Assembly: GCF_003606385.1 (NCBI RefSeq)
Contig: NZ_CP032514.1
Coordinates: 2,914,001-2,978,000 of the forward strand
Reading direction: 5' to 3'
Source of the DNA: Actinomyces lilanjuaniae
GTDB taxonomy: Bacteria > Actinomycetota > Actinomycetes > Actinomycetales > Actinomycetaceae
Length of the DNA stretch: 64,000 nucleotides
Positions 1-64,000 of this stretch are shown here, piece after piece (the first letter of the stretch is position 1; every line of letters starts with the position of its first letter). Both the position numbers and the translations under genes were made by a program. Under the pieces are notes generated by a model. It saw only the letters and a program-made list of their open reading frames with translations. It did not search any database and had not been told where the DNA came from.

Positions 1-523
1 TGAGAAAGGTGCCGAATGCCGTAGGGACGGCGGGCAGGATGAGCGCTAGCAGGGTGTCCGCCAGGCCCATGCCCCGCACAAGCATGAACACGGGCACGAT
101 AATCACTTGCATGGGCACCATCATGGTGGCCAGGATGAGCGCGAACAGGAGGTTCTTTCCACGGAACTCGAAGCGTGCGAAGACATATCCTGCCATCGCA
201 GCCGACAGCATCTGGCCCACGGCGATGAGCGCGGTGACAAGCACCGAGTTGAGGATAAGCATCCACATGTTGACCTCCCGGAACACCGCCGGGTAGGAGG
301 AGAGGTCAAGGCTTGAGGGGATGACCGAGCTGTCGGTGGCCAGGGACTCCGAGGGCGGCCGCATCGAGGACAGGACCGTCCAGATGACCGGGGCGAGGGT
401 CGCCAGGGCCGCCAGGGTGAGGACGGTATAGGTAGCGACCTTCCTGATGTCGATCTTCCTCACGGCGGTCCTCCTCACGTCGGGGTTCTGTGCGTCGGGG
501 CTCTTCACGTCAGGGTTTGTCAT
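1..523 (-). CDS. Carbohydrate ABC transporter permease (MalG-type), 3' end beyond window
   Basis: Integral membrane subunit of a sugar importer. Reading leftward from ATG at 523 the frame stays open to the window edge (about 174 residues). A short charged N-terminus is followed by a first membrane helix (VATYTVLTLAALATLAPVIW) and the SSMRPPSESL periplasmic stretch typical of the MalG/binding-protein-dependent inner-membrane family. Further hydrophobic segments follow. The EAA loop that contacts the ATPase would lie past the edge. It starts 12 bases after the stop of the partner permease, so it is the third gene of the operon binding protein, permease, permease. An in-frame GTG ten codons in is an alternative start. 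Confidence 0.88.
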   Translation of the reverse strand, partial: MTNPDVKSPDAQNPDVRRTAVRKIDIRKVATYTVLTLAALATLAPVIWTVLSSMRPPSESLATDSSVIPSSLDLSSYPAVFREVNMWMLILNSVLVTALIAVGQMLSAAMAGYVFARFEFRGKNLLFALILATMMVPMQVIIVPVFMLVRGMGLADTLLALILPAVPTAFGTFL

Positions 524-534
524 GTCAGAACTCC

Positions 535-1410
535 TCAGCCGTAGAAGACGTAGCGGCGGGACAGACGGAACTGGAGTGCCGTGACCAGCATGATGACGGC
601 GGTCAGGACGATCCCGATGGCTGAGGCCCGACCGAACTCCAGCTGCCTGAACGCGGACTCATAGATCACCATGACGGCCGTCCTGGTCGAGTCACCGGGG
701 CCACCACGGGTGAGCACGTAGGGCTGGTCGAAGATCTGCAGCGCAGCGATGATCGCCATAACGGAGGCGACCAGCGTCGTGGGGCTCACCAGGGGGAAGG
801 TGATTCTCCAGAACTGCCGCCAGCCCGTGGCGCCGTCAACCTGTGCGGCCTCGTAGACCTCCTTGGGGATCGAGGACAGGCCCCCCAGGAACAGCAGGAA
901 GGAGAAACCGAAGTTCTGCCAGACGTAGACGAGGATGACCACGACCATCGCCCCGCGCGTGGAGGTCAGCCAGGCGACGTTGCCGATGCCGAACAGGTTG
1001 AGAAAGTGGTTGACCAGGCCGAAGTTCTCGTTGAACAAGTAGCTCATGATGATCGACACAGAGGCTGCCGACAGAACCAGCGGGAAGAACAGCACCGAGC
1101 GGAAGAACGACCGGAGCATGGTCGGCATCCTGGTGTTGACCAGGACCGCGAGCGCCAGGGCGACGCTGAGCTGGAGGACGACGGCGACAGCGACGAAGCC
1201 GATGGTGTTGAGGAAGGACACCCGGATCGTCGGGTCAGAGGCGATGTCGGCGAAGTTGCCCAGGCCGACGAACTGAGGCGGGGTGATAATGTCCCAGGAG
1301 AAGAAGGCCAGCAGGACCGAGGCCAGGATCGGCAGGAAGGTGAACAGTCCCAGCCCGACAAGACTGGGGGCCAGGAACAGCCAGATGAGGAGCGTGCGCT
1401 GCATTGTCAT
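535..1410 (-). CDS. Carbohydrate ABC transporter permease (MalF/UgpA-type)
   Basis: Membrane subunit of the same sugar importer, 291 residues with about six helices. The EAA coupling motif is visible as EVYEAAQVDGATGWRQFWRI in the last third, followed by PLVSPTT. I start it at ATG 1410 (MTMQRTLL) because that ATG overlaps the TGA of the upstream binding-protein gene (ATGA) and has GGAGG before it. The frame is open about 49 codons further upstream, but that stretch lies inside the binding-protein gene. Translational coupling to the upstream gene is likely. The transported sugar cannot be told from sequence. Confidence 0.93.
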   Translation of the reverse strand: MTMQRTLLIWLFLAPSLVGLGLFTFLPILASVLLAFFSWDIITPPQFVGLGNFADIASDPTIRVSFLNTIGFVAVAVVLQLSVALALAVLVNTRMPTMLRSFFRSVLFFPLVLSAASVSIIMSYLFNENFGLVNHFLNLFGIGNVAWLTSTRGAMVVVILVYVWQNFGFSFLLFLGGLSSIPKEVYEAAQVDGATGWRQFWRITFPLVSPTTLVASVMAIIAALQIFDQPYVLTRGGPGDSTRTAVMVIYESAFRQLEFGRASAIGIVLTAVIMLVTALQFRLSRRYVFYG

Positions 1411-2792
1411 GCCTCCAGGGCTCTGCTGAGGTCGGCGTCCAGGCGCTCCAGGGCTGCGGGCAGAGCGGCGGCAGAGCCGGTGACGGCTCCCAGGACGTTC
1501 TTGATGAGTGCGGTCTCCACCGCTGCCTGCTGGGGCGGCGCGGGGATCGGGACGCAAGGAAAGCGGTCAAGAGTGTCGTAGAAAACCTTCCAGTGGGCAG
1601 GGCCCTTGCCCGTGTACAGGTCCTCGTTGCACATGGAACGGCGGGTGGGAGTGGTGCTGGGTGCCGGGAAGGCCAGCTGCATCCCCTCCAGCGACGTGCA
1701 GAACTTCACCCACTCCCAGGCCTCGTCCTGGCGCTGCGAGGTCCGCAGGACCGCGTAGCCGGAGGCTCCGAACTGGTGGCGCTGGGAGCGCCAGGCGGGG
1801 AAGTAGGTGACGTCGTAGTCCTCGGGGGTGAGCCCGGCCGCGTTGAGTCCCTCGACCCAGAAGCCCCCAGCGGGGGTCATGCCGATGGAGCCTCCGGAGA
1901 ACTGGCCAACAAGCTCGTTACCTCCACCCTGGGCGGGGCTGGTCCCCAGCCCCTCCTCCACCAGGGCGCGCACGAACTCGAAGGACTCGGCGACCCTGGG
2001 GTCAGAGGCATTGGAGCCCTCCCACAGGTAGCCGCCGGAGTAGGCGCCCTGGTGGTCGGGGTAGAAGCGGTCCCACAGCCAGTCCCCGCCCGGGGCCTTC
2101 TCCTCGGTGAGGAAGCTGGTGTCGTTGACGTAGAGCCAGGGGACGATTCCTCCCCACAGGCGGTTGGTCCAGTAGAAGGGCACGAACCCCCGGCCACCCG
2201 CCTGCCTCATCTGACGCGCCATGTCCAGGAAGTCCTCGTGGGTCCAGGTCTCTGGCGGGTAGGACACTCCTGCCCGCTGCATCGCCTCGGTGCTCAGGTA
2301 CATGTTGGCGGCGTTGAAGTCGATAGGCATCTGGTAGAGGGAGCCCTTGTACATGAAGGCCTCGATGAGGCTGGGGTGGACGTCGTCGAAGTAGTCCTGC
2401 ACCTCCTCCGCGTCCCGCCTGACGAACCTGTCCAACGGCTCGGCAAGGCGCTCGGCAAAGAGCTGGGCACCCTCAGTGGCGACGACGCAGACGTCAGGGG
2501 AGGTGCCTGCCGCCACCATGGTGAGGATCTTGGCGAAGAAGTCCGCCCAGTCCGTGCCCTGGACGGCCTGGAGGCGGACAGGGATGTCGGGGTGGTGGAC
2601 GTTGAACGCCTCGACGAGGGACTGTCGCGCTGCAGCGTCCTGGTTGGTCCCCAGGATCGCGATCTGGAGCGAGTCGTCGCGGCGCCCCGGGATGTCCCCA
2701 CCGGTGAGGCGTGGCCACTGGCCGCCAAGGAGGGCAGCGGTGCCCACCCCTGCCGCCCCTGCCAGTAGCCCACGCCTGGTGAGCTGTGTCAT
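1407..2792 (-). CDS. Extracellular sugar-binding protein of ABC importer, Tat-type signal
   Basis: Solute-binding protein (family 1, MalE-like), 461 residues, expected outside the membrane. The N-terminus MTQLTRRGLLAGAAGVGTAALL has a twin arginine followed by a hydrophobic stretch, so a Tat signal is likely; no lipobox Cys is evident. The body has family features such as IAILGTNQDAAARQSLVEAF and repeated Trp/aromatic residues used for sugar stacking. First gene of the importer operon, with its own promoter and an operator palindrome just upstream. No ATPase is present in the visible part, so a shared MsiK-like ATPase is possible (inference). Confidence 0.93.
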   Translation of the reverse strand: MTQLTRRGLLAGAAGVGTAALLGGQWPRLTGGDIPGRRDDSLQIAILGTNQDAAARQSLVEAFNVHHPDIPVRLQAVQGTDWADFFAKILTMVAAGTSPDVCVVATEGAQLFAERLAEPLDRFVRRDAEEVQDYFDDVHPSLIEAFMYKGSLYQMPIDFNAANMYLSTEAMQRAGVSYPPETWTHEDFLDMARQMRQAGGRGFVPFYWTNRLWGGIVPWLYVNDTSFLTEEKAPGGDWLWDRFYPDHQGAYSGGYLWEGSNASDPRVAESFEFVRALVEEGLGTSPAQGGGNELVGQFSGGSIGMTPAGGFWVEGLNAAGLTPEDYDVTYFPAWRSQRHQFGASGYAVLRTSQRQDEAWEWVKFCTSLEGMQLAFPAPSTTPTRRSMCNEDLYTGKGPAHWKVFYDTLDRFPCVPIPAPPQQAAVETALIKNVLGAVTGSAAALPAALERLDADLSRALEA

Positions 2793-2805
2793 CGTTGACC
2801 TCCTA

Positions 2806-2858
2806 CCTAATTCGATTTAGGCAGGACAACTATGAGACGCTCCGCACACCGGTGTCAA
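2806..2858 (-). promoter_or_regulatory. Promoter and operator palindrome of the sugar-importer operon
   Basis: On the minus strand a perfect -35 TTGACA (plus 2853-2858) is followed after 18 bases by CATAGT (plus 2829-2834). Just downstream, between the -10 and the start codon, lies an inverted repeat CCTAA-N6-TTAGG (2806-2821), placed where a repressor would block initiation. A LacI- or GntR-type sugar repressor is plausible, but none is encoded nearby in the window. Confidence 0.65.
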
Positions 2859-2952
2859 GAGTGTTCTATACGGAAAATTTGCGGCGACCGTGGGCGGGGC
2901 CGCCAGGTCCCACGTGCCCCGGCACAGCGGTCGAGGTGGCAGGAGAGGCTGG

Positions 2953-3987
2953 CTAGGACAACTCGTAGACGACCCCGCTGGCCCGTTCCTGGCCGGGCTC
3001 CAGCACGGGGGCACCCAGGTGCTCGCCGGAGCGGTCCGGACCGAACAGGGGCGCGCTCGCGGGCTCGACACCAAGCACCCACCCGCCCCGGGTCGGGTGG
3101 ACCCACTGCATGCAGCGCGGAAGCTCGGCGCCATCCCAGCTCATCGTCAGACGGACGGCATCCTCGGGCGCGGTCACCACGGCCTGCACGGCCCCGGGGG
3201 CGAACCCGGTGTGCTCCCACACGCCCTCAATGACCTCGTCTGTGGGCTCCGGGAAGGCCTGCCAGCCCAGCCTCTCGGCCTCCGGCGTGCGCGGGGTGCG
3301 TGTGCTGCCGGGGACCTCGACCCGCGTCCCGGGAAGGACGAGCGGGGCGCCGAGGTTGGAGTGGTAGAGAATCGGCACCGCGGCGGGCACAGGCCCGGTG
3401 TTGCGGATGGTGTCGCGGACCTCCACCCTGGGGCGGTCCACGCCCACGGTGATCTTCCGCTCGACGAGGACGTGGCGACCGAAGACCACCGAGGAGTCGA
3501 CCGCGCCGCTGACCTCGACGCTACCGTCATCAAGTCGGCGCACGGCGACGTCGGAGGCCGGGGTGAGGTGGTGCGTGCCGTGGAGGCCGTGCCCCTGCTC
3601 GGGCGGGCCAATGTGGTCGACGCCGGAGGTGACCAGCAGGCCACCGCCAAAGCGCCCGATCCAGCCCTCGTCAGCGGGGTCGACGGCGCCGCCCCGAGGC
3701 CCCAGCGCCGAGCGCCAGGACACCGGGATGCTGTTGAACCACAGGGAGCCGAGGTCGAGGCCCCGGTCGGGGAGGACCTCCACACTCACCCCGCCCAGCG
3801 TGGTGACCCGCAGCGCCCGCGAGCCCGGGCCGGAGCGCGGGTCCCTCACCTCCTCCCGGACCTCGGCGACGGCATCGGGCTGGGCCACCAGCCCCGCCGC
3901 CAGCAGCTCGCGTGCGGACAGGCTCGTGGATGTGGCTGCGGACGGGTTGACTGGCGAGTTGGCGGACGTGGTTGCGGACGGGTTCAT
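2953..3987 (-). CDS. DUF4432 family protein (aldose-epimerase-like fold)
   Basis: 344 residues resembling DUF4432, a galactose-mutarotase-like beta-sandwich family often found beside sugar transporters. Visible family features are VEVLPDRGLDLGSLWFN near residue 70, GGLLVTSGVDHIGPP and HGLHGTHHLTPA (a His-rich active-site region), and NLGAPLVLPG. ATG 3987 is preceded by CGGAG. The first 25 residues are Ser/Thr/Asn-rich and repetitive. It lies upstream of the importer operon on the same strand and may act on the same sugar; the substrate is unknown. Confidence 0.82.
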   Translation of the reverse strand: MNPSATTSANSPVNPSAATSTSLSARELLAAGLVAQPDAVAEVREEVRDPRSGPGSRALRVTTLGGVSVEVLPDRGLDLGSLWFNSIPVSWRSALGPRGGAVDPADEGWIGRFGGGLLVTSGVDHIGPPEQGHGLHGTHHLTPASDVAVRRLDDGSVEVSGAVDSSVVFGRHVLVERKITVGVDRPRVEVRDTIRNTGPVPAAVPILYHSNLGAPLVLPGTRVEVPGSTRTPRTPEAERLGWQAFPEPTDEVIEGVWEHTGFAPGAVQAVVTAPEDAVRLTMSWDGAELPRCMQWVHPTRGGWVLGVEPASAPLFGPDRSGEHLGAPVLEPGQERASGVVYELS

Positions 3988-4044
3988 GGTTGTGCTCCGT
4001 TCTGGTCGCAGGCTTCGCCATGGCGCGTGTCACCACCATAAGGG

Positions 4045-4074
4045 ATAATGGCGGGTTGTGGGCCGGGTCACCAA
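4045..4074 (-). promoter_or_regulatory. Probable promoter of the DUF4432 gene
   Basis: Minus-strand TTGGTG (plus 4069-4074), an 18-base spacer, then CATTAT (plus 4045-4050), about 60 bases before the DUF4432 start. The -10 matches consensus better than the -35. Confidence 0.45.
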
Positions 4075-4184
4075 GGAGCACCCTGACGGCCGTCGGCGGG
4101 TGCCAACCGTCTCACTCGCTTGCACAGACCTGCCCCAGCTGCTGAGCCCGGCGGTGACAAGCAGAGACGAGCAGAGCAGCCGCC

Positions 4185-5033
4185 TTAGCTGTTGCCGATG
4201 AAGTCCTTAACGCACCTCGCGGCCTCGTGCGGCACCTCGGACAGCAGCAGGTGCGAGGTGCCCGGGAAGTCGTCAGCCAGCGTGAAGCCGCCCCTGACAT
4301 GGTCACGTATGTAGTCGGTGTTGACCGTGGAGTACAGGGGCGTCTCCGGCATCAGGTACAGGAAGGGCACGTCGATCTTGTCCATGGCCGGGCGCTGGTC
4401 GGTGCGGAACAGCGAGTACCACAGCGCGGCGAACACGAGCGGGTCCACGGACTTACGCATCGCCGCGATGGCGGCAGCCTCCTCCTGGGCGGACAGCTCC
4501 TGCAGCCTGGGGTTCATGAGGGTCTTCGCGATGAACCAGGAGCCGTAGGCGCCGTCGTCAAAGATGCGGTCGAGGTCGGAGTGGAAGTCCTCGTCGCTCC
4601 ACTCCCCCTTGCCGATACCGCCCTTCCAGCCGTCGTTGCGCAGGTAGGGGGACATGTCTACCGCGACGACGCGGCGCAGGCGGCCGGTCCCGTACTGGTT
4701 GACGTAGCTGAAGGTCGCGGCAGCCCCCATCGAGTGGCCGACGGCAGTGACGCCTTCCAGACCCAGGTGCGTGACGACGTCGTTGAGGTCCTGGCCGAGG
4801 GTGCGCACGTTGAGGTGGAGGCGGGCACGGTCGGAGTCGCCGTGACCGCGCTGGTCGTAGAGGACCACGCGGTGCTCCTGACTGAGGTCGTCAATGAAGT
4901 CGGCCAGGTCGTAGTGCGACGAGCCCAGCCCGTGGATGACCAGCAGCGTCTCCCCCGAGGCACGCTGTGCGTTCCTGGCGGGGCGGTCCTCGTAGTAGAG
5001 CCTGGTTCCGTCCTGAGTCGTGATATAGGGCAA
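4185..5033 (-). CDS. Alpha/beta hydrolase
   Basis: 282-residue cytosolic hydrolase. The nucleophile elbow GHSMGA follows VTAVG at about residue 99. The oxyanion-hole HGLGSSHYDL lies at about residue 34, and RGHGDSDRARL precedes the cap region. The C-terminal FPGTSHLLLSEVPHE likely supplies the catalytic His. The start at 5033 has a GGAGG ribosome site. It resembles the proline iminopeptidase/haloperoxidase-like esterases, but the substrate cannot be assigned. Single gene with its own upstream region. Confidence 0.88.
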   Translation of the reverse strand: MPYITTQDGTRLYYEDRPARNAQRASGETLLVIHGLGSSHYDLADFIDDLSQEHRVVLYDQRGHGDSDRARLHLNVRTLGQDLNDVVTHLGLEGVTAVGHSMGAAATFSYVNQYGTGRLRRVVAVDMSPYLRNDGWKGGIGKGEWSDEDFHSDLDRIFDDGAYGSWFIAKTLMNPRLQELSAQEEAAAIAAMRKSVDPLVFAALWYSLFRTDQRPAMDKIDVPFLYLMPETPLYSTVNTDYIRDHVRGGFTLADDFPGTSHLLLSEVPHEAARCVKDFIGNS

Positions 5034-5435
5034 AATTCCTCCTTCTACCTGGGGTTCTGCGGCTGAGTATATCCAAACGCGGTGTCTGCTGTCTCATCGC
5101 TGCCGCCTGTGCCACCAGCACCGGCACCCCTCAAAATGCGAGCCCTGCCCAGCCACTCGCATCCATTCCGTCCTCCGGGAGCGCGCTCGCAGGCCTCCGC
5201 TTCGTCGCCACAGCACGTCAGGAGAGCGTCGCAAGCGCCAGTTCACGTCCCATGCTGCCAGTACAGTGGAGGAGGCAGGAAGGAGGTCCGCCATGTCAGC
5301 ACCGGTCACGAGGATCGCGCCCGCTTGACAATCGCGGCCGCTCGGGCTATGTTGTTAGCAACATGACCGGTTCCGCCACCCGCTTCTAGTGGGAGCCCAG
5401 GGCCGGTCCTTGTTTTACCCACTAAGTGAGGCGCT
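5034..5435. other. Intergenic region between divergent hydrolase and Abi genes
   Basis: About 400 bases between two divergently transcribed genes. Its right end carries the Abi promoter. At 5292 an ATG with a strong ribosome site (GGAGGTCCGCC) opens an 11-codon reading frame (MSAPVTRIAPA) that ends before the promoter. It could be a decayed gene start or chance. Nothing else recognised. Confidence 0.4.
5325..5364 (+). promoter_or_regulatory. Abi-gene promoter with palindrome over the -10 element
   Basis: TTGACA (5325-5330), exactly 17 bases, then TATGTT (5348-5353): a near-consensus promoter, about 80 bases before the GTG of the Abi gene. The inverted repeat ATGTTG-TTAG-CAACAT (5349-5364) overlaps the -10 and the start point, so a bound repressor would occlude polymerase. 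Confidence 0.72.
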
Positions 5436-6359
5436 GTGGTCTCAGCACCAAAACAGTTCAAGACCCGGGTGCAGCAGGTCAAACTGCTGCAGGACCGTGG
5501 GATGATAGTCGAGGATCCAGAGGGTGCAGTCACGGCACTCCGTCGCGTGAGTTATTATCGTCTGTCCGGCTACTGGCACCCTGTGCGCCGATTTGATTCG
5601 AGCACAAATCAGGCGCTCGACACCTTCCAAGACGGCGCTTCTTTCGCGTTGACTCTCCGCCTTTACAAGTTTGATGAAATCCTTCGCCACACGGTGCTCG
5701 GAGAGCTCGCGCCTATAGAACTTGCCATGCGAGCAGAACTTGGGCACGAGCTCGGACGTGTCGACCCAATGATCCACCTAGACAGCAGCAGCCTTGGAAC
5801 TTCCGCCCAAGACAATTCTCCAACGGCCCCCAGCAGCCGACACAAAGAATGGCTGGATAAATACAACAAGTCACTGCGCACCTCAAAGGAAGACTTCGTC
5901 ATCCACCACAGACGAAAGTACGGCGGCAAGTTACCGATATGGGCTGCAGTAGAGGTAATGGATTGGGGCACACTATCACATTTATATACCATGTCGCCCA
6001 AAGGCGTGCGCACCAAGGTGGCCGAAGGTGTCGGCCTGTCAGCACCCCAGCTAAATTCCTGGCTTAAGTCGCTCAACATCCTCCGTAACCTCGCTGCACA
6101 CCAGGCACGCATGTTCAACCGGTCCTACGACATGAAGCCTAAGTTGAGCCAAGACGCACGCCTCAAGCCAATTCGCTCCTTAACAAACAGGGTATTTGGC
6201 CAACTCACGCTCATCCAGTACCTGCACCGCCAACTAGGCCTGTCACCAGCCGACCAATTACCCAGCCTGCTATCTAAGTACCCGCACAATCCTATTGTTC
6301 CACTCTCCCGAACAGGAGCACCTAACGACTGGGCCTCCTTGGAACTATGGAGGAAATAA
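5436..6359 (+). CDS. Abi family protein (Abi_2/AbiD-F, HEPN-type)
   Basis: 307 residues of the abortive-infection Abi_2 family, phage-defence proteins with a HEPN-like fold that are thought to cleave RNA. Evidence: RRVSYYRLSGYWHPVRRF near residue 36, the LRLYKFDEILRHTVL-IE helix near 74-95, and RNLAAHQARMFNR at 217-229, which contains the HEPN RxxxxH motif (Arg217, His222). GTG start with no strong ribosome site. Codon and base use are visibly more AT-rich than neighbours, which suggests lateral acquisition. It converges on the broken type ISP restriction gene (38-base gap), forming a defence island. No antitoxin partner is adjacent. Confidence 0.85.
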   Translation: MVSAPKQFKTRVQQVKLLQDRGMIVEDPEGAVTALRRVSYYRLSGYWHPVRRFDSSTNQALDTFQDGASFALTLRLYKFDEILRHTVLGELAPIELAMRAELGHELGRVDPMIHLDSSSLGTSAQDNSPTAPSSRHKEWLDKYNKSLRTSKEDFVIHHRRKYGGKLPIWAAVEVMDWGTLSHLYTMSPKGVRTKVAEGVGLSAPQLNSWLKSLNILRNLAAHQARMFNRSYDMKPKLSQDARLKPIRSLTNRVFGQLTLIQYLHRQLGLSPADQLPSLLSKYPHNPIVPLSRTGAPNDWASLELWRK

Positions 6360-6397
6360 CTTGAAGCCGAAGAAAGACGAGGGGCTGGCCGAGCAGC

Positions 6398-8861
6398 CTA
6401 GCCACGCACGTCCAGGGGCGGCAGGGAGCTCACGATCTGCTGCGTGCGCATGGAGACGGCTGCCACACGGGCGATGAGCTCCAGCAGGTAGAGGGGCCGG
6501 GCGGGCTCGGTGGGGCCGCCACCCGCACCCTCGGCCATCCAGTCGTTGGGGTCGTTGACGATCCCGGAGGGCTTGTCGGTCTTGGCCTGGTAGCGGTCGA
6601 TGAGCCAGTCCAGGCCGCTGCGCGAGCCCAGCAGGTAGCCCTGCGCCGCCTCCGGGATGCCCGAGACGGTCACGTGCTCGTTGTAGACGATGGTGGTCTT
6701 GTCATCGGCCTGCTTGCCATCCACCCGGGTCTTGGCGTAGCGCATCTTGGTGACGTGCAGCAGCGCCGGGGCAATCCGGTCGCGCTGCGCCCACGGCACC
6801 TCCTTCCCGTCAACGGTCAGGGTCAGCGGCCAGGGCTCCACGGTCTCGTAATCCAGGTAGAGGTCGGCCAGTCCGCGCCCCGCGGTGGCAATGGTGATGA
6901 AGTCCGCGCGGGAGGCGACCAGCGGGATGCGCGGCAGGGACTTCTTCAGGTCCGCGCCGTAGCGGCTGCGGTAGTCGGGCGAGTGCAGCAGCCCGTAGAC
7001 GTAGTAGAAGACGTCATCCTTGCCGACCGTCGGCCCGTAGGCCTCCCGGTAGGCGTGCAGGGTGGCGTCGGTGATGTTGTCCACGCGCCGGTAGCCGCCG
7101 ATCACCTCGCCCGCGCCCTCGCCGTCCAGGCTCCCGCCCTCATTGCCGACGACGGCGCTACCGGCCCGGCCGCGGTCTCGCCGGAGAGCCAGCCCAGCAG
7201 CCGGTTGCGCTCCATGATGTTCATGGAGCCATCCACGTGCCTGACCTCGACCGACTCCAGCAGTCGCTGCGGCCCAGCATTATTGCCACCCGCTGGAGCG
7301 ACGGCATCCTCCGCCTCGGGCAGACCGCTGCGGTAGTCCTGCGCGACGTCGTTGAAGGACTCGGCGAAGCGCTTGGAGCTTCTGATGTCCCGGGCGAAGG
7401 CGACGGCGGTGCGCATGGGCTGAATGTCGGTGCCGTACTCGGCCAAACTCACAGAGCGCTTGGCCAGCGCATTCCAGCAGCCGACGATGCGGGCGGCGTC
7501 GTCCAGCCGGAGCTGGCCGTCCTCAGCGAGGGAGGACTGGAGCCTCCTAGCCACGGCGTCCTCGGACACGGTCAGGACCAGCACCTTGTAGTCGGTGAGC
7601 AGGTTGCGGGAGACCGCCTCACCGAAGCCCAGGCGGAAGAGCTCCTTGCCGTAAGTGTCGGCGTCGTCCATGGAGGCGAGCACCGCGTTCTTCTGGCCGG
7701 CGCGCGCCTTGGTGGAGTCATCGTAGATGCGGGGAGTCGCCGTCATGTACAGACGCTTGCGGCCACGCAGGTAAGCGTTGTCGTGGACGCGGACGAAGGC
7801 GGACTCGTCCGCTCCGGCGAGTGTGGCGCCGGTAGTGCGGTGGGCCTCGTCGCAGATGATCAGGTCAAAGTCTGGTGCCCCGAGCTCCTGCGCCCGGGCG
7901 ACGACGTCGATGGACTGGTAGGTGGAGAAGACCACCGTCATGGGGGTCACGCCGTCGACGGGGGCGGCGGGCCGGGTGAGCCGACGGGCGAGGGCCTCGG
8001 CGTCGGTGGTGGCGGGGATCGCCAGGTCCACCACCGAGATGTCCTCACTCAGCGAGGACGTCCCCGCCTTGCCGCGGCCCTTGCCGACCTTGTTGTCCGA
8101 GCAGACCGCAAAGGACCGCAGCGGCGCCTGGGCCTGCGCACTCCACTCAAGCAGCGTCTGCGACAGCAGGGCGATGGAAGGAACTAGGAATAGGGCTCCC
8201 CCCCCCCGCTTCCAGCCATGGCCTCGGCAATGCGCAGCGAGGTGAAGGTCTTACCGGTGCCGCAGGCCATAATGAGCTTACCGCGGTCGGCCGTGGCGAG
8301 CCCCTGGGTCACCGCATCGAGCGCACGCCGCTGATGCTCGCGCAGCGTCTTACGGCCGACGCGCTCCATGACCTCCGGGGTGGCGAGGTTGAACTTGTCC
8401 CAGTCAATGGTCGAGCTGAACAGGTCGTCCAGGCCGATGCGGGAGACCGGTATCGCCTGGTTCTCCACTGTGTCCGCAGCCGCGGAGTTCCACTTGTCAG
8501 TGGTGGAGACGAACAGGCGCGAGGTGAACTCCCCCGTGCCCGACTCGGCCAGGAAGGAGTCGACGTCGTCCTTGGAGACCCGAGCCTGCGGGTCATAGAA
8601 TTTGCACTGCACTGCGCACAGGTCGCCGGTCTCGCGCTCACGCGCCACCAGGTCGACGCCGCGATCCGGACGGGTGCCGCGCCCCGGCCAGTCCTTCCAC
8701 ATCCAGACCTCGTCGAAGCGCTCGACGTAGCGGGGGTCGGTCAGGAGGAACTGCCGCACCAGGCGCTCAAAACTCGTCCCCCTGCCGCGCTGGGTCTGGG
8801 CCTCAAAGTACAGTTCGTCCAGGATGGCAGCGATGCGTGGCTGGCTCACGCGGCTGAGCAT
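6398..8861 (-). pseudogene. Type ISP restriction enzyme remnant (Mrr nuclease, partial helicase, C-terminal specificity domain)
   Basis: Three pieces of one gene. 8861-8196: Mrr-like nuclease (GVDLVA, then AVQCKFY, the D-QxK pattern) and the helicase Walker A ACGTGKTFTS. 8196-7102: helicase core (FSTYQSIDVV, ICDEAHR DEAH box, MTATPRIY), ending in a foreign frame after LLGWLSGETAAG. 7102-6398: the C-terminal specificity domain (YGLLHSPDYRSRYGADLKK, LPRIPLV). Intact LlaGI/LlaBIII-type enzymes are about 1,600 residues; here about 820 codons remain. The second RecA half, the coupler and the whole gamma-class N6-adenine methyltransferase are missing. A G10 run at 8198-8207 throws the first junction out of frame, and nine Gs would restore it. 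Modification and cleavage are very probably lost. Confidence 0.85.
8198..8207 (-). repeat. Homopolymer tract of ten G (minus strand) inside the restriction gene
   Basis: The minus strand reads GGA-AGC-(G)10-AGCCC. With ten Gs the frame stops a few codons on (EPYS stop). With nine Gs it continues into GGGALFLVPSIALL, the correct helicase continuation. A typical slippage site. Confidence 0.85.
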
Positions 8862-8962
8862 ACGGGAGCCAGCTCCCGCAGGGCCGCAGGGTGTGCCCAG
8901 GAAGTCCGGGAGCCCCGCGCTCCAGCTCCAACCTCACCCGGGAACCGACCTTCCAAGTCTGG

Positions 8963-9069
8963 AGCCTCAGAGCTGGAAGCCCGGACTGAGGATCCAACTC
9001 CACTTGCACCCTGGAGGCGAAGATCCAACTCTCGGCCCCCAGAGTTGGAAGTTCGCACCGGGACTACCC
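8963..9069 (+). repeat. 107-bp direct repeat, copy 1 (3' side of the Fic gene)
   Basis: Identical by eye over 107 bases to 10386-10492 (offset 1,423). Each copy contains a perfect hairpin, arms TCCAACTCT and AGAGTTGGA around CGGCCCCC, plus related half-sites such as AGAGCTGGAAG and GATCCAACTCC. It lies 27 bases beyond the Fic stop codon. The flanking sequence of the two copies is also related but diverged. Confidence 0.9.
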
Positions 9070-9095
9070 GGTGAATTCCCGCGACCAGCCCTGCG

Positions 9096-10277
9096 TCAGT
9101 CCGGGTACTGCATAGGGGCGTCCATGATCTGGAGCACCTCTGGTGCATACCACTGCTGCCGACCACCACGCCCAGCCGCGCCAAGGCTGACCAGCCACCC
9201 TCTGCTCTCTGCGGTGCGAATGAGGTTGCGCGCTCCCTGGTTGGTCATGCCGAGGCTGACCTGAACTGACTGTGCGGTCACGTAGGGGTTTCGCATGACG
9301 ATCTCCACCAGCGCAGTCAGGTTCGAGCGGCTCCGGGAGGCCTCGGACAGGTAGGTCTCACGCAGCTGGATCAGCGCTCTTGCCCGGGTAACAGCGTCAT
9401 CAGCCTGCTCTCGTACCGCACGGAGGAAGAACCGGAACCACCCGTCAATGTCCCCTGCCTCCCTGACGTCCTGGAGGGCGGCGTAGTACTCGTCCCGGTG
9501 GGTCTCAAAGTAGTGGGACAGGTAGAGAAGCGGCTCGGACAGACGTTGACGCTCCATGAGGAGCACGTTGATCAACAGTCGGCCGATCCGTCCGTTACCG
9601 TCCAGGAACGGGTGGATCGTCTCGAACTGGTAGTGCATGAGCGCCGCCTGGACCAGGGGCGGCAGGCTCCTGCCATCGTCATTGACGAAGCGCTCCCAGT
9701 CCGTCATGAGCTCGGGAAGGTGCGCTGGCAGCGGCGGGACGAAGGCTGCCGTCTCAGGCGTTGCCCCGGGTCGCCCAACCCAGACTGGCGAGCGCCTGTA
9801 CTCACCAGGGTTCCTGGACTCTCCCCGGACCCCACGCAAGAGGACCTCATGCACCTGGAGCACGAGCCTCTGGGTAATCGGAAGCGTCTTGACCAGCTCG
9901 TAGGCCAGGTCGGTGGCCTCCAGGTAGCGGCGTACCTCCATGACGTCGTCGGAGTTCGCCTGCTCGTTGACCTCGGCCTGGAAGACCTCTGACAAGGAGG
10001 TCTGGGTCCCCTCGATCTGGGAGCTGGCCAGAGCCTCGCGGCGTCGGTAGGGGCCGATGAGCAGGCTCGGGTCGCTCACCAGGGTACCTAGGCCGTGGAG
10101 AAGACCCAGGGCACCGTCCGCCTCCGACAGCGCCGCTACGACCTCCCGCCCCAGATCCAGATCCCGGGGGATCGGCTTGGGCAGGTAGTAGGTGAAAGCG
10201 TAGCGGTTTCCCGGTTCACGGGCCGGCGCCCCGAAGAGGCTGTCCGCGAAGTCCCTGGCTTCCACGCGTCGGAGCAT
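9096..10277 (-). CDS. Fic family protein (AMPylation-type, with Fic_N and winged helix)
   Basis: 393 residues. The catalytic Fic loop HPFLDGNGRIGR is at 222-233 (His222, Asn and Arg present), so nucleotidyl transfer to a target protein is possible. The N-terminal alpha-inhibitory motif SSQIEG (85-90, S-x3-E-G) is intact, marking a self-inhibited class II Fic. The C-terminal 70 residues look like a winged helix (VTAQSVQVSLGMTNQGARNLI). The ATG at 10277 begins MLRRVEARDF. The gene sits between two identical 107-bp repeats and next to defence genes. The target is unknown. Confidence 0.92.
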   Translation of the reverse strand: MLRRVEARDFADSLFGAPAREPGNRYAFTYYLPKPIPRDLDLGREVVAALSEADGALGLLHGLGTLVSDPSLLIGPYRRREALASSQIEGTQTSLSEVFQAEVNEQANSDDVMEVRRYLEATDLAYELVKTLPITQRLVLQVHEVLLRGVRGESRNPGEYRRSPVWVGRPGATPETAAFVPPLPAHLPELMTDWERFVNDDGRSLPPLVQAALMHYQFETIHPFLDGNGRIGRLLINVLLMERQRLSEPLLYLSHYFETHRDEYYAALQDVREAGDIDGWFRFFLRAVREQADDAVTRARALIQLRETYLSEASRSRSNLTALVEIVMRNPYVTAQSVQVSLGMTNQGARNLIRTAESRGWLVSLGAAGRGGRQQWYAPEVLQIMDAPMQYPD

Positions 10278-10385
10278 ACAGCCCTCGGCTCCCAGACCTG
10301 AAGGACCAGGTTAGCGACCCACCAGATCCACTTCCAGCCGCACCCGGGAGCCGCGCCCCTGAGCCTGACAGGTGCCCAGGCTGGC

Positions 10386-10492
10386 AGCCTCAGAGCTGGA
10401 AGCCCGGACTGAGGATCCAACTCCACTTGCACCCTGGAGGCGAAGATCCAACTCTCGGCCCCCAGAGTTGGAAGTTCGCACCGGGACTACCC
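10386..10492 (+). repeat. 107-bp direct repeat, copy 2 (5' side of the Fic gene)
   Basis: Same 107 bases in the same orientation as 8963-9069, including the TCCAACTCT/AGAGTTGGA hairpin. Together the copies bracket the Fic gene as one unit. Confidence 0.9.
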
Positions 10493-10656
10493 AGGCCACT
10501 GGCAGCGGCGCGCGCCTGTCTGGTGCGGTTTGCGTGTAGATGGAGGCCGTCCAGATGAGGGGGAGCGCTGCGCACCAAGCTCACTCCATATGGCTCTCCC
10601 GGCGTCCAGGCAGCCTGACGCGGCTCCCGCTCCTGCAAACGCCTTCCAGCCTGGCT

Positions 10657-10687
10657 GGATCTGTGCCAGCCCACCTGGCACAGATCC
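10657..10687. terminator. Perfect 13-bp hairpin, terminator-like
   Basis: GGATCTGTGCCAG, five-base loop CCCAC, CTGGCACAGATCC. No U-run follows. It lies between the Fic repeat region and the gabT remnant, so it may separate the two transcription units. Confidence 0.5.
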
Positions 10688-10841
10688 CAGTGAGGTAGAA
10701 CTACTCACACCACAACACCCATCCCATCCACGCCCGTGGCCAGGGCGACCAGGTCCGGAGTGAGGCCGAGGCGCGCCGTCGCACCGCCAGGGCCGACAGC
10801 CAGGCCGGTCTTGACCTTGTCGAAGATGCGATCGACCGCGC

Positions 10842-11090
10842 CTCAGGTATCGCCGGGACCATCGTGGGCGACGCAACTCCTCGGGTCGCCCAGGCCGTCA
10901 CCGGCCGCATCGATATCGCCGATCTCGCTGATCTCGCCGATATCATGGACGCCGTCAGCCCAGGCTCCCTGGGCGGCACCTACTGCGGCAACCCGGTGGC
11001 CTGCGCTGCCGCCGCTGACCATACCCGATGACCTCCTCGCCCAGGAGCTGGACATCCTCGCCCAAGCCCTGGAGAGCAACCCGCTGAGGA
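10842..11090 (+). pseudogene. gabT: gabT (4-aminobutyrate aminotransferase) remnant
   Basis: Short fragments of a GABA aminotransferase survive in two frames. In one frame AVTGR (10894 on) and, after a small insertion, IMDAVSPGSLGGTYCGNPVACAAA, the conserved segment near the C-terminal third of GabT. In another frame from 11006, LPPLTIPDDLLAQELDILAQALE, the family C-terminus. The section normally between them and everything N-terminal, including the PLP lysine, are gone. It lies just before glutamate dehydrogenase and succinate-semialdehyde dehydrogenase, the expected neighbours, which supports the identification. Confidence 0.75.
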
Positions 11091-11234
11091 GCCTCCCGGC
11101 CCCTGACCGCCGGGTCGGGCCGTCGGCCTGGGCAGACGTAACCGGAGCCGGGCCGCCCCCGTGCAGCACCCGCCACGGCAAGCACCGGTCGGCGCCAGCC
11201 ATCCCCACCATGACCACCGCTACCAGGAGAAGAC

Positions 11235-12518
11235 ATGACCCGCCCCACCACCCCCGTGGCCGACACAGACGGCCCAGCCAGCAGCCCGCTGGACGACGCC
11301 AAGGCCCAGCTGGCCGACGCTGTGGAGTTCCTCAACCTGGACGCGGGCACGCACCAGATGCTCGCCACCCCCAGGAAGGAGGTGACCGTGTCCGTCCCGC
11401 TTCGCCGCGACGACGGCTCCATGGAGCTGTGCCTGGGCCACCGGGTGCAGCACAACATCTCCCGCGGCCCCGCCAAGGGCGGTATCCGCTACTCCGGCAG
11501 CGTCAACCTGGACGAGGTCCGCGCCCTGGCAATGTGGATGACCTGGAAGTGCGCCCTGCTCGACCTACCCTATGGGGGCGCCAAAGGGGGCGTGGCCATC
11601 ACCCCGGAGAACTACTCCGAGCGCGAGCTCGAGCGCCTCACCCGCCGCTACACCTCCGAGCTCATCCCCATCCTGGGACCGGGCAAGGACGTCCCCGCAC
11701 CCGACATGGGCACCAACGAGCAGACGATGGCCTGGATCATGGACACCTACTCCGTCTCCATCGGCTACACGGTGCCCGGTGTCGTCACCGGCAAGCCCGT
11801 GGACCTGGGGGGCTCCCAGGGGCGTGCGGCAGCCACCTCCCGCGGTGTCGTCTACTCCGTCCTCAACGCCATGGAGGCCCTCGACCTGGACCCGGTCGGC
11901 TCCAGCGCCGTCGTCCAGGGCTTTGGGAAGGTGGGACGCGGCACCGCCCGCTTCCTCCACGACGCCGGGGTCAAGGTCCTGGCCGTCTCCGATGTCCACG
12001 GCGCCGTACGCAACGACGCCGGTATCGACGTGCCCGCCCTGGAGAGCCACGTCGACGCCGAGGGGACGGTCGTGGGCTTCCCTGGCGCCGACCCGACACA
12101 GGCTGGCGAGATCTTCTCCGTCCCCTGCGACGTCGCCGTACCCGCTGCCGTGGAGGGTGTGATTACTGCGGAGACGGCACCCAGCGTCCAGGCCAGGCTC
12201 GTCGTCGAGGCCGCCAACGGACCCACGACACCAGCCGCCGACGCCGTCCTGGCCGACAGGGACGTGCTCGTGGTCCCCGACATCCTGGCCAACGGCGGGG
12301 GCGTGGTCGTGTCCTACTTCGAGTGGGTCCAGGGAAACCAGGCCTACTGGTGGACCGAGGAGGAGGTCAACGACCGGCTGCGGACCCGCATGAACAAGGC
12401 CTGGGCCGAGGTGACCACCTTCGCCCGGGACCACGACCTGTCACTGCGCACCGCAGCGACCACCATGGCAGTCAAGCGTGTCGCCGAGGCGCACGACTCC
12501 CGCGGCCTGTACCCGTGA
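11235..12518 (+). CDS. gdhA: Glu/Leu/Phe/Val dehydrogenase (glutamate dehydrogenase)
   Basis: 427 residues, hexameric NAD-type glutamate dehydrogenase size. It interconverts glutamate with 2-oxoglutarate and ammonium. The substrate-site motif PYGGAKGGVAI carries the catalytic lysine near residue 120. The dinucleotide-binding turn is VVQGFGKVGRGTARF near residue 230. The C-terminal domain includes ANGGGVVVSYFEWVQG. ATG 11235 has AGGAGA upstream. It is followed 109 bases later by the SSADH gene, with the gabT remnant upstream, so it feeds or drains a glutamate/GABA/succinate route. Specificity within the Glu/Leu/Phe/Val family is inferred. Confidence 0.92.
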   Translation: MTRPTTPVADTDGPASSPLDDAKAQLADAVEFLNLDAGTHQMLATPRKEVTVSVPLRRDDGSMELCLGHRVQHNISRGPAKGGIRYSGSVNLDEVRALAMWMTWKCALLDLPYGGAKGGVAITPENYSERELERLTRRYTSELIPILGPGKDVPAPDMGTNEQTMAWIMDTYSVSIGYTVPGVVTGKPVDLGGSQGRAAATSRGVVYSVLNAMEALDLDPVGSSAVVQGFGKVGRGTARFLHDAGVKVLAVSDVHGAVRNDAGIDVPALESHVDAEGTVVGFPGADPTQAGEIFSVPCDVAVPAAVEGVITAETAPSVQARLVVEAANGPTTPAADAVLADRDVLVVPDILANGGGVVVSYFEWVQGNQAYWWTEEEVNDRLRTRMNKAWAEVTTFARDHDLSLRTAATTMAVKRVAEAHDSRGLYP

Positions 12519-12627
12519 GCCGCCGCACCAGCAGCCCACCGACAAGACAGTCGAGATCTCGCAGGGACACCGGTGGATGCCTCCGACGCACCACCGACAA
12601 GGCAACAAAAGGCAACAAGGAGCTCTC

Positions 12628-14121
12628 ATGACCTACATCCTGGCCCAGGCCAGCCCCGAGCTGGTCTCCTACCTGAAGGACCTCCACCCCGAGGAGGGCC
12701 TCCTCCTGGACGGGAGCATGGCAGGCGCCCGTGACGGCGCCCTCTTCGACGTGGTGGACCCGGCCAGCGGGGAGGTGCTCGCCCGCTGTGCCGACGCCTG
12801 TGTGGAAGACGCCACCCGGGCTGTCGACGCCGCAGCCGCCGCCCTGGGGCCGTGGAGTGCCACCGCTCCCCGCGAGCGCGCGGAGGTCCTGCGCCGCGCC
12901 TTCACCCTCATGGTGGAGGAGGTCGACGACCTGACCCGGCTCATCAGCGCTGAGAACGGCAAGTCACTGGCTGACGCGCGCGCCGAGGTCCTCTACGCCG
13001 CCGAGTTCTTCCGCTGGTTCTCGGAGGAGGCGGTGCGTACCGAGGGCGGGTTCGGCGTCTCCCCCGCCGGGGGGACGCGCACCATCGTCACCCATCGTCC
13101 CGTCGGAGTGGTCGCCATGATCACGCCCTGGAACTTCCCCGCGGCCATGGGCACCCGCAAGATCGCCCCGGCGCTGGCCGCCGGGTGCACCGTGGTGCTG
13201 CGCCCCGCCTCCCTGACACCACTGACCGCTGTCGCGCTGGGAAGGATCCTCCAGCGCGCCGGGGTACCCGCCGGCGTGGTCAGTATCGTGCCCTCGACGC
13301 GCTCCGCCGAGGTGTCGCAGACCTGGCTGGCCGACCCCCGGGTCCGGGCGGTCTCCTTCACCGGGTCCACCGAGGTAGGACGCACGCTCCTGGAGCAGGC
13401 GGCACGCCGGGTGCTCGTACCCTCCATGGAGCTGGGTGGCAACGCTCCCTTCGTCGTGGCTGCCGACGCCGACGTCGAGGCGGCGGTTACCGGAGCCGTC
13501 CAGGCCAAGCTGCGTGGGGGCGGGCAGGCCTGCACGGCAGCGAACCGCTTCTACGTGCACGCCGACGTGGTCGAGACCTTCACCGAGGCACTGGGTGCCG
13601 TGGTGCGCGACCTCAGGGTCGGGCCTCCGCTGGCGGACGAGGCCAATCAACTCGGCCCCATGGTCAGCGCTCGCGCCCGTGACCAGGTCAACGCCCTGGT
13701 GGAGGAGGCCGTGCAAGCCGGAGCCCGTGTAGCAGCCAGCTCCTCGTGCCCGCAGGAGGGCGGCGGGTTCTTCCTGCCGGCACGGGTGCTGGCCGACGTC
13801 GCTCCTGACGCACAGGTGCTACGCACCGAGATCTTTGGCCCGGTCGCGCCCGTAGTCGCCTGGCAGGAGGAGACGGACCTCTTGAGGTGGGTCAACGACA
13901 GTGAGCACGGACTGGCCGGGTACGTGTTCTCCCAGGACCTGGGCTGGGCGCTGCGCCTGGCCGAGCGCATGGAGGTGGGCATGGTCGGGATCAACCGGGG
14001 GCTGGTGTCCGACCCCGCTGCTCCCTTCGGGGGGCTCAAGCAGTCCGGACTGGGTCGTGAGGGCGCCCGTGAGGGCATCCGTGAGTTCCAGGAGACGCAG
14101 TACTTCTCCGTCGCCTGGTAA
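12628..14121 (+). CDS. gabD: NAD(P)-dependent succinate-semialdehyde dehydrogenase
   Basis: 497-residue aldehyde dehydrogenase. The general-base Glu lies in MELGGNAPF, the nucleophilic Cys in GGGQACTAANRFYV, and the cofactor region in ITPWNFPAAMGTRKIAPALAAG and FTGSTEVG. The C-terminal FGGLKQSGLGREG is typical of GabD/SSADH. The start at 12628 (MTYILAQASPELV) is preferred because AAGGAG precedes it; the frame is open further upstream without support. Substrate is assigned from family similarity and the adjacent gabT remnant. Ends before a strong hairpin. Confidence 0.9.
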   Translation: MTYILAQASPELVSYLKDLHPEEGLLLDGSMAGARDGALFDVVDPASGEVLARCADACVEDATRAVDAAAAALGPWSATAPRERAEVLRRAFTLMVEEVDDLTRLISAENGKSLADARAEVLYAAEFFRWFSEEAVRTEGGFGVSPAGGTRTIVTHRPVGVVAMITPWNFPAAMGTRKIAPALAAGCTVVLRPASLTPLTAVALGRILQRAGVPAGVVSIVPSTRSAEVSQTWLADPRVRAVSFTGSTEVGRTLLEQAARRVLVPSMELGGNAPFVVAADADVEAAVTGAVQAKLRGGGQACTAANRFYVHADVVETFTEALGAVVRDLRVGPPLADEANQLGPMVSARARDQVNALVEEAVQAGARVAASSSCPQEGGGFFLPARVLADVAPDAQVLRTEIFGPVAPVVAWQEETDLLRWVNDSEHGLAGYVFSQDLGWALRLAERMEVGMVGINRGLVSDPAAPFGGLKQSGLGREGAREGIREFQETQYFSVAW

Positions 14122-14199
14122 CGGCTGCTGGCTATACAGCCCGCATCACCGCGAGCACAGCAGCAAGCAGGCCGAACACCGAGCAGGCCGAACACCGAG

Positions 14200-14245
14200 A
14201 ACGTCATAGGACAACAAGGTGCCTTGTTGTCCTATGACGTTTTCG
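14200..14245 (+). terminator. Strong rho-independent-like terminator after gabD
   Basis: The 20-base arm starting AACGTCATAGGACAACAAGG (14200-14219) is mirrored by 14222-14241 and followed by TTTTCG. The perfect stem and short loop make it one of the clearest terminators in the window. Its core TCATAGGAC resembles the palindromes at 25.15 and 53.85 kb. Confidence 0.88.
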
Positions 14246-14300
14246 TTGCCTGGGTGAGGACCGCACCCTGCTCCTAGGACCCAAGTCCCAGACATTCATG

Positions 14301-14306
14301 TATACT
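14301..14306 (+). promoter_or_regulatory. Probable -10 element of the DASS transporter gene
   Basis: TATACT lies 38 bases before the ATG at 14345 and after the terminator. No good -35 is seen at the usual spacing. GGAGG at 14331-14335 is the ribosome site. Confidence 0.45.
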
Positions 14307-14344
14307 CGTCGAACTTATTGCCGTGCACAAGGAGGTGCATCCGC

Positions 14345-15940
14345 ATGAGTCCAACCACCGCCCCGTCCTCGCCCGTCCCAGCCTCCTCCAAGCACCCTCC
14401 CGAGCACCCGGCACCCCGGCTGGCGCAGCGCCGTCGCAGCATCGGGGTCGTGCTGGGGCTTGCCCTAGCAGTGCTGACCTACATCGCCTTCCCCTCCTCC
14501 GCCATCGACCAGGTCAATGCCACAGCCGTGGCCTCCGGCGAGGAGGCCGCCTTCACCGACACCGGCTTGCGCACGGTGGCTGCGGCCGCAGTACTGCTGG
14601 GCCTGTGGTGGATGACGGAGGCGATCCCGCTGGCTGCCACCGCCCTGCTGCCCCTGGTCATCTTCCCAGCCCTCCAGGTGGCTGACTTCGAGGAAGTAGC
14701 AGCCCCCTACGCCTCGGACACTATCTTCCTGTTCATGGGCGGGTTCATGCTGGCCCTGACCATGCAGAGATGGAACCTCCACCGCCGTATCGCCCTTCGG
14801 GTGGTGCTGTGGGTCGGTACCAGGCCCCGGTCACTAGTTCTGGGCTTCATGGTGGCCACGGGCTTCCTGTCCATGTGGGTATCCAATACCGCCACGGCCG
14901 TGCTCATGCTGCCTATCGGCGCCTCCGTGCTGGGGCTGGTCTCCTCCCTGGCCGGTGGCAGGCAGCGGATACGACGCTTCTCCACCGCGCTCATGCTCGC
15001 CATCGCCTACGCCGCCTCCATCGGCTCGGTCGGCACGATCATCGGCACCCCGCCTAACGCCCTGCTGGTGGCCTACCTCTCGGAGACCCACGGGGTCGAG
15101 ATCGGGTTCGGGCAGTGGATGCTGGTGGGGGTGCCGCTGGCTGCCGTCCTCATGGTGGTGGCGTGGTGGCTGCTGGTCTACGTGCTGCTGCCTCCCGAGA
15201 TCGACACGGTTCCCGGGGGCCGCGAGGTCATTGAGGAGGAGTGGCGTCGCCTAGGGCCCATGAGCGGCGGGGAGGTACGCGTCAGCATCGTGTTCCTGGC
15301 TGCGGCCGCCTCCTGGGTGCTCGTCCCCACCCTGCTGGAGAGGACCGGGGCCGCGCTGAACATCTCCGACGCCCTCATCGCTATGGCGACCGCCGCCATT
15401 TTGTTCCTCCTGCCCGGGGACCGTGCCCAGGGGACCCGCCTGCTGGACTGGGCCACCGCCAAGGAGGTGCCGTGGGACGTGCTGCTGCTGTTCGGCGGCG
15501 GACTTTCCCTGTCATCCATGTTCTCCCGGCTCGGGCTGTCGATCTGGATCGGGGAGCAGGCCAGGGGGCTGGAGGTACTGCCCACTGTCCTGTTCGTGGC
15601 CGCGGTGGCACTGCTGGTCATCGTGCTCACCGAGCTGACCTCCAACACCGCCACGGCAGCCGCCTTCCTGCCCATCATGGGGGGCGTGGCCGTCGGTATC
15701 GGGCTGACTCAGCAGGAGCCCGCCAACGTCTTGCTGCTGACGGCACCGGTCGCCCTGTCGGCAACCTTCGCCTTCATGCTGCCGGTGGCCACACCGCCCA
15801 ACGCCGTGGCCTACGGGTCGGGCTACGTCCGGCTCGCAGACATGGTCCGCTCCGGGGTCTGGCTCAACATCATCGGCATGGTGCTGGTGACGCTGGCTGT
15901 CATGGGCCTGGTGGTCCCAGTGTTCGGGCTGAGCCTGTGA
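14345..15940 (+). CDS. DASS (SLC13) family sodium/dicarboxylate transporter
   Basis: 531 residues, about 11-12 membrane segments after a Pro/Ser-rich cytoplasmic leader. The two family signatures for sodium and carboxylate binding are present: SNTATAVLMLPI near residue 190 and SNTATAAAFLPI near 435. Likely moves succinate, fumarate or malate with Na+. The start at 14345 is chosen from the GGAGG ten bases upstream. Position after glutamate dehydrogenase and SSADH suggests succinate traffic, but it has its own promoter. Confidence 0.92.
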   Translation: MSPTTAPSSPVPASSKHPPEHPAPRLAQRRRSIGVVLGLALAVLTYIAFPSSAIDQVNATAVASGEEAAFTDTGLRTVAAAAVLLGLWWMTEAIPLAATALLPLVIFPALQVADFEEVAAPYASDTIFLFMGGFMLALTMQRWNLHRRIALRVVLWVGTRPRSLVLGFMVATGFLSMWVSNTATAVLMLPIGASVLGLVSSLAGGRQRIRRFSTALMLAIAYAASIGSVGTIIGTPPNALLVAYLSETHGVEIGFGQWMLVGVPLAAVLMVVAWWLLVYVLLPPEIDTVPGGREVIEEEWRRLGPMSGGEVRVSIVFLAAAASWVLVPTLLERTGAALNISDALIAMATAAILFLLPGDRAQGTRLLDWATAKEVPWDVLLLFGGGLSLSSMFSRLGLSIWIGEQARGLEVLPTVLFVAAVALLVIVLTELTSNTATAAAFLPIMGGVAVGIGLTQQEPANVLLLTAPVALSATFAFMLPVATPPNAVAYGSGYVRLADMVRSGVWLNIIGMVLVTLAVMGLVVPVFGLSL

Positions 15941-15947
15941 GGGTCCG

Positions 15948-15982
15948 GGGGTGCTCAACGCTGTTGAACGTGGAGGCACCCC
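15948..15982 (+). terminator. Hairpin after the DASS transporter gene
   Basis: GGGGTGC (15948-15954) pairs with GCACCCC (15976-15982), with an inner TCAAC/GTTGA pair. It starts eight bases after the stop codon. Confidence 0.55.
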
Positions 15983-16007
15983 ACCCAGCACGCCCCGGCT
16001 CACCTGA

Positions 16008-16800
16008 GAGGACCGCCTCGCCCGCAAGGCGTTCGCGTTCACACCACCCTTGAGGGTTCGTGCTGAGAGCATCCACCTGGGCGGCACCACCGTCGTAGCC
16101 GTCAACGTCGAGGAAGCAGCCGTCAACGACAAACCGATGACCTGAGCCCTACCGCTGTCAACGACTTCGCGGCCTCCGTCAGACACTCCACTCCCGCCCT
16201 CCAGGATGCTGCCGACGACAAGATCCTCCTGCGGATGAACGTCCTCGCAGGCACCGGCGAGGCCACGGTCGCCGGCCTCTATGCGCTGGGCACCTACCCC
16301 CAACAGCACCTTCCGCACCTCAGCCTCACCGCAGCAGTCGACCTTGGCAACGCAACAGACTCGACCCGTCGTGCGATGAACCGCAAGGACTTCACCGGCC
16401 CACTCCCCACGATCCTCGACGGTGCCACCGAGTGGGTGGCCCAGAACGTCTCCAGCACCCTGGTTGTCAGCACTGACGGCCGTTCCGGCACCGAGTTCTC
16501 CATCCGGCTCGTCGCCGTGAGAGAGGTCGTCGCCAACGCCCTCGTCCACCGTGACCTGTCGGACGCGACCGCAGGACGCGCCGTCGAACTGCGGCTGACG
16601 GACAAAGGGATGGTGCTCACCAGTCCTGGCGGACTCTGGGGACTGAGCGTCGATCAACTCGGGACACCGGAAGGCAAGAGCGCCGTCAACGAGTTCCTGT
16701 ACGGCATATGTCGGCATATTGGTGGGCGCGACCACCGCGTCATCGAAGCCACTGCCAGATCCATCGGTGACCCGGGCGCCCACATCACCCCTCGGACTGC
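16008..16800 (+). pseudogene. AlbA_2/HATPase_c_4 (Schlafen-like) ATP-binding protein remnant
   Basis: Two-frame remains of a predicted transcriptional regulator. First frame: ARKAFAFTPPLRVRAE and TTVVAVNVEEAAVNDKP, the AlbA_2 DNA-binding domain, interrupted by TGA. Second frame: TVAGLYALGTYPQQHLP, then VREVVANALVHRDLS, LTSPGGLWGLSVDQLG and SAVNEFLYGICRHI, the GHKL-type ATP-binding half. The N-terminal start and the C-terminal winged helix are lost. An open frame from 16235 runs on to 17092, but its last third has no family likeness. Confidence 0.75.
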
Positions 16801-16861
16801 CTCGCCACTCCCGCCAGGTGACCCACACTCAGGCAGGTTGTCCAGACACGGACAGTCACCA

Positions 16862-16920
16862 TCACAGCATGCAGCTCACGCAGCCCTCAACCTCGGTGCC
16901 GGTGAGCGCCGCCTGGCGCA
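16862..16920 (+). repeat. 59-bp duplicate of the nrdE 3' end (copy A)
   Basis: Identical by eye to 17618-17676, which is the last 18 codons plus stop of nrdE read from the other strand. The copies are direct repeats 756 bases apart. A coding 3' end repeated beyond the gene is the usual footprint of an element that integrates into, and restores, the end of a gene; a simple duplication is the alternative. Confidence 0.85.
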
Positions 16921-17207
16921 CCCGCCTACGGGGACTCAGAGGCGGTCCTGCCGCAGCCAGGCGGGTGCAGCAGGGCCAACTGCGGCCGCCTTCTGCATGG
17001 CCACGGCCACCTGTATAGGCTCAGCAGAGGACACAGCACGCTACCGGCACAGATTCTCTCTTGCCAGGCGCCTCGGCAGCACCGTACACTAGGGATGTGC
17101 GTTGCACTAGCAGCGCAAAGTGTGCCCGGCAGCCTTCCGGACGGTGGGCGAGCCGGGTTTCGCGTACCTGGGAGCAGCCCAGACCGTCATCGGTGCGTTG
17201 CTCCCTG

Positions 17208-17621
17208 TCACACACTGAGTTCGATGACCTTGATGTCGATACCGTTCAGCCGTCTCCGCCACTCCCCGCCCTTGTTCCAGGACCAGCTGATGGCATCGGC
17301 GAGCCACAGCAGAGGCTCTTCATGGTCTCGAAGATGGTCATAGGTCCCTTCCCAACCACAGCCGAGCACCTGCTGAAGGATCTGCCGATCAGCCCTCATC
17401 ACGGAGTCATTCTGGTCCAGGACCAGGCGTCGGCAGGCGCTCGCACGTACGGATTCAGCCAGTCGGCGAAGACACTGGGGACGGCCGACCTTCGGCCGTG
17501 CATTCGCACGGTAGACCTTGGCGCTCATGGGCATCTCAGTCATCATGTCGATGAGTGCTTTGCGAACCTCCGGACGCTCCCTGGAGTCCTCGGAGTCGCC
17601 CTGCACCACTGCTGTCCTCAC
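17208..17621 (-). CDS. C-terminal part of an uncharacterised actinobacterial protein (DUF3800-like), possibly truncated
   Basis: 137 codons reading [18 protein letters not shown], then [17 protein letters not shown], then [20 protein letters not shown] and the C-terminus. From memory this matches the C-terminal two-thirds of small actinobacterial proteins whose last motif (EPLLW-DA--W) resembles DUF3800-type RNase-H-like folds; not verified. The expected N-terminal half is missing because the frame begins at the nrdE stop codon (GTGA overlap at 17618-17621). It lies wholly between the two 59-bp nrdE repeats. Whether it is translated is uncertain. Confidence 0.4.
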
Positions 17622-17676
17622 AGCATGCAGCTCACGCAGCCCTCAACCTCGGTGCCGGTGAGCGCCGCCTGGCGCA
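17618..17676 (+). repeat. 59-bp repeat copy B (native nrdE 3' end)
   Basis: Genuine 3' end of nrdE, including the codons for the GCVSCML tail. Partner of copy A at 16862-16920. Confidence 0.85.
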
Positions 17677-19774
17677 GACGGATGTAGTAGAGGGTCTTGA
17701 TGCCCTTGCGCCAGGCGTAGATCTGCGCCCGGTTGACGTCGCGAGTGGTGGCGGTGTCCGGGAAGAACAGGGTGAGGCTCAGCCCCTGGTCCACGTGCTG
17801 GGTGGCAGCCGCGTAGGTGTCGATGATCTTCTCGGGACCGATCTCGTAGGCGTCCTGGTAGTACTCCAGGTTGTCGTTGGTCATGTAGGGCGCCGGGTAG
17901 TAGACGCGGCCGATCTTGCCCTCCTTGCGGATCTCGATCTTGGCGACGATCGGGTGGATGGAGGAGGTGGAGTTGTTGATGTAGGAGATCGACCCGGTCG
18001 GCGGCACCGCCTGCAGGTTGCGGTTGTACAGACCGCCCTGCCTGACCTTACGGGCCAGCTCCGCCCAGTCCGCACGAGTGGGCACGTGCACACTGGAGGC
18101 CTCGAAGAGCTCACGCACACGGTCAGTCACCGGCACGAAGTCCTGAGTCACGTACTTCTCGAAGAAGGAACCGTCGGCGTAGGCGGAGTCCTCGAAGCCC
18201 ACAAAGCTCTGGCCCCGCTCCACCGCCAACTCGTTGGAGGCGGTCAGGGCCGCGAACAGCACGCTGGCAAAGTACACGTTGGTGAAGTCCAGCCCCTCCT
18301 CAGACCCGTAGTAGATGCGCTCCCGGGCCAGGTAGCCGTGGAGGTTCATCTGCCCCAGGCCGATGGCGTGGGACTCACGGTTGCCCCGGTCGATGGAGGG
18401 GACGCTGGGCAGGCGGGTCTGGTCGCTGACCGCCGTCAGGCCGCGCACCGCGGTGCGGATGGTGCGCGCGAAGTCCGGGGAGTCCATCGTCCTGGCGATG
18501 TTGAGGGAGCCCAGGTTGCAGGAGATGTCCTTGCCCACGTGGGTAAAGGACAGGTCCTCGCCTAGGACGCTGGGCTCGCTGACCTGGAGGATCTCCGAGC
18601 ACAGGTTGGACATGACCACCTTGCCCTTGACCGGATTGGCCCGGTTGACCGTGTCCTCGAACATGACGTAGGGGTAGCCGGACTCGAACTGGATCTCCGC
18701 CAGGGTCTGGAAGAAGGTGCGGGCGTTGATCTTGGTCTTCCTGATCCGCCCGTCGTCGACCATCTCCCGGTACCTCTCAGTGACATTGACGTCAGCGAAG
18801 GGTATCCCGTAGACGCGCTCGACGTCGTAGGGGCTGAAGAGGTACATGTCCTCGTTAGCCCGCGCTAGCTCAAAGGTGATGTCGGGAATGACCACGCCCA
18901 GCGACAGCGTCTTGATACGGATCTTCTCGTCGGCGTTCTCGCGCTTAGTGTCCAGGAAGCGCATGATGTCAGGGTGGTGGGCATGCAGGTACACCGCCCC
19001 TGCACCCTGGCGGGCGCCGAGCTGGTTGGCGTAGGAGAAGGAGTCCTCCAGCAGCTTCATGACGGGGATGACGCCGCTGGACTGGTTCTCGATCCGCTTG
19101 ATGGGGGCGCCCATCTCCCGCAGGTTGCTCAGCAGCAACGCCACGCCGCCGCCGCGCTTGGACAGCTGGAGGGCGGAGTTGATACCGCGGGCAATGGACT
19201 CCATGTTGTCCTCGATACGCACCAGGAAGCAGGAGACCGGCTCGCCGCGCTGCGCCTTGCCCTCGTTGAGGAAGGTCGGGGTGGCCGGCTGGAAGCGCCC
19301 GGTCATCATCTCCTCGACGAGGTCCAGGGCCAGCGTCTCGTCACCGTCGGCCAGGGTCAGGGCCACCATGGTGACCCGGTCCTCGAAGCGTTCCAGGTAG
19401 CGCTTGCCGTCGAAGGTCTTGAGCGTGTAGGAGGTGTAGTACTTGAAGGCGCCCAGAAAGGTCTCAAAACGGAACTTGTGGGCGTAGGCGGCCTTGAAGG
19501 CCGTCTTGACGAAGGCCGGGGAGTAGCGCTCCAGGACGTGGCCCTCGTAGTAGCCCTCGCTCACCAGGTAGTCGAGCTTCTCCTCCAGGTCGTGGAAGAA
19601 GACCGTGTTCTGGTTGACGTGCTGGAGAAAGTACTGGCGGGCTGCCTGGCGGTCGGCGTCGAACTGGATGAGCCCGTTGGCGTCATACAGGTTCAGCCTG
19701 GCATTGAGGGCGTGGTAGTCCAGGTCCGGGGACGGCGCGGTCTCCGTGCCAGTGTCCGTCAGCGTGTCTGCCAA
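17618..19774 (-). CDS. nrdE: Class Ib ribonucleoside-diphosphate reductase alpha subunit
   Basis: 718 residues, normal NrdE length. Reduces ribonucleoside diphosphates to deoxy forms with the NrdF radical subunit and NrdH as reductant. Seen: the active-site segment [26 protein letters not shown], the [14 protein letters not shown] region and the C-terminal redox tail GCVSCML with its two shuttle cysteines. Starts at ATG 19774, overlapping nrdI by 16 bases, so it is co-translated with nrdHI. No nrdF follows; instead there is a truncated gene and a decayed regulator. Confidence 0.97.
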
Positions 19775-20181
19775 AAGTTATCCAATCCTTGCTTGACGCG
19801 TTCCACGTCGGTCGGAGTGCCGAGCAGTTCGTAGCGGTACAGCACAGGTACGCCCAATTTGCTGGCGATGATGTCGCCGGCCAGGCCGTAGGCCTGGCCG
19901 AAGTTGGTGTTGCCCGAGGTGATAACCCCTCGGCACAGCGCCCGGTTGCGCGGGTCGTTGAGAAACCTGATGACCTGCTTAGGCACTGCACCCTTGACAG
20001 AGCCACCGCCGTAGGTGGGCACCACCAGAACGTAGTCCTCCTCCACCCGAAGCGCCCCGTCCGCGGGACGCAGGGGGATACGAGCACTGGGTAGGCCGAG
20101 CCTGCTGACAAACCTGTGGGTGTTCTCCGAAGTGGAGGAGAAGTAGACCAGAAGGGGTGGCCCAGGAGGCTGGCTGCTCAT
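19759..20181 (-). CDS. nrdI: NrdI flavodoxin-like protein
   Basis: 140 residues. NrdI is a flavoprotein that supplies oxidant to assemble the NrdF manganese-tyrosyl radical. Family features: [17 protein letters not shown] (flavin phosphate loop), VPTYGGGS and [20 protein letters not shown] 20181 (MSSQPPGPP) is preferred to the much longer open frame because it gives the family length. Second gene of nrdHIE. Confidence 0.95.
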
Positions 20182-20206
20182 ACAGCAACAGCATCCAGCG
20201 CAGAGA

Positions 20207-20452
20207 TCAGACGGCGACGGCCTCAGCCGCAGCCGCCAGGGCCTTGATCCTGTCCGGACGGAAGCCGGACCAGTGGTCGCCGCCAGCGGTAACCACCGGC
20301 GCCTGGGCGTACCCCAGGGCACGAACCTGCTCCAGGGCCTCGGCGTCCTGGGTGACGTCCACCGTCCGGTAGGCCAGGCCGGCCTTGTCCAGGGCACGGT
20401 AGGTAGCCGAGCACTGGACACAGTTGGGCTTGCTGTAGACGGTGATCGCCAT
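20207..20452 (-). CDS. nrdH: Glutaredoxin-like protein NrdH
   Basis: 81 residues with the CVQC redox motif at 11-14 and the C-terminal WSGFRPDRI segment diagnostic of NrdH rather than glutaredoxin. Electron donor to NrdE. The start at 20452 ([10 protein letters not shown]) has a purine-rich GAGGAAGAGGACG leader. First gene of the cluster. Confidence 0.95.
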
Positions 20453-21030
20453 GTCGTCCTCTTCCTCAGGTTCCCGCGGCCCCTCCAGACCGTCCCCCCG
20501 TGAGAGGGCCGACCCGGAGGCGACCACGCTGCTGCCATTCACGGCTGGCGCGAGCGCCGCCGTTGGGCAAGACACTACCCCTAGGGGTCGATTCACGCCA
20601 CCACCCCTAGATGATGTGTCTGGCGTGTTCTTGTGCATAAGCACCGCTCCGTTCTGTGGACAGCTTCCACGAGCTTGTGGAGGACCGGTGGACGCCCCAC
20701 CGGTCACGGCCCAGGCCCCGCCGGAACCCCGGTCAAGTGTCCCGCGGAACCATGGTCCTCCAGGGGTGTGACACGAACCCGGGCACCTTGGACACAGACA
20801 GCCCCGGCACAGTGAGCACCAGTGTCTCCAGCCTGCCCCCACCCTGGGGACAACGTCACCTGAACCTCTTGTCCCACTCTTGTCACACCTCCGTCTGGCG
20901 TGTCGCGGCAGCGTGGACATCACGACCTGCGAGGGCCGCCGCAGGCGCAGCGGTCGCAGGGCAGCCCGGGCAGGCGCTCGGTGCGACCGCTGTGGCAGGA
21001 TGTCAGGCCACACTCAGACCTGCCGCCTCG
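20453..21030. promoter_or_regulatory. nrdH upstream region with CCCCTAGGGG palindromes
   Basis: 578 bases without a convincing gene. Contains a perfect palindrome ACCCCTAGGGGT at 20577-20588 and a third half-site ACCCCTAG at 20603-20610, which together also form an ACCCCTAG/CTAGGGGT stem. The shape resembles CsoR-type metal/sulfur-sensor operators (inference). No clear NrdR box was found. The rest shows nothing recognisable. Confidence 0.45.
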
Positions 21031-22821
21031 TCAGAACGAGGAGGAGGAGCCGGACCCCGAGAAGCCTCCGCTGAAGCCACCGCCCCCGTGCCCGCCCCCC
21101 ACCGAGCCTTCACCGCCAATGAAGCCTCCCACACCGCTCTCGCCGCTGGACGGCTCGTAGGAGGCTGCGGCGCGGTAGCCCGCTACCAGGTCCGCGGCTG
21201 GTGCGAAGAAGACAGCTGTCCCAGCCAGGCCGCCTGGGGCGCCGACCCCGGCCGCCTGCCGTGAGCCGTCCCGGACCCTGCTGCTGCGCCTCGACACTCC
21301 TGGCGCTGAGAGACCAGGCGAGCTTGGGTTGAGCCGGATCGTGGAGTACGGGACGTAGCTCTCACTGACACCGTCATACGACCACTGACCGCCGTAGACC
21401 CTCGCTGTCTCCGAGTCCCCGCAGGGGTGGGACTGCTTGTAGTACTGCTGCCGCTGCTCGGCGTGGCGCGAGTCGTCCGCGTCTAGGGCGGCCTTGGCCA
21501 GCACGTCAACCCGGATTCGGGTCTCGTCTGAGACGCGGTCCAGCTCAGCCAGAGCGTCTTCGGGCACCATCCGATGGTCAGCCAGCTCCTCCGTCATTGT
21601 GTCCAGCCGCTGCTTCTGAACACGTACCCACTGGCGCTCCTTTGCCGCAAGCCCCCTCAGCCTCCCGTCCCAGACCTCGCCGCACAGCTCTCTCAGGGCC
21701 TGCAGGTCCTCCAGCACCGGCCCCATCTCGTTGCGCCAGGCATCCTGCCAGCCGTGGCCCATGGTGAGCAGGGCAGCAGCGTTGACGACGACGTCGTCCA
21801 GCGCGTCCAGCTCAGCGGCCTTCTTCTGCAAGCGGGTCGCCCGCCGCAGCAGCCGCCAGCTGAACCACTGGGCACCTACCGGCTCGCCGTGCTCACCGAA
21901 GAGCCGCGTTACGTCGTCGTACTCCTGGCGGAACCACCGGTACCGGGCAAGGACCTGCGCCCCGTAGGGCCGGGCCTCCGGGATTGTGCGGGCCGCACGC
22001 TCGGTGGCCTCATGATCACGGACCACCTGCGCGTAGGAACTGCGTGCAGCAGCGGTGCGGCGCCGGGCCAGCACCCCAGGACCCAGGTAGGCGCCGACAA
22101 GAGCCACGCCTCCTACCCCGAGCAGGACCGGTAGCACGGCTACCGCTGGCCTGTCCTCACCGGGTCTGCCAACATTGTCGGCAATATCCCCTCCCATGGC
22201 CGCCACGGCGCCGTCCCAGTCCGCCTGCCGCAGCCGGGACCTAGCAGCCTCCTGGGCCGCCTGCTGCTGGTCCAGGGGCAGCGTGACGTCCTCCCCGAAG
22301 TAGCAGCCGACCCACCGGGAGTCCGGGGCAAGGGCCAGGATGACTAGCCCTTCAGCCCAGTAGCCCGGGTCCTTCGGGGAGATCCAGGGGGTGTGGGTGT
22401 CCCTGGTGCGCGCATAGTCCCGGACCGTGTCGTTAAAGTCGCGAGCGCTGGCAATACCGTGACCGGGCACAGAGAGGACGGCCACGTGGACATCCTGGCG
22501 GAAGGCCAGCTCACCCAGGCTGTCAGCAAGGGTCTCCTCCTGGAACACGTCTGCCTCGTCGTGAATCTCCACGCTGGGGTGGTGGGTACGCCCAAACGGC
22601 CACGTCACTACCAGCACAGCGGACACGAGAAGCACCAGGCCCGTGCCGAGCACTGCCACAAAGAGCGCGACAGCCCGCAGCCCTCCCAGGTGCACAGCAG
22701 ACGGCCTCTTGCCACTGCCAGCACTGCCATCACGAGGCGGCCTCACGCCCCTCCCGCGTCCGGTGCGGGGCAGCCTCATACCTCCTCCGGTTCTGGCCGG
22801 GCAGGGCCTCACGGCAGCCAT
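21031..22821 (-). CDS. TPM-domain/DUF5129 membrane protein
   Basis: 596 residues. A basic N-terminus leads to a membrane helix (VALFVAVLGTGLVLLVSAVL), then an extracytoplasmic TPM-like domain (IHDEADVFQEETLADSLGELAF, VHVAVLSVPG, VGCYFGEDV), a second helix near residue 235 and a long helical part. The tail is Gly/Ser-rich (GGGHGGGGFSGGFSGSGSS), as in many TPM proteins. Function unknown; TPM proteins are linked to membrane-protein turnover or photosystem repair in other phyla. ATG 22821 lies three bases after the ridA stop; an in-frame ATG at 22779 is an alternative. Confidence 0.8.
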   Translation of the reverse strand: MAAVRPCPARTGGGMRLPRTGRGRGVRPPRDGSAGSGKRPSAVHLGGLRAVALFVAVLGTGLVLLVSAVLVVTWPFGRTHHPSVEIHDEADVFQEETLADSLGELAFRQDVHVAVLSVPGHGIASARDFNDTVRDYARTRDTHTPWISPKDPGYWAEGLVILALAPDSRWVGCYFGEDVTLPLDQQQAAQEAARSRLRQADWDGAVAAMGGDIADNVGRPGEDRPAVAVLPVLLGVGGVALVGAYLGPGVLARRRTAAARSSYAQVVRDHEATERAARTIPEARPYGAQVLARYRWFRQEYDDVTRLFGEHGEPVGAQWFSWRLLRRATRLQKKAAELDALDDVVVNAAALLTMGHGWQDAWRNEMGPVLEDLQALRELCGEVWDGRLRGLAAKERQWVRVQKQRLDTMTEELADHRMVPEDALAELDRVSDETRIRVDVLAKAALDADDSRHAEQRQQYYKQSHPCGDSETARVYGGQWSYDGVSESYVPYSTIRLNPSSPGLSAPGVSRRSSRVRDGSRQAAGVGAPGGLAGTAVFFAPAADLVAGYRAAASYEPSSGESGVGGFIGGEGSVGGGHGGGGFSGGFSGSGSSSSF

Positions 22822-22824
22822 CCG

Positions 22825-23256
22825 TCAGGGCCGTACGGCCACGGCCTCGATCTCCACCCTCGCCCCCAGCGGCAGGGCCGCCACCGCGAAGGCGGCCCGG
22901 GCGGGCAGGACCTCCCCCTCGAAGAAGCGGGCGTAGACCTCGTTGACCGCGGCAAAGTCAGCGATGTCGGCCAGCAGCACGGTGGTCTTGACGACGTCGG
23001 CGTAACCCAGGCCCGCAGCGGACAGGATCGCGCCCACGTTCCTCAGCACCTGCTCCGCCTGCACCTGGACACCCCCTTCGACGAGGGAGCCGGTAGCGGG
23101 GTCCAGCGGGACCTGTCCGGAGACAAAGACTAGGCTGCCACTGCCCTCCCCGGTGCTCACTGCCTGAGAGTAGGGGCCGACGGCAGCGGGGGCCGACTCG
23201 GTGGCGACAACGGATGCAGGGGCGGCAGCGCCGCGATCAGGACTGGTTGAGATCAT
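22825..23256 (-). CDS. ridA: RidA family enamine/imine deaminase
   Basis: 143 residues. RidA hydrolyses reactive enamines and imines such as 2-aminoacrylate. Family features: AVGPYSQAV, VFVSGQVPLDPATG, EQVLRNVGAILSAAG, the arginine-containing LPARAAFAVAALPLGARVEIEAVA ending. The start at 23256 (MISTSPDRG) avoids a poorly supported N-terminal extension. Immediately upstream of, and probably co-transcribed with, the DUF5129 gene. Confidence 0.92.
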   Translation of the reverse strand: MISTSPDRGAAAPASVVATESAPAAVGPYSQAVSTGEGSGSLVFVSGQVPLDPATGSLVEGGVQVQAEQVLRNVGAILSAAGLGYADVVKTTVLLADIADFAAVNEVYARFFEGEVLPARAAFAVAALPLGARVEIEAVAVRP

Positions 23257-23406
23257 GAGCACACCCTGGTCTACCCTGCGGACCAGGTCAAGGCGCGCCG
23301 AGCAGGCATACCTTCTCGGTCCTGTTCTCGGTCCTGCGCCCGGCTTCTTGTGCCCGGTGAGCGAAAACACGCACCCGCACCAGTGGTCGGTGACACACTA
23401 TGCGCC

Positions 23407-25088
23407 ATGCACCCACGCGCAGGACAACCAGCCCAGCCCGAGGACCTCATCAATGTCGACGAGGTCGTCTCCGCCTACTACGACCTTGTCCCCGACCCCA
23501 CCGTTCCCGCACAGAAGGTGGTCTTCGGCACCTCCGGGCACCGGGGCTCCTCCCTGGACACGGCCTTCAACGAGGCACACATCGTGGCCACCACCGCTGC
23601 CATCGTGGAGTACCGCCGCTCCCAGGGCACCGACGGCACTCTCTACCTGGGGCGCGACACCCATGCCCTGTCCGAGCCTGCGTGGCGCACCGCCATCGAG
23701 GTGCTCTCCGGTGCGGGCGTCATGACCGCGATCGACGCCCGCGGCTCCTACACCCCCACCCCTGCCGTGTCCCACTCCATCCTCCTGGCCAACGGGGCAG
23801 GCACCGCTGAGGGCGTGCGCACCACCGGTCCTGGCCTGGCCGACGGCATCGTGGTCACCCCCTCCCACAACCCTCCGCGTGACGGCGGCTTCAAGTACAA
23901 CCCGCCCACAGGAGGTCCCGCGGGCTCCGAGGCCACCGGCTGGATCGCCTCGCGGGCCAACGAGCTGCTAGCCTCCGGCTGGCGTGAGGTCCCCGCGTAC
24001 CCGTCGCCGAGGCCCTGGACGGCCCCTACGTGATCAGGCACGACTACCTGGAGACCTACGTCGCCGACCTGGCCAACGTCATCGACATGGACGCCATCCG
24101 TGAGGCGGGGGTACGCATCGGCGCCGACCCGCTGGGCGGGGCAGCCGTGGACTACTGGGGGGCCATCGGCGAGCGCTACGGCCTGGACCTCACGGTGGTC
24201 AACCCGAGCGTGGACCCGGCCTGGTCCTTCATGACCCTGGACTGGGACGGCAAGATCCGCATGGACTGCTCCTCCCCCAGTGCCATGGCCTCCCTGCGTG
24301 AGGCCATGACGCCTGACGCCGAGGGCGCGACCCCCTACGACGTCGCCACCGGCAACGACGCCGACTCCGACCGTCACGGCATCGTCACCCCTGACGGCGG
24401 GCTCATGAATCCCAACCACTACCTGGCCGTGGCTATTGAGTACCTCCTCACCCACCGCCCCGGCTGGGGGCAGGGCTGCGCCGTGGGCAAGACCCTGGTC
24501 TCCTCCTCCCTCATCGACCGGGTGGTGGAGGCTGTCGGCCGCCGCCTGGTGGAGGTGCCGGTGGGCTTCAAGCACTTCGTACCCGGCCTGCTGGACGGGT
24601 CGGTGGGCTTCGGCGGCGAGGAGAGCGCCGGGGCGTCCTTCCTGCGCAAGGACGGCACCGTGTGGACCACGGACAAGGACGGCATCATCCTGGCGCTGCT
24701 GGCCAGCGAGATCATCGCGGTGACCGGGAAGTCGCCCTCCGCCCTGCACCAGGAGCAGGTGGAGCGCTTCGGTGCCAGCGCCTACGCCCGTATCGACGCT
24801 GCTGCCTCCAAGGAGGAGAAGGCCAAGCTGGCGGCCCTGTCCCCCTCCGACGTCACCGCCACCGAGCTGGCTGGCGAGGAGATCACCGCCCGCCTGGTGG
24901 ACGCCCCCGGTAACGGGGAGCCGATCGGCGGGCTGAAGGTCACCACGGACAACGCCTGGTTCGCCGCGCGCCCCTCAGGCACTGAGGACGTCTACAAGAT
25001 CTATGCCGAGTCCTTCAAGGGGGACGAGCACCTGGCCCTGGTCCAGGAGGAGGCCAAGAAGGTGGTGTCTGCCGCCCTGGGCGGCTGA
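23407..25088 (+). pseudogene. pgm: Phosphoglucomutase (alpha-D-glucose type), one-base frameshift
   Basis: Interconverts glucose 1- and 6-phosphate. Frame 1 (23407-24033) has FGTSGHRGSS, and the phosphoserine loop VTPSHNPPRDGGFKYN. Frame 2 (24030-25088) has the metal loop [24 protein letters not shown] and the phosphate-binding ARPSGTED. They meet around the CCCC at 23991-23994: adding one C gives [20 protein letters not shown] without a break. All catalytic motifs survive, so this is either a recent single-base loss or a consensus error. Confidence 0.9.
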
Positions 25089-25148
25089 GGCCGGGCTGGC
25101 TCGCCGCGACGCGAGGCGCGCCGAGACGTACCGATTCCGTCACGATGC

Positions 25149-25199
25149 ACCGAATCCTCATAGGTGACTGACGTACCAGTCGTCCTATGAGGATTCGGT
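25149..25199. terminator. 16-bp palindromic terminator after pgm, dispersed repeat copy 1
   Basis: Arms ACCGAATCCTCATAGG and CCTATGAGGATTCGGT with an inner GACTG/CAGTC stem. Bases 25150-25196 match 53853-53899 in inverted orientation at 40 of 47 positions, so it is also a member of a small repeat family. Confidence 0.75.
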
Positions 25200-25284
25200 C
25201 GTTCTCGCAGAGACCTCCCCGGTCTTCATGCCTGGCCGTCAGGCAGTCTCCTGTCAGGGCCACCAGCCAGCCCGGTGGACTGTC

Positions 25285-25300
25285 TAGGCTTGTCTACGTG
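25285..25300 (+). promoter_or_regulatory. -10 element of a leaderless YwiC-like gene
   Basis: TAGGCT (25285-25290) is followed seven bases later by GTG at 25298, the usual arrangement for a leaderless actinobacterial transcript; no ribosome site precedes the GTG. Confidence 0.5.
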
Positions 25301-26458
25301 AGCCAGACACGACCGTCCTCACCCTCCGACCCGTGCGGTGACGCCTCGAGCACTCGCCCGGGCAACCAGTCAGGCGACTCCACGAGCGGACCGAGCCAGC
25401 CGCCCCGCACCGCCCCCTCCCACCAGTCCCGCCCCGGCCCGGACGACGACGTCATGCTGGCCACCGGTAGGCCAAGGTCCACATCGTCTGTCCCCTCCGC
25501 GCAGCACCCCCCACAGAGGCGGCCCGGACATGCCGGGCCCTCCCAGAGCCCGGGGCAGACCAGCACTGCCTGGAAGAGACCTGCCCCGGCACGTCCCGCC
25601 CAAGGCGGCCGCCGACCGGGCCGCAAGGCGTGGGTGCCCAACCAGCACGGGGCCTGGTCCATGCTCGTCCTGCCCCCGGTGGTCGGCTGGGTGGTGGGCG
25701 GCTTCAGCTGGGTGAACCTGCTGCTCATCCCCGCCTGGTGGGGGGCCTACCTGACCTACTGGGCGTGGTCACAGTGGCTGCGCACCCGCTCCGCACAGCG
25801 CCGTGTCCTGCTGCTCATGCCGCTGCTCGTCTACACCGGCTGGACGGGAGTGCTGGGCCTCGTCACCGTCCTGGTCACCCCCTACCTGCTGCAGTGGGCC
25901 GTACCGCTGGCACCCTTGCTTGCCGTCGCAGCCCACCAGGTGTGGCGAGGCCGCGAGCGCTCCCTCCTGTCCGGGCTCTCCACCACGGCGGCCGCCTCCC
26001 TCATGGCGGCTATCACCTACTGCCTGGCCGTGGGGGGCGCAGGCGGGTTCCTGGGACTGGGAGCGGGGGCCGACAACCTACCGGGGAGCTCACCTAACGG
26101 AGAACTGACAGGCTGGTCGTGGATGTGGCTGGTCACTGCGCTGACAGCCGCCTACTTCTGCGGAACCGTGCCCTACATCAAGTCCATGATCCGCGAGCGT
26201 TTCAACACCGTGCTCCTGGCCGGGACGGTCGCGGCGCACACGGCGGTCGCAGCGGTGACGCTGTGGCTGGCCAGCGGCGGCTACCTGCCGTGGGCGCACG
26301 CGGTGCTGTGGGTGGTGCTGGCTGTGCGGTCCCTGGTCGTGCCGCTGCGGCAGTGGCGGCTGGTACGCGGGCACCACCAGCCCTTGCGACCCCGCCAGCT
26401 GGGACTGATAGAGATCGTGATGTGCCTGGCCTTCCTGCTGAGCGTAGCCACGTACTGA
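25298..26458 (+). CDS. YwiC-like family membrane protein
   Basis: About 386 residues. The first 110 are Pro/Ser/Arg-rich and low complexity; then the family signature WVPNQHGAWSMLVLPP opens a block of about eight membrane helices, with the SMIRERFN loop near the end. YwiC-like proteins have no settled function. I use GTG 25298 because a -10 element sits seven bases before it; ATG 25454 is the other reasonable choice. Ends before a hairpin shared with the convergent hipA gene. Confidence 0.8.
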   Translation: MSQTRPSSPSDPCGDASSTRPGNQSGDSTSGPSQPPRTAPSHQSRPGPDDDVMLATGRPRSTSSVPSAQHPPQRRPGHAGPSQSPGQTSTAWKRPAPARPAQGGRRPGRKAWVPNQHGAWSMLVLPPVVGWVVGGFSWVNLLLIPAWWGAYLTYWAWSQWLRTRSAQRRVLLLMPLLVYTGWTGVLGLVTVLVTPYLLQWAVPLAPLLAVAAHQVWRGRERSLLSGLSTTAAASLMAAITYCLAVGGAGGFLGLGAGADNLPGSSPNGELTGWSWMWLVTALTAAYFCGTVPYIKSMIRERFNTVLLAGTVAAHTAVAAVTLWLASGGYLPWAHAVLWVVLAVRSLVVPLRQWRLVRGHHQPLRPRQLGLIEIVMCLAFLLSVATY

Positions 26459-26461
26459 GGG

Positions 26462-26513
26462 CGGCACGGGCGCGCTCCGGCACCTGCTGACACCTGCTGC
26501 GCGCACCGTGCCG
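26462..26513. terminator. Hairpin between convergent YwiC and hipA genes
   Basis: CGGCACGG-GCGCGC (26462-26475) pairs with GCGCGC-a-CCGTGCCG (26499-26513), 14 pairs with one bulge and a 23-base loop. It could end transcription from both sides. Confidence 0.6.
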
Positions 26514-26548
26514 AGCCCAGTCGTCACACACGGACCTTCGCGACACCT

Positions 26549-27802
26549 CTAGCACCCCAGCCGGGCACGGGTGTCCCGGAGGTGGTCATCGATCCACCAC
26601 ACCACGGGCCGGGGGATGCCCTCCGCCCAGGCCTCTTGGCTGGCAGTGTGCCAGAGGTCGCAGAAGCGCTGCACCGTGTCGTCGACGACGTCGAGCACGT
26701 CCTCCTTCCCCACGCCGAGCCTGCGCTGGAGCTCGGCACAGTGGTCCCGGGTCACCTGGGACAGCCGCCGGGCACCCAAAAAAGGCAGGCCCAGGTCGGG
26801 GTCCTCCGGGCTGGGCAGGTACACCGCCGTGCACACGAGGTCGTAGGCGGGCGAGAGGCGGGCGCGCCTGCGGTCGGGATAGATGAGCGACCAGTTCTTC
26901 AGGTGGGCGTCCCCGTTACCTACCAGCAGGTTGAAGGTGGCACGCCGCACCATCTCCCGCAGCGACTCGTGGTCCCGCCCACGATAGGCCAGGCCTGCCA
27001 CGGTCTGGACGGTGGACTGGTACTTCCCCTCTCCCGCCCCAGACTTTCCCAGGACCTGGGCAAGGTCCTCCATGTGGACGCGGCCCCCGGGACTGCGGTC
27101 AAAGCGCCGTATGGCGTAGGCCTGGCCCTCATGGGAGGGCCAGAACCTATCACTCAGGTCAGGAGCCTGGTCGCGGTGCACCATCCGGGTCTCGGGAACC
27201 GCAATGCCCACGGCCCGGGCCAGGCCCATGACAGCGAACTCGTTGGCGGGCAGGTCTGGGTACTGGGTGTCCGGCGTCTTGAGGATCCACTCTCCCGTCT
27301 GGCCGTGCGCGGGCAGCGCCAGGCGCTCCTCCTCCCACCTCATGGAGAGCTTGAGGGCCAGGCCGGCCAGTGAGAACCGCAGGTCGGGCTGGACCGGGTC
27401 CCCCCGACCGCCTGGGCCGCCCTGGTCGACGACGTGCAGCAACTCCGTCCGGACCCCTAGGGACTGCTGGTCCTCCGGGTCCAGTACCACCTCAACGGCC
27501 CCGGGCAGGTCGCGGCCGATCCGTACCAGCAGGTCGATCTCCTGGTGGGTGCTCACATCCTGCTCACGGGCGATCAACTCGCGCAGCCGCCCCTCAGGTA
27601 GCAGGTTGGAGAACCACGCAGGCAGATGGTTTACCGCGTGCGGCTGCCTGCGGGGATGGTCCTCAAACTACTGCCCCAGCACGGGACGGTCCGCACGCCC
27701 CCAGTAGTCGCGGTCAAGCACGAACTTGGTGAAGGAGTCCCGCCGCTGGAGCGAGCCGACGTGCTGTCCATGCAACAACACAGCGTAGACCTCCTCCCTC
27801 AC
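26549..27802 (-). pseudogene. HipA-family Ser/Thr kinase with in-frame amber codon
   Basis: Full-length HipA-like frame of 417 codons from GTG 27802 (VREEVYAVLLHGQHVG), which overlaps the DUF262 stop as GTGA. Kinase features are intact: WILKTPD (nucleotide lysine), VPETRMV, YAIRRFDR, the catalytic GNGDAHLKNW and metal-binding SPAYDLV. A TAG at 27668-27670 follows codon 44, between RPVLGQ and FEDHPRRQ, with the same frame good on both sides. As read, only reinitiation would yield the kinase domain. No HipB-type antitoxin is adjacent; the partner upstream is DUF262. Confidence 0.82.
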
Positions 27803-29538
27803 AGGTCAGCCTCCCCGTGAGAACGGTCCTGGTCGGAGGGAGGACTGATCAGCTCGACCAGGGGCGGGGTGTCGTCATAGGCGTAGGCGGTGCGCACCGC
27901 CAAGAAGTCGCTGAGGTAGTCCTCCAGCATCTTTTCCCGCCGCTGCAACAGCTCCTGGTAGCGGTTGTCCTGAAGGAGACCCAGCGTCTCCTGGTCCAGC
28001 AGCAGGGAGGCAAGGGCGGACTCCTCGACGTCGCCGGAGAGCTGGGCTACCAGTTCACGCCGGTCATCTACGGCAATAACCCGATTAGCCGCCAGGGCAG
28101 AGTCCGGCCCCAGCACAGCAGCAGGAGCCAGCTCCACCGCGACCGCCCGGGGAGTAGTCTCTCCCTCCAGCACAGTGGCCAGCTCCTCCAGCGTGACCGA
28201 CTGGCCTGTCATCAGGTTGACTGGGTTCCGTTTCCACATGGCCGCCAGGATCATCTTGGAGTCGGCACGAGTGGACCGAAAGGTGCGCAGGTCTGGCAGT
28301 CCCGGAGGCTCGGGGAGCCTGACAGCGTCAAGAAGCCGCTGGACGGAGGCGGACTCTTCGCCTGGAACCACGTGCTTGGCCATGTCCCGCAGGTCGGTCC
28401 GGGAACCGCTGATGCTCAGGGCGTCAGCCCCCGCACTGGAGCGCCACAGCCACCGGCGCAAAAGCTCTAGGTTGCGCGCGTGAGGCTGGGGGAAAAGAGC
28501 AAAGAACCTGGTGAGGACAAGCAGCTGGAAGCGGAAGGGCAGGAAGGTCATATGAGGGACATCCGCCTGCCCCTGGAGAAAGCGGACTGCGGCCACCAGT
28601 GCCCGCTCAGTAGCCTCATAGGCCTCCTGTCGGTCCTCTCCGGAGAAGGCGCTGACCTCACGGCGAGCCGGGGAGAACTCGCTGTGGATGTCCCGGGTGA
28701 TGTCAGGGTGACGGCGGGTCAGCAGTGCCTGAACCACCACCGTGTCCGAGAGCAGGCCAAAACGGGTCTCGCTGTCTACACGAGCGGCTATCCCCGGGAT
28801 CGTCAGCTCCCGCCCCGGGCCACCGTGGATGGCGTCAAAGATCTCGGCGGCGTTCAGGCGCTTGCCCCGGGAGTTGATCCGGTCAAACACCTCGCGTAGG
28901 ACGCTCTCGTCAGCCTGCTCCATGACCGTAGCGGGTACAGCGACCCGGTTGAGCCGACCCGCCACATCCTGGATGAGAGGAGCATGCTCAGAGGCGTCCG
29001 GGTTGTCCGCCAGCCAAGCGAGCGCCCGCCCGATATCAAAAAGGTCCGGCAAGGGGATGACCAGTGACTCGTCAAGGCGGCTGGCCCCCACTACCTGGTG
29101 GGTCCTCAGCGAGTATCCCAGGGTGAAGCGCGGGTCCTTGGCGCCTTCTGGGTCGACAACGTTGACCAGGCTGGTAATGCGCTGCTGGCCGTCCACTACC
29201 CATAGAGCGTCCTCACGCGCAGCCGCCTCCACCTCCAGCCCGCCAATCCGCAGCACCTGCGCCTGCGCCTCACGCTTCCACAGCAGGAGGCTGCCAAAGG
29301 GGTAGCCTCGCACCACGGAGTCAAGCAGGCTAAGAACGTCACGGGCCTCCCAGCGGAAGGAGCGCTGAAACTGGGGGACGCGCAGACGACCGGAACGCAC
29401 CAGCACACGCAGGTCGGCAATGGTGTAGACCTGGCTCGTCGAGACCGCCTGAGACTCCTCCATAACCCTGATCATAAGGCCAGGCACTGACAGCCTCTGT
29501 CGGCTCACCTGCCCACTCCTCCGGCTCCGCTCGCCCAC
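27799..29538 (-). CDS. DUF262 (GmrS-like) domain protein
   Basis: 579 residues. DUF262 is a ParB/Srx-fold NTPase/nuclease domain found in GmrSD-type DNA restriction. Seen: VPQFQRSFRWEARDVLSLLDSV near residue 55, YPFGSLLLW, the nucleotide-binding VVDGQQRITSL near 113, and FDRINSRGKRLNAAEIF. The C-terminal 250 residues are helical and lack the DUF1524 HNH motif, so this is not a full GmrSD. The longest start is GTG 29538; ATG 29463 is also possible, and neither has a strong ribosome site. Translationally coupled to the hipA-like gene and 58 bases behind the AAA gene. Confidence 0.85.
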   Translation of the reverse strand: MGERSRRSGQVSRQRLSVPGLMIRVMEESQAVSTSQVYTIADLRVLVRSGRLRVPQFQRSFRWEARDVLSLLDSVVRGYPFGSLLLWKREAQAQVLRIGGLEVEAAAREDALWVVDGQQRITSLVNVVDPEGAKDPRFTLGYSLRTHQVVGASRLDESLVIPLPDLFDIGRALAWLADNPDASEHAPLIQDVAGRLNRVAVPATVMEQADESVLREVFDRINSRGKRLNAAEIFDAIHGGPGRELTIPGIAARVDSETRFGLLSDTVVVQALLTRRHPDITRDIHSEFSPARREVSAFSGEDRQEAYEATERALVAAVRFLQGQADVPHMTFLPFRFQLLVLTRFFALFPQPHARNLELLRRWLWRSSAGADALSISGSRTDLRDMAKHVVPGEESASVQRLLDAVRLPEPPGLPDLRTFRSTRADSKMILAAMWKRNPVNLMTGQSVTLEELATVLEGETTPRAVAVELAPAAVLGPDSALAANRVIAVDDRRELVAQLSGDVEESALASLLLDQETLGLLQDNRYQELLQRREKMLEDYLSDFLAVRTAYAYDDTPPLVELISPPSDQDRSHGEADL

Positions 29539-29596
29539 TCACTGCCAGGAGTCCGGTTCACGGCACACACCGCTGGCCAGGCTGACTCAGACCCCC

Positions 29597-30847
29597 TCAA
29601 GCCCCCAGCACAGTCAGAGGCAGCACACCCACGCCGTCGGGCCGTACGTGGGCCACGCCGGTGGGCACCACCACCAGACACATCAGTGGCGGGCTGGTCA
29701 TCTTGGCGGTGACCCGCAGCAGGTTCGCCGCACCCTCCTCAACACGGCCCTCACCCAGCTTGACCTCGACGGCTAGCCACTGGCCATCCGCCCCTTCCAC
29801 CACGGCGTCGATCTCGTCACGTCCCTTGGTGTCACGGTAGTGGAACACCCCGCGCGCACCCGCAGCCTGGGCATAGACTCGCAGGTCGTGCACCACCTGG
29901 GACTCGAACAGGAAGCCAAGCGTCTGCGGATCCGTCATCAGCCTGTCGCTGCCCGCCCCCAGCAGGACGGCCGCCAGTGAAGGGTCCACCAGGTGCCGGG
30001 CGGGGGCCTGCGAGGCCGCGCTCGCTGAGCGCAGGCTCGGCGACCAGGCAGGCTGGTCCTCAACCAGGAAGAGACGCTGGGCCAGGTCGTGCAGCGCCGT
30101 CGGCGCCGTTGGTCCCAGAGAGCCCACGTACTCCTTCCTCATGCGGCGCACGACCGCCGCCTGGCTGGCCGGCTGCGCCACCAGACCCGCCAGGGCACTC
30201 AGGTAGGCGTGGAACCTGCGTGGGTCACGGCGCGTGCCAGCCACTGTGGCGAACTCGTGCTCCACGATATCCTGGACGTAGGAGTCAGCACGCGAGCGGG
30301 CGGACCGCTCTGACAGGTCGAACCAACCCGGCCACCCACCGGTGACGACGCGGCTGACCAGCTCGGGCAGGCCCAGGGCGCTCTCTGCCAGCGGGAGCTC
30401 CTCGCCGTCCAGGAGCGAGGACAGCGAGACCTCCCCCGTAGAGTGCCCCGTCTCCGCGAGGGTCATGGTACGCAGCAGGAGCGTGTGCATGCGCCCCGCC
30501 CCCGAGTGGCGCAACGGGTCGTCGTCAGGACTGGCCGAGCCAGTGAGCACGAACTGACCGGGTGCACGACGCTGGTCCACAGCATGGCGCACCTCGTTCC
30601 ACAGCCCCGGGGCCAGCTGCCACTCGTCCAGCAGCCGAGGTGTGTCACCAGCCAGCGCGGTCTCCGGAGAGGCACGTGCCAGCCGGGCCCGGGGCGAGGC
30701 CGAGTCAAGCCGCAAGGTAGACGCTGCCACCTGCAGGGCGGACTCCGTCTTGCCTGTGGCCCGGGCACCACGCAGCACCACGGCGCCGCTGGAGGCCAGA
30801 GCATCGCGGATCAGCGGGTCCACCACCCGAGGCCGGTACGACGACAT
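29597..30847 (-). CDS. AAA ATPase with DUF4143 (archaeal-type ATPase)
   Basis: 416 residues. Walker A GARATGKTES near residue 26-35, Walker B-like RLLDEWQLAPGLW, sensor VLTGSASPDDDPLRH, then a C-terminal DUF4143 domain with a PD-(D/E)xK pattern: GRDEIDAVVEG and AVEVKLGEG (Asp...Glu-x-Lys). These ATPases are common and mostly uncharacterised; several are linked to toxin or defence loci. Start at ATG 30847 (MSSYRPRVVD). Same strand and close upstream of DUF262 and hipA; an array of palindromes precedes it. Confidence 0.85.
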   Translation of the reverse strand: MSSYRPRVVDPLIRDALASSGAVVLRGARATGKTESALQVAASTLRLDSASPRARLARASPETALAGDTPRLLDEWQLAPGLWNEVRHAVDQRRAPGQFVLTGSASPDDDPLRHSGAGRMHTLLLRTMTLAETGHSTGEVSLSSLLDGEELPLAESALGLPELVSRVVTGGWPGWFDLSERSARSRADSYVQDIVEHEFATVAGTRRDPRRFHAYLSALAGLVAQPASQAAVVRRMRKEYVGSLGPTAPTALHDLAQRLFLVEDQPAWSPSLRSASAASQAPARHLVDPSLAAVLLGAGSDRLMTDPQTLGFLFESQVVHDLRVYAQAAGARGVFHYRDTKGRDEIDAVVEGADGQWLAVEVKLGEGRVEEGAANLLRVTAKMTSPPLMCLVVVPTGVAHVRPDGVGVLPLTVLGA

Positions 30848-30881
30848 GCCCTTAGCGTACAGATACGCCCCTGCTCCACAG

Positions 30882-30939
30882 TGGAGTTCTCCATCAGCCA
30901 CTGGTGGAGAAATCCGCTAGTGACTGATGGAGTTCTCCA
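30882..30939. promoter_or_regulatory. Operator-like palindrome array upstream of the AAA gene
   Basis: Two identical TGGAGTTCTCCA palindromes (30882-30893 and 30928-30939), 46 bases apart centre to centre, with a decayed third, TGGAGAAATCC, between (from 30904). The outer flanks also form a long inverted repeat CTCCATCAGCCACT/AGTGACTGATGGAG with one mismatch. It begins 35 bases before the AAA start codon. Confidence 0.6.
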
Positions 30940-31123
30940 CCAGGTTTCAGCGTTGTCCCGTCACCTGCGGCCCGGTCCGCAGCCCGCGTCGGCCACACCT
31001 CACGGCGACCGCGCCCCAGCCCGGACCGGCACCAGCCACCCCTCAGCCGCAGCCGCCGTCGGCCGTACCCGGCCTGCGTATGGCACCGGGTCCCTCGGTC
31101 TACCGCCCCGGCGCAGCTGCCCC

Positions 31124-33127
31124 TCAGTCCGTGGCCCGCACCAACCACCAGGCGGCGTAGGGAGGCACCGGTACCCGCCCGTCCCCGGCCCCCTCCAGGG
31201 AGGTCGAGCCGAAGGGCACCGTGTCAGTCAGGACGTCGGTGGCCCCCATGACCCCTAGCTCGGCCAGCCGGGCGGCCGAGACCGAGCGCCAGTCAGGCGT
31301 CACGTTGTACACGCCCACGAAACTGCCCCTGGGGTGGTCGCGGTGGGTGAGGAGCACACCGGGGTCGTCCACGTCGTCGACCTGGGTGCGCACGCTGGCC
31401 TCCAGCTGGGGCAGGCTGGCGCGCACGCGGGCCATGCGGACCAGGTCGGTGAAGACCCGCCCCTCCACGGTGGAGCGGTTCCAGCGCTCAGCCACCCGGG
31501 CGTCATCGAGCCGGGGACGCCCGGCCCAGCGGCAGTCCGCCTCGTGGCCGGGCTCGGCGTCCCAGTTGGGGTCGTTGGGCTGGGCCAGCTCGTCCCCGCT
31601 CCACAGCACGGGAACTCCTCCCCACCCGTAGAGGAGGGCGTGCGCCATGCGCAGGGCGTGGATCCTCTCCTCGCGCCATGTCCACAGGTCCTCGGCCTGG
31701 TGCGCAGGAGTGTCGTCGGTGACGCCCTCCCAGGCCTCTGCCGCAGCCTCCAGCCCGATGAGGGAGGCGGCGGTGCCTGCGATGCGCCGGTCCCCGGTGA
31801 TCGGGTTGTGCTGGAAGACCAGCCCCCGGGCGTCGCTGGTGGGATAGGCCCCGCAGTACCAGTCCGCCAGGAAGGCCCGGTGTCCGAACCCGGACAGGCC
31901 GACGGCGGCAGCGTCGCCGTCGTCGATGGCCCAGCCGATGTCGTCGTGGCAGCGCAGGTAGGTGATCCAGGTGGCGGTTGAGGGCTCCACGGGCAGGTTC
32001 TGGAGCGCCTCGACCGCCAGGGTCGTGTCCCGGGTGGCAAGCATGGACCAGACCTGGACCATGAGGGAGTTGTGGTAGGCCAGGTCGGAGACCTTGCCGG
32101 TGTACCTGCCCTGCCCCAGGTACTGGAGCAGCTCGGTAGGAGCCACGATCGCCTCGGCCTTCAGGTCGAGGGCCGGGCAGGCGATACGGGTCAGCGCCCG
32201 CAGGGCTGCGGTGACGGCGTGGACCTCAGGCTGGCCCTGGCAGTCGGTGCCCTTGCGCTTGATGGTGAAGGCGATGGCGTCCAGGCGCAGCACCTCCACC
32301 CCCCGGTTAGCCAGGTCCAGCACGATGTCGGCGAACTCTTCCATGACGCGGGGGTTGCGCCAGTTGAGGTCCCACTGGAAAGAGTTGAAGGTGGTCCACA
32401 CCCACCCCGCCATGTCCTCGTCCCAGGTGAAGCTGCCGGGCGCGAAGTCCGGGAAGATCTCCGGGAGGGTCTCCTCGTAGGCGTCAGGTTCGGTGCGGTC
32501 GGGATAGACCAGGAAGTAGTCTCGGTAGCGCTGCTCCCCGGCCCGCGCCCGCGCGGCCCACTCGTGCTCGGCGGCCACGTGGTTGAGCACCAGGTCCACG
32601 ACCAGGGAGATCCCGGCCTCACGCAGATGCGCCGTCAGGTCCTCCAGGTCCTCCATCGTACCCAGGTCCTCGCGGACGGACCGGTAGTCGGCCACGGCGT
32701 AGCCGCCGTCGGAGTCGCCCGGCCGCGGAGTGAGCAGCGGCATGAGGTGGAGGTAGGTGACGCCCAGCTCACGCAGGTAGTCGATACGCTCCTCTACGCC
32801 CCGAAGCGTCCCGGCAAAACGCTCGGTATAAGCTGCGTAGCCGATGCGGCTGGGGTCCTGGACCCAGGAGGGGTCCAGTGTGCGGGCCAGGTCCAGCCGA
32901 CGCAGCTCGGGGTCACGGTCGGCGTAGGCGTGCGCCGCCTGCTCTACCAGCGTGAGCGCGGTATCCGCCCCGGCATCACCGTAGAGGGTCGTCAGACCGT
33001 CAAGCAGGTCCGGATACCAGCGCTCGACGCGCGTGAGAAAGATGTCTCTCTCTGCGGCCTCAAGCGGGTCAAGAGCGTGAAAGACGAGATCGTAGAGGGT
33101 CTCGGGGACGGGGGCGGCGCTGCTCAT
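31124..33127 (-). CDS. Amylosucrase (GH13_4)
   Basis: 667 residues. Transfers glucose from sucrose to alpha-1,4-glucan and releases fructose. GH13 regions seen: VVDLVLNHVAAEH, nucleophile Asp in VEVLRLDAIAF, acid/base Glu in LKAEAIVAP, transition-state Asp in RCHDDIGW. The helical N-domain (YDLVFHALDPLEAAERDIFLTRVERWYPDLL) is characteristic of amylosucrase. Cytosolic, no signal peptide. The start at 33127 gives the normal length. May feed glycogen synthesis with the nearby pgm, or use sucrose directly. Confidence 0.92.
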   Translation of the reverse strand: MSSAAPVPETLYDLVFHALDPLEAAERDIFLTRVERWYPDLLDGLTTLYGDAGADTALTLVEQAAHAYADRDPELRRLDLARTLDPSWVQDPSRIGYAAYTERFAGTLRGVEERIDYLRELGVTYLHLMPLLTPRPGDSDGGYAVADYRSVREDLGTMEDLEDLTAHLREAGISLVVDLVLNHVAAEHEWAARARAGEQRYRDYFLVYPDRTEPDAYEETLPEIFPDFAPGSFTWDEDMAGWVWTTFNSFQWDLNWRNPRVMEEFADIVLDLANRGVEVLRLDAIAFTIKRKGTDCQGQPEVHAVTAALRALTRIACPALDLKAEAIVAPTELLQYLGQGRYTGKVSDLAYHNSLMVQVWSMLATRDTTLAVEALQNLPVEPSTATWITYLRCHDDIGWAIDDGDAAAVGLSGFGHRAFLADWYCGAYPTSDARGLVFQHNPITGDRRIAGTAASLIGLEAAAEAWEGVTDDTPAHQAEDLWTWREERIHALRMAHALLYGWGGVPVLWSGDELAQPNDPNWDAEPGHEADCRWAGRPRLDDARVAERWNRSTVEGRVFTDLVRMARVRASLPQLEASVRTQVDDVDDPGVLLTHRDHPRGSFVGVYNVTPDWRSVSAARLAELGVMGATDVLTDTVPFGSTSLEGAGDGRVPVPPYAAWWLVRATD

Positions 33128-33202
33128 GGACCTATCTTCCACTGCGGACGGCCCGAAGGAAAGCGCACGGGCGGACACCAGGGAGGTCGTGCTCCATTCC
33201 CG

Positions 33203-33862
33203 CTAGGGCCTGGCCTCACGTGCAATCAGGCTCGTCTTGACGCCCACCCCGTAGCGGAAGCCGCCGAGGGAGCCGTCGGTACGCACCACCCTGTGGCAGG
33301 GAACAAAGAGCGCAGCAGCATTGAAGGCGCACGCCCCGGCCGCCGCGCGCACGGCACGGGGACGTCCGCAGCGGGCGGCGTAATCGGCATAGCTCAGCAC
33401 AGCCCCCGGCGGGATCCCGCGCAGAACCTCCCAGGCCGCCTCACGAAAGGGACCTGAGCGCTGGACCACCGGCACCCGGCCGGGCGCCTCCAGCTCACCG
33501 GAGTAGTAGGACTCCACGGCAGCCAGTGCCTGGCTGAGCGGGTCGGAGTCGCCGATCTGCGGACCGGGTGGACACGACCCGCTGGCGGCCGCGGAAGATC
33601 CCTCCAGCCCCGGGGACAGGCTCTCTGCACCTGGACGCGCGCCCTCGTCGGTCGGAAGCAGGTCAGCACAGACCAGCTCCAGGTCCTTGGCACCCGGTCG
33701 CAGGCTGGGGTGGATAAGAGCCAGCAGGTCAGCCGGGTCGGTAGTCCACCCCGATGCCAGAACCTCCCGGCCCACGACAATCGTGAAGGGGCCGTCCGGG
33801 GTCTGCGTCGTGGCAGCACGAGGGCGGTACGGACGAGGAGGGTCGGGGTACACCATGGGCAT
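33203..33862 (-). CDS. ogt: Methylated-DNA--protein-cysteine methyltransferase
   Basis: 219 residues. Repairs O6-alkylguanine by suicide transfer to Cys in the PCHRV motif near the C-terminus; the helix-turn-helix region is GAVLSYADYAARCGRPRAVRAA. The N-terminal half carries a variable Pro/Gly/Ser-rich insertion (about 80-110). ATG 33862 has AGGAG six bases upstream. Divergent from the pdxK-like gene; upstream of amylosucrase on the same strand. Confidence 0.92.
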   Translation of the reverse strand: MPMVYPDPPRPYRPRAATTQTPDGPFTIVVGREVLASGWTTDPADLLALIHPSLRPGAKDLELVCADLLPTDEGARPGAESLSPGLEGSSAAASGSCPPGPQIGDSDPLSQALAAVESYYSGELEAPGRVPVVQRSGPFREAAWEVLRGIPPGAVLSYADYAARCGRPRAVRAAAGACAFNAAALFVPCHRVVRTDGSLGGFRYGVGVKTSLIAREARP

Positions 33863-34122
33863 GAGGCACTCCTGTGTCGTCTCCGGACCGTGCCTGGGCC
33901 GTCTCCAGTGTCCCCGGTATCCCCAGGCACCTCCGGAGCAGGCACGGACCCTGCCTCCAGTTCGCGCGTCATTCTGGCATACCAAGCGTCCAGGTACCGG
34001 ACTCACGCGTCGAGCGGCTGGTCGGCACAGTGCCTGCCACCGTCCGGGCGCACGCCGCCACCCCCACCCCCGGCAGCCGTCTTTTGTTGGCCTGGGCACC
34101 TGTCCGGGTGCAGGCTAGTGCC

Positions 34123-34977
34123 ATGACCCAGACACCCACGACGGCCCCGACGGCTCTGACGGACCGCATCACCACTCCCCCCATCGCCCTGGCCATCGCC
34201 GGCTCGGAGGCCTCCGGCGGCGCCGGGGCGCAGACTGACCTCAAGACCTTCCACCAGTTGGGAGTCTTCGGCTGCACCTCACTGACCTGCATCGTATCCT
34301 TCGACCCCGCCAACGACTGGGCGCACCGTTTTGTCCCCGTGGACCCGCAGGTCATCCACGACCAGATCGAGGCCGCCACGGCAGTACACGGCCGCATCGA
34401 CGCCGTCAAGATCGGCATGCTGGGCACACCTGCCACGATCGACGTCGTGGCTGAGGCCCTGGAGCAGCACCGCTTCCCCCACGTGGTCGTGGACCCGGTC
34501 CTCATCTGCAAGGGCCAGGAGCCCGGGGCCGCTCTCGACGTGGACAACGCGCTGCGCCAAAAGGTCCTCCCCCTGGCTGACGTCGTCACCCCTAACCTCT
34601 TTGAGAGCCAGGTCCTGGCCGGCGTCGAGGAGATCACCACGGTTGACCAGCTCAAGGACGCCGCCAGGCGCATCCACGACGCCGGCGCCCCCCACGTCGT
34701 CGCCAAGGCCGGCACCCTGCTGGGTACGGGCACGGCGCTGGACGTCTACTACAACGGCAGCGACCTGGAGGTCCTGGAGGTGCCCGCCGTGGGACAAGAA
34801 CGCGTCTCAGGCGCGGGCTGCACCCTGGCGGCAGCGATCACTGCCGAGCTCGCCAAGGGCGCTACGCCGTTGGAGGCTGCCCGTACCGCCAAGGACGTCG
34901 TCGTCAGTGCCATCGAGAACAGGATGCACGGCAACGCGCCCTTCGACTGCGTCTACCAGGGGGCCTACACAGCCTGA
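34123..34977 (+). CDS. pdxK: Pyridoxal/HMP-type kinase (PdxK/ThiD family)
   Basis: 284-residue ribokinase-fold kinase. IAGSEASGGAGAQTDLKTF near residue 25 and SGAGCTLAAAITAELAKGA near 230 are the substrate and ATP regions; the GAGC signature with a reactive cysteine marks the PdxK-like subgroup of ThiD proteins that phosphorylate pyridoxine/pyridoxal, as in Bacillus. Other matches: VDPVLICKG, VTPNLFES. Could still act on hydroxymethylpyrimidine. The ATG lies six bases after CAGGCT, so the transcript may be leaderless. Confidence 0.85.
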   Translation: MTQTPTTAPTALTDRITTPPIALAIAGSEASGGAGAQTDLKTFHQLGVFGCTSLTCIVSFDPANDWAHRFVPVDPQVIHDQIEAATAVHGRIDAVKIGMLGTPATIDVVAEALEQHRFPHVVVDPVLICKGQEPGAALDVDNALRQKVLPLADVVTPNLFESQVLAGVEEITTVDQLKDAARRIHDAGAPHVVAKAGTLLGTGTALDVYYNGSDLEVLEVPAVGQERVSGAGCTLAAAITAELAKGATPLEAARTAKDVVVSAIENRMHGNAPFDCVYQGAYTA

Positions 34978-35088
34978 CACCGGAGCGGACGCACACCGAC
35001 GCTCAACAAGGCCAGCCACCTACCGGGCCGTGTGAGGCAGCCGCCTCCAACGGCCGCGCACTCACTGCGCTGGTGGGCGCCGCCCCGG

Positions 35089-35118
35089 TAGACAGGCTGT
35101 CTGGTTACTAGGTAACCT
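35089..35118 (+). promoter_or_regulatory. Promoter and PadR-type operator of the padR-ABC operon
   Basis: TAGACA (35089-35094), 18 bases, TAACCT (35113-35118), then seven bases to the ATG, so probably leaderless. The perfect palindrome GGTTAC-TAG-GTAACC (35103-35117) lies across the -10, as expected for PadR autorepression. Confidence 0.65.
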
Positions 35119-35125
35119 ACCTACC

Positions 35126-35503
35126 ATGGCGACCCCACCCGTCTCAACGAACCTCGTACGCGGGCTCCTGGAACCCTGCCTGCTCTCCCTGCTGGAAGTC
35201 GGCCCGGACTACGGACTGTCCCTCAGCCAGCGCCTGGAGACCAGCGGCATCGGCCCGGTACCCGGCGGCACCCTCTATCCGGCGCTGCTCCGCCTGGACC
35301 GACGCGGCCTAGTCACCACCTCCTGGAGGCCGTCCCCCTCCGGACCTGCTCGCAAGTACTTCGAGCTGACCCCGCTGGGTACCTCCGAGCTCGCAGAACG
35401 TCGCCGGGAGTGGCGGCGGCTGTCGGCAGCACTGGGAGGCGTCATCGAGGGAAACGCACAGGAGACACATACCAGCGCAGACGAAGCCGAGACGAGAGGC
35501 TGA
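35126..35503 (+). CDS. PadR family transcriptional regulator
   Basis: 125 residues: winged helix (LLSLLEVGPDYGLSLSQRLE, GGTLYPALLRLDRRGLVTTSW, ARKYFELTPLGTSEL) plus a short C-terminal helix. First gene of a three-gene operon with an ABC ATPase seven bases on. A palindrome over the -10 suggests it represses its own operon; the inducer is unknown. Confidence 0.92.
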   Translation: MATPPVSTNLVRGLLEPCLLSLLEVGPDYGLSLSQRLETSGIGPVPGGTLYPALLRLDRRGLVTTSWRPSPSGPARKYFELTPLGTSELAERRREWRRLSAALGGVIEGNAQETHTSADEAETRG

Positions 35504-35510
35504 TACAACG

Positions 35511-36407
35511 GTGCCCCTCAACAACCCGTGGCTACGCCCCAAGACCTCCCGGGACCACCCAGCCTCCTCCGACTGGCTGCGCTCCTTCACCACCGAGCTG
35601 ACCTCCCTGGGCGTAACCGCCCAGCAGCGCGAGCAGCTGGAGACGGACACTCGGCTGGAGGTCGAGGCGGCAGACCTGCCACCAGCAGAGATGTACGGAC
35701 CGGCCGCCCTCTACGCCCGCGAGCTTGCTGCCGCCCTGCGCAGCAGCGAGCCTGCCCGGCAGCCGCTTCCCCCTATGCCGCCTCAGGAGGTCGTCCTCCG
35801 CCTGACTGACATCTGCCTACGTCGGGGGCGGCGGGCTGTCCTGGACCAGGTAAGCCTGGAGCTGCGTCGCGGGGAGGTCCTGGCGGTAGTCGGGACCAAC
35901 GGCGCCGGCAAGTCCTCCCTGCTCCAGGTCTGTGCCGGGATCCTCAGGCCAACCAGCGGTCAGGTGGAGCGCTGCCAAAGCTTCGGATACGCTCCCCAGC
36001 GCGACGCCCTGGCTCCGCTGCTTACCGTCGACGAGCACCTCAGCCTGTTCGGGTGCGCGCGCGGGGCCACAGGCTCCCGAGCCCGTGCCACCGGATACCG
36101 GCTCCTCTCCACCCTGGGGTGGAACGCCCGGGGCGCCCAGACTGTGGGCACGCTGTCCGGCGGGACCCAGCAGAAGGTCAGCCTCAGCCTCGCCCAGCTC
36201 GACGCCCCTCACCTCCTTCTTCTTGACGAGCCCTACCAGGGCCTGGACTCCACAGCCTACGAGGACCTGTGGGAGCTGATCAGGACCTGGAGCCGGGCGG
36301 GCACCGCCATCCTTCTGGTCACCCACCTGCTGCGCGACGTCGACCGGGTGGACCAGGTCATCGAGCTGGCCGCCCTTGACGAGAGGACACAGGAGGCACA
36401 CCGATGA
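35511..36407 (+). CDS. ABC transporter ATP-binding protein with N-terminal HAAS-like extension
   Basis: 298 residues from GTG 35511. Residues 1-95 (SSDWLRSFTTELTSLGVTAQQ and following helix) look like the HAAS/DUF1700 domain usually encoded separately beside PadR; here fused. The ATPase has Walker A VVGTNGAGKSSLL, Q-loop YAPQRDAL, signature TLSGGTQQKVSL, Walker B LLLLDEPYQGLD and H-loop LLVTHLL. Overlaps the permease gene by ATGA. Probable drug, lipid or peptide exporter subunit. Confidence 0.9.
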   Translation: MPLNNPWLRPKTSRDHPASSDWLRSFTTELTSLGVTAQQREQLETDTRLEVEAADLPPAEMYGPAALYARELAAALRSSEPARQPLPPMPPQEVVLRLTDICLRRGRRAVLDQVSLELRRGEVLAVVGTNGAGKSSLLQVCAGILRPTSGQVERCQSFGYAPQRDALAPLLTVDEHLSLFGCARGATGSRARATGYRLLSTLGWNARGAQTVGTLSGGTQQKVSLSLAQLDAPHLLLLDEPYQGLDSTAYEDLWELIRTWSRAGTAILLVTHLLRDVDRVDQVIELAALDERTQEAHR

Positions 36408-37129
36408 GAACGCCAGCGACGACTCCCTCCATGGCCGGGCTGGTCGCGCAGGTCACTGTGCACGAGCTGTTTCGCCGCCGGGGAGCGCTCGCACTGACCC
36501 TGCTGCTGCCGCTGACCTTTTACCTGGTCCGCCTGGACACCCACTGGACGGCGCTGCGCCTGCTGGCTATGGGCTTGGGGTGGGCTGTGGCGACCCTGGC
36601 CCTGTTCACCCAGGTCTCCTCACGCCTCATCGACCGGCGGCTGGTGGTGGCCGGGGCGCGTCCACAGTCGCTGTGGGCCGGGTGCCACCTGGCCGTCCTC
36701 CTGCTGGGGTGGGTGGTGGCTGTGGTCTACGCCGCCCTGGTGCTGGGTACTGCGGGCGACGACCTGGAGCACCCAGGCGCCGTGGTCGTCATGCTGGTGC
36801 TGACCGCGACCGCAGCCGTGCCGCTGGGCTCACTGGTGGCGGCGCTAGTCCCCCGGGACCTGGAGGGGGCGATGCTCCTGCTCGCAGTCATGGCTGTCCA
36901 GCTGCTGGTCGACCCTGAGGAGGAGTGGACCCGGATCCTGCCCCTGTGGTCCGCCCGCGAGCTGGCCAGCTACGTCGTGGAGCCCCTGGGAGCGCAGGCA
37001 GGCGACTACCTGGCCAGGGGCGTGGGCCACGCAGTGGCCGTCACCGCCGTCCTGCTGGTGCTCAGCGCAGTGCTGAGCAGGCTGCGGCTGCGCGTAGTGA
37101 CACCGCCACTGCCTGCGGAACCGGGGTAG
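36404..37129 (+). CDS. ABC transporter permease subunit
   Basis: 241 residues with about six hydrophobic helices (for example GALALTLLLPLTFYLV, VVVMLVLTATAAVPLGSLVAAL, VAVTAVLLVLSAVLS). No named family motif is visible; identified by topology and by its ATGA overlap with the ATPase. Completes the PadR-regulated exporter. Confidence 0.85.
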   Translation: MRTPATTPSMAGLVAQVTVHELFRRRGALALTLLLPLTFYLVRLDTHWTALRLLAMGLGWAVATLALFTQVSSRLIDRRLVVAGARPQSLWAGCHLAVLLLGWVVAVVYAALVLGTAGDDLEHPGAVVVMLVLTATAAVPLGSLVAALVPRDLEGAMLLLAVMAVQLLVDPEEEWTRILPLWSARELASYVVEPLGAQAGDYLARGVGHAVAVTAVLLVLSAVLSRLRLRVVTPPLPAEPG

Positions 37130-37428
37130 GCGGCTGGCTGCACCGAGGCAGGGGAGGCCGACACCTGGGCGTATCCGGTTCGGGCTGCCGTCACCCTCCC
37201 AGGTGTGCTGCCCGGGCTAGCGCGGGCAGCCGCGCAGCGCACGCACAAGCAGGTCACGGCTGCCGACCTGGGCGGCTTCACCGTGTGGGTCTCGGCCGTC
37301 ATCGCGGACCAGGGCGTGGGCGAGCACAACCTTGGCAGCAAGCCGTCTCCGACCAGCAGATTGAGGCACGGCTGCGAGACCGAGGGCCTGACCACGCGCT
37401 CGGATGCGATCCGAGCGCGGAGTCTTGG
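37130..37428. other. Gap between the ABC exporter and the radical-SAM gene
   Basis: About 300 bases between convergent genes. A 75-codon plus-strand frame (from 37205) has no recognisable features. No terminator hairpin was identified. Confidence 0.35.
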
Positions 37429-38025
37429 CTAGAGCCTTTCAAGAAGGGCGTCAAGGGCGTCGGTGCTAGCCCAGCCGTTGACGCTGACCGCGCCAGTAGG
37501 GTCAACACGCACCTCAAGCCGGTCCGGGACAGAGTCAAGGCGTGAGACGAGCCTGGCGTATCGTGGAGTCAGAGCGTGGAACCGCTGGTTGACCGACCCG
37601 ACCCAGGGGCGCCGGTGGTCAGGCACCGCGATGTCAAAGGGCCCGTCAACAAGAAGGTCCGTGTTCGCCAGAAGCCCTGCGACGCCGGGAGCGCGGGAGC
37701 ACCTGAGCCTCTCCAGCCAGTAACCGGTAAAGGTCATGACCGTCTGGCCGCGACGCCGCACAAGGTAGGCAAGCCGCGCAAGAGCCTCTGGCTGCTCGAA
37801 GGGCTCGCCCCCAAGGAAGGTAACACCCTCGACATCCTCGGGAATCCGTTGAAGGAGGCTGTCGGGCTCGACGGGTGTACCGCCCCGCTTTCCCCACAGG
37901 TGGGGGTTGAAGCACCCTCTGCACCGAATTGTGCAGCCTTGCACCCACAAGGCGGTACGCAGCCCCGGCCCCTCGGCCCTCGTCCGCTCAAGAAGACGAG
38001 CGAGCAGAATAGGGTCACTCATCAC
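37429..38025 (-). CDS. Radical-SAM 4Fe-4S protein (NrdG-like activase)
   Basis: 198 residues. The CxxxCxxC cluster motif is QGCTIRCRGCFNP near residue 30-42, followed by the SAM-binding VTFLGGEPFEQPEAL, as in class III reductase activases (NrdG) and other glycyl-radical activases. The C-terminal half (VDGPFDIAVPDH, RYARLVSRL, RLEVRVDPTG) is longer than NrdG. Last gene of the Ycf46-like operon, overlapping the HhH gene by GTGA. No NrdD is present in the window, so its target is probably another member of this operon (inference). Confidence 0.85.
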   Translation of the reverse strand: MMSDPILLARLLERTRAEGPGLRTALWVQGCTIRCRGCFNPHLWGKRGGTPVEPDSLLQRIPEDVEGVTFLGGEPFEQPEALARLAYLVRRRGQTVMTFTGYWLERLRCSRAPGVAGLLANTDLLVDGPFDIAVPDHRRPWVGSVNQRFHALTPRYARLVSRLDSVPDRLEVRVDPTGAVSVNGWASTDALDALLERL

Positions 38026-38972
38026 AGGTCAAGCAGGCGACCGCGCTGACCGCCCCGGTCCTTCCCGGACTCACTGCCCCTGCTGGGCTCACCACCCTTC
38101 CTGGCCTCCTCGTTCTTCGAGAACTCGCTGAAGACGACCCGCTCACGCATCCGAAAGACCTGGTGAGGCTGGAGGTCGGCCGCGGACACCAGGTCGTCAA
38201 GGTCGCGAAAGCCCCCGAGCCGCTGGCGGGCTTCAAGGATCCTGTTGATCGCCTCTGCGTCAAGAGAGCCGATGGTCTCCAGCTCCGAGGCCCCAGCGGC
38301 GTTGGCGTCAACTACGCCTGTCGAAATGTCTACCTGCCGTCGGGAGGAGCGGCGTTCATCAGCGCCCGGAACCGAGACCTCCTTGAATGGGTCAGCCGGC
38401 GATTCAGCCGAAGCCTCGTGGTGCCCGTAGTACCGCGACATGTCAATTCCAAGATCAGACGACCCGAGGCTCAGGTCGGCAGGCGACGCCGCAGACCCTC
38501 CACCAGCCCGATAAAGGTCCTGGGAGCGGGACCACTGGGCCTCGGATGGCGTTCTGCCACCCGAGAAGAGGGGATCACCCCACCCTAGGCCAGTGTCACG
38601 CCCTACCAGCCGCGCAAGCGCGTCCTCACGCTTCATGACGGCACGAAGGACTGTACGCCGCATGATGAGTGCGTGGGAGGTCCCCCCGATCCAGCAGATA
38701 AACATGAGCGCCCCGAACATGTTCTCCATGAGGGAGGCATACTCCGGCACGTCGTCATAGCCAGAGGAGAACCACAAGCCAGTGGTAAGAACGAGCCAGA
38801 CGGCCACAACGCACCAGAACCGCCTGGACTGCACCATCATGCCGGCCCAGATCCACCCAAGAAAGGAAAATATCCCCAGACCGGCGGCAACAACAACTAT
38901 CCAGGCGGAGTGCCTGAGCCTCCACCCGAAGGGCTTCTGAGCCAGCAGGGCGTCAATTCTGTCGACCGGCAA
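38022..38972 (-). CDS. Membrane protein with C-terminal helix-hairpin-helix (ComEA-like) domain
   Basis: 316 residues. The N-terminal 110 hold three to four membrane helices (SAWIVVVAAGLGIFSFLGWIW, FWCVVAVWLVLTTGLWF, MFGALMFICWIGG). A polar linker leads to a HhH motif (VDANAAGASELETIGSLDAE to residue ~280: INRILEARQRLGGFRDLDDLV), a DNA- or protein-binding unit found in ComEA. The topology would place the HhH part in the cytoplasm. Overlaps the DUF2997 gene by 20 bases and the radical-SAM gene by the stop/start. Role unknown. Confidence 0.75.
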   Translation of the reverse strand: MPVDRIDALLAQKPFGWRLRHSAWIVVVAAGLGIFSFLGWIWAGMMVQSRRFWCVVAVWLVLTTGLWFSSGYDDVPEYASLMENMFGALMFICWIGGTSHALIMRRTVLRAVMKREDALARLVGRDTGLGWGDPLFSGGRTPSEAQWSRSQDLYRAGGGSAASPADLSLGSSDLGIDMSRYYGHHEASAESPADPFKEVSVPGADERRSSRRQVDISTGVVDANAAGASELETIGSLDAEAINRILEARQRLGGFRDLDDLVSAADLQPHQVFRMRERVVFSEFSKNEEARKGGEPSRGSESGKDRGGQRGRLLDL

Positions 38973-39180
38973 CAGTGGTCTCCTCAGTAGTATCCTGCTG
39001 GCTCACGCCCTGGGCCGCGTAGTAGTCAGCCGTAAACGCGCTCTCTGTCGCGACCGCCTCAAGGATATCCTCAAGAACGCCGACCTGCGGAAGACAGGAA
39101 GAGCCGACGAAGCCGATCGTCTCGGCATCCACCGTGCCGTCAGGCCCCACTGAGACCTTGAGGTACCTCCGCGCACTCAT
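38953..39180 (-). CDS. DUF2997 small protein
   Basis: 75 residues. A beta-rich start (RYLKVSVGPDGTVDAETIGFVGSSCL) with the conserved GSSC and a following helix matches DUF2997, a tiny family that almost always travels with DUF1257 and a Ycf46-type ATPase. ATGA overlap with the preceding gene. Function unknown; the single conserved cysteine is a candidate ligand or modification site (inference). Confidence 0.8.
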   Translation of the reverse strand: MSARRYLKVSVGPDGTVDAETIGFVGSSCLPQVGVLEDILEAVATESAFTADYYAAQGVSQQDTTEETTVAGRQN

Positions 39181-39632
39181 CTCGCCCCTACCTCCATCAT
39201 CAAGGTGACAACACGGTCGTCATCAACAGTCTCGGACTCGATACGCATACCAGCGGCAGGAGCACGGTCCCGCAGTCGCTGGACCACGGCCTGCTGCACC
39301 CTGAGACCATAGGCGCGGTCAAGATCCTCAACAAAATTGCGCGCAAGATCCGGGGAGTCCGGGTCAGCAAAGTGGATCGTCCACAGCCCGTCGCTGTCAC
39401 GGGTCAGGACAAGGGGACCAACGGAGGTCGCACCGGCAAGCCGCCCCTCCTCAGTACGCTGCACTGACACACCCAGGTCATGCAGGGCGTCAACAAGCAG
39501 CCCCTCGTCACGCATACGTGACCTCACACCGACCGTCCGCCTCGGGTGCGACGGGGTGCTGCCCTCCTGCCACGCCTGCCCCACGGTCACAGCGGCCAGG
39601 GCCAGGGGGACCAATGTGATGCTAAGACTCAT
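39177..39632 (-). CDS. DUF1257-like (Ycf35-related) protein
   Basis: 151 residues. The N-terminus (MSLSITLVPLALAAVTVGQAW) is hydrophobic and unusual for DUF1257; the rest (MRDEGLLVDALHDLGV, FVEDLDRAYGLRVQQAVVQRLRD, DDRVVTLMMEVGA) follows the Ycf35 pattern of a helix and beta-hairpin around a tyrosine-containing ...AYGLR segment. Start at ATG 39632, 26 bases after the AAA stop; the longer open frame runs inside the AAA gene. Assignment rests on pattern and on neighbours. Confidence 0.7.
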   Translation of the reverse strand: MSLSITLVPLALAAVTVGQAWQEGSTPSHPRRTVGVRSRMRDEGLLVDALHDLGVSVQRTEEGRLAGATSVGPLVLTRDSDGLWTIHFADPDSPDLARNFVEDLDRAYGLRVQQAVVQRLRDRAPAAGMRIESETVDDDRVVTLMMEVGAR

Positions 39633-39657
39633 CCGCTCATCCTTCCGCTCAGACTGG

Positions 39658-41361
39658 TCAGAACTCGACACGGCGGCCAGCTGCGGCAATATCCCCGGCA
39701 AGGCCTCCAGGCCCTCCTGGCCCCGACCGCGCCGTAGCCGACCACGTACCAGCCGACCCCCCGGGAAAGGCCCCAGGAGGAGACGCAGGCAGGGACCCGG
39801 AGAGGGAGGACGGCCTCGCGCTCGCAGCCACCGCGCGCTCACTCGCCCACGCCCGGACAGCGCTCAGCTGCTCCGCCTGCGTCACGCTCAGAGGAACAGA
39901 CCTGTTCACCGCGCTCACCAGGTCGTCTCCCGTCAGGGCACGACGGCTCGCGAAGGCGTCGAACAGGGCATCCAGGACCGCCTGCTCAATCTCTGCTCCC
40001 GAGAATCCCTCAGAGGTCGCCACCAGGTTCGCAAGCAAGACCTTGTCAAGCACGAAGTCGCTGTGCCGCTCGGCAGCCTGGACGTGCTTGGCAACATGGA
40101 GCCTCCAGATCTGCTCACGTTCCTCCTCGTTAGGCAGGTCCACGAAGAAGATCTCGTCAAACCGCCCCTTGCGCAGGAGCTCTGGAGGCAGGTCACGGAC
40201 ATTGTTGGACGTCGCGATGACGAAGACCGGGGCCGTCTTCTCCTGCATCCACGTGAGGAAGGCACCGAAGACGCGGGAGGAGGTTCCGGAGTCCCCGCTC
40301 CCGCCGACCCCGGAGAACCCCTTCTCTATCTCGTCCACCCACAGCACGGCGGGAGAAGCCGCCTCAGCAGAACGAATTGCCGAGCGCAGGTTCGACTCGC
40401 TGGAGCCGACAAGCCCCGAGAACATCTTGCCGACGTCGAGCCGCAGCAGAGGGAGGCACCACGCCGACGCCACCGCCTTGGCTGTCAACGACTTTCCACA
40501 GCCAGGAACCCCGGTAATCAAGACACCACGGGGGGCAGGAACGCCGTAGTAGCGCGCTTCCGCCAGCCACGACCCGTCCCTGCGGCTCAGCCATCTTTTA
40601 AGGTTGTCAAGGCCGCCCACGCCGTCAAGATCGATATCGGTGTCGATGTAGTCAAGCAGACCGCTCTTGCGCACCGCCTGCTTCTTCTCCTGAAGAACGG
40701 TCTCCACGTCACTGGCGTCAAGTCGGCCGTCCTCAGCCATCGCCAGGGCGAGAGCCCCTTCCGCCTCCGTCTCCGTGAGCCCGACAGCCGCTCTCACCAG
40801 GCGGTCCTTGTCCGTCTCCGCCAGGTCGATCTCGAGACGTCGGTTCCCGGCGTTGTCCATGATGAGCTGGTCAAGAATACTACGGATTTCAACCTCGTCC
40901 GGAAGCGGGAAGTCGAGAAGGTGAATGTCTTTCTCCAGCTCGGCCGGAATCCGCCGTATCGGAGCGAGGATGATAATCGTGCGCCGCAGCTCCCCGCGCT
41001 GGAACTCAGCCGCGGCCTCCCTCAGCTTTCGCACAACTCCTGCATCCGCCGGGCGAGTCCCGTCCCCCAGGTGCGCGTGCAGGTCAAGGAACACAAAGGT
41101 TGCAGACTCCCGGGTCTCCATTGCCGCATCAAGCGCCCTGCTGGGATCAGTCGTTCCAGGTGCCACCTTTCCTTCCGGGCCAACAAGACCTGCGGTACAG
41201 CTCCAGGTGTGTACCGGGCGCGAGGACGCCAGCGCCGGCCCGGCCTCCAGCGTCTCCCGGATTGCGGCAAGCGCCCGCCTCTCCTCAAAGGTCTCGACAT
41301 AGATAATCGGGAACCGGGCTTTTGCCAGGACAGAAAGGGACGCCTCAAAGGATGCGGCCAC
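39658..41361 (-). CDS. Ycf46-like AAA+ ATPase
   Basis: 567 residues. An N-terminal degenerate RecA-like domain (IIYVETFEERRALAAI; TFVFLDLHAHLGDG) without a P-loop, then an AAA+ module: Walker A GVPGCGKSLTAK at about 284-295, Walker B VLWVDEIE near 340, sensor VIATSNN, arginine finger in LLRKGRFDEIF. This two-part layout is that of plastid/cyanobacterial Ycf46. The tail is Pro/Gly/Ala-rich and low complexity. GTG start at 41361. First gene of a five-gene operon with DUF1257, DUF2997, HhH and radical-SAM proteins. Confidence 0.88.
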   Translation of the reverse strand: MAASFEASLSVLAKARFPIIYVETFEERRALAAIRETLEAGPALASSRPVHTWSCTAGLVGPEGKVAPGTTDPSRALDAAMETRESATFVFLDLHAHLGDGTRPADAGVVRKLREAAAEFQRGELRRTIIILAPIRRIPAELEKDIHLLDFPLPDEVEIRSILDQLIMDNAGNRRLEIDLAETDKDRLVRAAVGLTETEAEGALALAMAEDGRLDASDVETVLQEKKQAVRKSGLLDYIDTDIDLDGVGGLDNLKRWLSRRDGSWLAEARYYGVPAPRGVLITGVPGCGKSLTAKAVASAWCLPLLRLDVGKMFSGLVGSSESNLRSAIRSAEAASPAVLWVDEIEKGFSGVGGSGDSGTSSRVFGAFLTWMQEKTAPVFVIATSNNVRDLPPELLRKGRFDEIFFVDLPNEEEREQIWRLHVAKHVQAAERHSDFVLDKVLLANLVATSEGFSGAEIEQAVLDALFDAFASRRALTGDDLVSAVNRSVPLSVTQAEQLSAVRAWASERAVAASARPSSLSGSLPASPPGAFPGGSAGTWSATARSGPGGPGGLAGDIAAAGRRVEF

Positions 41362-41439
41362 GCTATACGTCCTCTCATGTATGGGGCGGAGCAGGTCCCG
41401 GGGAGCGGCTCCCGGGGAAACCGGGCCTGACGCTGCGGC

Positions 41440-41468
41440 ACTTTACTCTCACGCAGTCCCCGTGTCAG
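41440..41468 (-). promoter_or_regulatory. Promoter of the Ycf46-like operon
   Basis: Minus strand CTGACA (plus 41463-41468), 17-base spacer, TAAAGT (plus 41440-41445), about 80 bases before the GTG. A GC-rich CCCCGGGAGC/GCTCCCCGGG-type hairpin lies in the leader (about 41397-41420). Confidence 0.6.
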
Positions 41469-41576
41469 TCCATGAGGTAGAGAGTCGTCCCAGCCCTTCC
41501 CTCTGCGGAGGTTCCAGCCTGGTACCCGGCAAGGCAGGCGGTGACACACCCGGCAGGCCGCCGCCCGCCCCCGCCC

Positions 41577-42989
41577 TCACACGTAGGCGGGCTCGGGAGT
41601 GATATCGCGGGCCATGTTGGCGAACCTCGACAGGTGCCCCTGGAAGGCCACCGGGATGGAGCGGGTCTGCCCGTTGCGGTGCTTGGCGACGATAATGTCC
41701 GCCTCTCCGGGACGCTCCTCCTGGTTGTAGTACTCGGGCCGGTGCAGCAGCATGATGATGTCGGCGTCCTGCTCCAGGGATCCGGACTCGCGCAGGTCCG
41801 ACATCTGCGGCTTGTTGCCGGTGCGCTGCTCGGGACCACGGTTGAGCTGGGCCACGGCAATGACGGGGATCTCCAGCTCCTTGGCCAGGAGCTTCAGCGA
41901 GCGGGAGAACTCTGAGACCTCCTGCTGGCGCGACTCCACCCGCTTGCCCGAGCTCATGAGCTGGAGGTAGTCAACCACCATGACGCCTAGGTTGTGCTGC
42001 TGGCGCATCCGCAGGGCCTTGGAGCGTATCTGGGGCATGGTGAGGTTGGGGGAGTCGTCGATGAACAGCGGCGCGTTGGAGACCGGGTTGTAGGCCACGG
42101 CCACGTCAGTCCAGTCCCGGTCCTCCATCTGGCGCGAGCCACGCAGCTTGTTCATGTCCACCCCGGACTCGGCGGCCAGGATGCGCATCATGAGCTCCAT
42201 GCGCCCCATCTCCAGGGAGAAGTAGCAGCTGGTGATGCCGTGGTGGATGGAGGCGCTGCGGCAGAAGTCCACGGCCAGGGTGGACTTGCCCATGGCTGGG
42301 CGCGCGGCGACGATGACCATCTGGCCGGGATGGAGGCCCCCGGTCAGCTCGTCGAGCTCCAGGAACCCGGTGGGTACCCCGGTGAGCACCCCGTTGTCGC
42401 GGTTCTGGGCGGCCTCGATCTCCAGGTTGGCCTCCCCCAGGAGGTCCGCCACCGGGAGGTAGTCCTCCCGCTCACCCTCGTTGTGGGCTACGGCGTAGAC
42501 CTCGGCCTCGGCCAGGGTCACCAGCTCATCGATGTCACCGGCGTCCGTAGAGTAGCCGAGCTGGGTGATGCGGGTCCCGGCCTGGACCAGGCCGCGCATG
42601 AGGAACTTCTCCTTGACGATGCGTGCGTAGTAGGCGGCGTTGGCGGCGGTAGGGACCGTGGCCATGAGCGAGGCCAAGTAGGAGGCGCCGCCGACACGTT
42701 CCAGCTCGCCCCGCTTGGCCAGCTCGTCGGCAACGATGAGAGGGTCGGCGGGCTCGGACCGATTGTAGATCTCGACGATCGCATCAAAGACCAGCTCGTG
42801 GGCCGAGCGGTAGAACTCAGGGCCGCGCAGCACCTCAATGACGTCGGTGATGGCCTCCTTGCTCAGCAGCATCCCGCCCAGCGTGGCCATCTCGGCGTCA
42901 AGGTCCTGGGGAGGGAGCCGGTCGAATGCAGAGTCCCCCCGGGAGGAGACAGTCTCCCCCGCAGCCTCCGTCCCGTCCGTTCCGTCCAT
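41577..42989 (-). CDS. dnaB: Replicative DNA helicase DnaB
   Basis: 470 residues. Hexameric fork helicase. The N-terminal domain (LPPQDLDAEMATLGGMLL) binds primase; the RecA core has Walker A AARPAMGKSTLA at about 228-239, the Walker B region LGVMVVDYLQLM, and the arginine finger in the last section. No intein is present. ATG 42989 (MDGTDGTEAAG) is preferred; the longer frame adds an unsupported basic leader. Transcribed away from MATE, on the same strand as rplI. Confidence 0.97.
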   Translation of the reverse strand: MDGTDGTEAAGETVSSRGDSAFDRLPPQDLDAEMATLGGMLLSKEAITDVIEVLRGPEFYRSAHELVFDAIVEIYNRSEPADPLIVADELAKRGELERVGGASYLASLMATVPTAANAAYYARIVKEKFLMRGLVQAGTRITQLGYSTDAGDIDELVTLAEAEVYAVAHNEGEREDYLPVADLLGEANLEIEAAQNRDNGVLTGVPTGFLELDELTGGLHPGQMVIVAARPAMGKSTLAVDFCRSASIHHGITSCYFSLEMGRMELMMRILAAESGVDMNKLRGSRQMEDRDWTDVAVAYNPVSNAPLFIDDSPNLTMPQIRSKALRMRQQHNLGVMVVDYLQLMSSGKRVESRQQEVSEFSRSLKLLAKELEIPVIAVAQLNRGPEQRTGNKPQMSDLRESGSLEQDADIIMLLHRPEYYNQEERPGEADIIVAKHRNGQTRSIPVAFQGHLSRFANMARDITPEPAYV

Positions 42990-43563
42990 CTGAACCCGCC
43001 TTCCTGCGCCCCTGCGTGAACCCGCTCCTAGACATGACCCGGCGCCACCCGGCACGGGTGGATCCGTAGGAGCCCCGGGGGACGAGCGTCGGACTCCCAC
43101 CCGCACGAGCCCCTGACCGCGGGTTCCAGCAACGGTACTGACGCCGCTATCGGCGCTGCTGCCGTTGCTGCTGCCAGCACTGCCGAGCCTCGCGCGCGCG
43201 AGACCATAGCGCCAATGGATCGCACTCGCAAACCCTCAGGCCGGACATCCTGGGGAGAACACCCATAGACCTGTGGACTCCACCCACAGGCTTGGGGACG
43301 CCACCCTGATGTCATGGGGACAGCCGTGGGGACCGGAGGTGGTGACCATCGGAACACATCCATCAAACCCTTGTCATAGCAGGCAAAAGTGAGCCCAGGA
43401 CACCTATAGGAACTTCCCACCGGATCACAATGTGGGTCTGTGGAAAGGTGGGAATCTCTGTGGACAAAGGTCACGTCGAGGTTGAGGTCTACAGCCCCGC
43501 GCAGCCTCCGATCACCAGATTGTCAACAGTTTTCCCCAAGGTCACCCCCACTTATGAGCGACG
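42990..43563. other. dnaB/MATE divergent intergenic region with TGGGGA and TGTGGA words
   Basis: 574 bases without a convincing gene. Between 43250 and 43335 the words TGGGGAG/TGGGGAC occur four times, and TGTGGA occurs near 43270, 43439 and 43459. TGTGGACAA at 43459-43467 is a perfect actinobacterial DnaA box (TTGTCCACA) on the minus strand. Promoters of dnaB and the MATE gene must lie here, but I could not fix them. Confidence 0.4.
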
Positions 43564-45066
43564 ATGTCTGCCGCCACCGCAGTGGGCACAGTAGGACACA
43601 ATGACACCGTGCACGCCGCTCCCACCGTCCCTAGCCTGAACCGCCGTATCTTGTCCCTGGCGGTACCCGCGCTGGGGGCGCTCGTCGCCGAGCCGGTCTT
43701 CGTCCTCATAGACTCGGCCATGGTGGGCCACCTGGGGACTGCCAGCCTGGCGGGGCTGTCCCTGGCCTCGACTGTGCTGACGACCACCGTGGGCCTGTTC
43801 GTGTTTCTCGCCTATGCGACGACAGCCACCACAGCCAGGCTCCTGGGAGCGGGGCGCCAGGCCGACGGCCTGCGAGCCGGGCTTGACGGCATCTGGCTCG
43901 GCCTGGTCCTGGGTGCAGCGGGCGCGGTAGCCCTGGCTGCCACCGCCCCCTGGCTCGTCGAGGCGATGGGAGCCCAGGCGCAGGTGGCTCAGGCAGCCCG
44001 CTCCTACCTGTGGGCCTCTGCCCCCGGTCTGCCGGGCATGCTTGTGGTCCTGGCGGCTACCGGCACGCTGCGAGGACTGTTGGACACCCGCACACCTTTT
44101 GTCGTAGCAACAGCAGGGGCTCTGCTCAACGTCGTCCTCAATGCCGCCCTGGTCTACGGCCTGGGCCTGGGGATCGTCGGCTCCGGCGCAGGGACAGCTC
44201 TGGCCCAGACCCTGATGGCCCTGGCGCTGGTACGGCCCCTGGTCAGAGCCGCTCGTGCCCGGGGTGTTCCCGTGGCGCCTCGGCGCGCGGGTCTTCGTGC
44301 CTCGCTGGGCAACGGGCTGCCGCTCCTGGTGCGCACCCTCAGCCTGCGCACCGCCATCCTGGTCACCGTGTGGGCCGCGACGGCACAGGGGCCCACAGCA
44401 CTAGCCGCCCACCAGGTAGTGACCGCCGTGTGGAACCTCGCCGCCTTTGCGCTGGATGCCCTGGCGATCGCCGCCCAGGCACTGGTGGGCACCTCCCTGG
44501 GACAGGCGGAGGCATCACGAGCCTCCCAGCCCGCTCCGGCCAGAGGCCCCAGCCCAGGAGCCGGTACTGAGGCCCTGGCCGACCCGCAGCACGGGCGGTG
44601 GGCAGAGACCAGCCGGGAGGAGGCAATCTGGCAGGTGGATGACGTCTTGCGCCGGACACTGGCGTGGGGGGTGGTGACCGGGACCGGTATCGGCATGGTT
44701 GTCGCCGTGTCCAGCCCCTGGCTTCCTCGCCTGTTCACCTCGGAGTCGGCCGTGGTCCTCACGGCAGTGCCGAGTCTTCTGGTCGCCGCCTCTGCCATGC
44801 CCCTGGCCGGGGCCGTCTACCTGTTCGACGGCGTCCTCATGGGGGCGGGGGACGGCCGTTACCTCGCCCGTGCTGGCCTGATGACGCTGGTGCCCTACGT
44901 GCCTCTGGCGATCGTGGTCAGTCGTACCTGGCCTGCTGACGACCTCGGCAGCAGTGTGCCTGCCCCTGGCCTGCTGTGGCTGTGGGTCGCCTTCGCGTGG
45001 GTGTTCATGGGTGCCAGAGCAGTCACCACCGGTCTACGCACACGCGGGAGCGCCTGGCGAAGGTAG
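43564..45066 (+). CDS. MATE family efflux transporter (DinF-like)
   Basis: 500 residues, 12 membrane helices in two repeats. Starts LAVPALGALVAEPVFVLIDSAMVGHLGTASLAG, the DinF-type MATE signature, with the second repeat beginning at LPLLVRTLSLRTAILVTVWAA. An unusually long Pro/Glu-rich loop (about 320-355) separates halves. Exports drugs or metabolites against Na+ or H+. It sits between rplI and dnaB and converges on rplI. Confidence 0.93.
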   Translation: MSAATAVGTVGHNDTVHAAPTVPSLNRRILSLAVPALGALVAEPVFVLIDSAMVGHLGTASLAGLSLASTVLTTTVGLFVFLAYATTATTARLLGAGRQADGLRAGLDGIWLGLVLGAAGAVALAATAPWLVEAMGAQAQVAQAARSYLWASAPGLPGMLVVLAATGTLRGLLDTRTPFVVATAGALLNVVLNAALVYGLGLGIVGSGAGTALAQTLMALALVRPLVRAARARGVPVAPRRAGLRASLGNGLPLLVRTLSLRTAILVTVWAATAQGPTALAAHQVVTAVWNLAAFALDALAIAAQALVGTSLGQAEASRASQPAPARGPSPGAGTEALADPQHGRWAETSREEAIWQVDDVLRRTLAWGVVTGTGIGMVVAVSSPWLPRLFTSESAVVLTAVPSLLVAASAMPLAGAVYLFDGVLMGAGDGRYLARAGLMTLVPYVPLAIVVSRTWPADDLGSSVPAPGLLWLWVAFAWVFMGARAVTTGLRTRGSAWRR

Positions 45067-45171
45067 CCGGAACACGCGAGTCGGACCGGCAGGTGCAGGC
45101 ATCCCCAGGTACGCCCAAGCGCACCCCAGGCCTTCAGGCCCGGCCTCCAGCCCGACCTACCATCACGCAGT

Positions 45172-45226
45172 ACCGGGCCTGCCCTACCACCTGCGTGCCA
45201 CAGGCAGGTGGTAGGGCAGGCCCGGT
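45172..45226. terminator. 23-bp perfect bidirectional terminator
   Basis: The 23-base arm beginning ACCGGGCCTGCCCTACC (45172-45194) is mirrored exactly by 45204-45226, with a nine-base loop. It lies between the convergent MATE and rplI genes. Confidence 0.85.
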
Positions 45227-45256
45227 GGGGGTGTCGCTGGTCAGTCACCCGCCCGC

Positions 45257-45712
45257 TTAGCGGGCTGCGACGACATTGACCTCAAGACGGGCGACGACGT
45301 CAGCGTGCAGGCGCACTGAGCCGCTGTGGCGGCCGGTGGACTTGATAGGAGGAGTCATGTCGATCTTGCGACGGTCGACATCAGGACCACCTGCCTCCTT
45401 GACTGCCTCGGCCAGCGCAGCCGTGGTCACTGCGCCAAAGAGGCGTCCGCCGGCGCCGGCCCGGGCCGTCACGGTCACGACGTTCCCATTGAGCCAGTCG
45501 CGGGCCGCATGGGCCTGGTCAAGGGAGTGGATGGCCCGACGACGCCGCGCCTCGTTCATCTGGTCAATCTGGCGTTGGGCACCCTTGGTCCAGGGTGTGG
45601 CCAACTTGCGGGGTACCAGGTAGTTACGGGCGTATCCGTCCTTAACCTCTACGACCTCGCCTGCGGCACCCAGGTGGGCCACGTCATGGGTGAGGATCAG
45701 CTTGGTTGTCAT
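45257..45712 (-). CDS. rplI: 50S ribosomal protein L9
   Basis: 151 residues. N-domain MTTKLILTHDVAHLGAAGEVVEVKDGYARNYLVPR is the L9 signature; the long connecting helix and the C-domain (GRLFGAVTTAALAEAVK) follow. Last gene of rpsF-ssb-rpsR-rplI. Confidence 0.98.
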   Translation of the reverse strand: MTTKLILTHDVAHLGAAGEVVEVKDGYARNYLVPRKLATPWTKGAQRQIDQMNEARRRRAIHSLDQAHAARDWLNGNVVTVTARAGAGGRLFGAVTTAALAEAVKEAGGPDVDRRKIDMTPPIKSTGRHSGSVRLHADVVARLEVNVVAAR

Positions 45713-45727
45713 CTCAACAGCCTCCTG

Positions 45728-45964
45728 TCAGCGAGCCGAGCTCGAGTAGGGAAGCAGCGCCATCTCCCGGGCGTTCTTCACAGCCTTGGCGATCTTGCGC
45801 TGGTCCTGGACAGAGACGCCCGTGACACGGCGGGCACGAATCTTGCCACGGTCGGAGATGAACTTGCGCAGGGTTGCTGTGTCCTTGTAGTCGATCCTGC
45901 CGACCTTGACGGTCTTAACCGGGCTGACCTTCTTCTTGGGCTTGCGAAGTTGGGGCTTCGCCAT
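45728..45964 (-). CDS. rpsR: 30S ribosomal protein S18
   Basis: 78 residues, [48 protein letters not shown] body with the S18 signature. No CxxC zinc motif is present (zinc-independent form). 15 bases before rplI. Confidence 0.98.
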
Positions 45965-46048
45965 AGTGGTACTCCTTGGTCTGAGCGCCTGGGCGCTCTA
46001 CGAGATGATTTTTCGGGTGAGTGGGGACGGGGGAGGAGGCCAGTAGCG

Positions 46049-46675
46049 TCAACAGTGCCAGTGACGTCCACGGAGAGCAGCGCGCTGGACGCGATGCCGG
46101 TCAGAACGGGGGCTCGTCCCCGAACGACGTGGAGCCGCCCGTGGCCCAGGGGTCGTCGGGGCGCCACCAGCCGGAGCGTTGTAGCTGGGCTGGCCACCAA
46201 AGCCGCCGCCCTGCTGGCCTCCCTGGCCGCCAAAACCACCCTGCGACTGGCCGCCGAAACCGCCCTGGGGACCCCCCTGACCACCGAAGCCGCCCTGCTG
46301 GCCACCACCGCGGGGGTTACGGGTGACCTGGGCCTTGGCGTACCTCAGAGAAGGGCCGATCTCGTCGACCTGCATCTCCACCACGGTGCGGTTCTCGCCC
46401 TCACGGGTGGTGAAGGAGCGCTGGACCAGGCGCCCCTGGACGATGACGCGGGTGCCCTTGGTCAGGGACTCCGCCACGTTCTCCGCGGCGTCCCTCCAGA
46501 TGGAGCAGCGCATGAACAGGGTCTCCCCGTCACGCCACTCCTGGGCCTGGCGGTCAAAGGTACGCGGCGTGGAGGCCACGGTGAACGACGCGACCGCAGC
46601 CCCGGAGGGGGTGAAGCGCATCTCGGGGTCCGCCGTCAGGTTCCCCACGACGGTGATGACAGTGTCTCCAGCCAT
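46049..46675 (-). CDS. ssb: Single-stranded DNA-binding protein, C-terminus frameshifted
   Basis: OB-fold intact ([57 protein letters not shown]) followed by a Gly/Gln-rich linker of GGFGGQ repeats. The frame then shifts at the GGGG run 46158-46161: as read, the tail is [14 protein letters not shown]...WHC and ends at 46049. Adding one base gives [18 protein letters not shown] ending at 46101, the normal acidic tip that recruits repair and replication proteins. Without the tip SSB is normally non-viable, so a consensus error is likely. Confidence 0.93.
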
Positions 46676-46700
46676 AGGTTTCTCCGTTCCCGGTAGGGGC

Positions 46701-46988
46701 TCAGGCCTCGGGGCGCAGCAGCTTGGTACGCAGGACAGTCTCGTTGAGGCCGAGCTGGCGGTCGAGCTCCTGAGCGGTCTCAGGGGTCGCTGTCATATCC
46801 ACGACGGCGTAGATGCCCTCGGACTTCTTGTTGATCTCGTAGGCCAGGCGGCGCTTGCCCCAGATATCGACCTTGTCCACAGTGCCCCCGCTGCTGGGGA
46901 CAACCTGCAGCATCTTCTCCAGCGCGGAGCCGACAGTGCGCTCATCCGTAGCAGGGTCAAGGATGATCATGATCTCGTAGTGACGCAT
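46701..46988 (-). CDS. rpsF: 30S ribosomal protein S6
   Basis: 95 residues beginning [16 protein letters not shown], with the [21 protein letters not shown] strand. Start at 46988 has GGAGGTGGG upstream. First gene of the ribosomal/ssb operon. S6 and S18 bind each other on 16S rRNA. Confidence 0.98.
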
Positions 46989-47338
46989 GCTTAGTACCCA
47001 CCTCCTCTGGTCTTCAGCGGTCACGGTCCTTCCGTGACAGGAGGGTGATGCGTACGGCGCACCGTGCGGCAGGGGACCTGGTACAGGCCCGCTGACGCAG
47101 ACCGGCGCAGCCAGTGGCCCAGACTACCGGAGACCAGGCAGGGCCGAGAAGACCCGGCAGGCCGGTGTGACGTGCCGTGCCACACGTCAACAGCGTCTAG
47201 CACCCCTCAGCGCCCGCCCCACGGCCCCGTGCCAGCGGCCGGGAGCCTGAGCACGGCCCAGCAGCTGAGCCGGAAGACGGCAGAGCCGGGGGAGTGCCCC
47301 CAGGGCGCAGGGATTAGTGGTCAGTCGCCGCCCTAAAA
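46989..47338. other. Leader region of the rpsF operon
   Basis: 350 bases between the PBP stop and rpsF with no gene. Several GC-rich inverted repeats occur, but I could not recognise a defined S6:S18 leader motif or a clear promoter. Confidence 0.4.
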
Positions 47339-49840
47339 TTACTCCGTCTCGGACTCGGGCGGACTGTCCGGCAGCTCAGCACCCCCTCCACCACCAGAGT
47401 TACCGCCCGAGTCAGTGCCACCGCCCGAGTCAGTGCCACCGCCCGGGTCAGTGCCATCGCCCCCGGAACCGCCCGGATCCTCCTGCTCCACCGGCGGCTG
47501 CACAGGTTCCTGAGTGACTGGGGCCTCAACCGTCGGCTGAGCAGGTGCCTCGGTAGCAGGTGCCTCGGTAGCAGGCGCCTCGGTAGCAGGCTCCTCTACA
47601 GGGGCCTCCTCTACAGGGGCCTCCTCTACAGGGGCCTCCTCTACGGGCGCCTGGTCCTGAGACCCGGAGTCGGTGGAGGGCTGCTGGTAGTCCTCGGCAA
47701 CCTCGCCCGCCTCCCCGTGAATCGCACCGCGGGTGTAGGAACCAGCCGTGCGCTCGGGGAAGGCCTCAACAGGAACATCCTCCAGGGCCACCGACATGTA
47801 GTCCACAAAGATGTCAGCCGGGTAGGTGGAGCCGGTAATCTCGCTGTACTCGCCCCAGGGAGTGATCGACTCCTCCGTCCCGTCCTCACCCGACTGGTAG
47901 AGAGTCACGGCAGTCACCACCTGCGGGGTGAAGCCGACGAACTGGGCGGACTTGTTGTCCGAGGAGGAGCCGGTCTTGGCTGCGATAGGGCGCCCCAGGG
48001 CGAGCACCTTGGTCGCGCTCCCCTCGTTGACCACCTGCTGGAGGGCGTAGTCCGCGTCCGCCATGACCCCCTCATCAAACTCCTGGGAGCCCTCCGTGGG
48101 GGCCGCGTAGGCGACCGCGTCCTCCGAGTTCTTTACGGTGTCCACAATGTGGGTGTCGCGCTTGACCCCTTGGGCCGCAAAGGTGGAGTAGGCCCCGGCG
48201 ATGTCGATCGTGTGCGGAGAGGCCGAGCCCAGCACGTTCTGGATATAGTCGTTCATCCCCTGGGTGTCCTCCGGGTAGCCGGCGCGGACGGCCGCCTCGT
48301 TCGTCAGCTCGGGCCCCACGTCCTGGTTGAGCTGGAGGTAGGGAGTGTTGATCGAGTGGGCAGTGGACTTCACCAGGTCCGACCAGCCGTAGGAGGCGTT
48401 CTGGTAGTTCTGGAACTGGTGGCCCGCAATGGTCATGGGCGAGTCACCCACGTATCCGTTAGCCAGGGTCGCCCCGTTCTCCAGCGCCGCCACCAGCGCG
48501 AAGGGCTTGTAGGTGGACCCAGCCTGGGCCATGGCGTCGGTCGCGGTGTTGACCTGGTTCGTCAGGTAGTCCTCCCCCCCGTACAGGGACAGGATTCCCC
48601 CGGTTGAGGCATCGACGGAGACCAGGGCCACGTGCAGGTTCTCCGAGTGCCCCTCCGGCAGACCCTGGGCAGAAGCGACGGCCGCGTCCTGGTCGGTCTT
48701 GTCGATCGTGGTGACAATCTGAAAGCCACCGGTGTCGATCTCCTCCTCGCTCAGGCCGGCCTTCTCCTGGAGCTCGGCGCGCACCATCTGCAGCAGGTAG
48801 CCGTTGGTGCCGGCGTAGACCTGCTCTGTACTCGGCGTAACCGTCTCCGGGAAGGCCGCGGAGTCGTACTCCTCCTGGGTGATGTAGTCATCCTCGAGCA
48901 TGTAGTCCATGACCCGTTCCCACCGGACCTCAGCCTGGTCCGGGTCCACCGCAGGGTCCCAGGAGCTGGGAGAGGGTAGGACACCGGCCAGCAGGGCTGC
49001 CTCCGAGACGGTCAGGTCCGCCGCAGACTTGTCGAAGAACGCCTGAGCCGCAGTCTCGATGCCGTAGGCACCCCTCCCGTAGTAGACGGTGTTGAGGTAG
49101 GCGCCCAGGATCTCCTCCTTCGACTGCTGCTGGTCGATCTTGATGGCCATGATGGCCTGCTGGAACTTGCCGAAGTAGGAGCTGGTAGTGTCAACGTAGT
49201 AGTTCTTGACGTACTGCTGCGTCAACGTGGACGCACCCTGGGTCTCGCCCCCACGGAGGTTGTTCCACAGGGCTCGGGCAATGCCCCTGGGGTCCACACC
49301 GCTGTTGGAGTAGAAGGAGCGGTCCTCAGAGGCCACCACGGCGTTGCCCACGTAGTCCGGCAGGGAGTCAGCGTCCACCACCTTCCGGTTGTGCTCGGCA
49401 AACTTACCCATCGCGGTGGTTCCGTCGGAGTAGTAGACGGTCGTGGCCTGCGCCAGGGCGAACTCGTTGGGCTCAGGGACCCTGATGGTGGCGTAGGCGT
49501 AGGCGAAGGTGCCGACCACGGCCAGGACCAGGAAGAGGAAGCTTCCCATGACAAAGCGCCAGCTCGGAAGCCAGCGCCGGACCGGCCCCTTTCCGGCGCG
49601 CGGGTAGTTGAGGAAACGACGTCGTGCCTTGGCTCCTGAGGCTGCGACGCTACCAGCCGCAGCCGACACAGCCGTACCCGCCCCCCGGGCCCGGTCCGCA
49701 GACCTGCGGGCCCAAGGAAGACGGGGAAACGTACGGGTGGATGCCGCAGAGGAGTCAGTCCCCTCGCGCTCAGCGCTCGCCACCTGAGCCAGCTTCTTGC
49801 CGCTAGGACGAGAGCCACCCGGGTTCATGTTGTCTGCCAC
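47339..49840 (-). CDS. Class A penicillin-binding protein (transglycosylase/transpeptidase)
   Basis: 833 residues. A basic cytoplasmic N-terminus, one membrane helix (VMGSFLFLVLAVVGTFAYAYA), GT51 glycosyltransferase (EDRSFYSNSGVDPRGIARALWNN; GASTLTQQYVKNYYV), then the transpeptidase with SxxK in GSTYKPFAL and KTGSSSDNKSAQFVG. Builds and cross-links peptidoglycan. The tail of about 120 residues is made of tandem repeats: EEAPV four times, ATEAP three times and GGTDSG-type units. GTG 49840 or ATG 49828 start; GAGGAG precedes. Upstream of rpsF as in related genera. Confidence 0.94.
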   Translation of the reverse strand: MADNMNPGGSRPSGKKLAQVASAEREGTDSSAASTRTFPRLPWARRSADRARGAGTAVSAAAGSVAASGAKARRRFLNYPRAGKGPVRRWLPSWRFVMGSFLFLVLAVVGTFAYAYATIRVPEPNEFALAQATTVYYSDGTTAMGKFAEHNRKVVDADSLPDYVGNAVVASEDRSFYSNSGVDPRGIARALWNNLRGGETQGASTLTQQYVKNYYVDTTSSYFGKFQQAIMAIKIDQQQSKEEILGAYLNTVYYGRGAYGIETAAQAFFDKSAADLTVSEAALLAGVLPSPSSWDPAVDPDQAEVRWERVMDYMLEDDYITQEEYDSAAFPETVTPSTEQVYAGTNGYLLQMVRAELQEKAGLSEEEIDTGGFQIVTTIDKTDQDAAVASAQGLPEGHSENLHVALVSVDASTGGILSLYGGEDYLTNQVNTATDAMAQAGSTYKPFALVAALENGATLANGYVGDSPMTIAGHQFQNYQNASYGWSDLVKSTAHSINTPYLQLNQDVGPELTNEAAVRAGYPEDTQGMNDYIQNVLGSASPHTIDIAGAYSTFAAQGVKRDTHIVDTVKNSEDAVAYAAPTEGSQEFDEGVMADADYALQQVVNEGSATKVLALGRPIAAKTGSSSDNKSAQFVGFTPQVVTAVTLYQSGEDGTEESITPWGEYSEITGSTYPADIFVDYMSVALEDVPVEAFPERTAGSYTRGAIHGEAGEVAEDYQQPSTDSGSQDQAPVEEAPVEEAPVEEAPVEEPATEAPATEAPATEAPAQPTVEAPVTQEPVQPPVEQEDPGGSGGDGTDPGGGTDSGGGTDSGGNSGGGGGAELPDSPPESETE
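47395..47645 (-). repeat. Tandem repeats encoding the PBP tail
   Basis: Three in-frame arrays: an 18-base unit GCCCGAGTCAGTGCCACC about three times, a 15-base unit GGTGCCTCGGTAGCA three times, and a 15-base unit TCTACAGGGGCCTCC three to four times. All unit lengths are multiples of three. Confidence 0.85.
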
Positions 49841-49852
49841 GCGCTCCTCGCT

Positions 49853-50053
49853 TCAGTTGACGGCCATGACATCGGTTGACACCAACCGGTTTCGGTCGGT
49901 CTCGACTGACACCGCCTCAGCACCTGCCGGTACCAGCAGACGGTAGGCGACGCCTGCCCGACGGACCTCCTGCACGGAGCCCGTTCGTACGAGGATAGTA
50001 GCCTTGCCTGTTACTCGCGCTGTGAGGTACACCCGGACACCTCGACCCGGCAC
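49853..50053 (-). CDS. Small hypothetical protein upstream of the PBP gene
   Basis: 66 codons (RVYLTARVTGKATILVRTGSVQEVRRAGVAYRLLVPAGAEAVSVETDRNRLVSTDVMAVN, abbreviated reading), beta-rich and without membrane helix. Its stop lies 12 bases before the PBP start on the same strand. GTG 50053 or GTG 50032 (better spaced from AGGTG). No family recognised; it may be a real small gene or a chance frame. Confidence 0.4.
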   Translation of the reverse strand: MPGRGVRVYLTARVTGKATILVRTGSVQEVRRAGVAYRLLVPAGAEAVSVETDRNRLVSTDVMAVN

Positions 50054-50628
50054 GCCAGAAGAGTGGGCAGGACTGTCCCAGGACGCTCACCACGCCCGCC
50101 CTGGACTACCCCGCCGTACCGGGCCTGCCAGCCGCTCCCGCGCGTCAGCTGCCCTCAAGGTCAGTCCGGGCCGACACCGAGCTGCGTGGGCCCGAGCCCG
50201 GGCACTCCCACCAGCCCGGGCTCTCTACGCGACCAAGGACACACGAGCAGTCTAGGCTCTCACCGGTGCAGCGGCGCACGGCACAGGCGCACCGGCAGGA
50301 CCGGGCTGCGGCTGAGACAGGACCAGGACGTGGGTGATGACAAAAAGCTCACCCGCACTAGGAGACTCATGACAAAAGGCCTACCTGGTCCGCGATAGTC
50401 TTTTGCGCGGGCGCCCGGAGAACGTCGGCTCCCGTGGACGGCATGTGCGATGGCTGCCCACGGGGGCCGACAGCCCAGACAGCGTCAGGACTCTCCCGGC
50501 GGCATCCACTTCCGGGCGCTTCCAGGTACTGCGCACCGTCGTCAGCACTTGTGACACCCCTCCTATCTTTCCCCTGCCCACAGTGTCAGGCTTGCCAGGA
50601 GAAACTACTCCTGCTGGGATGCGGGCTC
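50054..50628. other. Intergenic region before the P-type ATPase
   Basis: 575 bases without a recognised gene. Holds two tiny overlapping frames on the plus strand, MTKSSPALGDS (50337-50372) and MTKGLPGPR (50369-50398), joined by ATGA, the second with GGAG upstream. No known riboswitch fold was recognised. Confidence 0.35.
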
Positions 50629-53595
50629 ATGACTTCCAGGACAGCTCAGGACACCGGTACTGCCGTGCCTTTCTCCCGCCTCGCCTCCTCGGTGGTCTCA
50701 GACCTGGGCACAACGACCACTACAGGGCTGACCGCCACCGAGGCGTCCCGGCGCCTGGCCGCCGACGGCCCCAATGACCTGCCGTCCGCACCTGCCGTAC
50801 CTGCGTGGAGGCGCCTCCTGTCCCAGCTCAACGACCCGCTCATCCACCTGCTGCTGGTCGCTGTGGTCATCTCCGCCGCCGCCTGGGCCCTGGAGGGATC
50901 TCACGGGGTCCCGGTCGACTCGCTCGTCATCCTGGCCGTTGTCATCCTCAACGCCGTGATCGGCCTCGTCCAGGAGAGCAAGGCCGCTGACGCTGTCGCA
51001 GCCCTGTCAGAAATGACCCGGGCCACCTCAACCGTCCTACGTGACGGATCACGGCTCGTCGTGCCCTCCTCCGAGCTCGTCGTCGGGGACGTCCTGCTCC
51101 TGTCCGAGGGGGACCAGGTGGGAGCCGACGCCCGCCTGCTGGAGACAGCCACCCTGCGCGTGGTGGAGTCCTCCCTGACTGGCGAGGCCGAGGCCGTCAC
51201 CAAGACACCAGACCCGGTCGGTCCCGACACGGACCTGGCCGACCGCACCTGCATGGTCTACCGCGGCACTGCTGTGGCCCAGGGCACCGGCCGGGCCGTC
51301 GTCGTGGCCACCGGGGCCGACACGGAGATGGGCGCCATCGCCCAGATGCTGGAGTCCGTCGAGGAGGAGCCGACCCCGCTACAGAAGGAGATCCACCAGA
51401 TCTCCAGGATGCTGGGAGTCATCGTCGTCGTTATCGCGGTGGTCGTGGTGAGCACCCTCTTGGCCCTGGCCAGCGACCGCAGCGCCGAGACTGTCATCCA
51501 GGCCCTGCTGCTGGGCGTGTCCCTGGCGGTGGCCGCAGTACCTGAGGGGCTGCCCGCCATCCTGTCAGTGGTCCTGGCACTGGGAGTCCAGCGCCTGGCC
51601 CTGCACCGGGCGGTGGTCAAGAAGCTGACCAGCGTGGAGACCCTCGGGTCGGCTTCGGTCATCTGCTCGGACAAGACCGGCACGCTCACTCGCTCGCAGA
51701 TGACCGTCCAGGAGGTGGTCACCGCCTCGGGAACCGCTGTAGTCACCGGGACCGGCTACGCCCCTACCGGCCAGGTAGCCCCCGACGCCGACCGCGACGG
51801 CCGTCCCGACCCTGAGCCCCTGGCAGGTGCGCTGGCCGACGAGGTCACGGTGGTGCTCTCCGGCGGGGCGATGGCCTCAGACGCTGAGCTGAGCGTGACC
51901 GACGAGGTGTGGAGCGTCATCGGCGACCCCACCGAAGGCGCCTTCCTCGTGGCGGAGAGAAAGCTCGGCACCGACGGGAGCCGCCAGGGACGCTTCACCC
52001 GTGTGGGCGAGATCCCCTTCACCTCCGAGCGCAAGATGATGTCCGTGCTGTACAGCGACGCCAGGCACGGCACCATCCTCGTGTCCAAGGGAGCACCCGA
52101 CGTACTCCTGGAACGCTGTACACGGGTCCGCGTGGACGGTACCGCCACCGTCCTGGATGAGAAGCTGGCCACCCGCCTCACCAATCACGTCACGGACATG
52201 TCCGGCCGGGCCCTGCGCACCCTGGCAGTGGCCTACCGGGTGCTCAGCCAGGAGGAGGCTGAGCGTGTGAGCGCGATCTCGCACGGGACGGGAGCAGGCG
52301 GCACAACCGCTGCGGCTGAAACCCCAGGCTCCCCGCAGACCACAGGCTCCGCGCACAGCCCCTCCGTCACGGCCGCCGTCCCTGCAGATGCCCCTGCAGA
52401 GCGCTCTGACCTCTCCGACCTGGAGCACGACCTGGTCATGGCCGGCGTCGTGGGCATCATCGACCCGCCCCGCCCCGAGGCAGCCACCGCCGTCGCCGAG
52501 GCCCACCGCGCCGGGGTACGCGTCCTCATGATTACCGGGGACCACCCGGCCACCGCCGGGCGCATCGCCGCCGACCTGGGTCTGGCCGAGCGCGGAGCGC
52601 GAGTGGTGACCGGCCGCGAGCTGAGCACGATGGACGAGAACGCGCTGGACGCCGCCGTCGCCGAGGCCAACGTCTACGCCCGGGTGGCGCCCGAGCACAA
52701 GATGCGGATCGTCCACGCCCTGCGCTCCCAGGGCCACACGGTGTCCATGACCGGCGACGGCGTCAACGATGCTCCCGCCCTGCGAGCCGCCGACATCGGT
52801 GTGGCTATGGGGATCACCGGCACTCAGGTGACCAAGGAGGCCGCCGCCATGGTGCTGGCTGACGACAACTTCGCCACCATCGTGGACGCGGTGCGCGAGG
52901 GGCGGCGCATCTTCGACAACATCAAGAAGTTCCTGCGGTTCCTGCTGTCCTCCAACATGGGGGAGGTGCTCACTGTCTTCAGCGGCGTGGTGCTGGCCGG
53001 GGCCATCGGGTTGTCCCAGAACTCAGGGACTGACGTAGTGCTGCCCCTGCTGGCCACCCAGATTCTGTGGATCAACCTGGTCACCGACTCAGGACCGGCC
53101 CTAGCCATGGGGGTGGACCCCAGCGTCGAGGACGTTATGGGACGCCCGCCGCGCAAGCCTGACGACCGTGTGGTAGATGGCACTATGTGGGTCGGAGTGC
53201 TACTGGTGGGAGCGGTCATGGCTACCGCCACCCTGGGAACCCTGGACCTCTTCCTGCCCGGGGGGCTCATCCAGACCAGCCTGTCCACCGACGACCTGGA
53301 CACGGCCCGCACGGCGGCCTTCACCACCCTTGTGCTGGCCCAGCTGTTCAACACCCTCAACTCACGCTCAGAGCGGGTGAGCGCCTTCAGCCACCTCTTT
53401 GTCAACAAGTGGCTGTGGGGCTCTGTCCTCCTGGCCGTGCTGCTCCAGGTCGCCGTGGTGGAGGTGCCCCTGCTCCAGACGGCCTTCTCCACCCGTTCCC
53501 TGGACCTGACCCACTGGGCAGTCGTGGTGACCATGGCCTCCCTGGTGCTGTGGGCCGACGAGCTGCGCAAGGTGGTGGCACGGGTACTGGCCTGA
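50629..53595 (+). CDS. Cation-translocating P-type ATPase (P2A, Ca-type)
   Basis: 988 residues. Phosphorylated Asp in CSDKTGTLTRSQ, hinge MTGDGVNDAPALRAADIGVAMG, ion-site motif PEGLPAILSVVLALG, and actuator loop SLTGEAEAV (TGEA instead of the usual TGES). Ten helices, with C-terminal IQALLLGVSLAVAA and NLVTDSGPALAMG segments typical of SERCA/PMR1-like pumps. An Ala/Thr/Ser-rich insertion (about residues 555-590) lies in the nucleotide domain. Start at ATG 50629 (MTSRTAQD); the longer frame is Cys-rich but unsupported. Probable calcium or manganese export. Confidence 0.93.
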   Translation: MTSRTAQDTGTAVPFSRLASSVVSDLGTTTTTGLTATEASRRLAADGPNDLPSAPAVPAWRRLLSQLNDPLIHLLLVAVVISAAAWALEGSHGVPVDSLVILAVVILNAVIGLVQESKAADAVAALSEMTRATSTVLRDGSRLVVPSSELVVGDVLLLSEGDQVGADARLLETATLRVVESSLTGEAEAVTKTPDPVGPDTDLADRTCMVYRGTAVAQGTGRAVVVATGADTEMGAIAQMLESVEEEPTPLQKEIHQISRMLGVIVVVIAVVVVSTLLALASDRSAETVIQALLLGVSLAVAAVPEGLPAILSVVLALGVQRLALHRAVVKKLTSVETLGSASVICSDKTGTLTRSQMTVQEVVTASGTAVVTGTGYAPTGQVAPDADRDGRPDPEPLAGALADEVTVVLSGGAMASDAELSVTDEVWSVIGDPTEGAFLVAERKLGTDGSRQGRFTRVGEIPFTSERKMMSVLYSDARHGTILVSKGAPDVLLERCTRVRVDGTATVLDEKLATRLTNHVTDMSGRALRTLAVAYRVLSQEEAERVSAISHGTGAGGTTAAAETPGSPQTTGSAHSPSVTAAVPADAPAERSDLSDLEHDLVMAGVVGIIDPPRPEAATAVAEAHRAGVRVLMITGDHPATAGRIAADLGLAERGARVVTGRELSTMDENALDAAVAEANVYARVAPEHKMRIVHALRSQGHTVSMTGDGVNDAPALRAADIGVAMGITGTQVTKEAAAMVLADDNFATIVDAVREGRRIFDNIKKFLRFLLSSNMGEVLTVFSGVVLAGAIGLSQNSGTDVVLPLLATQILWINLVTDSGPALAMGVDPSVEDVMGRPPRKPDDRVVDGTMWVGVLLVGAVMATATLGTLDLFLPGGLIQTSLSTDDLDTARTAAFTTLVLAQLFNTLNSRSERVSAFSHLFVNKWLWGSVLLAVLLQVAVVEVPLLQTAFSTRSLDLTHWAVVVTMASLVLWADELRKVVARVLA

Positions 53596-54024
53596 CCAGG
53601 AGCACCAGCACCTCAGTCTCCACCACGTCGACAGCGCCCCCACGCTGTACGTCTTGAAGCCGGCACCTGGTTGTGGCCCACGGCACCAAGCACGCTCATT
53701 GCTGCCCCACAGGGCAATCACGAATTGCACCAGTCCCGCCTGCGGGGAGGTCTGGGCACAGGCTCAGCAGGCTCGGAGACCGCCGAACGGCTCCAACTCC
53801 CTGAACCGGCTCGAGCCGCCTCGGTAGCCCCGCGATGTAGCGAATCCTCATAGAATCCTCACAGAACGACCGGCACGTCAGTCATCTAGGAGGATTCGGC
53901 TGCTCTTGAGGATTTGGTCGCCTCTGCGGCAAGGCCGTGCGAGTGGTGGCGAGCCCGGGGGGTAACAGGCGCGGCTACCCGGCGGCTGGCAGCGGGCACC
54001 TGCGTTCCTGGCAGGACCACCCCG
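53596..54024. other. Intergenic region with dispersed palindromic repeat copy 2
   Basis: After the ATPase stop there is about 245 bases with nothing recognised, then the repeat at 53841-53899. The rest up to the repaired macrodomain stop at 54025 is only coding in the shifted frame of that gene. Confidence 0.4.
53841..53899. repeat. Dispersed palindromic repeat copy 2 (terminator-like)
   Basis: CGAATCCTC (53841-53849) pairs with GAGGATTCG (53890-53898). Bases 53853-53899 match the reverse complement of 25150-25196 at 40 of 47 positions. It lies between the convergent ATPase and macrodomain genes. Confidence 0.65.
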
Positions 54025-54923
54025 CTAGCGGCCCTGGTACTCCTCCAGAAGGCCCTGGTACACCTGAGTGTCACGCTGGGAGAAGGTGTCGATGACGACG
54101 AGCATGCCCTGACCGCCCCCACCGCAGGACCAGAGGCCTCCGCCGCTCCTGCGCTATCCCCGTGCTCGCCCAGCCAGTCAAGGACCTCCGTCAGCGCCAC
54201 CCTGGCGGCCTGCTCGACCGGGTACCCGAAGGCTCCGGTGGACACCGAGCACAAGGCGATGCTGTCCAGCCCGGCACTCCAGGCCGTCTCCAGGCAGGAG
54301 CGGTAGCAGGAGGCCAGCAGGCGGGCGTTCTCCTCTGTAGGCTCACCGCCGGAGACGACCGGGCCAACCGTGTGGATAACGGCCTGGGCGGGCAGGCTGA
54401 AGCCGGGGGTGAGGACGGCGGTACCAGTGGGCTCAGGCGCCCCCTGGGCACGTACGTGCTCAGCGCAGGCGTTGCGCAGCCACGGCCCGGCGGCGGCGTG
54501 GATGGCGTTGTCGATGCAGGCGTGGCCAGGGACCCGGCAGCCCAGCAGAGCGCTGTTGGCAGCGTTGACGACAGCGCCCACACGTAGGCGCGTGATGTCG
54601 CCCTGCCACAGAGCCATCGCAGACAGCGGCCCGCTACTGGCCACCCGCGGCAGGGTGGCGACGTCAACCACGCCCCTGTCCCGGGCCTCGGCGTCCAGGA
54701 GGGCACCGATGGCGTCAGCGGCCTGCGACGGCACGGTGCCAGGCTCGCGCAGGGTCAGCAGGGTGTCCAGCAGCCGACGGTCCGCCTCGACCCGCCCGGT
54801 GGGGGTAAGCCGTGCGAGCTCGGAGTCGGAGAGATAGCGCCTGGCGTCGTCAACGGCCCAGGCCAGCGTCTGGGCCACAAGCGTCCCGTAGTCCTCGACA
54901 TGCTGCCCTCTGGCCTCCCTCAT
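53886..54923 (-). CDS. Macrodomain protein-ADP-ribose hydrolase, C-terminus frameshifted
   Basis: Zinc-type macrodomain as in proteins linked to SirTM: LWQGDITRLRVGAVVNAANSALLGCRVPGHACIDNAIH, with the Asn and Cys/His ligands, then HTVGPVVSGGEP and CSVSTGAFGYPVEQAARVAL. An N-terminal helical segment of about 90 residues precedes it. The frame shifts in the run CCCCC at 54116-54120 (plus strand): adding one base gives GMLVVIDTFSQRDTQVYQGLLEEYQGR and a stop at 54025, the family ending. As read, a foreign tail runs to 53886. ATG 54923 overlaps the HxlR stop (ATGA). Confidence 0.85.
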   Translation of the reverse strand: MREARGQHVEDYGTLVAQTLAWAVDDARRYLSDSELARLTPTGRVEADRRLLDTLLTLREPGTVPSQAADAIGALLDAEARDRGVVDVATLPRVASSGPLSAMALWQGDITRLRVGAVVNAANSALLGCRVPGHACIDNAIHAAAGPWLRNACAEHVRAQGAPEPTGTAVLTPGFSLPAQAVIHTVGPVVSGGEPTEENARLLASCYRSCLETAWSAGLDSIALCSVSTGAFGYPVEQAARVALTEVLDWLGEHGDSAGAAEASGPAVGAVRACSSSSTPSPSVTLRCTRAFWRSTRAASGVVLPGTQVPAASRRVAAPVTPRARHHSHGLAAEATKSSRAAESS

Positions 54924-55333
54924 GGAGCACCCGCCGCGTCGTAGGCCTCCCGGGCGGCCAGGACCTGGTCGGCGTGGTCCTGCGCCCAAGTCCGCAGTGT
55001 CGTCATCGGCCCGCGCAGCGTGGCACCCAGAGGGGTCAGCCCGTAGTCCACGCGCGGCGGCACGCCACTGGTCTCGGTGCGCTCCAGCAGACCGTCACGC
55101 TCCATGGAGCGCAGCGTCTGGGTCAGGACCTTGGGGGTCACCCCACCAACGCGACAGCGCAGGTCGGAGAAGCGCAGGGGGCCGTCGTGCAGGGCCATGA
55201 CCACCAGGGGAGACCAGCGGTTCACGACGTGGCGCAAGACCGTGCGCGAGGGACAGCGCGGAGACATGACGTCATAGTCGATAAGTGGACCAGCACGACG
55301 GTCCTCAGTGACGTAAGACGTTGTATCAGTCAT
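54920..55333 (-). CDS. HxlR family transcriptional regulator
   Basis: 137 residues. The winged helix core VVNRWSPLVVMALHDGPLRFSDLRCRVGGVTPKVLTQTLRSMERDGLLER is diagnostic, and CPS near the N-terminus is the cysteine often used to sense electrophiles or oxidants. Divergent from the NmrA-like gene and coupled to the macrodomain gene. Confidence 0.93.
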   Translation of the reverse strand: MTDTTSYVTEDRRAGPLIDYDVMSPRCPSRTVLRHVVNRWSPLVVMALHDGPLRFSDLRCRVGGVTPKVLTQTLRSMERDGLLERTETSGVPPRVDYGLTPLGATLRGPMTTLRTWAQDHADQVLAAREAYDAAGAP

Positions 55334-55365
55334 AAAAGCCTCGGAGCTTCTCGTAGTTTCCTTGA

Positions 55366-55389
55366 GGTATCTAGTATCTAGAACATACC
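55366..55389. promoter_or_regulatory. Probable HxlR operator between divergent genes
   Basis: GGTAT (55366-55370) and ATACC (55385-55389) bracket a tandem TATCTAGTATCTAGA. It lies midway between the HxlR and NmrA-like starts, the usual place for a site controlling both. Confidence 0.5.
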
Positions 55390-55451
55390 ATCACAGCACC
55401 TGCCGCCAGCAGAGGCGGGACAGGACAGCCGCCACACCTTTAGGAGGAACC

Positions 55452-56084
55452 ATGAAGATCGCAGTCATCGGCGGAACCGGGATGGTCGGGTCGCGCACCG
55501 TCACCGAGGCGGCCTCTCGCGGACACGAGGTCACCAGCGCCACCCGCTCGGGCAGGCCTGCCGCCGACGCCACGACAGACATCGTCACCCGGCTCTCCGA
55601 CGTTGAGGCCGTGCGCCGTCTGCTGGCCGACAACGACGTCGTCATCATCACGACCTCACCTGACCGCACCGGCGGACCGGTCCAGCCCACGATCGACGAG
55701 CACCGGGCGCTGGTGGAGTCCCTGACCGCCGAGCCGCTCGGACGACTGGTCGTGGTCGGCGGCGCAGGAGCGCTGGAGACTGAGCCCGGCTCCGGCCAGC
55801 TCATCAAGGACACGCCCGACTTCCCGGCGGAGGTCTACCCCGAGGCCAACGCCTACGCCCAGGTCCTGGAGCTCTACCGGGGCGCGGGCTCTGCCTTTGC
55901 CTGGTCTGTCGTGGCCCCGGCCCCGACGATCGAGCCCGGGCAGCGCACCGGGACCTACACCCAGGCCACGGACAGCCCCGCCGGTCCCCGGGTCTCCGCA
56001 GAGGACATGGCCGTGGCGCTGGTTGACGAGGCCGAGTCCGACGCCCACCGCGGTATCCGCTGGACAGTGGCCTCACAGGGCTGA
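55452..56084 (+). CDS. NmrA/SDR-like NAD(P)-binding protein
   Basis: 210 residues. The Rossmann start MKIAVIGGTGMVGSRTVTEAASRGHEV has GxxGxxG. VVVGGAGALETEPG and the ending EDMAVALVDEAES match the NAD(P)H-binding atypical SDR group often paired with HxlR regulators for quinone or aldehyde stress. AGGAGG precedes ATG 55452; the frame upstream is unsupported. The substrate is unknown. Confidence 0.88.
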   Translation: MKIAVIGGTGMVGSRTVTEAASRGHEVTSATRSGRPAADATTDIVTRLSDVEAVRRLLADNDVVIITTSPDRTGGPVQPTIDEHRALVESLTAEPLGRLVVVGGAGALETEPGSGQLIKDTPDFPAEVYPEANAYAQVLELYRGAGSAFAWSVVAPAPTIEPGQRTGTYTQATDSPAGPRVSAEDMAVALVDEAESDAHRGIRWTVASQG

Positions 56085-56166
56085 GGCGCGGACGGCTCCC
56101 GGCAGCCGGGCCGGGAGACCCGCTCACCCGCCCCTACCTCGGCAGGCGGCCTGCCAGCCCCGGCGG

Positions 56167-57000
56167 CTACCCGAGGACCTGCCCCAGCAGCCCGGCCCGC
56201 TCCGCCAGGACGGCGAGCTGGACACGGTTGCTGGCGCCCATCCGCTCCTGGGCGCTGCGCAGGTGGGTCTTGACCGTGGAGGCGGAGACGTAGAGCCGGG
56301 CCGCGATCTGCTCGGTGGTCAGGCCCTCCGCAGCCGCCTGGACCACCTCACGCTCCCGGTCAGTCAGCCTGGCCCCGCCCTCACCGGACGGCACGGTCCC
56401 CCCAGACCACGACAGCCGAGTGCGGGGCGCCCCGGCACCCGCCTGCCCGGTACCAGGCAGCCCGGCGCAGGGGCTCCCGGCCTCCGCCAGGCTCCCAGGC
56501 CCGGCAGCGGCCCTGCCTACCCCGCCTGAGGCCACCGCCTGCCCCCGGGAGCGCACGTGTGCCAGGAGCGTGCGCATGGCCCCGGGCGACAGGGGGCTGT
56601 CTCCAGCCACGACCCGTCGCAGGCCGGGCACCAGCTCCTTGGGGGCAGAGACCTTGAGCAGGTAGCCCTCGGCCCCGGCCTCGATGGCACGCACCACCGC
56701 GTCGTCCACGTCCCACGTGGTCAGGGCAACCACGTGGGGGTGGCCCGCGGCCGCACAGATGCGCCGGGTGGCCTCGATACCGTCCATGACCGGCATCCCC
56801 AGGTCCATGAGCACCACGTCTGCGCGGTGGTGGGCGACGGCATGGACCGCCTCCTGACCGTCGTCGGCCTGCGCCACGACCTCAAACTCCTCCCGGGGGC
56901 GCAGGAGAGGCAGGATGGCCGATCGGGTCAGCGGGTCGTCGTCAACGACGATGATCCGGACAGGCCCCGAGGTGGTCGCACCGGGCTCCGTTGTGTGCAC
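56167..57000 (-). CDS. NarL/LuxR-type response regulator
   Basis: 277 residues. Receiver with acidic pocket VVDDDP, phospho-Asp in VLMDLGMPVMDG, Thr/Lys switch in ALTTWD and YLLKVSAP; C-terminal HTH LTDREREVVQAAAEGLTTEQIAARLYVSASTVKTHL. A Gly/Ala/Pro-rich linker of about 60 residues is longer than usual. GTG start. Downstream of its kinase by 41 bases. Confidence 0.94.
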   Translation of the reverse strand: MHTTEPGATTSGPVRIIVVDDDPLTRSAILPLLRPREEFEVVAQADDGQEAVHAVAHHRADVVLMDLGMPVMDGIEATRRICAAAGHPHVVALTTWDVDDAVVRAIEAGAEGYLLKVSAPKELVPGLRRVVAGDSPLSPGAMRTLLAHVRSRGQAVASGGVGRAAAGPGSLAEAGSPCAGLPGTGQAGAGAPRTRLSWSGGTVPSGEGGARLTDREREVVQAAAEGLTTEQIAARLYVSASTVKTHLRSAQERMGASNRVQLAVLAERAGLLGQVLG

Positions 57001-57041
57001 CTGCCCAGTCTACGTACCAGCAAGGCAGCCCGCACCCATTC

Positions 57042-58700
57042 TCACGTCGGGGCGGGCCGCCACGGCAGGTGGCTGCGCACCACAAAGCTGCCCTGGCCGT
57101 CCGGACCGGCCTGGAAAGTGCCCCCGCAGATCTCGGCACGCTTGGCCATCCCGCGCAGCCCCGTCCCGCTGCCTGCGCCCGCACCCGTTCCCCGTGCCCC
57201 GCCCACAGCCTCAGCCTCCCCTGCAGCCTCACCGACTGCCTGCGCCCCGACGTCCACCGCGTTGGAGCAGGTGATGTCAATGCCAGTGGTCGGCCCTCCC
57301 TCCACCCGCAGCCTCACGGTGCGCCCCGGGGCGTGCCTGCGGGCGTTGGTCAGGCACTCCTGCACGATCCGGTAGACGGCCCGGGACAAGACGTCGTCGG
57401 CCTGGTCAGCGCGGTCAAGGAAGATCGAGGAGGTGACAGGCTGCCGGGCAGCCAGGACGTCGTCCACCATGCCAGCCAGGTCCGCCAGGCGCGGCGCAGG
57501 CTCGGCAGCGCCCACAGGCTCACGCAGCACCGTCAGGAGCGAGCGCAGGTCCCGCATAGCGGTCTCCGCCTCCTCACGGACCAGTCGGGCCGCCTCCCGC
57601 GCGTGGTCCGTGGGCACGTCCTGGTCCGGACCCACGGCCCGGGCCAGGACGTCCGCCTCCTGCGAGCCACCCGCCCCCACCTGGCCGTCGGCCTCCTCCT
57701 GCGGCTCACTGGGCTGGGCTGCGGCCTCAAGGACTGCGGCGTGCAGGGCGAGCAGGGACAGGCGGTGCCCCAGCCCGTCGTGCACCTCCCGGGCCACGCG
57801 CTCCCGCTCCTCCTGCAGGTCCACGCGCTCAGCCAGGTGGGTAGAGACCCTGGCCTGCTCCTGGGCGGTGCGCGCGGCCTGGGCGGAGGCGGCAGCGGCG
57901 GCCCGGGCGCGCTGGCGGGCACTCCGCTCGCCGTCGCGGGCGCGCAGCAACAGCCCGGTGACCACGGGCAGGGCCATGACGAGCAGGGTCAGGGCGGGGG
58001 CGGTGCTCCCGTGGAGGGTTCCCACACCGTTGCTCTGGTCAAAGGCCAAGATCCCCACCACGGAGTTGCCGGTGACTGCCTGCACCGTGTCGCGGCCGAT
58101 GGCCCGCCAGGTCCCGGCACCCAGCACGAGGCCGACCACCCAGGGAGCCGGGTCGCGCACGGAGCCGGCCCGCCGTACGACGGTGGTCATGGCGACCAGC
58201 CCTACCGTCGTATCCAACCCGGTGAGCAGGCCAGCGACAGAGGAGACCACGGTGACGGCGACGGGCCACCTGTGACGCGCGAACAAGGCCGCCAGGAGCA
58301 CCAGGGCGAGGCCTATGAGCCCCAGGCCGGGCAGTGCCCGCATCGGGCGGCCAGTGAGCACCTCCTCGTGGGACATGATGGATCCCAGGCTTATCAGGCT
58401 GGCGAACAAGCACAGGAGGAGCAGCCCGGTCTCCCGCGCCACCCTGCCCACGACGGCTGCGAGCCGAGGCCGGGGGGCCGGGGCAGGGAGGTGGTAGGCG
58501 GGGTAGGGGGACCCTGCCAGCGCACCCGTACCAGGGGCAGCCGCACAGGGCGGGGCCGTCGCAGAAGCATCGGGGATCGGGTAGGCAGGCGGGGCTGCCG
58601 GGACCGGGTAGGCAGGCACACCCGCCCGGGCCGGGTAGGCAGGTGCACTCCCCTGGAGGGGGTAGGCGCCGTGCCCGGGGATGAAGCCGGGTGAGGTCAT
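57042..58700 (-). CDS. Sensor histidine kinase (HPK7 type)
   Basis: 552 residues. The N-terminus is a Pro/Tyr/Ala-rich repeat (YPARAG, YPVPAA, YPIPDA) of about 80 residues, then some five membrane helices, a coiled coil, the phospho-acceptor His in REVHDGLGHRLSLLALH, and a GHKL ATPase (QECLTNARRHAPG, GTGLRGMAKRA). Start at 58700 (MTSPGFIPG) removes an unsupported leader. Pairs with the response regulator; the signal is unknown. Confidence 0.92.
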   Translation of the reverse strand: MTSPGFIPGHGAYPLQGSAPAYPARAGVPAYPVPAAPPAYPIPDASATAPPCAAAPGTGALAGSPYPAYHLPAPAPRPRLAAVVGRVARETGLLLLCLFASLISLGSIMSHEEVLTGRPMRALPGLGLIGLALVLLAALFARHRWPVAVTVVSSVAGLLTGLDTTVGLVAMTTVVRRAGSVRDPAPWVVGLVLGAGTWRAIGRDTVQAVTGNSVVGILAFDQSNGVGTLHGSTAPALTLLVMALPVVTGLLLRARDGERSARQRARAAAAASAQAARTAQEQARVSTHLAERVDLQEERERVAREVHDGLGHRLSLLALHAAVLEAAAQPSEPQEEADGQVGAGGSQEADVLARAVGPDQDVPTDHAREAARLVREEAETAMRDLRSLLTVLREPVGAAEPAPRLADLAGMVDDVLAARQPVTSSIFLDRADQADDVLSRAVYRIVQECLTNARRHAPGRTVRLRVEGGPTTGIDITCSNAVDVGAQAVGEAAGEAEAVGGARGTGAGAGSGTGLRGMAKRAEICGGTFQAGPDGQGSFVVRSHLPWRPAPT

Positions 58701-59050
58701 GCGGACACTGTAGAGCCTGCACCGGCCGCCGACCTCCACCGATGAGGCAGCCACCTGGCCACGGACCTGTCGGCAGGACGACCCGCACGGGGCTGCCCAC
58801 AAGGCTGACTGCGGCGGCAGGCGTGGGCATCCAGAAGCCCTGTCCGAACAGACAGCTGCTCAGACCGATCGGTCGATGTGGCCGCACGCCCCTGCGGCGC
58901 AGCCTTGACCCTGTCATCAACCAGCGCTGGACGCCACCGCCCCGGGCAGCCTGCCGCCAGACAGCAAGGCCCTTACCGGTCCCGGGCGCACCTCTGCTGG
59001 AGCAGACATGACGCAGACCTGGCACAGATCCTGACAGGAAGGACCCGACC

Positions 59051-59815
59051 ATGACCACCACACCTGGCACACCGCCTCAGCCCACACCGCCCCAGCCCTC
59101 CGCTCCCTACCCCGGACCTGGGGGACAGGTGCCTCCCGTCCCCGTGCCCGACGCTCCTGTGCCCTCTGGACCCAAGCGCTCGTGGTTCGCCAGGCACAAG
59201 GTCCTCACCGGCCTGGGCGCCCTCGTCCTCGTGTCCGCCCTGGCCTCCGCCCTCGGTGGGGGTGAGGGCTCCTCCGCAGGCGCGACCACGGCACCCAGCG
59301 CAGCAGCCGACGCAGCCGAGACGGACCAGGCCGCCGCAGGCTCTGGGGACAGCGCCGACACCGCGCAGGCTCCTGCCGAGGGCAGCCAGCCCGAGGACAG
59401 CCAGCCGCCGTCGGGTCTCACCTTCCCCGGCATGGCCGACGACGACATCGTCGGTCGCACGGGCGACACCCTGACAAGCAAGGACGTGAGCATCACCACC
59501 ACACCGGTGACCGCCGGGGACGCCACCCTCGGGCCGACGGCCTGCACCACGGTTACCGTCGTCAACGGCTCCACGGACCCGGTGGACGTCAACGCCTTCG
59601 ACTTCACGCTTTTGAACCCCGAGGGCGCCATCACCGACCCGGGCTTCAGCGGAACGGACACCCACCTGACCTCCAGCACCCTGGTCCCGCAGGGGAGCGT
59701 CAGCGGTGACGTGTGCTTCGACGTCGATATCTCCGCAGGCGGCCAGTACGTGGTCATCTACGACCCGGTCCTGACCCTGTTCACCGACCGCGCCGCCTGG
59801 GTCAACGAGCTCTGA
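59051..59815 (+). CDS. Membrane-anchored DUF4352-like protein
   Basis: 254 residues: a Pro-rich cytoplasmic start, one membrane helix ([18 protein letters not shown]), an Ala/Ser/Asp-rich spacer and an external immunoglobulin-like domain (TSKDVSITTTPVTAGDATLG, ACTTVTVVNGSTDPVDVNAFDFTL, VCFDVDISAGGQYVVIYDP) as in DUF4352. AGGAAGGACC precedes the ATG. Function unknown. Confidence 0.8.
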   Translation: MTTTPGTPPQPTPPQPSAPYPGPGGQVPPVPVPDAPVPSGPKRSWFARHKVLTGLGALVLVSALASALGGGEGSSAGATTAPSAAADAAETDQAAAGSGDSADTAQAPAEGSQPEDSQPPSGLTFPGMADDDIVGRTGDTLTSKDVSITTTPVTAGDATLGPTACTTVTVVNGSTDPVDVNAFDFTLLNPEGAITDPGFSGTDTHLTSSTLVPQGSVSGDVCFDVDISAGGQYVVIYDPVLTLFTDRAAWVNEL

Positions 59816-59843
59816 GCAGGCCGCGCGCGGCGGCGCCGACCCG

Positions 59844-59903
59844 GCCGTCAGCCAGTACCACCAGGAGTACCGCAGCACCACCAGGAGTACCGTGGCTGAC
59901 GGC
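59844..59903. terminator. Hairpin between convergent DUF4352 and NCS1 genes, with tandem repeat in the loop
   Basis: Arms GCCGTCAGCCA (59844-59854) and TGGCTGACGGC (59893-59903). The 38-base loop holds two copies of ACCACCAGGAGTACCG, period 20. Confidence 0.65.
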
Positions 59904-59910
59904 TGGGCGC

Positions 59911-61455
59911 TCAGCCCACAGGCTGTGAGGCCGGGGCGGGACCGGTCTCGGCACCAGGACCAGAGTCAGTGCCGACGTCGGGACCTGGGGCCTGGCCGCG
60001 CACCGTCATGACCACCCAGTAGCACAGGGCGCCCAGGGGCGCGGCAATGAACCAGGAGAACGGGGCCAGTACCTGGCACAGGCGCAGTGGCAGCAGCGCG
60101 ATGCACAACGCAGCCACCGCTGCGGGGACGAAGGCCGCCAGCGCGTTCAGGTTGACCCCGCGCTGGTAGTAGTAGCGCCCGTTCCTAGCCGGGGAGTACA
60201 GATCATGCAGGTCCACCCGGGAGCGCTTGTAGTAGAAGTAGTCGATGACCAGGATCCCGAAGAACGGCCCCAGCAGTGCCCCCAGCGACCCCAGGAAGTA
60301 GGTGATGGCCACAGGGCTTCCGTACAGGTTCCACGGGGTGACAGCGATCGAGGCGAGGACCGCGACGATCCCGCCCACGCGGAACGACAGCCTCCGCGGG
60401 CTCACGTTGGACAGGTCGAAGGCCGCCGAGACAAAGTTGGCGACAATGTTGACACCGATGGTGGCCACGATAAACCCCAGGCTCACCACGTAGAACACCA
60501 GGTCGTTGTCGATACGCGACAGCAGGTCGCCCGGGTCGTGGAACGCCTCGCCGTAGACCTTGATGGCCGCGGCCGAGCACAGCACCGAGGTCATGGCGAA
60601 GGCGGTCCAGTTCAGAGGCAGCCCCAGCACGTTGCCCAGCACCATGGAGCGGGCGCTGGGCGCGTAGCGGGCGAAGTCAGAGAAGTTCAGCATCAGGGTG
60701 GCCAGGGTTCCCACCGTCAGCCCCACGGCTACCATGACCTGGTACACCTGGTAGCCGATTCCGGGCGTGCGGCCCTCGGCGTTGGCCGTCCAGTCGAACT
60801 CCCACCCCGCCTGCCACAGCATCCAGGCACCCAGGCCGATCATGATCACCCAGATGACCGGCCCGGCCAGTCCCTGGAAGTGACGCACGGCGTCCATGCC
60901 GCGCCACACGATGACCAGCTGGACAGCGGACAGGACAAGGAAGGCCACCCACCCTGAGACACGCAGCCCCAGGACGGGGGCGTCCAGCTCCCCCACGAGG
61001 GGCAGCACCCGTATCATCAACAGCTCCAGGGAGACCGAGGCCAGGTAGGTCTGGATCCCGTACCAGGCGATCGCCACGATCCCGCGGATCACGGCCGGGA
61101 AGTTGGCACCCCACACGCCCCAGGTCACCCGGGATATCACCGGGTAGGGGGCTCCCGTCTCGTAACCCATGAGCCCGGAGACGCAGCACGCCACGAAGAT
61201 GATCAGCGTGGCGAGGAGCACGCCGATGACGATGCCCAGCGGCGTCATCCCCGTCAGCGTCCCCGTCCCGATGAACAGGGCGGCGGCGAAGGTGTAGTTC
61301 GAGGCGTTGTGCGCGTCGTTCATCCACAGGGAGAACAGGGCGTAGCCGCCCCAGGTGCGCTCCTGCGCCGTCGCCGGGGCGAGGTCGTCGTTGAACAGCC
61401 GCCCGTCCGTGTCACCACGACGCAGCTCGTCGCGGTCGACCTCCACAGCTTCCAT
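59911..61455 (-). CDS. NCS1 family nucleobase/allantoin:cation symporter
   Basis: 514 residues, 12 helices. Family matches: NDDLAPATAQERTWGGYALFSLWMNDAHN at the start, GAPYPVISRVTWGVWGANFPAVIRGIVAIAWYGIQTYL, NFSDFARYAPS, and GPFFGILVIDYFYYKRSRVDLHDLY. It likely imports a purine, pyrimidine, hydantoin or allantoin. It follows gcl by 14 bases, so allantoin or a related glyoxylate source is the best guess (inference). Short acidic/Pro tail. Confidence 0.93.
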   Translation of the reverse strand: MEAVEVDRDELRRGDTDGRLFNDDLAPATAQERTWGGYALFSLWMNDAHNASNYTFAAALFIGTGTLTGMTPLGIVIGVLLATLIIFVACCVSGLMGYETGAPYPVISRVTWGVWGANFPAVIRGIVAIAWYGIQTYLASVSLELLMIRVLPLVGELDAPVLGLRVSGWVAFLVLSAVQLVIVWRGMDAVRHFQGLAGPVIWVIMIGLGAWMLWQAGWEFDWTANAEGRTPGIGYQVYQVMVAVGLTVGTLATLMLNFSDFARYAPSARSMVLGNVLGLPLNWTAFAMTSVLCSAAAIKVYGEAFHDPGDLLSRIDNDLVFYVVSLGFIVATIGVNIVANFVSAAFDLSNVSPRRLSFRVGGIVAVLASIAVTPWNLYGSPVAITYFLGSLGALLGPFFGILVIDYFYYKRSRVDLHDLYSPARNGRYYYQRGVNLNALAAFVPAAVAALCIALLPLRLCQVLAPFSWFIAAPLGALCYWVVMTVRGQAPGPDVGTDSGPGAETGPAPASQPVG

Positions 61456-61469
61456 GGCTGACCCTCTCC

Positions 61470-63269
61470 TCAGGTCTGGGACACCGCGCCCGGCTCCGGG
61501 CCCAGGGCCACGGCCAGGGGGGCGTCAGCAGCAGGGTCGTGCGCCAGCGGCTCGAACTCGTTGACGGCGTCCAGGGAGGTCCCCATCGAGACGTTGGTGA
61601 CACGCTCCAGGACCGCCTCAACCACCACCGGCACCTGGTCACGCAGCGCGGTCTGGCGCGCGCTGGACAGCGCCTGTGCCAGCTCCTCGGGCGTGTGCGC
61701 CCGCACGGCCCGGCACCCCAGCGCCTCCACCACGCCCACGTGGTCCACCCCGTAGCCCCGGGTCTGGGGGGCGTTGATATTGACGAAGGACAGCTGGACC
61801 TGGTAGTCCATGTCAAAAGCGCGTTGCGCCTGCCGGATCAGGCCCAGGTAGGCATTGTTGACTACCACGTGCACGTAGGGGATCTGGAGCTGGGCGGCCA
61901 CCGCCAGCTCCTCAATGAGGAACTGGAAGTCGTAGTCCCCGGACAGCGCCACCACCGGGGTACTCGGGTCCGCTACGCTGGCGCCGATCGCCGCCGGAAG
62001 CGTCCACCCCAGTGGTGACGCCTGGCTGGCGTTGACCCAGTGCCGGGGGCGGTAGACGTGCAGCATCTGGGCCGCGGCAATCTGGGACAGGCCGATCGTG
62101 GTGACGTAGCGGGTCTCGGGCCCGAAGGCCCGGCACATCTCCTCATAGACCCGCTGGGGCTTCATGGGCACCTCGTCAAAGTGGGTCCTGCGCAGCAGGG
62201 TGCGCTTGCGCTCCTGGCACTCCTGCACCCAGGAGCCGTAGCGCTCCAGCGGGGCAGAGTAGCGCTGACGAGCCGCCTGGAGCAGGGTGCGCAGGGCGGC
62301 GCCCGCGTCGCTGACGGACCAGAAGTCGGGTGGGAAGACCCGCCCGACCTGCGTGGGCTCGATGTCCACGTGGACGAACCGGCGCTGTCCCCGGTAGGTG
62401 TCCAGGTCTCCCGTGTGACGGCTCGCCCAGCGGTTGCCGATCCCGATCACCAGGTCGGACTCCAGGAAGGTCGCGTTGGCGTAGCGCTGGGAGGTCTGGA
62501 TACCTACCAGGCCCTGGGCCAGCCGGTGGTCGTCAGGGACGGCTCCCCACCCCATGAGGGTGGAGACCACCGGAACACCCAGGTACTCCGCCAGGGCAAC
62601 CATGTCGTCGGCGGCCTCGGCGCTGATCACCCCTCCGCCACAGATAAGCAGCGGGTGCCTGGAGGCGTCGAGCATGTCGAGGATCCGCTCTGCCTGGTAG
62701 GCGGACATGGCGGGACGCTCCACCGGAAGCGGCTGGTAGGCGTCGATGTCGAACTCGATCACGGTGACCTGAACGTCAAGGGGCAGGTCGACAAGGACGG
62801 GACCCGGACGGCCAGAGCGCATGAGCTGGAAAGCCTTGGCCATGGTCCCGGGAACCTGGGCGGCCTCCAGGACGGTGACCGCCATCTTGGTGACCGGCGC
62901 GGCAACCGCAGCAATGTCGACAGCCTGGAACTCCTCCTTGTGCAGCATGGGGACGGCAGCCTGGCCGGTCAGGCACAGGATGGGCACGGAGTCCGCCGAC
63001 GCGGAGTACATCCCGGTGACCATGTCGGTCCCCCCGGGACCGGAGGTGCCGATGCACACCCCGATACGACCTCCCCCCACACGGGAGAACCCCTCGGCCA
63101 TGTGGGAGGCGGCCTCCACGTGGCGGGCCAGGACGTGGCGGATGCCCCCGTGCGCCCTCATGGCCGAGTACAGCGGGTTGATGGCAGCGCCTGGAACCCC
63201 GAAGGCCTGGGTGGCCCCCTCCTTGGCCAGGATGAGGGCGATGGCGTCCACTGCTCGCATTCGTGTCAT
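61470..63269 (-). CDS. gcl: Glyoxylate carboligase
   Basis: 599-residue ThDP enzyme that condenses two glyoxylates to tartronate semialdehyde and CO2. Seen: [38 protein letters not shown] with Val-Pro where other ThDP enzymes have the Glu, a Gcl hallmark; [10 protein letters not shown]; and ThDP-binding [18 protein letters not shown] through [15 protein letters not shown] 63269 with GGAGCG upstream gives the normal length; the open frame runs further back into the isomerase gene. Middle gene of isomerase-gcl-NCS1. Confidence 0.95.
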
Positions 63270-63300
63270 GTCTTGCGCTCCTTCCTGTTCACGGCACTGC

Positions 63301-64000
63301 TCACAGCGTGCGCCAGGCCTCGCGCAGCACCCGCTTGGCGTCAGCGACCACGGCGCGCGAGCGCTGCGCGCCCAGGGGCTGGACCTCGAAGGCGACGACA
63401 GCGCGCTCAGGGGCGTCCTCACGCAGGTAGCCGATGTCCAGCAGGCAGCGCAGGAACTCCCGCACCTCGGGGACACCACTCTCACCCTTGGGGTGGCCGA
63501 AGTAGGGGTGCAGGTCCCCGTAGGCGGGGTCGTCCAGGTCGCGGATGACGCAGGTGCCGATGTGGGCGTGGTTGATGAAGTCCCGAGTGGCGGACAGGGC
63601 CTGGCGCGGTGTCTCCCCCTGCATCGGCAGGTGGGAGAGGTCCACCATGAGGCCGAAGTCCGGACAGCCTTGCGCACCTCGTAGGCGACCTCGCAGGCCA
63701 GCCGGTTGGTGCCCACCAGGGCGCACTTGTCCGTGGAGTCGTCAAAGGTCTCCAGGGACAGTACCAGCCCCCCGTCTCCCTGGGACCTGGCGTAGCGGCC
63801 GACCTGGACGACGGAGTCGACCAGTAGCGCCAGGGCCTCGTCGCGGCGCTGCGCCGGCCTGGGTCCGGAGAGGAACCCGATCTTGCGCGCCCCCACCTCG
63901 TAGGCCTGGTCCACGGCTGCCTTCATGGCCGCCACGGCCTGGGCGCGCTGGTCCTCGTCAAAGGAGTTGAGGTCGTACCCGCCCTTGAGGAGCCAGGGCT
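63301..64000 (-). pseudogene. TIM-barrel sugar-phosphate isomerase (hydroxypyruvate isomerase-like), partial and frameshifted
   Basis: Enters from the right edge ([21 protein letters not shown]), continues [13 protein letters not shown] and LSLETFDDS, then shifts near 63662: with one extra base the frame goes on to [18 protein letters not shown] and ends ...VLREAWRTL at 63301. The Glu in SLETFDD and Asp in MVDLSH are AP-endonuclease-2-type metal ligands. Being next to gcl suggests isomerisation of hydroxypyruvate/tartronate semialdehyde, but another sugar acid is possible. The start lies outside. Confidence 0.8.

Follow-up and report, generated by a model that had tools for sequence, protein, structure and literature searches.

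Five genes lie on the minus strand at positions 37429-41361 of the window, as we call the whole 64-kb stretch of DNA that was analysed. ORFs are present for all five; three pairs of neighbours overlap by 4, 20 and 4 bases, and a gap of 25 bases separates the ATPase gene from the DUF1257-like gene. The consensus scan found one sigma-70-like site, compared with a mean of 0.2 in shuffles. The description given in the earlier note, of overlapping or nearly abutting genes behind one promoter, agrees with this layout.

Table 1. Features of the five-gene locus, in window coordinates.
Feature	Position	Strand	Evidence or remark
Possible sigma-70-type promoter	41440..41468	-	Consensus scan, 9/12 matches, upstream of the AAA gene
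Ycf46-type AAA ATPase, 567 aa	39658..41361	-	Pfam AAA 2.7e-29, residues 280-408, single match
Walker A cysteine Cys288 (GVPGCGKS)	40498..40500	-	GCGKS in 83/83 cassette AAA proteins
AAA C-terminal tail GRRVEF-COOH	39661..39678	-	R-x-[VIL]-[DE]-hydrophobic in 80/83 AAA
DUF1257/Ycf35-like protein, 151 aa	39177..39632	-	hhalign to DUF1257; hydrophobic N-terminus starting Met-Ser
DUF2997 protein, 75 aa	38953..39180	-	Pfam DUF2997 2.7e-11
Membrane-anchored HhH protein, 316 aa	38022..38972	-	HHH_3 4.5e-6, residues 220-278
HhH C-terminal tail GRLLDL-COOH	38025..38042	-	Same pattern R-x-[VIL]-[DE]-hydrophobic-COOH in 95/102 HhH ORFs
NrdG-like radical-SAM enzyme, 198 aa	37429..38025	-	Fer4_12 1.8e-32
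CxxxCxxC cluster motif, Cys31/Cys35/Cys38	37912..37935	-	Invariant in 35-row alignment

The ATPase, homologues of which are present in 83 loci, appears to combine an N-terminal half lacking Walker A with an active AAA domain. The profile of the cassette ATPases matched 31 Ycf46-like proteins of cyanobacteria with E-values between 7.1e-159 and 2.2e-193, a full-length homology that supports the earlier assignment to the Ycf46 type. In the AAA tree the cassette proteins (n=21) fall outside the cyanobacterial Ycf46 clades, in a separate clade of their own (100/99), and the cyanobacterial proteins make up several other clades, relations among the clades not being resolved. By sequence mapping, the Walker A cysteine corresponds to Cys269 of Synechocystis Slr0374. 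The Slr0374 peptide 260-271, which includes this residue, is 91.6% reduced in light and 78.3% in dark (PMC13214033 Table 1); its length of 12 with Cys as residue 10 fits GMLILGVPGCGK, and Cys269 is probably the redox-responsive cysteine of that table. Furthermore, tree distances of the ATPase and of the radical-SAM enzyme are correlated at 0.92 across 68 loci.

The radical-SAM enzyme scored 31.3 bits in Pfam Radical_SAM (2.8e-7), above the cut-off of 29.5, and its SAM-binding GGEP motif is as invariant as the cluster motif in the 35-row alignment, which places it in the radical SAM superfamily. Its two PDB matches are both PFL activases, 8fo0 (6.3e-18) and 3c8f (9e-18). The DUF2997 protein reached 43.6 bits, with a family cut-off of 24.1 (PF11211), confirming what had been read from the sequence. 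Gly26 and Cys29 of this protein are invariant in alignments of 36 and 55 rows, and the model predicts a beta hairpin followed by a helix (residues 26-40) that would carry Cys29; no solved structure was found by sequence, and the best hit of the fold search had an E of 0.63. The assignment of its neighbour to DUF1257 stood in part: the product has no Pfam match and does not reach the DUF1257 cut-off (PF06868), while hhalign against a 13-row DUF1257 alignment gave 95.8% (8.3e-9, 105 columns). Of 34 homologues of the window protein, six matched DUF1257 with E no higher than 0.1, the best of them at 1.1e-4. The DUF1257-like profile also matched the gene adjoining Ycf46 in five cyanobacterial loci (2.8e-5 to 5.2e-5), and the two of these genes that were scanned are both DUF1257 (1.3e-23 and 3.4e-24). 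Membership of the product in the DUF1257 superfamily, as a remote member, is thereby upheld indirectly. Its hydrophobic N-terminal stretch recurs in 70/81 DUF1257-like ORFs (4 are without it and 7 are not assessable), and its Tyr108, Gln113 and Glu134 are conserved. Searches with its sequence gave three weak matches to solved structures (best 0.0099), and the fold search with its AlphaFold2 model (pLDDT 86) gave no convincing match (best E 6.5e-3) and no close solved relative; no binding pocket was identified in the model. DUF1257 and DUF2997 are fused into a single protein in one locus according to profiles (L003) and probably in another (L280), where the DUF2997 half matches Pfam at 2.7e-9 and the DUF1257 half, which three DUF1257-type profiles do not match, was judged by eye.

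The ATPase shares the C-terminal tail R-x-[VIL]-[DE]-hydrophobic-COOH with the HhH membrane protein, to which it is otherwise unrelated and for which at least one TM segment is predicted in 84/101 homologous ORFs. This likeness had been overlooked in the earlier note. The tail was found in 1/77 DUF2997, 0/81 DUF1257 and 0/79 radical-SAM proteins of the cassettes and in 3/1803 other ORFs of at least 150 aa from the same loci. Profile matches end at least 15 residues (80 AAA proteins) and at least 8 residues (95 HhH proteins) short of the C-terminus; therefore the tail did not itself select the tailed proteins. In variant operons the tail or a looser form of it is seen on other membrane proteins, on the ATPase or on DUF2997: two proteins with 2 TM segments each, whose C-termini are SRVIHF and KRVIRL, adjoin a tail-less AAA protein, a 334-aa 3-TM protein ending GQRVLDF adjoins an AAA protein ending GRNIDF, and DUF2997 ends in RNVEL in two loci and in RRIDF in a third (L078). 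None of the four labelled proteins of variant L274 carries the tail, and the AAA protein of L029 is tailed in a 17.6-kb locus that lacks the other four genes and in a genome bin with no radical-SAM match.

The five genes form one real, mobile unit that occurs in several bacterial phyla. All five are found in 71/83 loci, much more often than chance would allow, with their order shuffled into a dozen arrangements, so that the neighbourhood, whose absence elsewhere would have spoken against a system, is conserved. Related operons on proteobacterial plasmids encode a PIN_4 protein (two scanned), an ATPase and a radical-SAM enzyme together. The cassette profiles of DUF1257 and DUF2997 matched nothing in these PIN operons, that of DUF2997 even at E 1, and comparison of the DUF2997 profile with a 367-aa PIN-operon protein gave a non-significant probability of 0.2%. 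One of these operons (L267) has a sub-threshold Pfam DUF2997 match (E 0.05), and the presence of DUF2997 in the group is weakly founded. By eye, a DUF2997-like pattern is common to L263, L267, L268 and L272. On a Kovacikia plasmid the radical-SAM profile finds a match and the other four cassette profiles and Ycf35 do not. In two records of phage Ycf46-like ATPases, with many neighbours called hypothetical, no adjoining gene is annotated as radical SAM or DUF2997.

Ycf46 and Ycf35 are retained in algal plastids, and we know of no settled role for either. All 11 cyanobacterial Ycf46 proteins encoded beside Ycf35 have PGCGKS and end in R-x-E-[F/W/S], an end seen in 0/20 of those encoded elsewhere; since the 11 form a single clade (100/100), the correlation counts as one event. 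No radical-SAM or HhH match was found in the 3-4.5 kb around 31 Ycf46-like and 30 DUF2997 genes of cyanobacteria, and the DUF2997 cysteine is kept in 30/30 cyanobacterial loci without a radical-SAM gene within about 1.5 kb on either side. PMC4284462 gives, as cluster g, a cyanobacterial DUF2997-ycf35-fed7 cluster, which includes a ferredoxin. The pair of cyanobacterial Ycf46 and adjoining Ycf35, and the plastid genes by family name, look like forms of the core that lack radical SAM and HhH.

While the architecture of the cassette is read directly from the genomes, its working can be proposed as follows. Our preferred reading, with a probability of about one in three (0.35), is a membrane-tethered, redox-responsive AAA+ remodelling machine with tail docking on a DUF1257-DUF2997 adaptor and a radical-SAM enzyme that matures adaptor or tails. 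DUF1257 and DUF2997 would form the adaptor, whose putative pocket would read R-x-phi-D/E-phi-COOH tails; ATPase ring and membrane protein, the latter with its HhH or other cytosolic domain, would dock by their tails on the same adaptor, holding the ring at the membrane or presenting the membrane protein to it. Oxidation of the invariant P-loop cysteine would switch the ATPase off. The radical-SAM enzyme would mature the tails or the adaptor, most likely DUF2997, which is the most constant profile-supported partner and the best candidate for the small-protein substrate suggested in the earlier note, although its cysteine is also kept in the cyanobacterial loci that have no radical-SAM gene nearby; this is the weakest step that we infer. 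The fusion of DUF1257 with DUF2997, seen in one locus or more, was counted towards this explanation, and the tailed AAA protein without a cassette (L029), the locus without a tail on its labelled proteins (L274) and the PIN variants with radical SAM and ATPase and without tail, DUF1257 or DUF2997 were counted against it.

The tail could instead be the site that the radical-SAM enzyme recognises and modifies; AAA protein and membrane protein would then both be substrates, and modification would regulate the ATPase or label the membrane protein. The tail in its strict form and radical SAM do co-occur in most loci, radical-SAM variants show tails on new proteins, no alternative glycyl-radical substrate was detected in 9/23 genomes tested, and Gly precedes the tail Arg in 80/80 tailed AAA proteins. 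However, this Gly is present in only 61/95 tailed HhH ORFs, which weakens a glycyl radical on the tail as a general rule; moreover, an exclusive tie of the tail to the radical-SAM gene was rejected because the PIN variants have the enzyme without the tail and because a tail-like end also occurs on Ycf35-linked cyanobacterial Ycf46 (as well as on cyanobacterial DUF2997), where the surrounding few kb gave no radical-SAM match. We regard this alternative as unlikely. We would likewise be surprised if the cassette were an accessory system for stress response or defence (conflict) that arms an effector of varying kind, namely the membrane HhH protein here and, on the proteobacterial plasmids, a PIN nuclease. 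Such a role would suit the patchy spread, with DUF2997 in 3/37 genomes of the genus and the radical-SAM gene in 1/296 sampled Actinomycetota genomes (the window's own alone), the two conjugative plasmids that carry the full cassette and the PIN_4 operons themselves. PADLOC, however, gave no convincing match to a known anti-phage family for any cassette protein: generic ATPase families were matched only in part (best IetA, 1.8e-23) and viperin weakly. A gene-order census by eye saw no recurrent defence neighbours, and within a set of 80 loci many belong to Gastranaerophilales, consistent with a resident function in that group.

That the HhH protein is a ComEA-like membrane DNA receptor or processing factor, the machine acting on DNA uptake or membrane-proximal DNA, is very improbable. 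The HHH_3 match of the window protein (27.1 bits, cut-off 27), a weak ComEA match (0.022) and a strong HHH_3 match in one scanned relative (3.6e-17) would point to DNA, but the comE score is 14.7 bits with a cut-off of 152.35, the hairpin is degenerate, its G-x-G missing from the window protein (by eye) and from 38/45 ORFs parsable by pattern (57 more are not parsable), and variants without HhH carry other tailed membrane proteins instead. The DNA link suggested earlier is weak. It is hardly credible at all that the radical-SAM enzyme serves as a spare activase, whether of anaerobic ribonucleotide reductase or of some other glycyl-radical enzyme, and that the cassette aids anaerobic metabolism. 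The sequence is NrdG-like (TIGR02491 7.3e-28), although its 97.4 bits stay below the cut-off of 126.1. As had been noticed, the locus holds no glycyl-radical partner, and neither NRDD nor Gly_radical matches were detected in 9/23 carrier genomes tested, some of whose assemblies may be incomplete. In addition, NrdD (441204-442931) and a Gly_radical protein (1407946-1408484) in the window's genome each have a radical-SAM match of their own at most 300 bases away. The spare-activase role was rejected, being largely refuted because genomes without detectable glycyl-radical enzymes carry the cassette.

No system of like composition turned up in the literature searched, and the claim of an uncharacterised system with a strongly conserved neighbourhood can stand; each protein family already has a name, and the novelty, with a function that we infer, would concern the system as a whole. 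A more specific proposal, to which we give little credence, is that the orphan NrdG-like enzyme modifies the DUF1257-DUF2997 adaptor or the tails and thereby licenses the Ycf46-type ring to act on tailed membrane proteins, plastid ycf46 and ycf35 descending from this core; it might even take the form of a glycyl or thiyl radical that exists only transiently, at the Gly-x-x-Cys that is invariant in DUF2997. If true, the coupling of an orphan radical-SAM enzyme to an AAA+ machine, in organisms where no glycyl-radical enzyme is detected, would be an apparently new use of radical chemistry. The link sets Ycf46 and Ycf35 within a broader bacterial cassette that is open to experiment, the five-residue tail and the P-loop cysteine serving as handles, and an old plastid puzzle becomes a set of testable predictions.

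Among known systems, NrdG and the glycyl-radical activases share with the radical-SAM enzyme the CxxxCxxC, GGEP and GSxNQ motifs, the last of which we take to be an NrdG motif, and the TIGR02491 match, whereas this model spans only residues 15-151 of 198 at a sub-cut-off score and a glycyl-radical partner is lacking. Cdc48/p97-type AAA+ proteins resemble the ATPase in their two AAA-like halves, in a P-loop cysteine, which undergoes oxidation in D2 of p97, and in C-terminal docking peptides as a principle; the adaptors differ, the N-terminal half of the cassette ATPase lacks Walker A, and the CDC48 model gives the window ATPase 105.9, far below the cut-off of 802.65. The PIN-AAA-radical-SAM operons have a related radical SAM (41-47% identity), an AAA ATPase and perhaps, weakly, a DUF2997-like C-terminal domain with G-x-x-C, but their ATPase is AAA_2/ClpB-like (L263), a PIN nuclease is present and tails are absent. 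Cyanobacterial and plastid Ycf46 and Ycf35 differ in the Ycf46 tail, which is R-x-E-F, and in a DUF2997 that ends in W, while ATPase, DUF1257 and DUF2997 are homologous and Ycf35-linked cyanobacterial Ycf46 shares with the cassette AAA protein both the P-loop cysteine and the acidic-aromatic C-terminus.

On the minus strand of the window we found the genes for a Ycf46-type AAA ATPase, a DUF1257-like protein, a DUF2997 protein, a helix-hairpin-helix (HhH) membrane protein and an NrdG-like radical-SAM enzyme in this order, nearly abutting or overlapping, as the earlier note had described them. Pfam matches among their products were AAA, DUF2997 and Fer4_12/Radical_SAM, with HHH_3 at its cut-off. 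Although a direct Pfam search with the second, 151-aa protein gave no match, judged by profiles it is a remote DUF1257 (the Ycf35 family of plastids and cyanobacteria), because the profile of its family picks up the gene adjoining cyanobacterial Ycf46 in 5 loci and a profile-profile comparison of the family with 13 DUF1257 proteins gave 95.8% (8.3e-9); two of the five adjoining genes were scanned and both are DUF1257 (1.3e-23, 3.4e-24). Thus the naming of two products as DUF1257 and DUF2997, on which the proposal of a candidate uncharacterised system had been staked, held. The N-terminus is hydrophobic in 70 of 81 DUF1257-like ORFs, and at least one transmembrane (TM) segment is predicted in 84 of 101 HhH ORFs. 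The DUF1257-like domain is also repeated inside one protein, with two matches in 240-250-aa Bacillus-type proteins (loci L024-L026, L034, L067, L076, L079) and two or more in a second group of 410-440 aa (L031, L041-L045, L047, L048, L053, L061, L078).

Bacterial and archaeal species genomes were scanned with the ATPase, and to the best 80 of 571 confirmed stretches (47-61% identity; at least two, L012 and L015, from the same assembly) we added three loci of the window's genus, the window included. According to their titles, the 80 originate from Actinomycetota, Bacillota, Gastranaerophilales and unnamed or metagenome-derived bacteria. With iterated profiles we detected the DUF1257-like and HhH genes in 79 of these 83 loci each, radical SAM in 78, DUF2997 in 77 and all five genes in 71, so that the neighbourhood on which the proposal also hinged is conserved in other genomes. 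In eight of the 12 incomplete loci the contig stops close to the AAA gene (L015, L020, L035, L040, L065, L066, L073, L082); the others are L041, L055, L061 and the contig-internal L029, with the AAA gene alone. A strong radical-SAM match lies elsewhere in the genomes of L041, L055 and L073, and none was found in those of L061 (best 3.6e-29) and L029 (no match). Gene order is shuffled, with HhH-radical SAM-AAA-DUF1257-DUF2997 in 28 loci, AAA-DUF1257-DUF2997-HhH-radical SAM in 17, AAA-DUF2997-radical SAM-DUF1257-HhH in eight, and nine other patterns; no sixth recurrent gene was seen by eye in a census of gene order. Tree distances of the ATPase and the radical-SAM enzyme correlate at 0.92 over 68 loci, for part of which shared ancestry accounts.

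The strongest new fact of the analysis is a C-terminal tail shared by the ATPase and the HhH protein, which are otherwise unrelated; their like ends (e.g. GGRTIDF, GRVVDF) are visible in alignments. The pattern R-x-[VIL]-[DE]-[FYLIVW]-COOH closes 80 of 83 ATPases and 95 of 102 HhH ORFs, one of 77 DUF2997 proteins (L078, QIRRIDF), 0/81 DUF1257 and 0/79 radical-SAM proteins, and, as background, three of the 1803 remaining ORFs of 150 aa or longer in these loci (10 for a looser R-x-[VILM]-x-hydrophobic end). Profile matches behind the tailed proteins end at least 15 (AAA) or 8 (HhH) residues short of the C-terminus, so the tail played no part in their selection. The strict tail is missing from the ATPases of L008, L032 and L066 and from seven HhH ORFs: those of L008 and L012 (Met replaces V/I/L), L083 (one extra residue), L023 and L030, and two cut by the locus end (L015, L081). 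Several loci bear multiple HhH copies, every one tailed (seven ORFs in L062).

A possible substrate of the radical-SAM enzyme is the tail itself. At L029 the ATPase is tailed and the other cassette genes are absent; in a Paenibacillus plasmid variant (AAA-DUF1257-DUF2997-radical SAM) the ATPase has no tail, and two new two-TM proteins end in SRVIHF and KRVIRL. Among 246 genomes from the same order as a Paenibacillus, 22 had a radical-SAM match at 1e-20, many of them probably ordinary activases; in the variants among the eight read, the ATPase ends in RKISF or RRLFF and, in two loci, DUF2997 in RNVEL. None of the four labelled proteins of L274 is tailed, and in L280 a 334-aa three-TM protein with no HhH match ends in GQRVLDF and adjoins an ATPase ending in GRNIDF. 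Judged from these C-termini, the tail persists when partner genes change. In the model that we favour, DUF1257 and DUF2997 would form an adaptor to which the tails of the ATPase and the membrane protein dock; the ring would be kept at the membrane, with the P-loop thiol as its gate, and the radical-SAM step would most likely act on DUF2997. Since DUF1257 and DUF2997 are naturally fused in L003 (by profile) and probably in L280, the two may well be in contact. The predicted DUF1257-like structure (pLDDT 86) has seven strands and one long helix (94-123), and no solved relative was found (best E 6.5e-3, query-normalised TM no higher than 0.41 among the 50 matches listed); that of DUF2997 (pLDDT 77) has a beta hairpin followed by helix 26-40, with Cys29 near the helix start, and a fold search returned no solved relative. 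Our literature search gave no paper linking Ycf46 with radical SAM; three papers mention DUF1257 or DUF2997 and 48 mention Ycf46 or Ycf35, with neither Ycf46 nor Ycf35 in any title among the 30 matches listed. The system may have been described before in subscription papers or under other names.

The radical-SAM enzyme has CxxxCxxC and GGEP motifs and is nearest to NrdG, yet scores below the NrdG cut-off. Neither NRDD nor Gly_radical matched in 9 of 23 selected carrier genomes, where missing contigs may hide some; the window's genome has NrdD at 441204 followed by a radical-SAM match at 443118, and a Gly_radical protein at 1407946-1408484 followed by one at 1408761. By profile, DUF2997 accompanies the enzyme most constantly, occurring with it in the main cassette, in Paenibacillus variants, in L280 and in the viral-contig loci L186 and L193/L194. 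A DUF1257-like gene is also present in L186 (4.6e-9) and L193 (5.4e-8) and, weakly, in L190 (0.0019), where the protein that by eye was judged DUF2997-like lacks the Cys. The plasmid-borne PIN operon, with an AAA-domain gene upstream in two of four loci, appears to be an independent system that uses a related radical-SAM enzyme; we only suspect a DUF2997-like C-terminus (G-x-x-C) in its ~370-aa protein. Ycf46-like ATPases occur in 54 records of Mycobacterium, Rhizobium, Pseudomonas and other phages, and in two records read no nearby gene is annotated as radical SAM or DUF2997.

Positions of gene arrangements related to the cassette and of genes beside it
Feature	Position	Source
DUF2997, DUF1257-like, radical SAM after a long protein	L186 2008-3337; L193 4283-5594	IMG/VR contigs
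Weak DUF1257, DUF2997-like without Cys, radical SAM, AAA	L190 3961-10442	IMG/VR contig
PIN protein, ~370-aa protein, AAA ATPase, radical SAM (operon)	L263 1-5567; L267 1-5534; L268 69-5558; L272 537-6537	proteobacterial plasmids
Ycf46-like AAA ATPases	L265 2898-4676; L266 3456-5129	phages Catdawg, vB_RleS_L338C
PadR regulator, then ABC transporter ATPase and permease	35126-37129	window, just outside cassette

Within the window's genus, 3 of 37 genomes have DUF2997, and elsewhere in the order 0 of 22. Among 296 Actinomycetota genomes, only the window's own matched the radical-SAM enzyme at 1e-45, and five matched the ATPase at 1e-130, the four besides the window's far more weakly. Conjugative plasmids of Paenarthrobacter and Rhodococcus bear five-gene cassettes matched by all five profiles. 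This distribution marks the cassette as rare and mobile. In two congeners it lies amid the same PadR/ABC genes as in the window, in rearranged order.

In the cyanobacterial phylum, 93 of 146 genomes matched the ATPase at 1e-60. We read 31 copies of non-cassette type (13 by score, 18 hand-picked), from genomes taken to be photosynthetic; no radical-SAM, HhH or DUF2997 match was found in these stretches of 3-4.5 kb each. All eleven copies adjoining Ycf35 have the P-loop PGCGKS and end in QR[ML]E[FS] or IRQEW; none of the other 20 has that end, and their P-loop Cys is replaced by Ser/Thr in 18, with GVQGCGKS in two. The association of P-loop, C-terminal end and Ycf35 represents one evolutionary event, because the Ycf35-linked copies form one clade (100/100). 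For a separate DUF2997-Ycf35 pair, listed as DUF2997-ycf35-fed7 in PMC4284462, the 30 top-scoring loci from 87 matching genomes were read; every one keeps the DUF2997 Cys, and neither radical SAM nor HhH matched in the vicinity. Counted by eye, these DUF2997 proteins (L149-L178) end in Trp in 29/30 and in Asp/Glu-Trp in 23/30. In PMC5940233 freshwater habitat is tied to the loss of ycf35 and ycf46 from plastids of red algae. The P-loop Cys is present in all 83 cassette ATPases. In Slr0374, named Ycf46 in PMC7496141, the reduced share of peptide 260-271, which contains Cys269, was 91.6% in light and 78.3% in dark (PMC13214033). In each of the eleven Ycf35-linked homologues, tryptic cleavage after the P-loop lysine would yield the 12-mer GMLILGVPGCGK, whose residue 10 is Cys; it agrees with the Slr0374 peptide in length and Cys position, as the two GVQGCGKS proteins would equally. 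The published redox site, mapped by length and position rather than from the Slr0374 sequence, therefore very probably corresponds to the invariant P-loop cysteine of the cassette ATPases.
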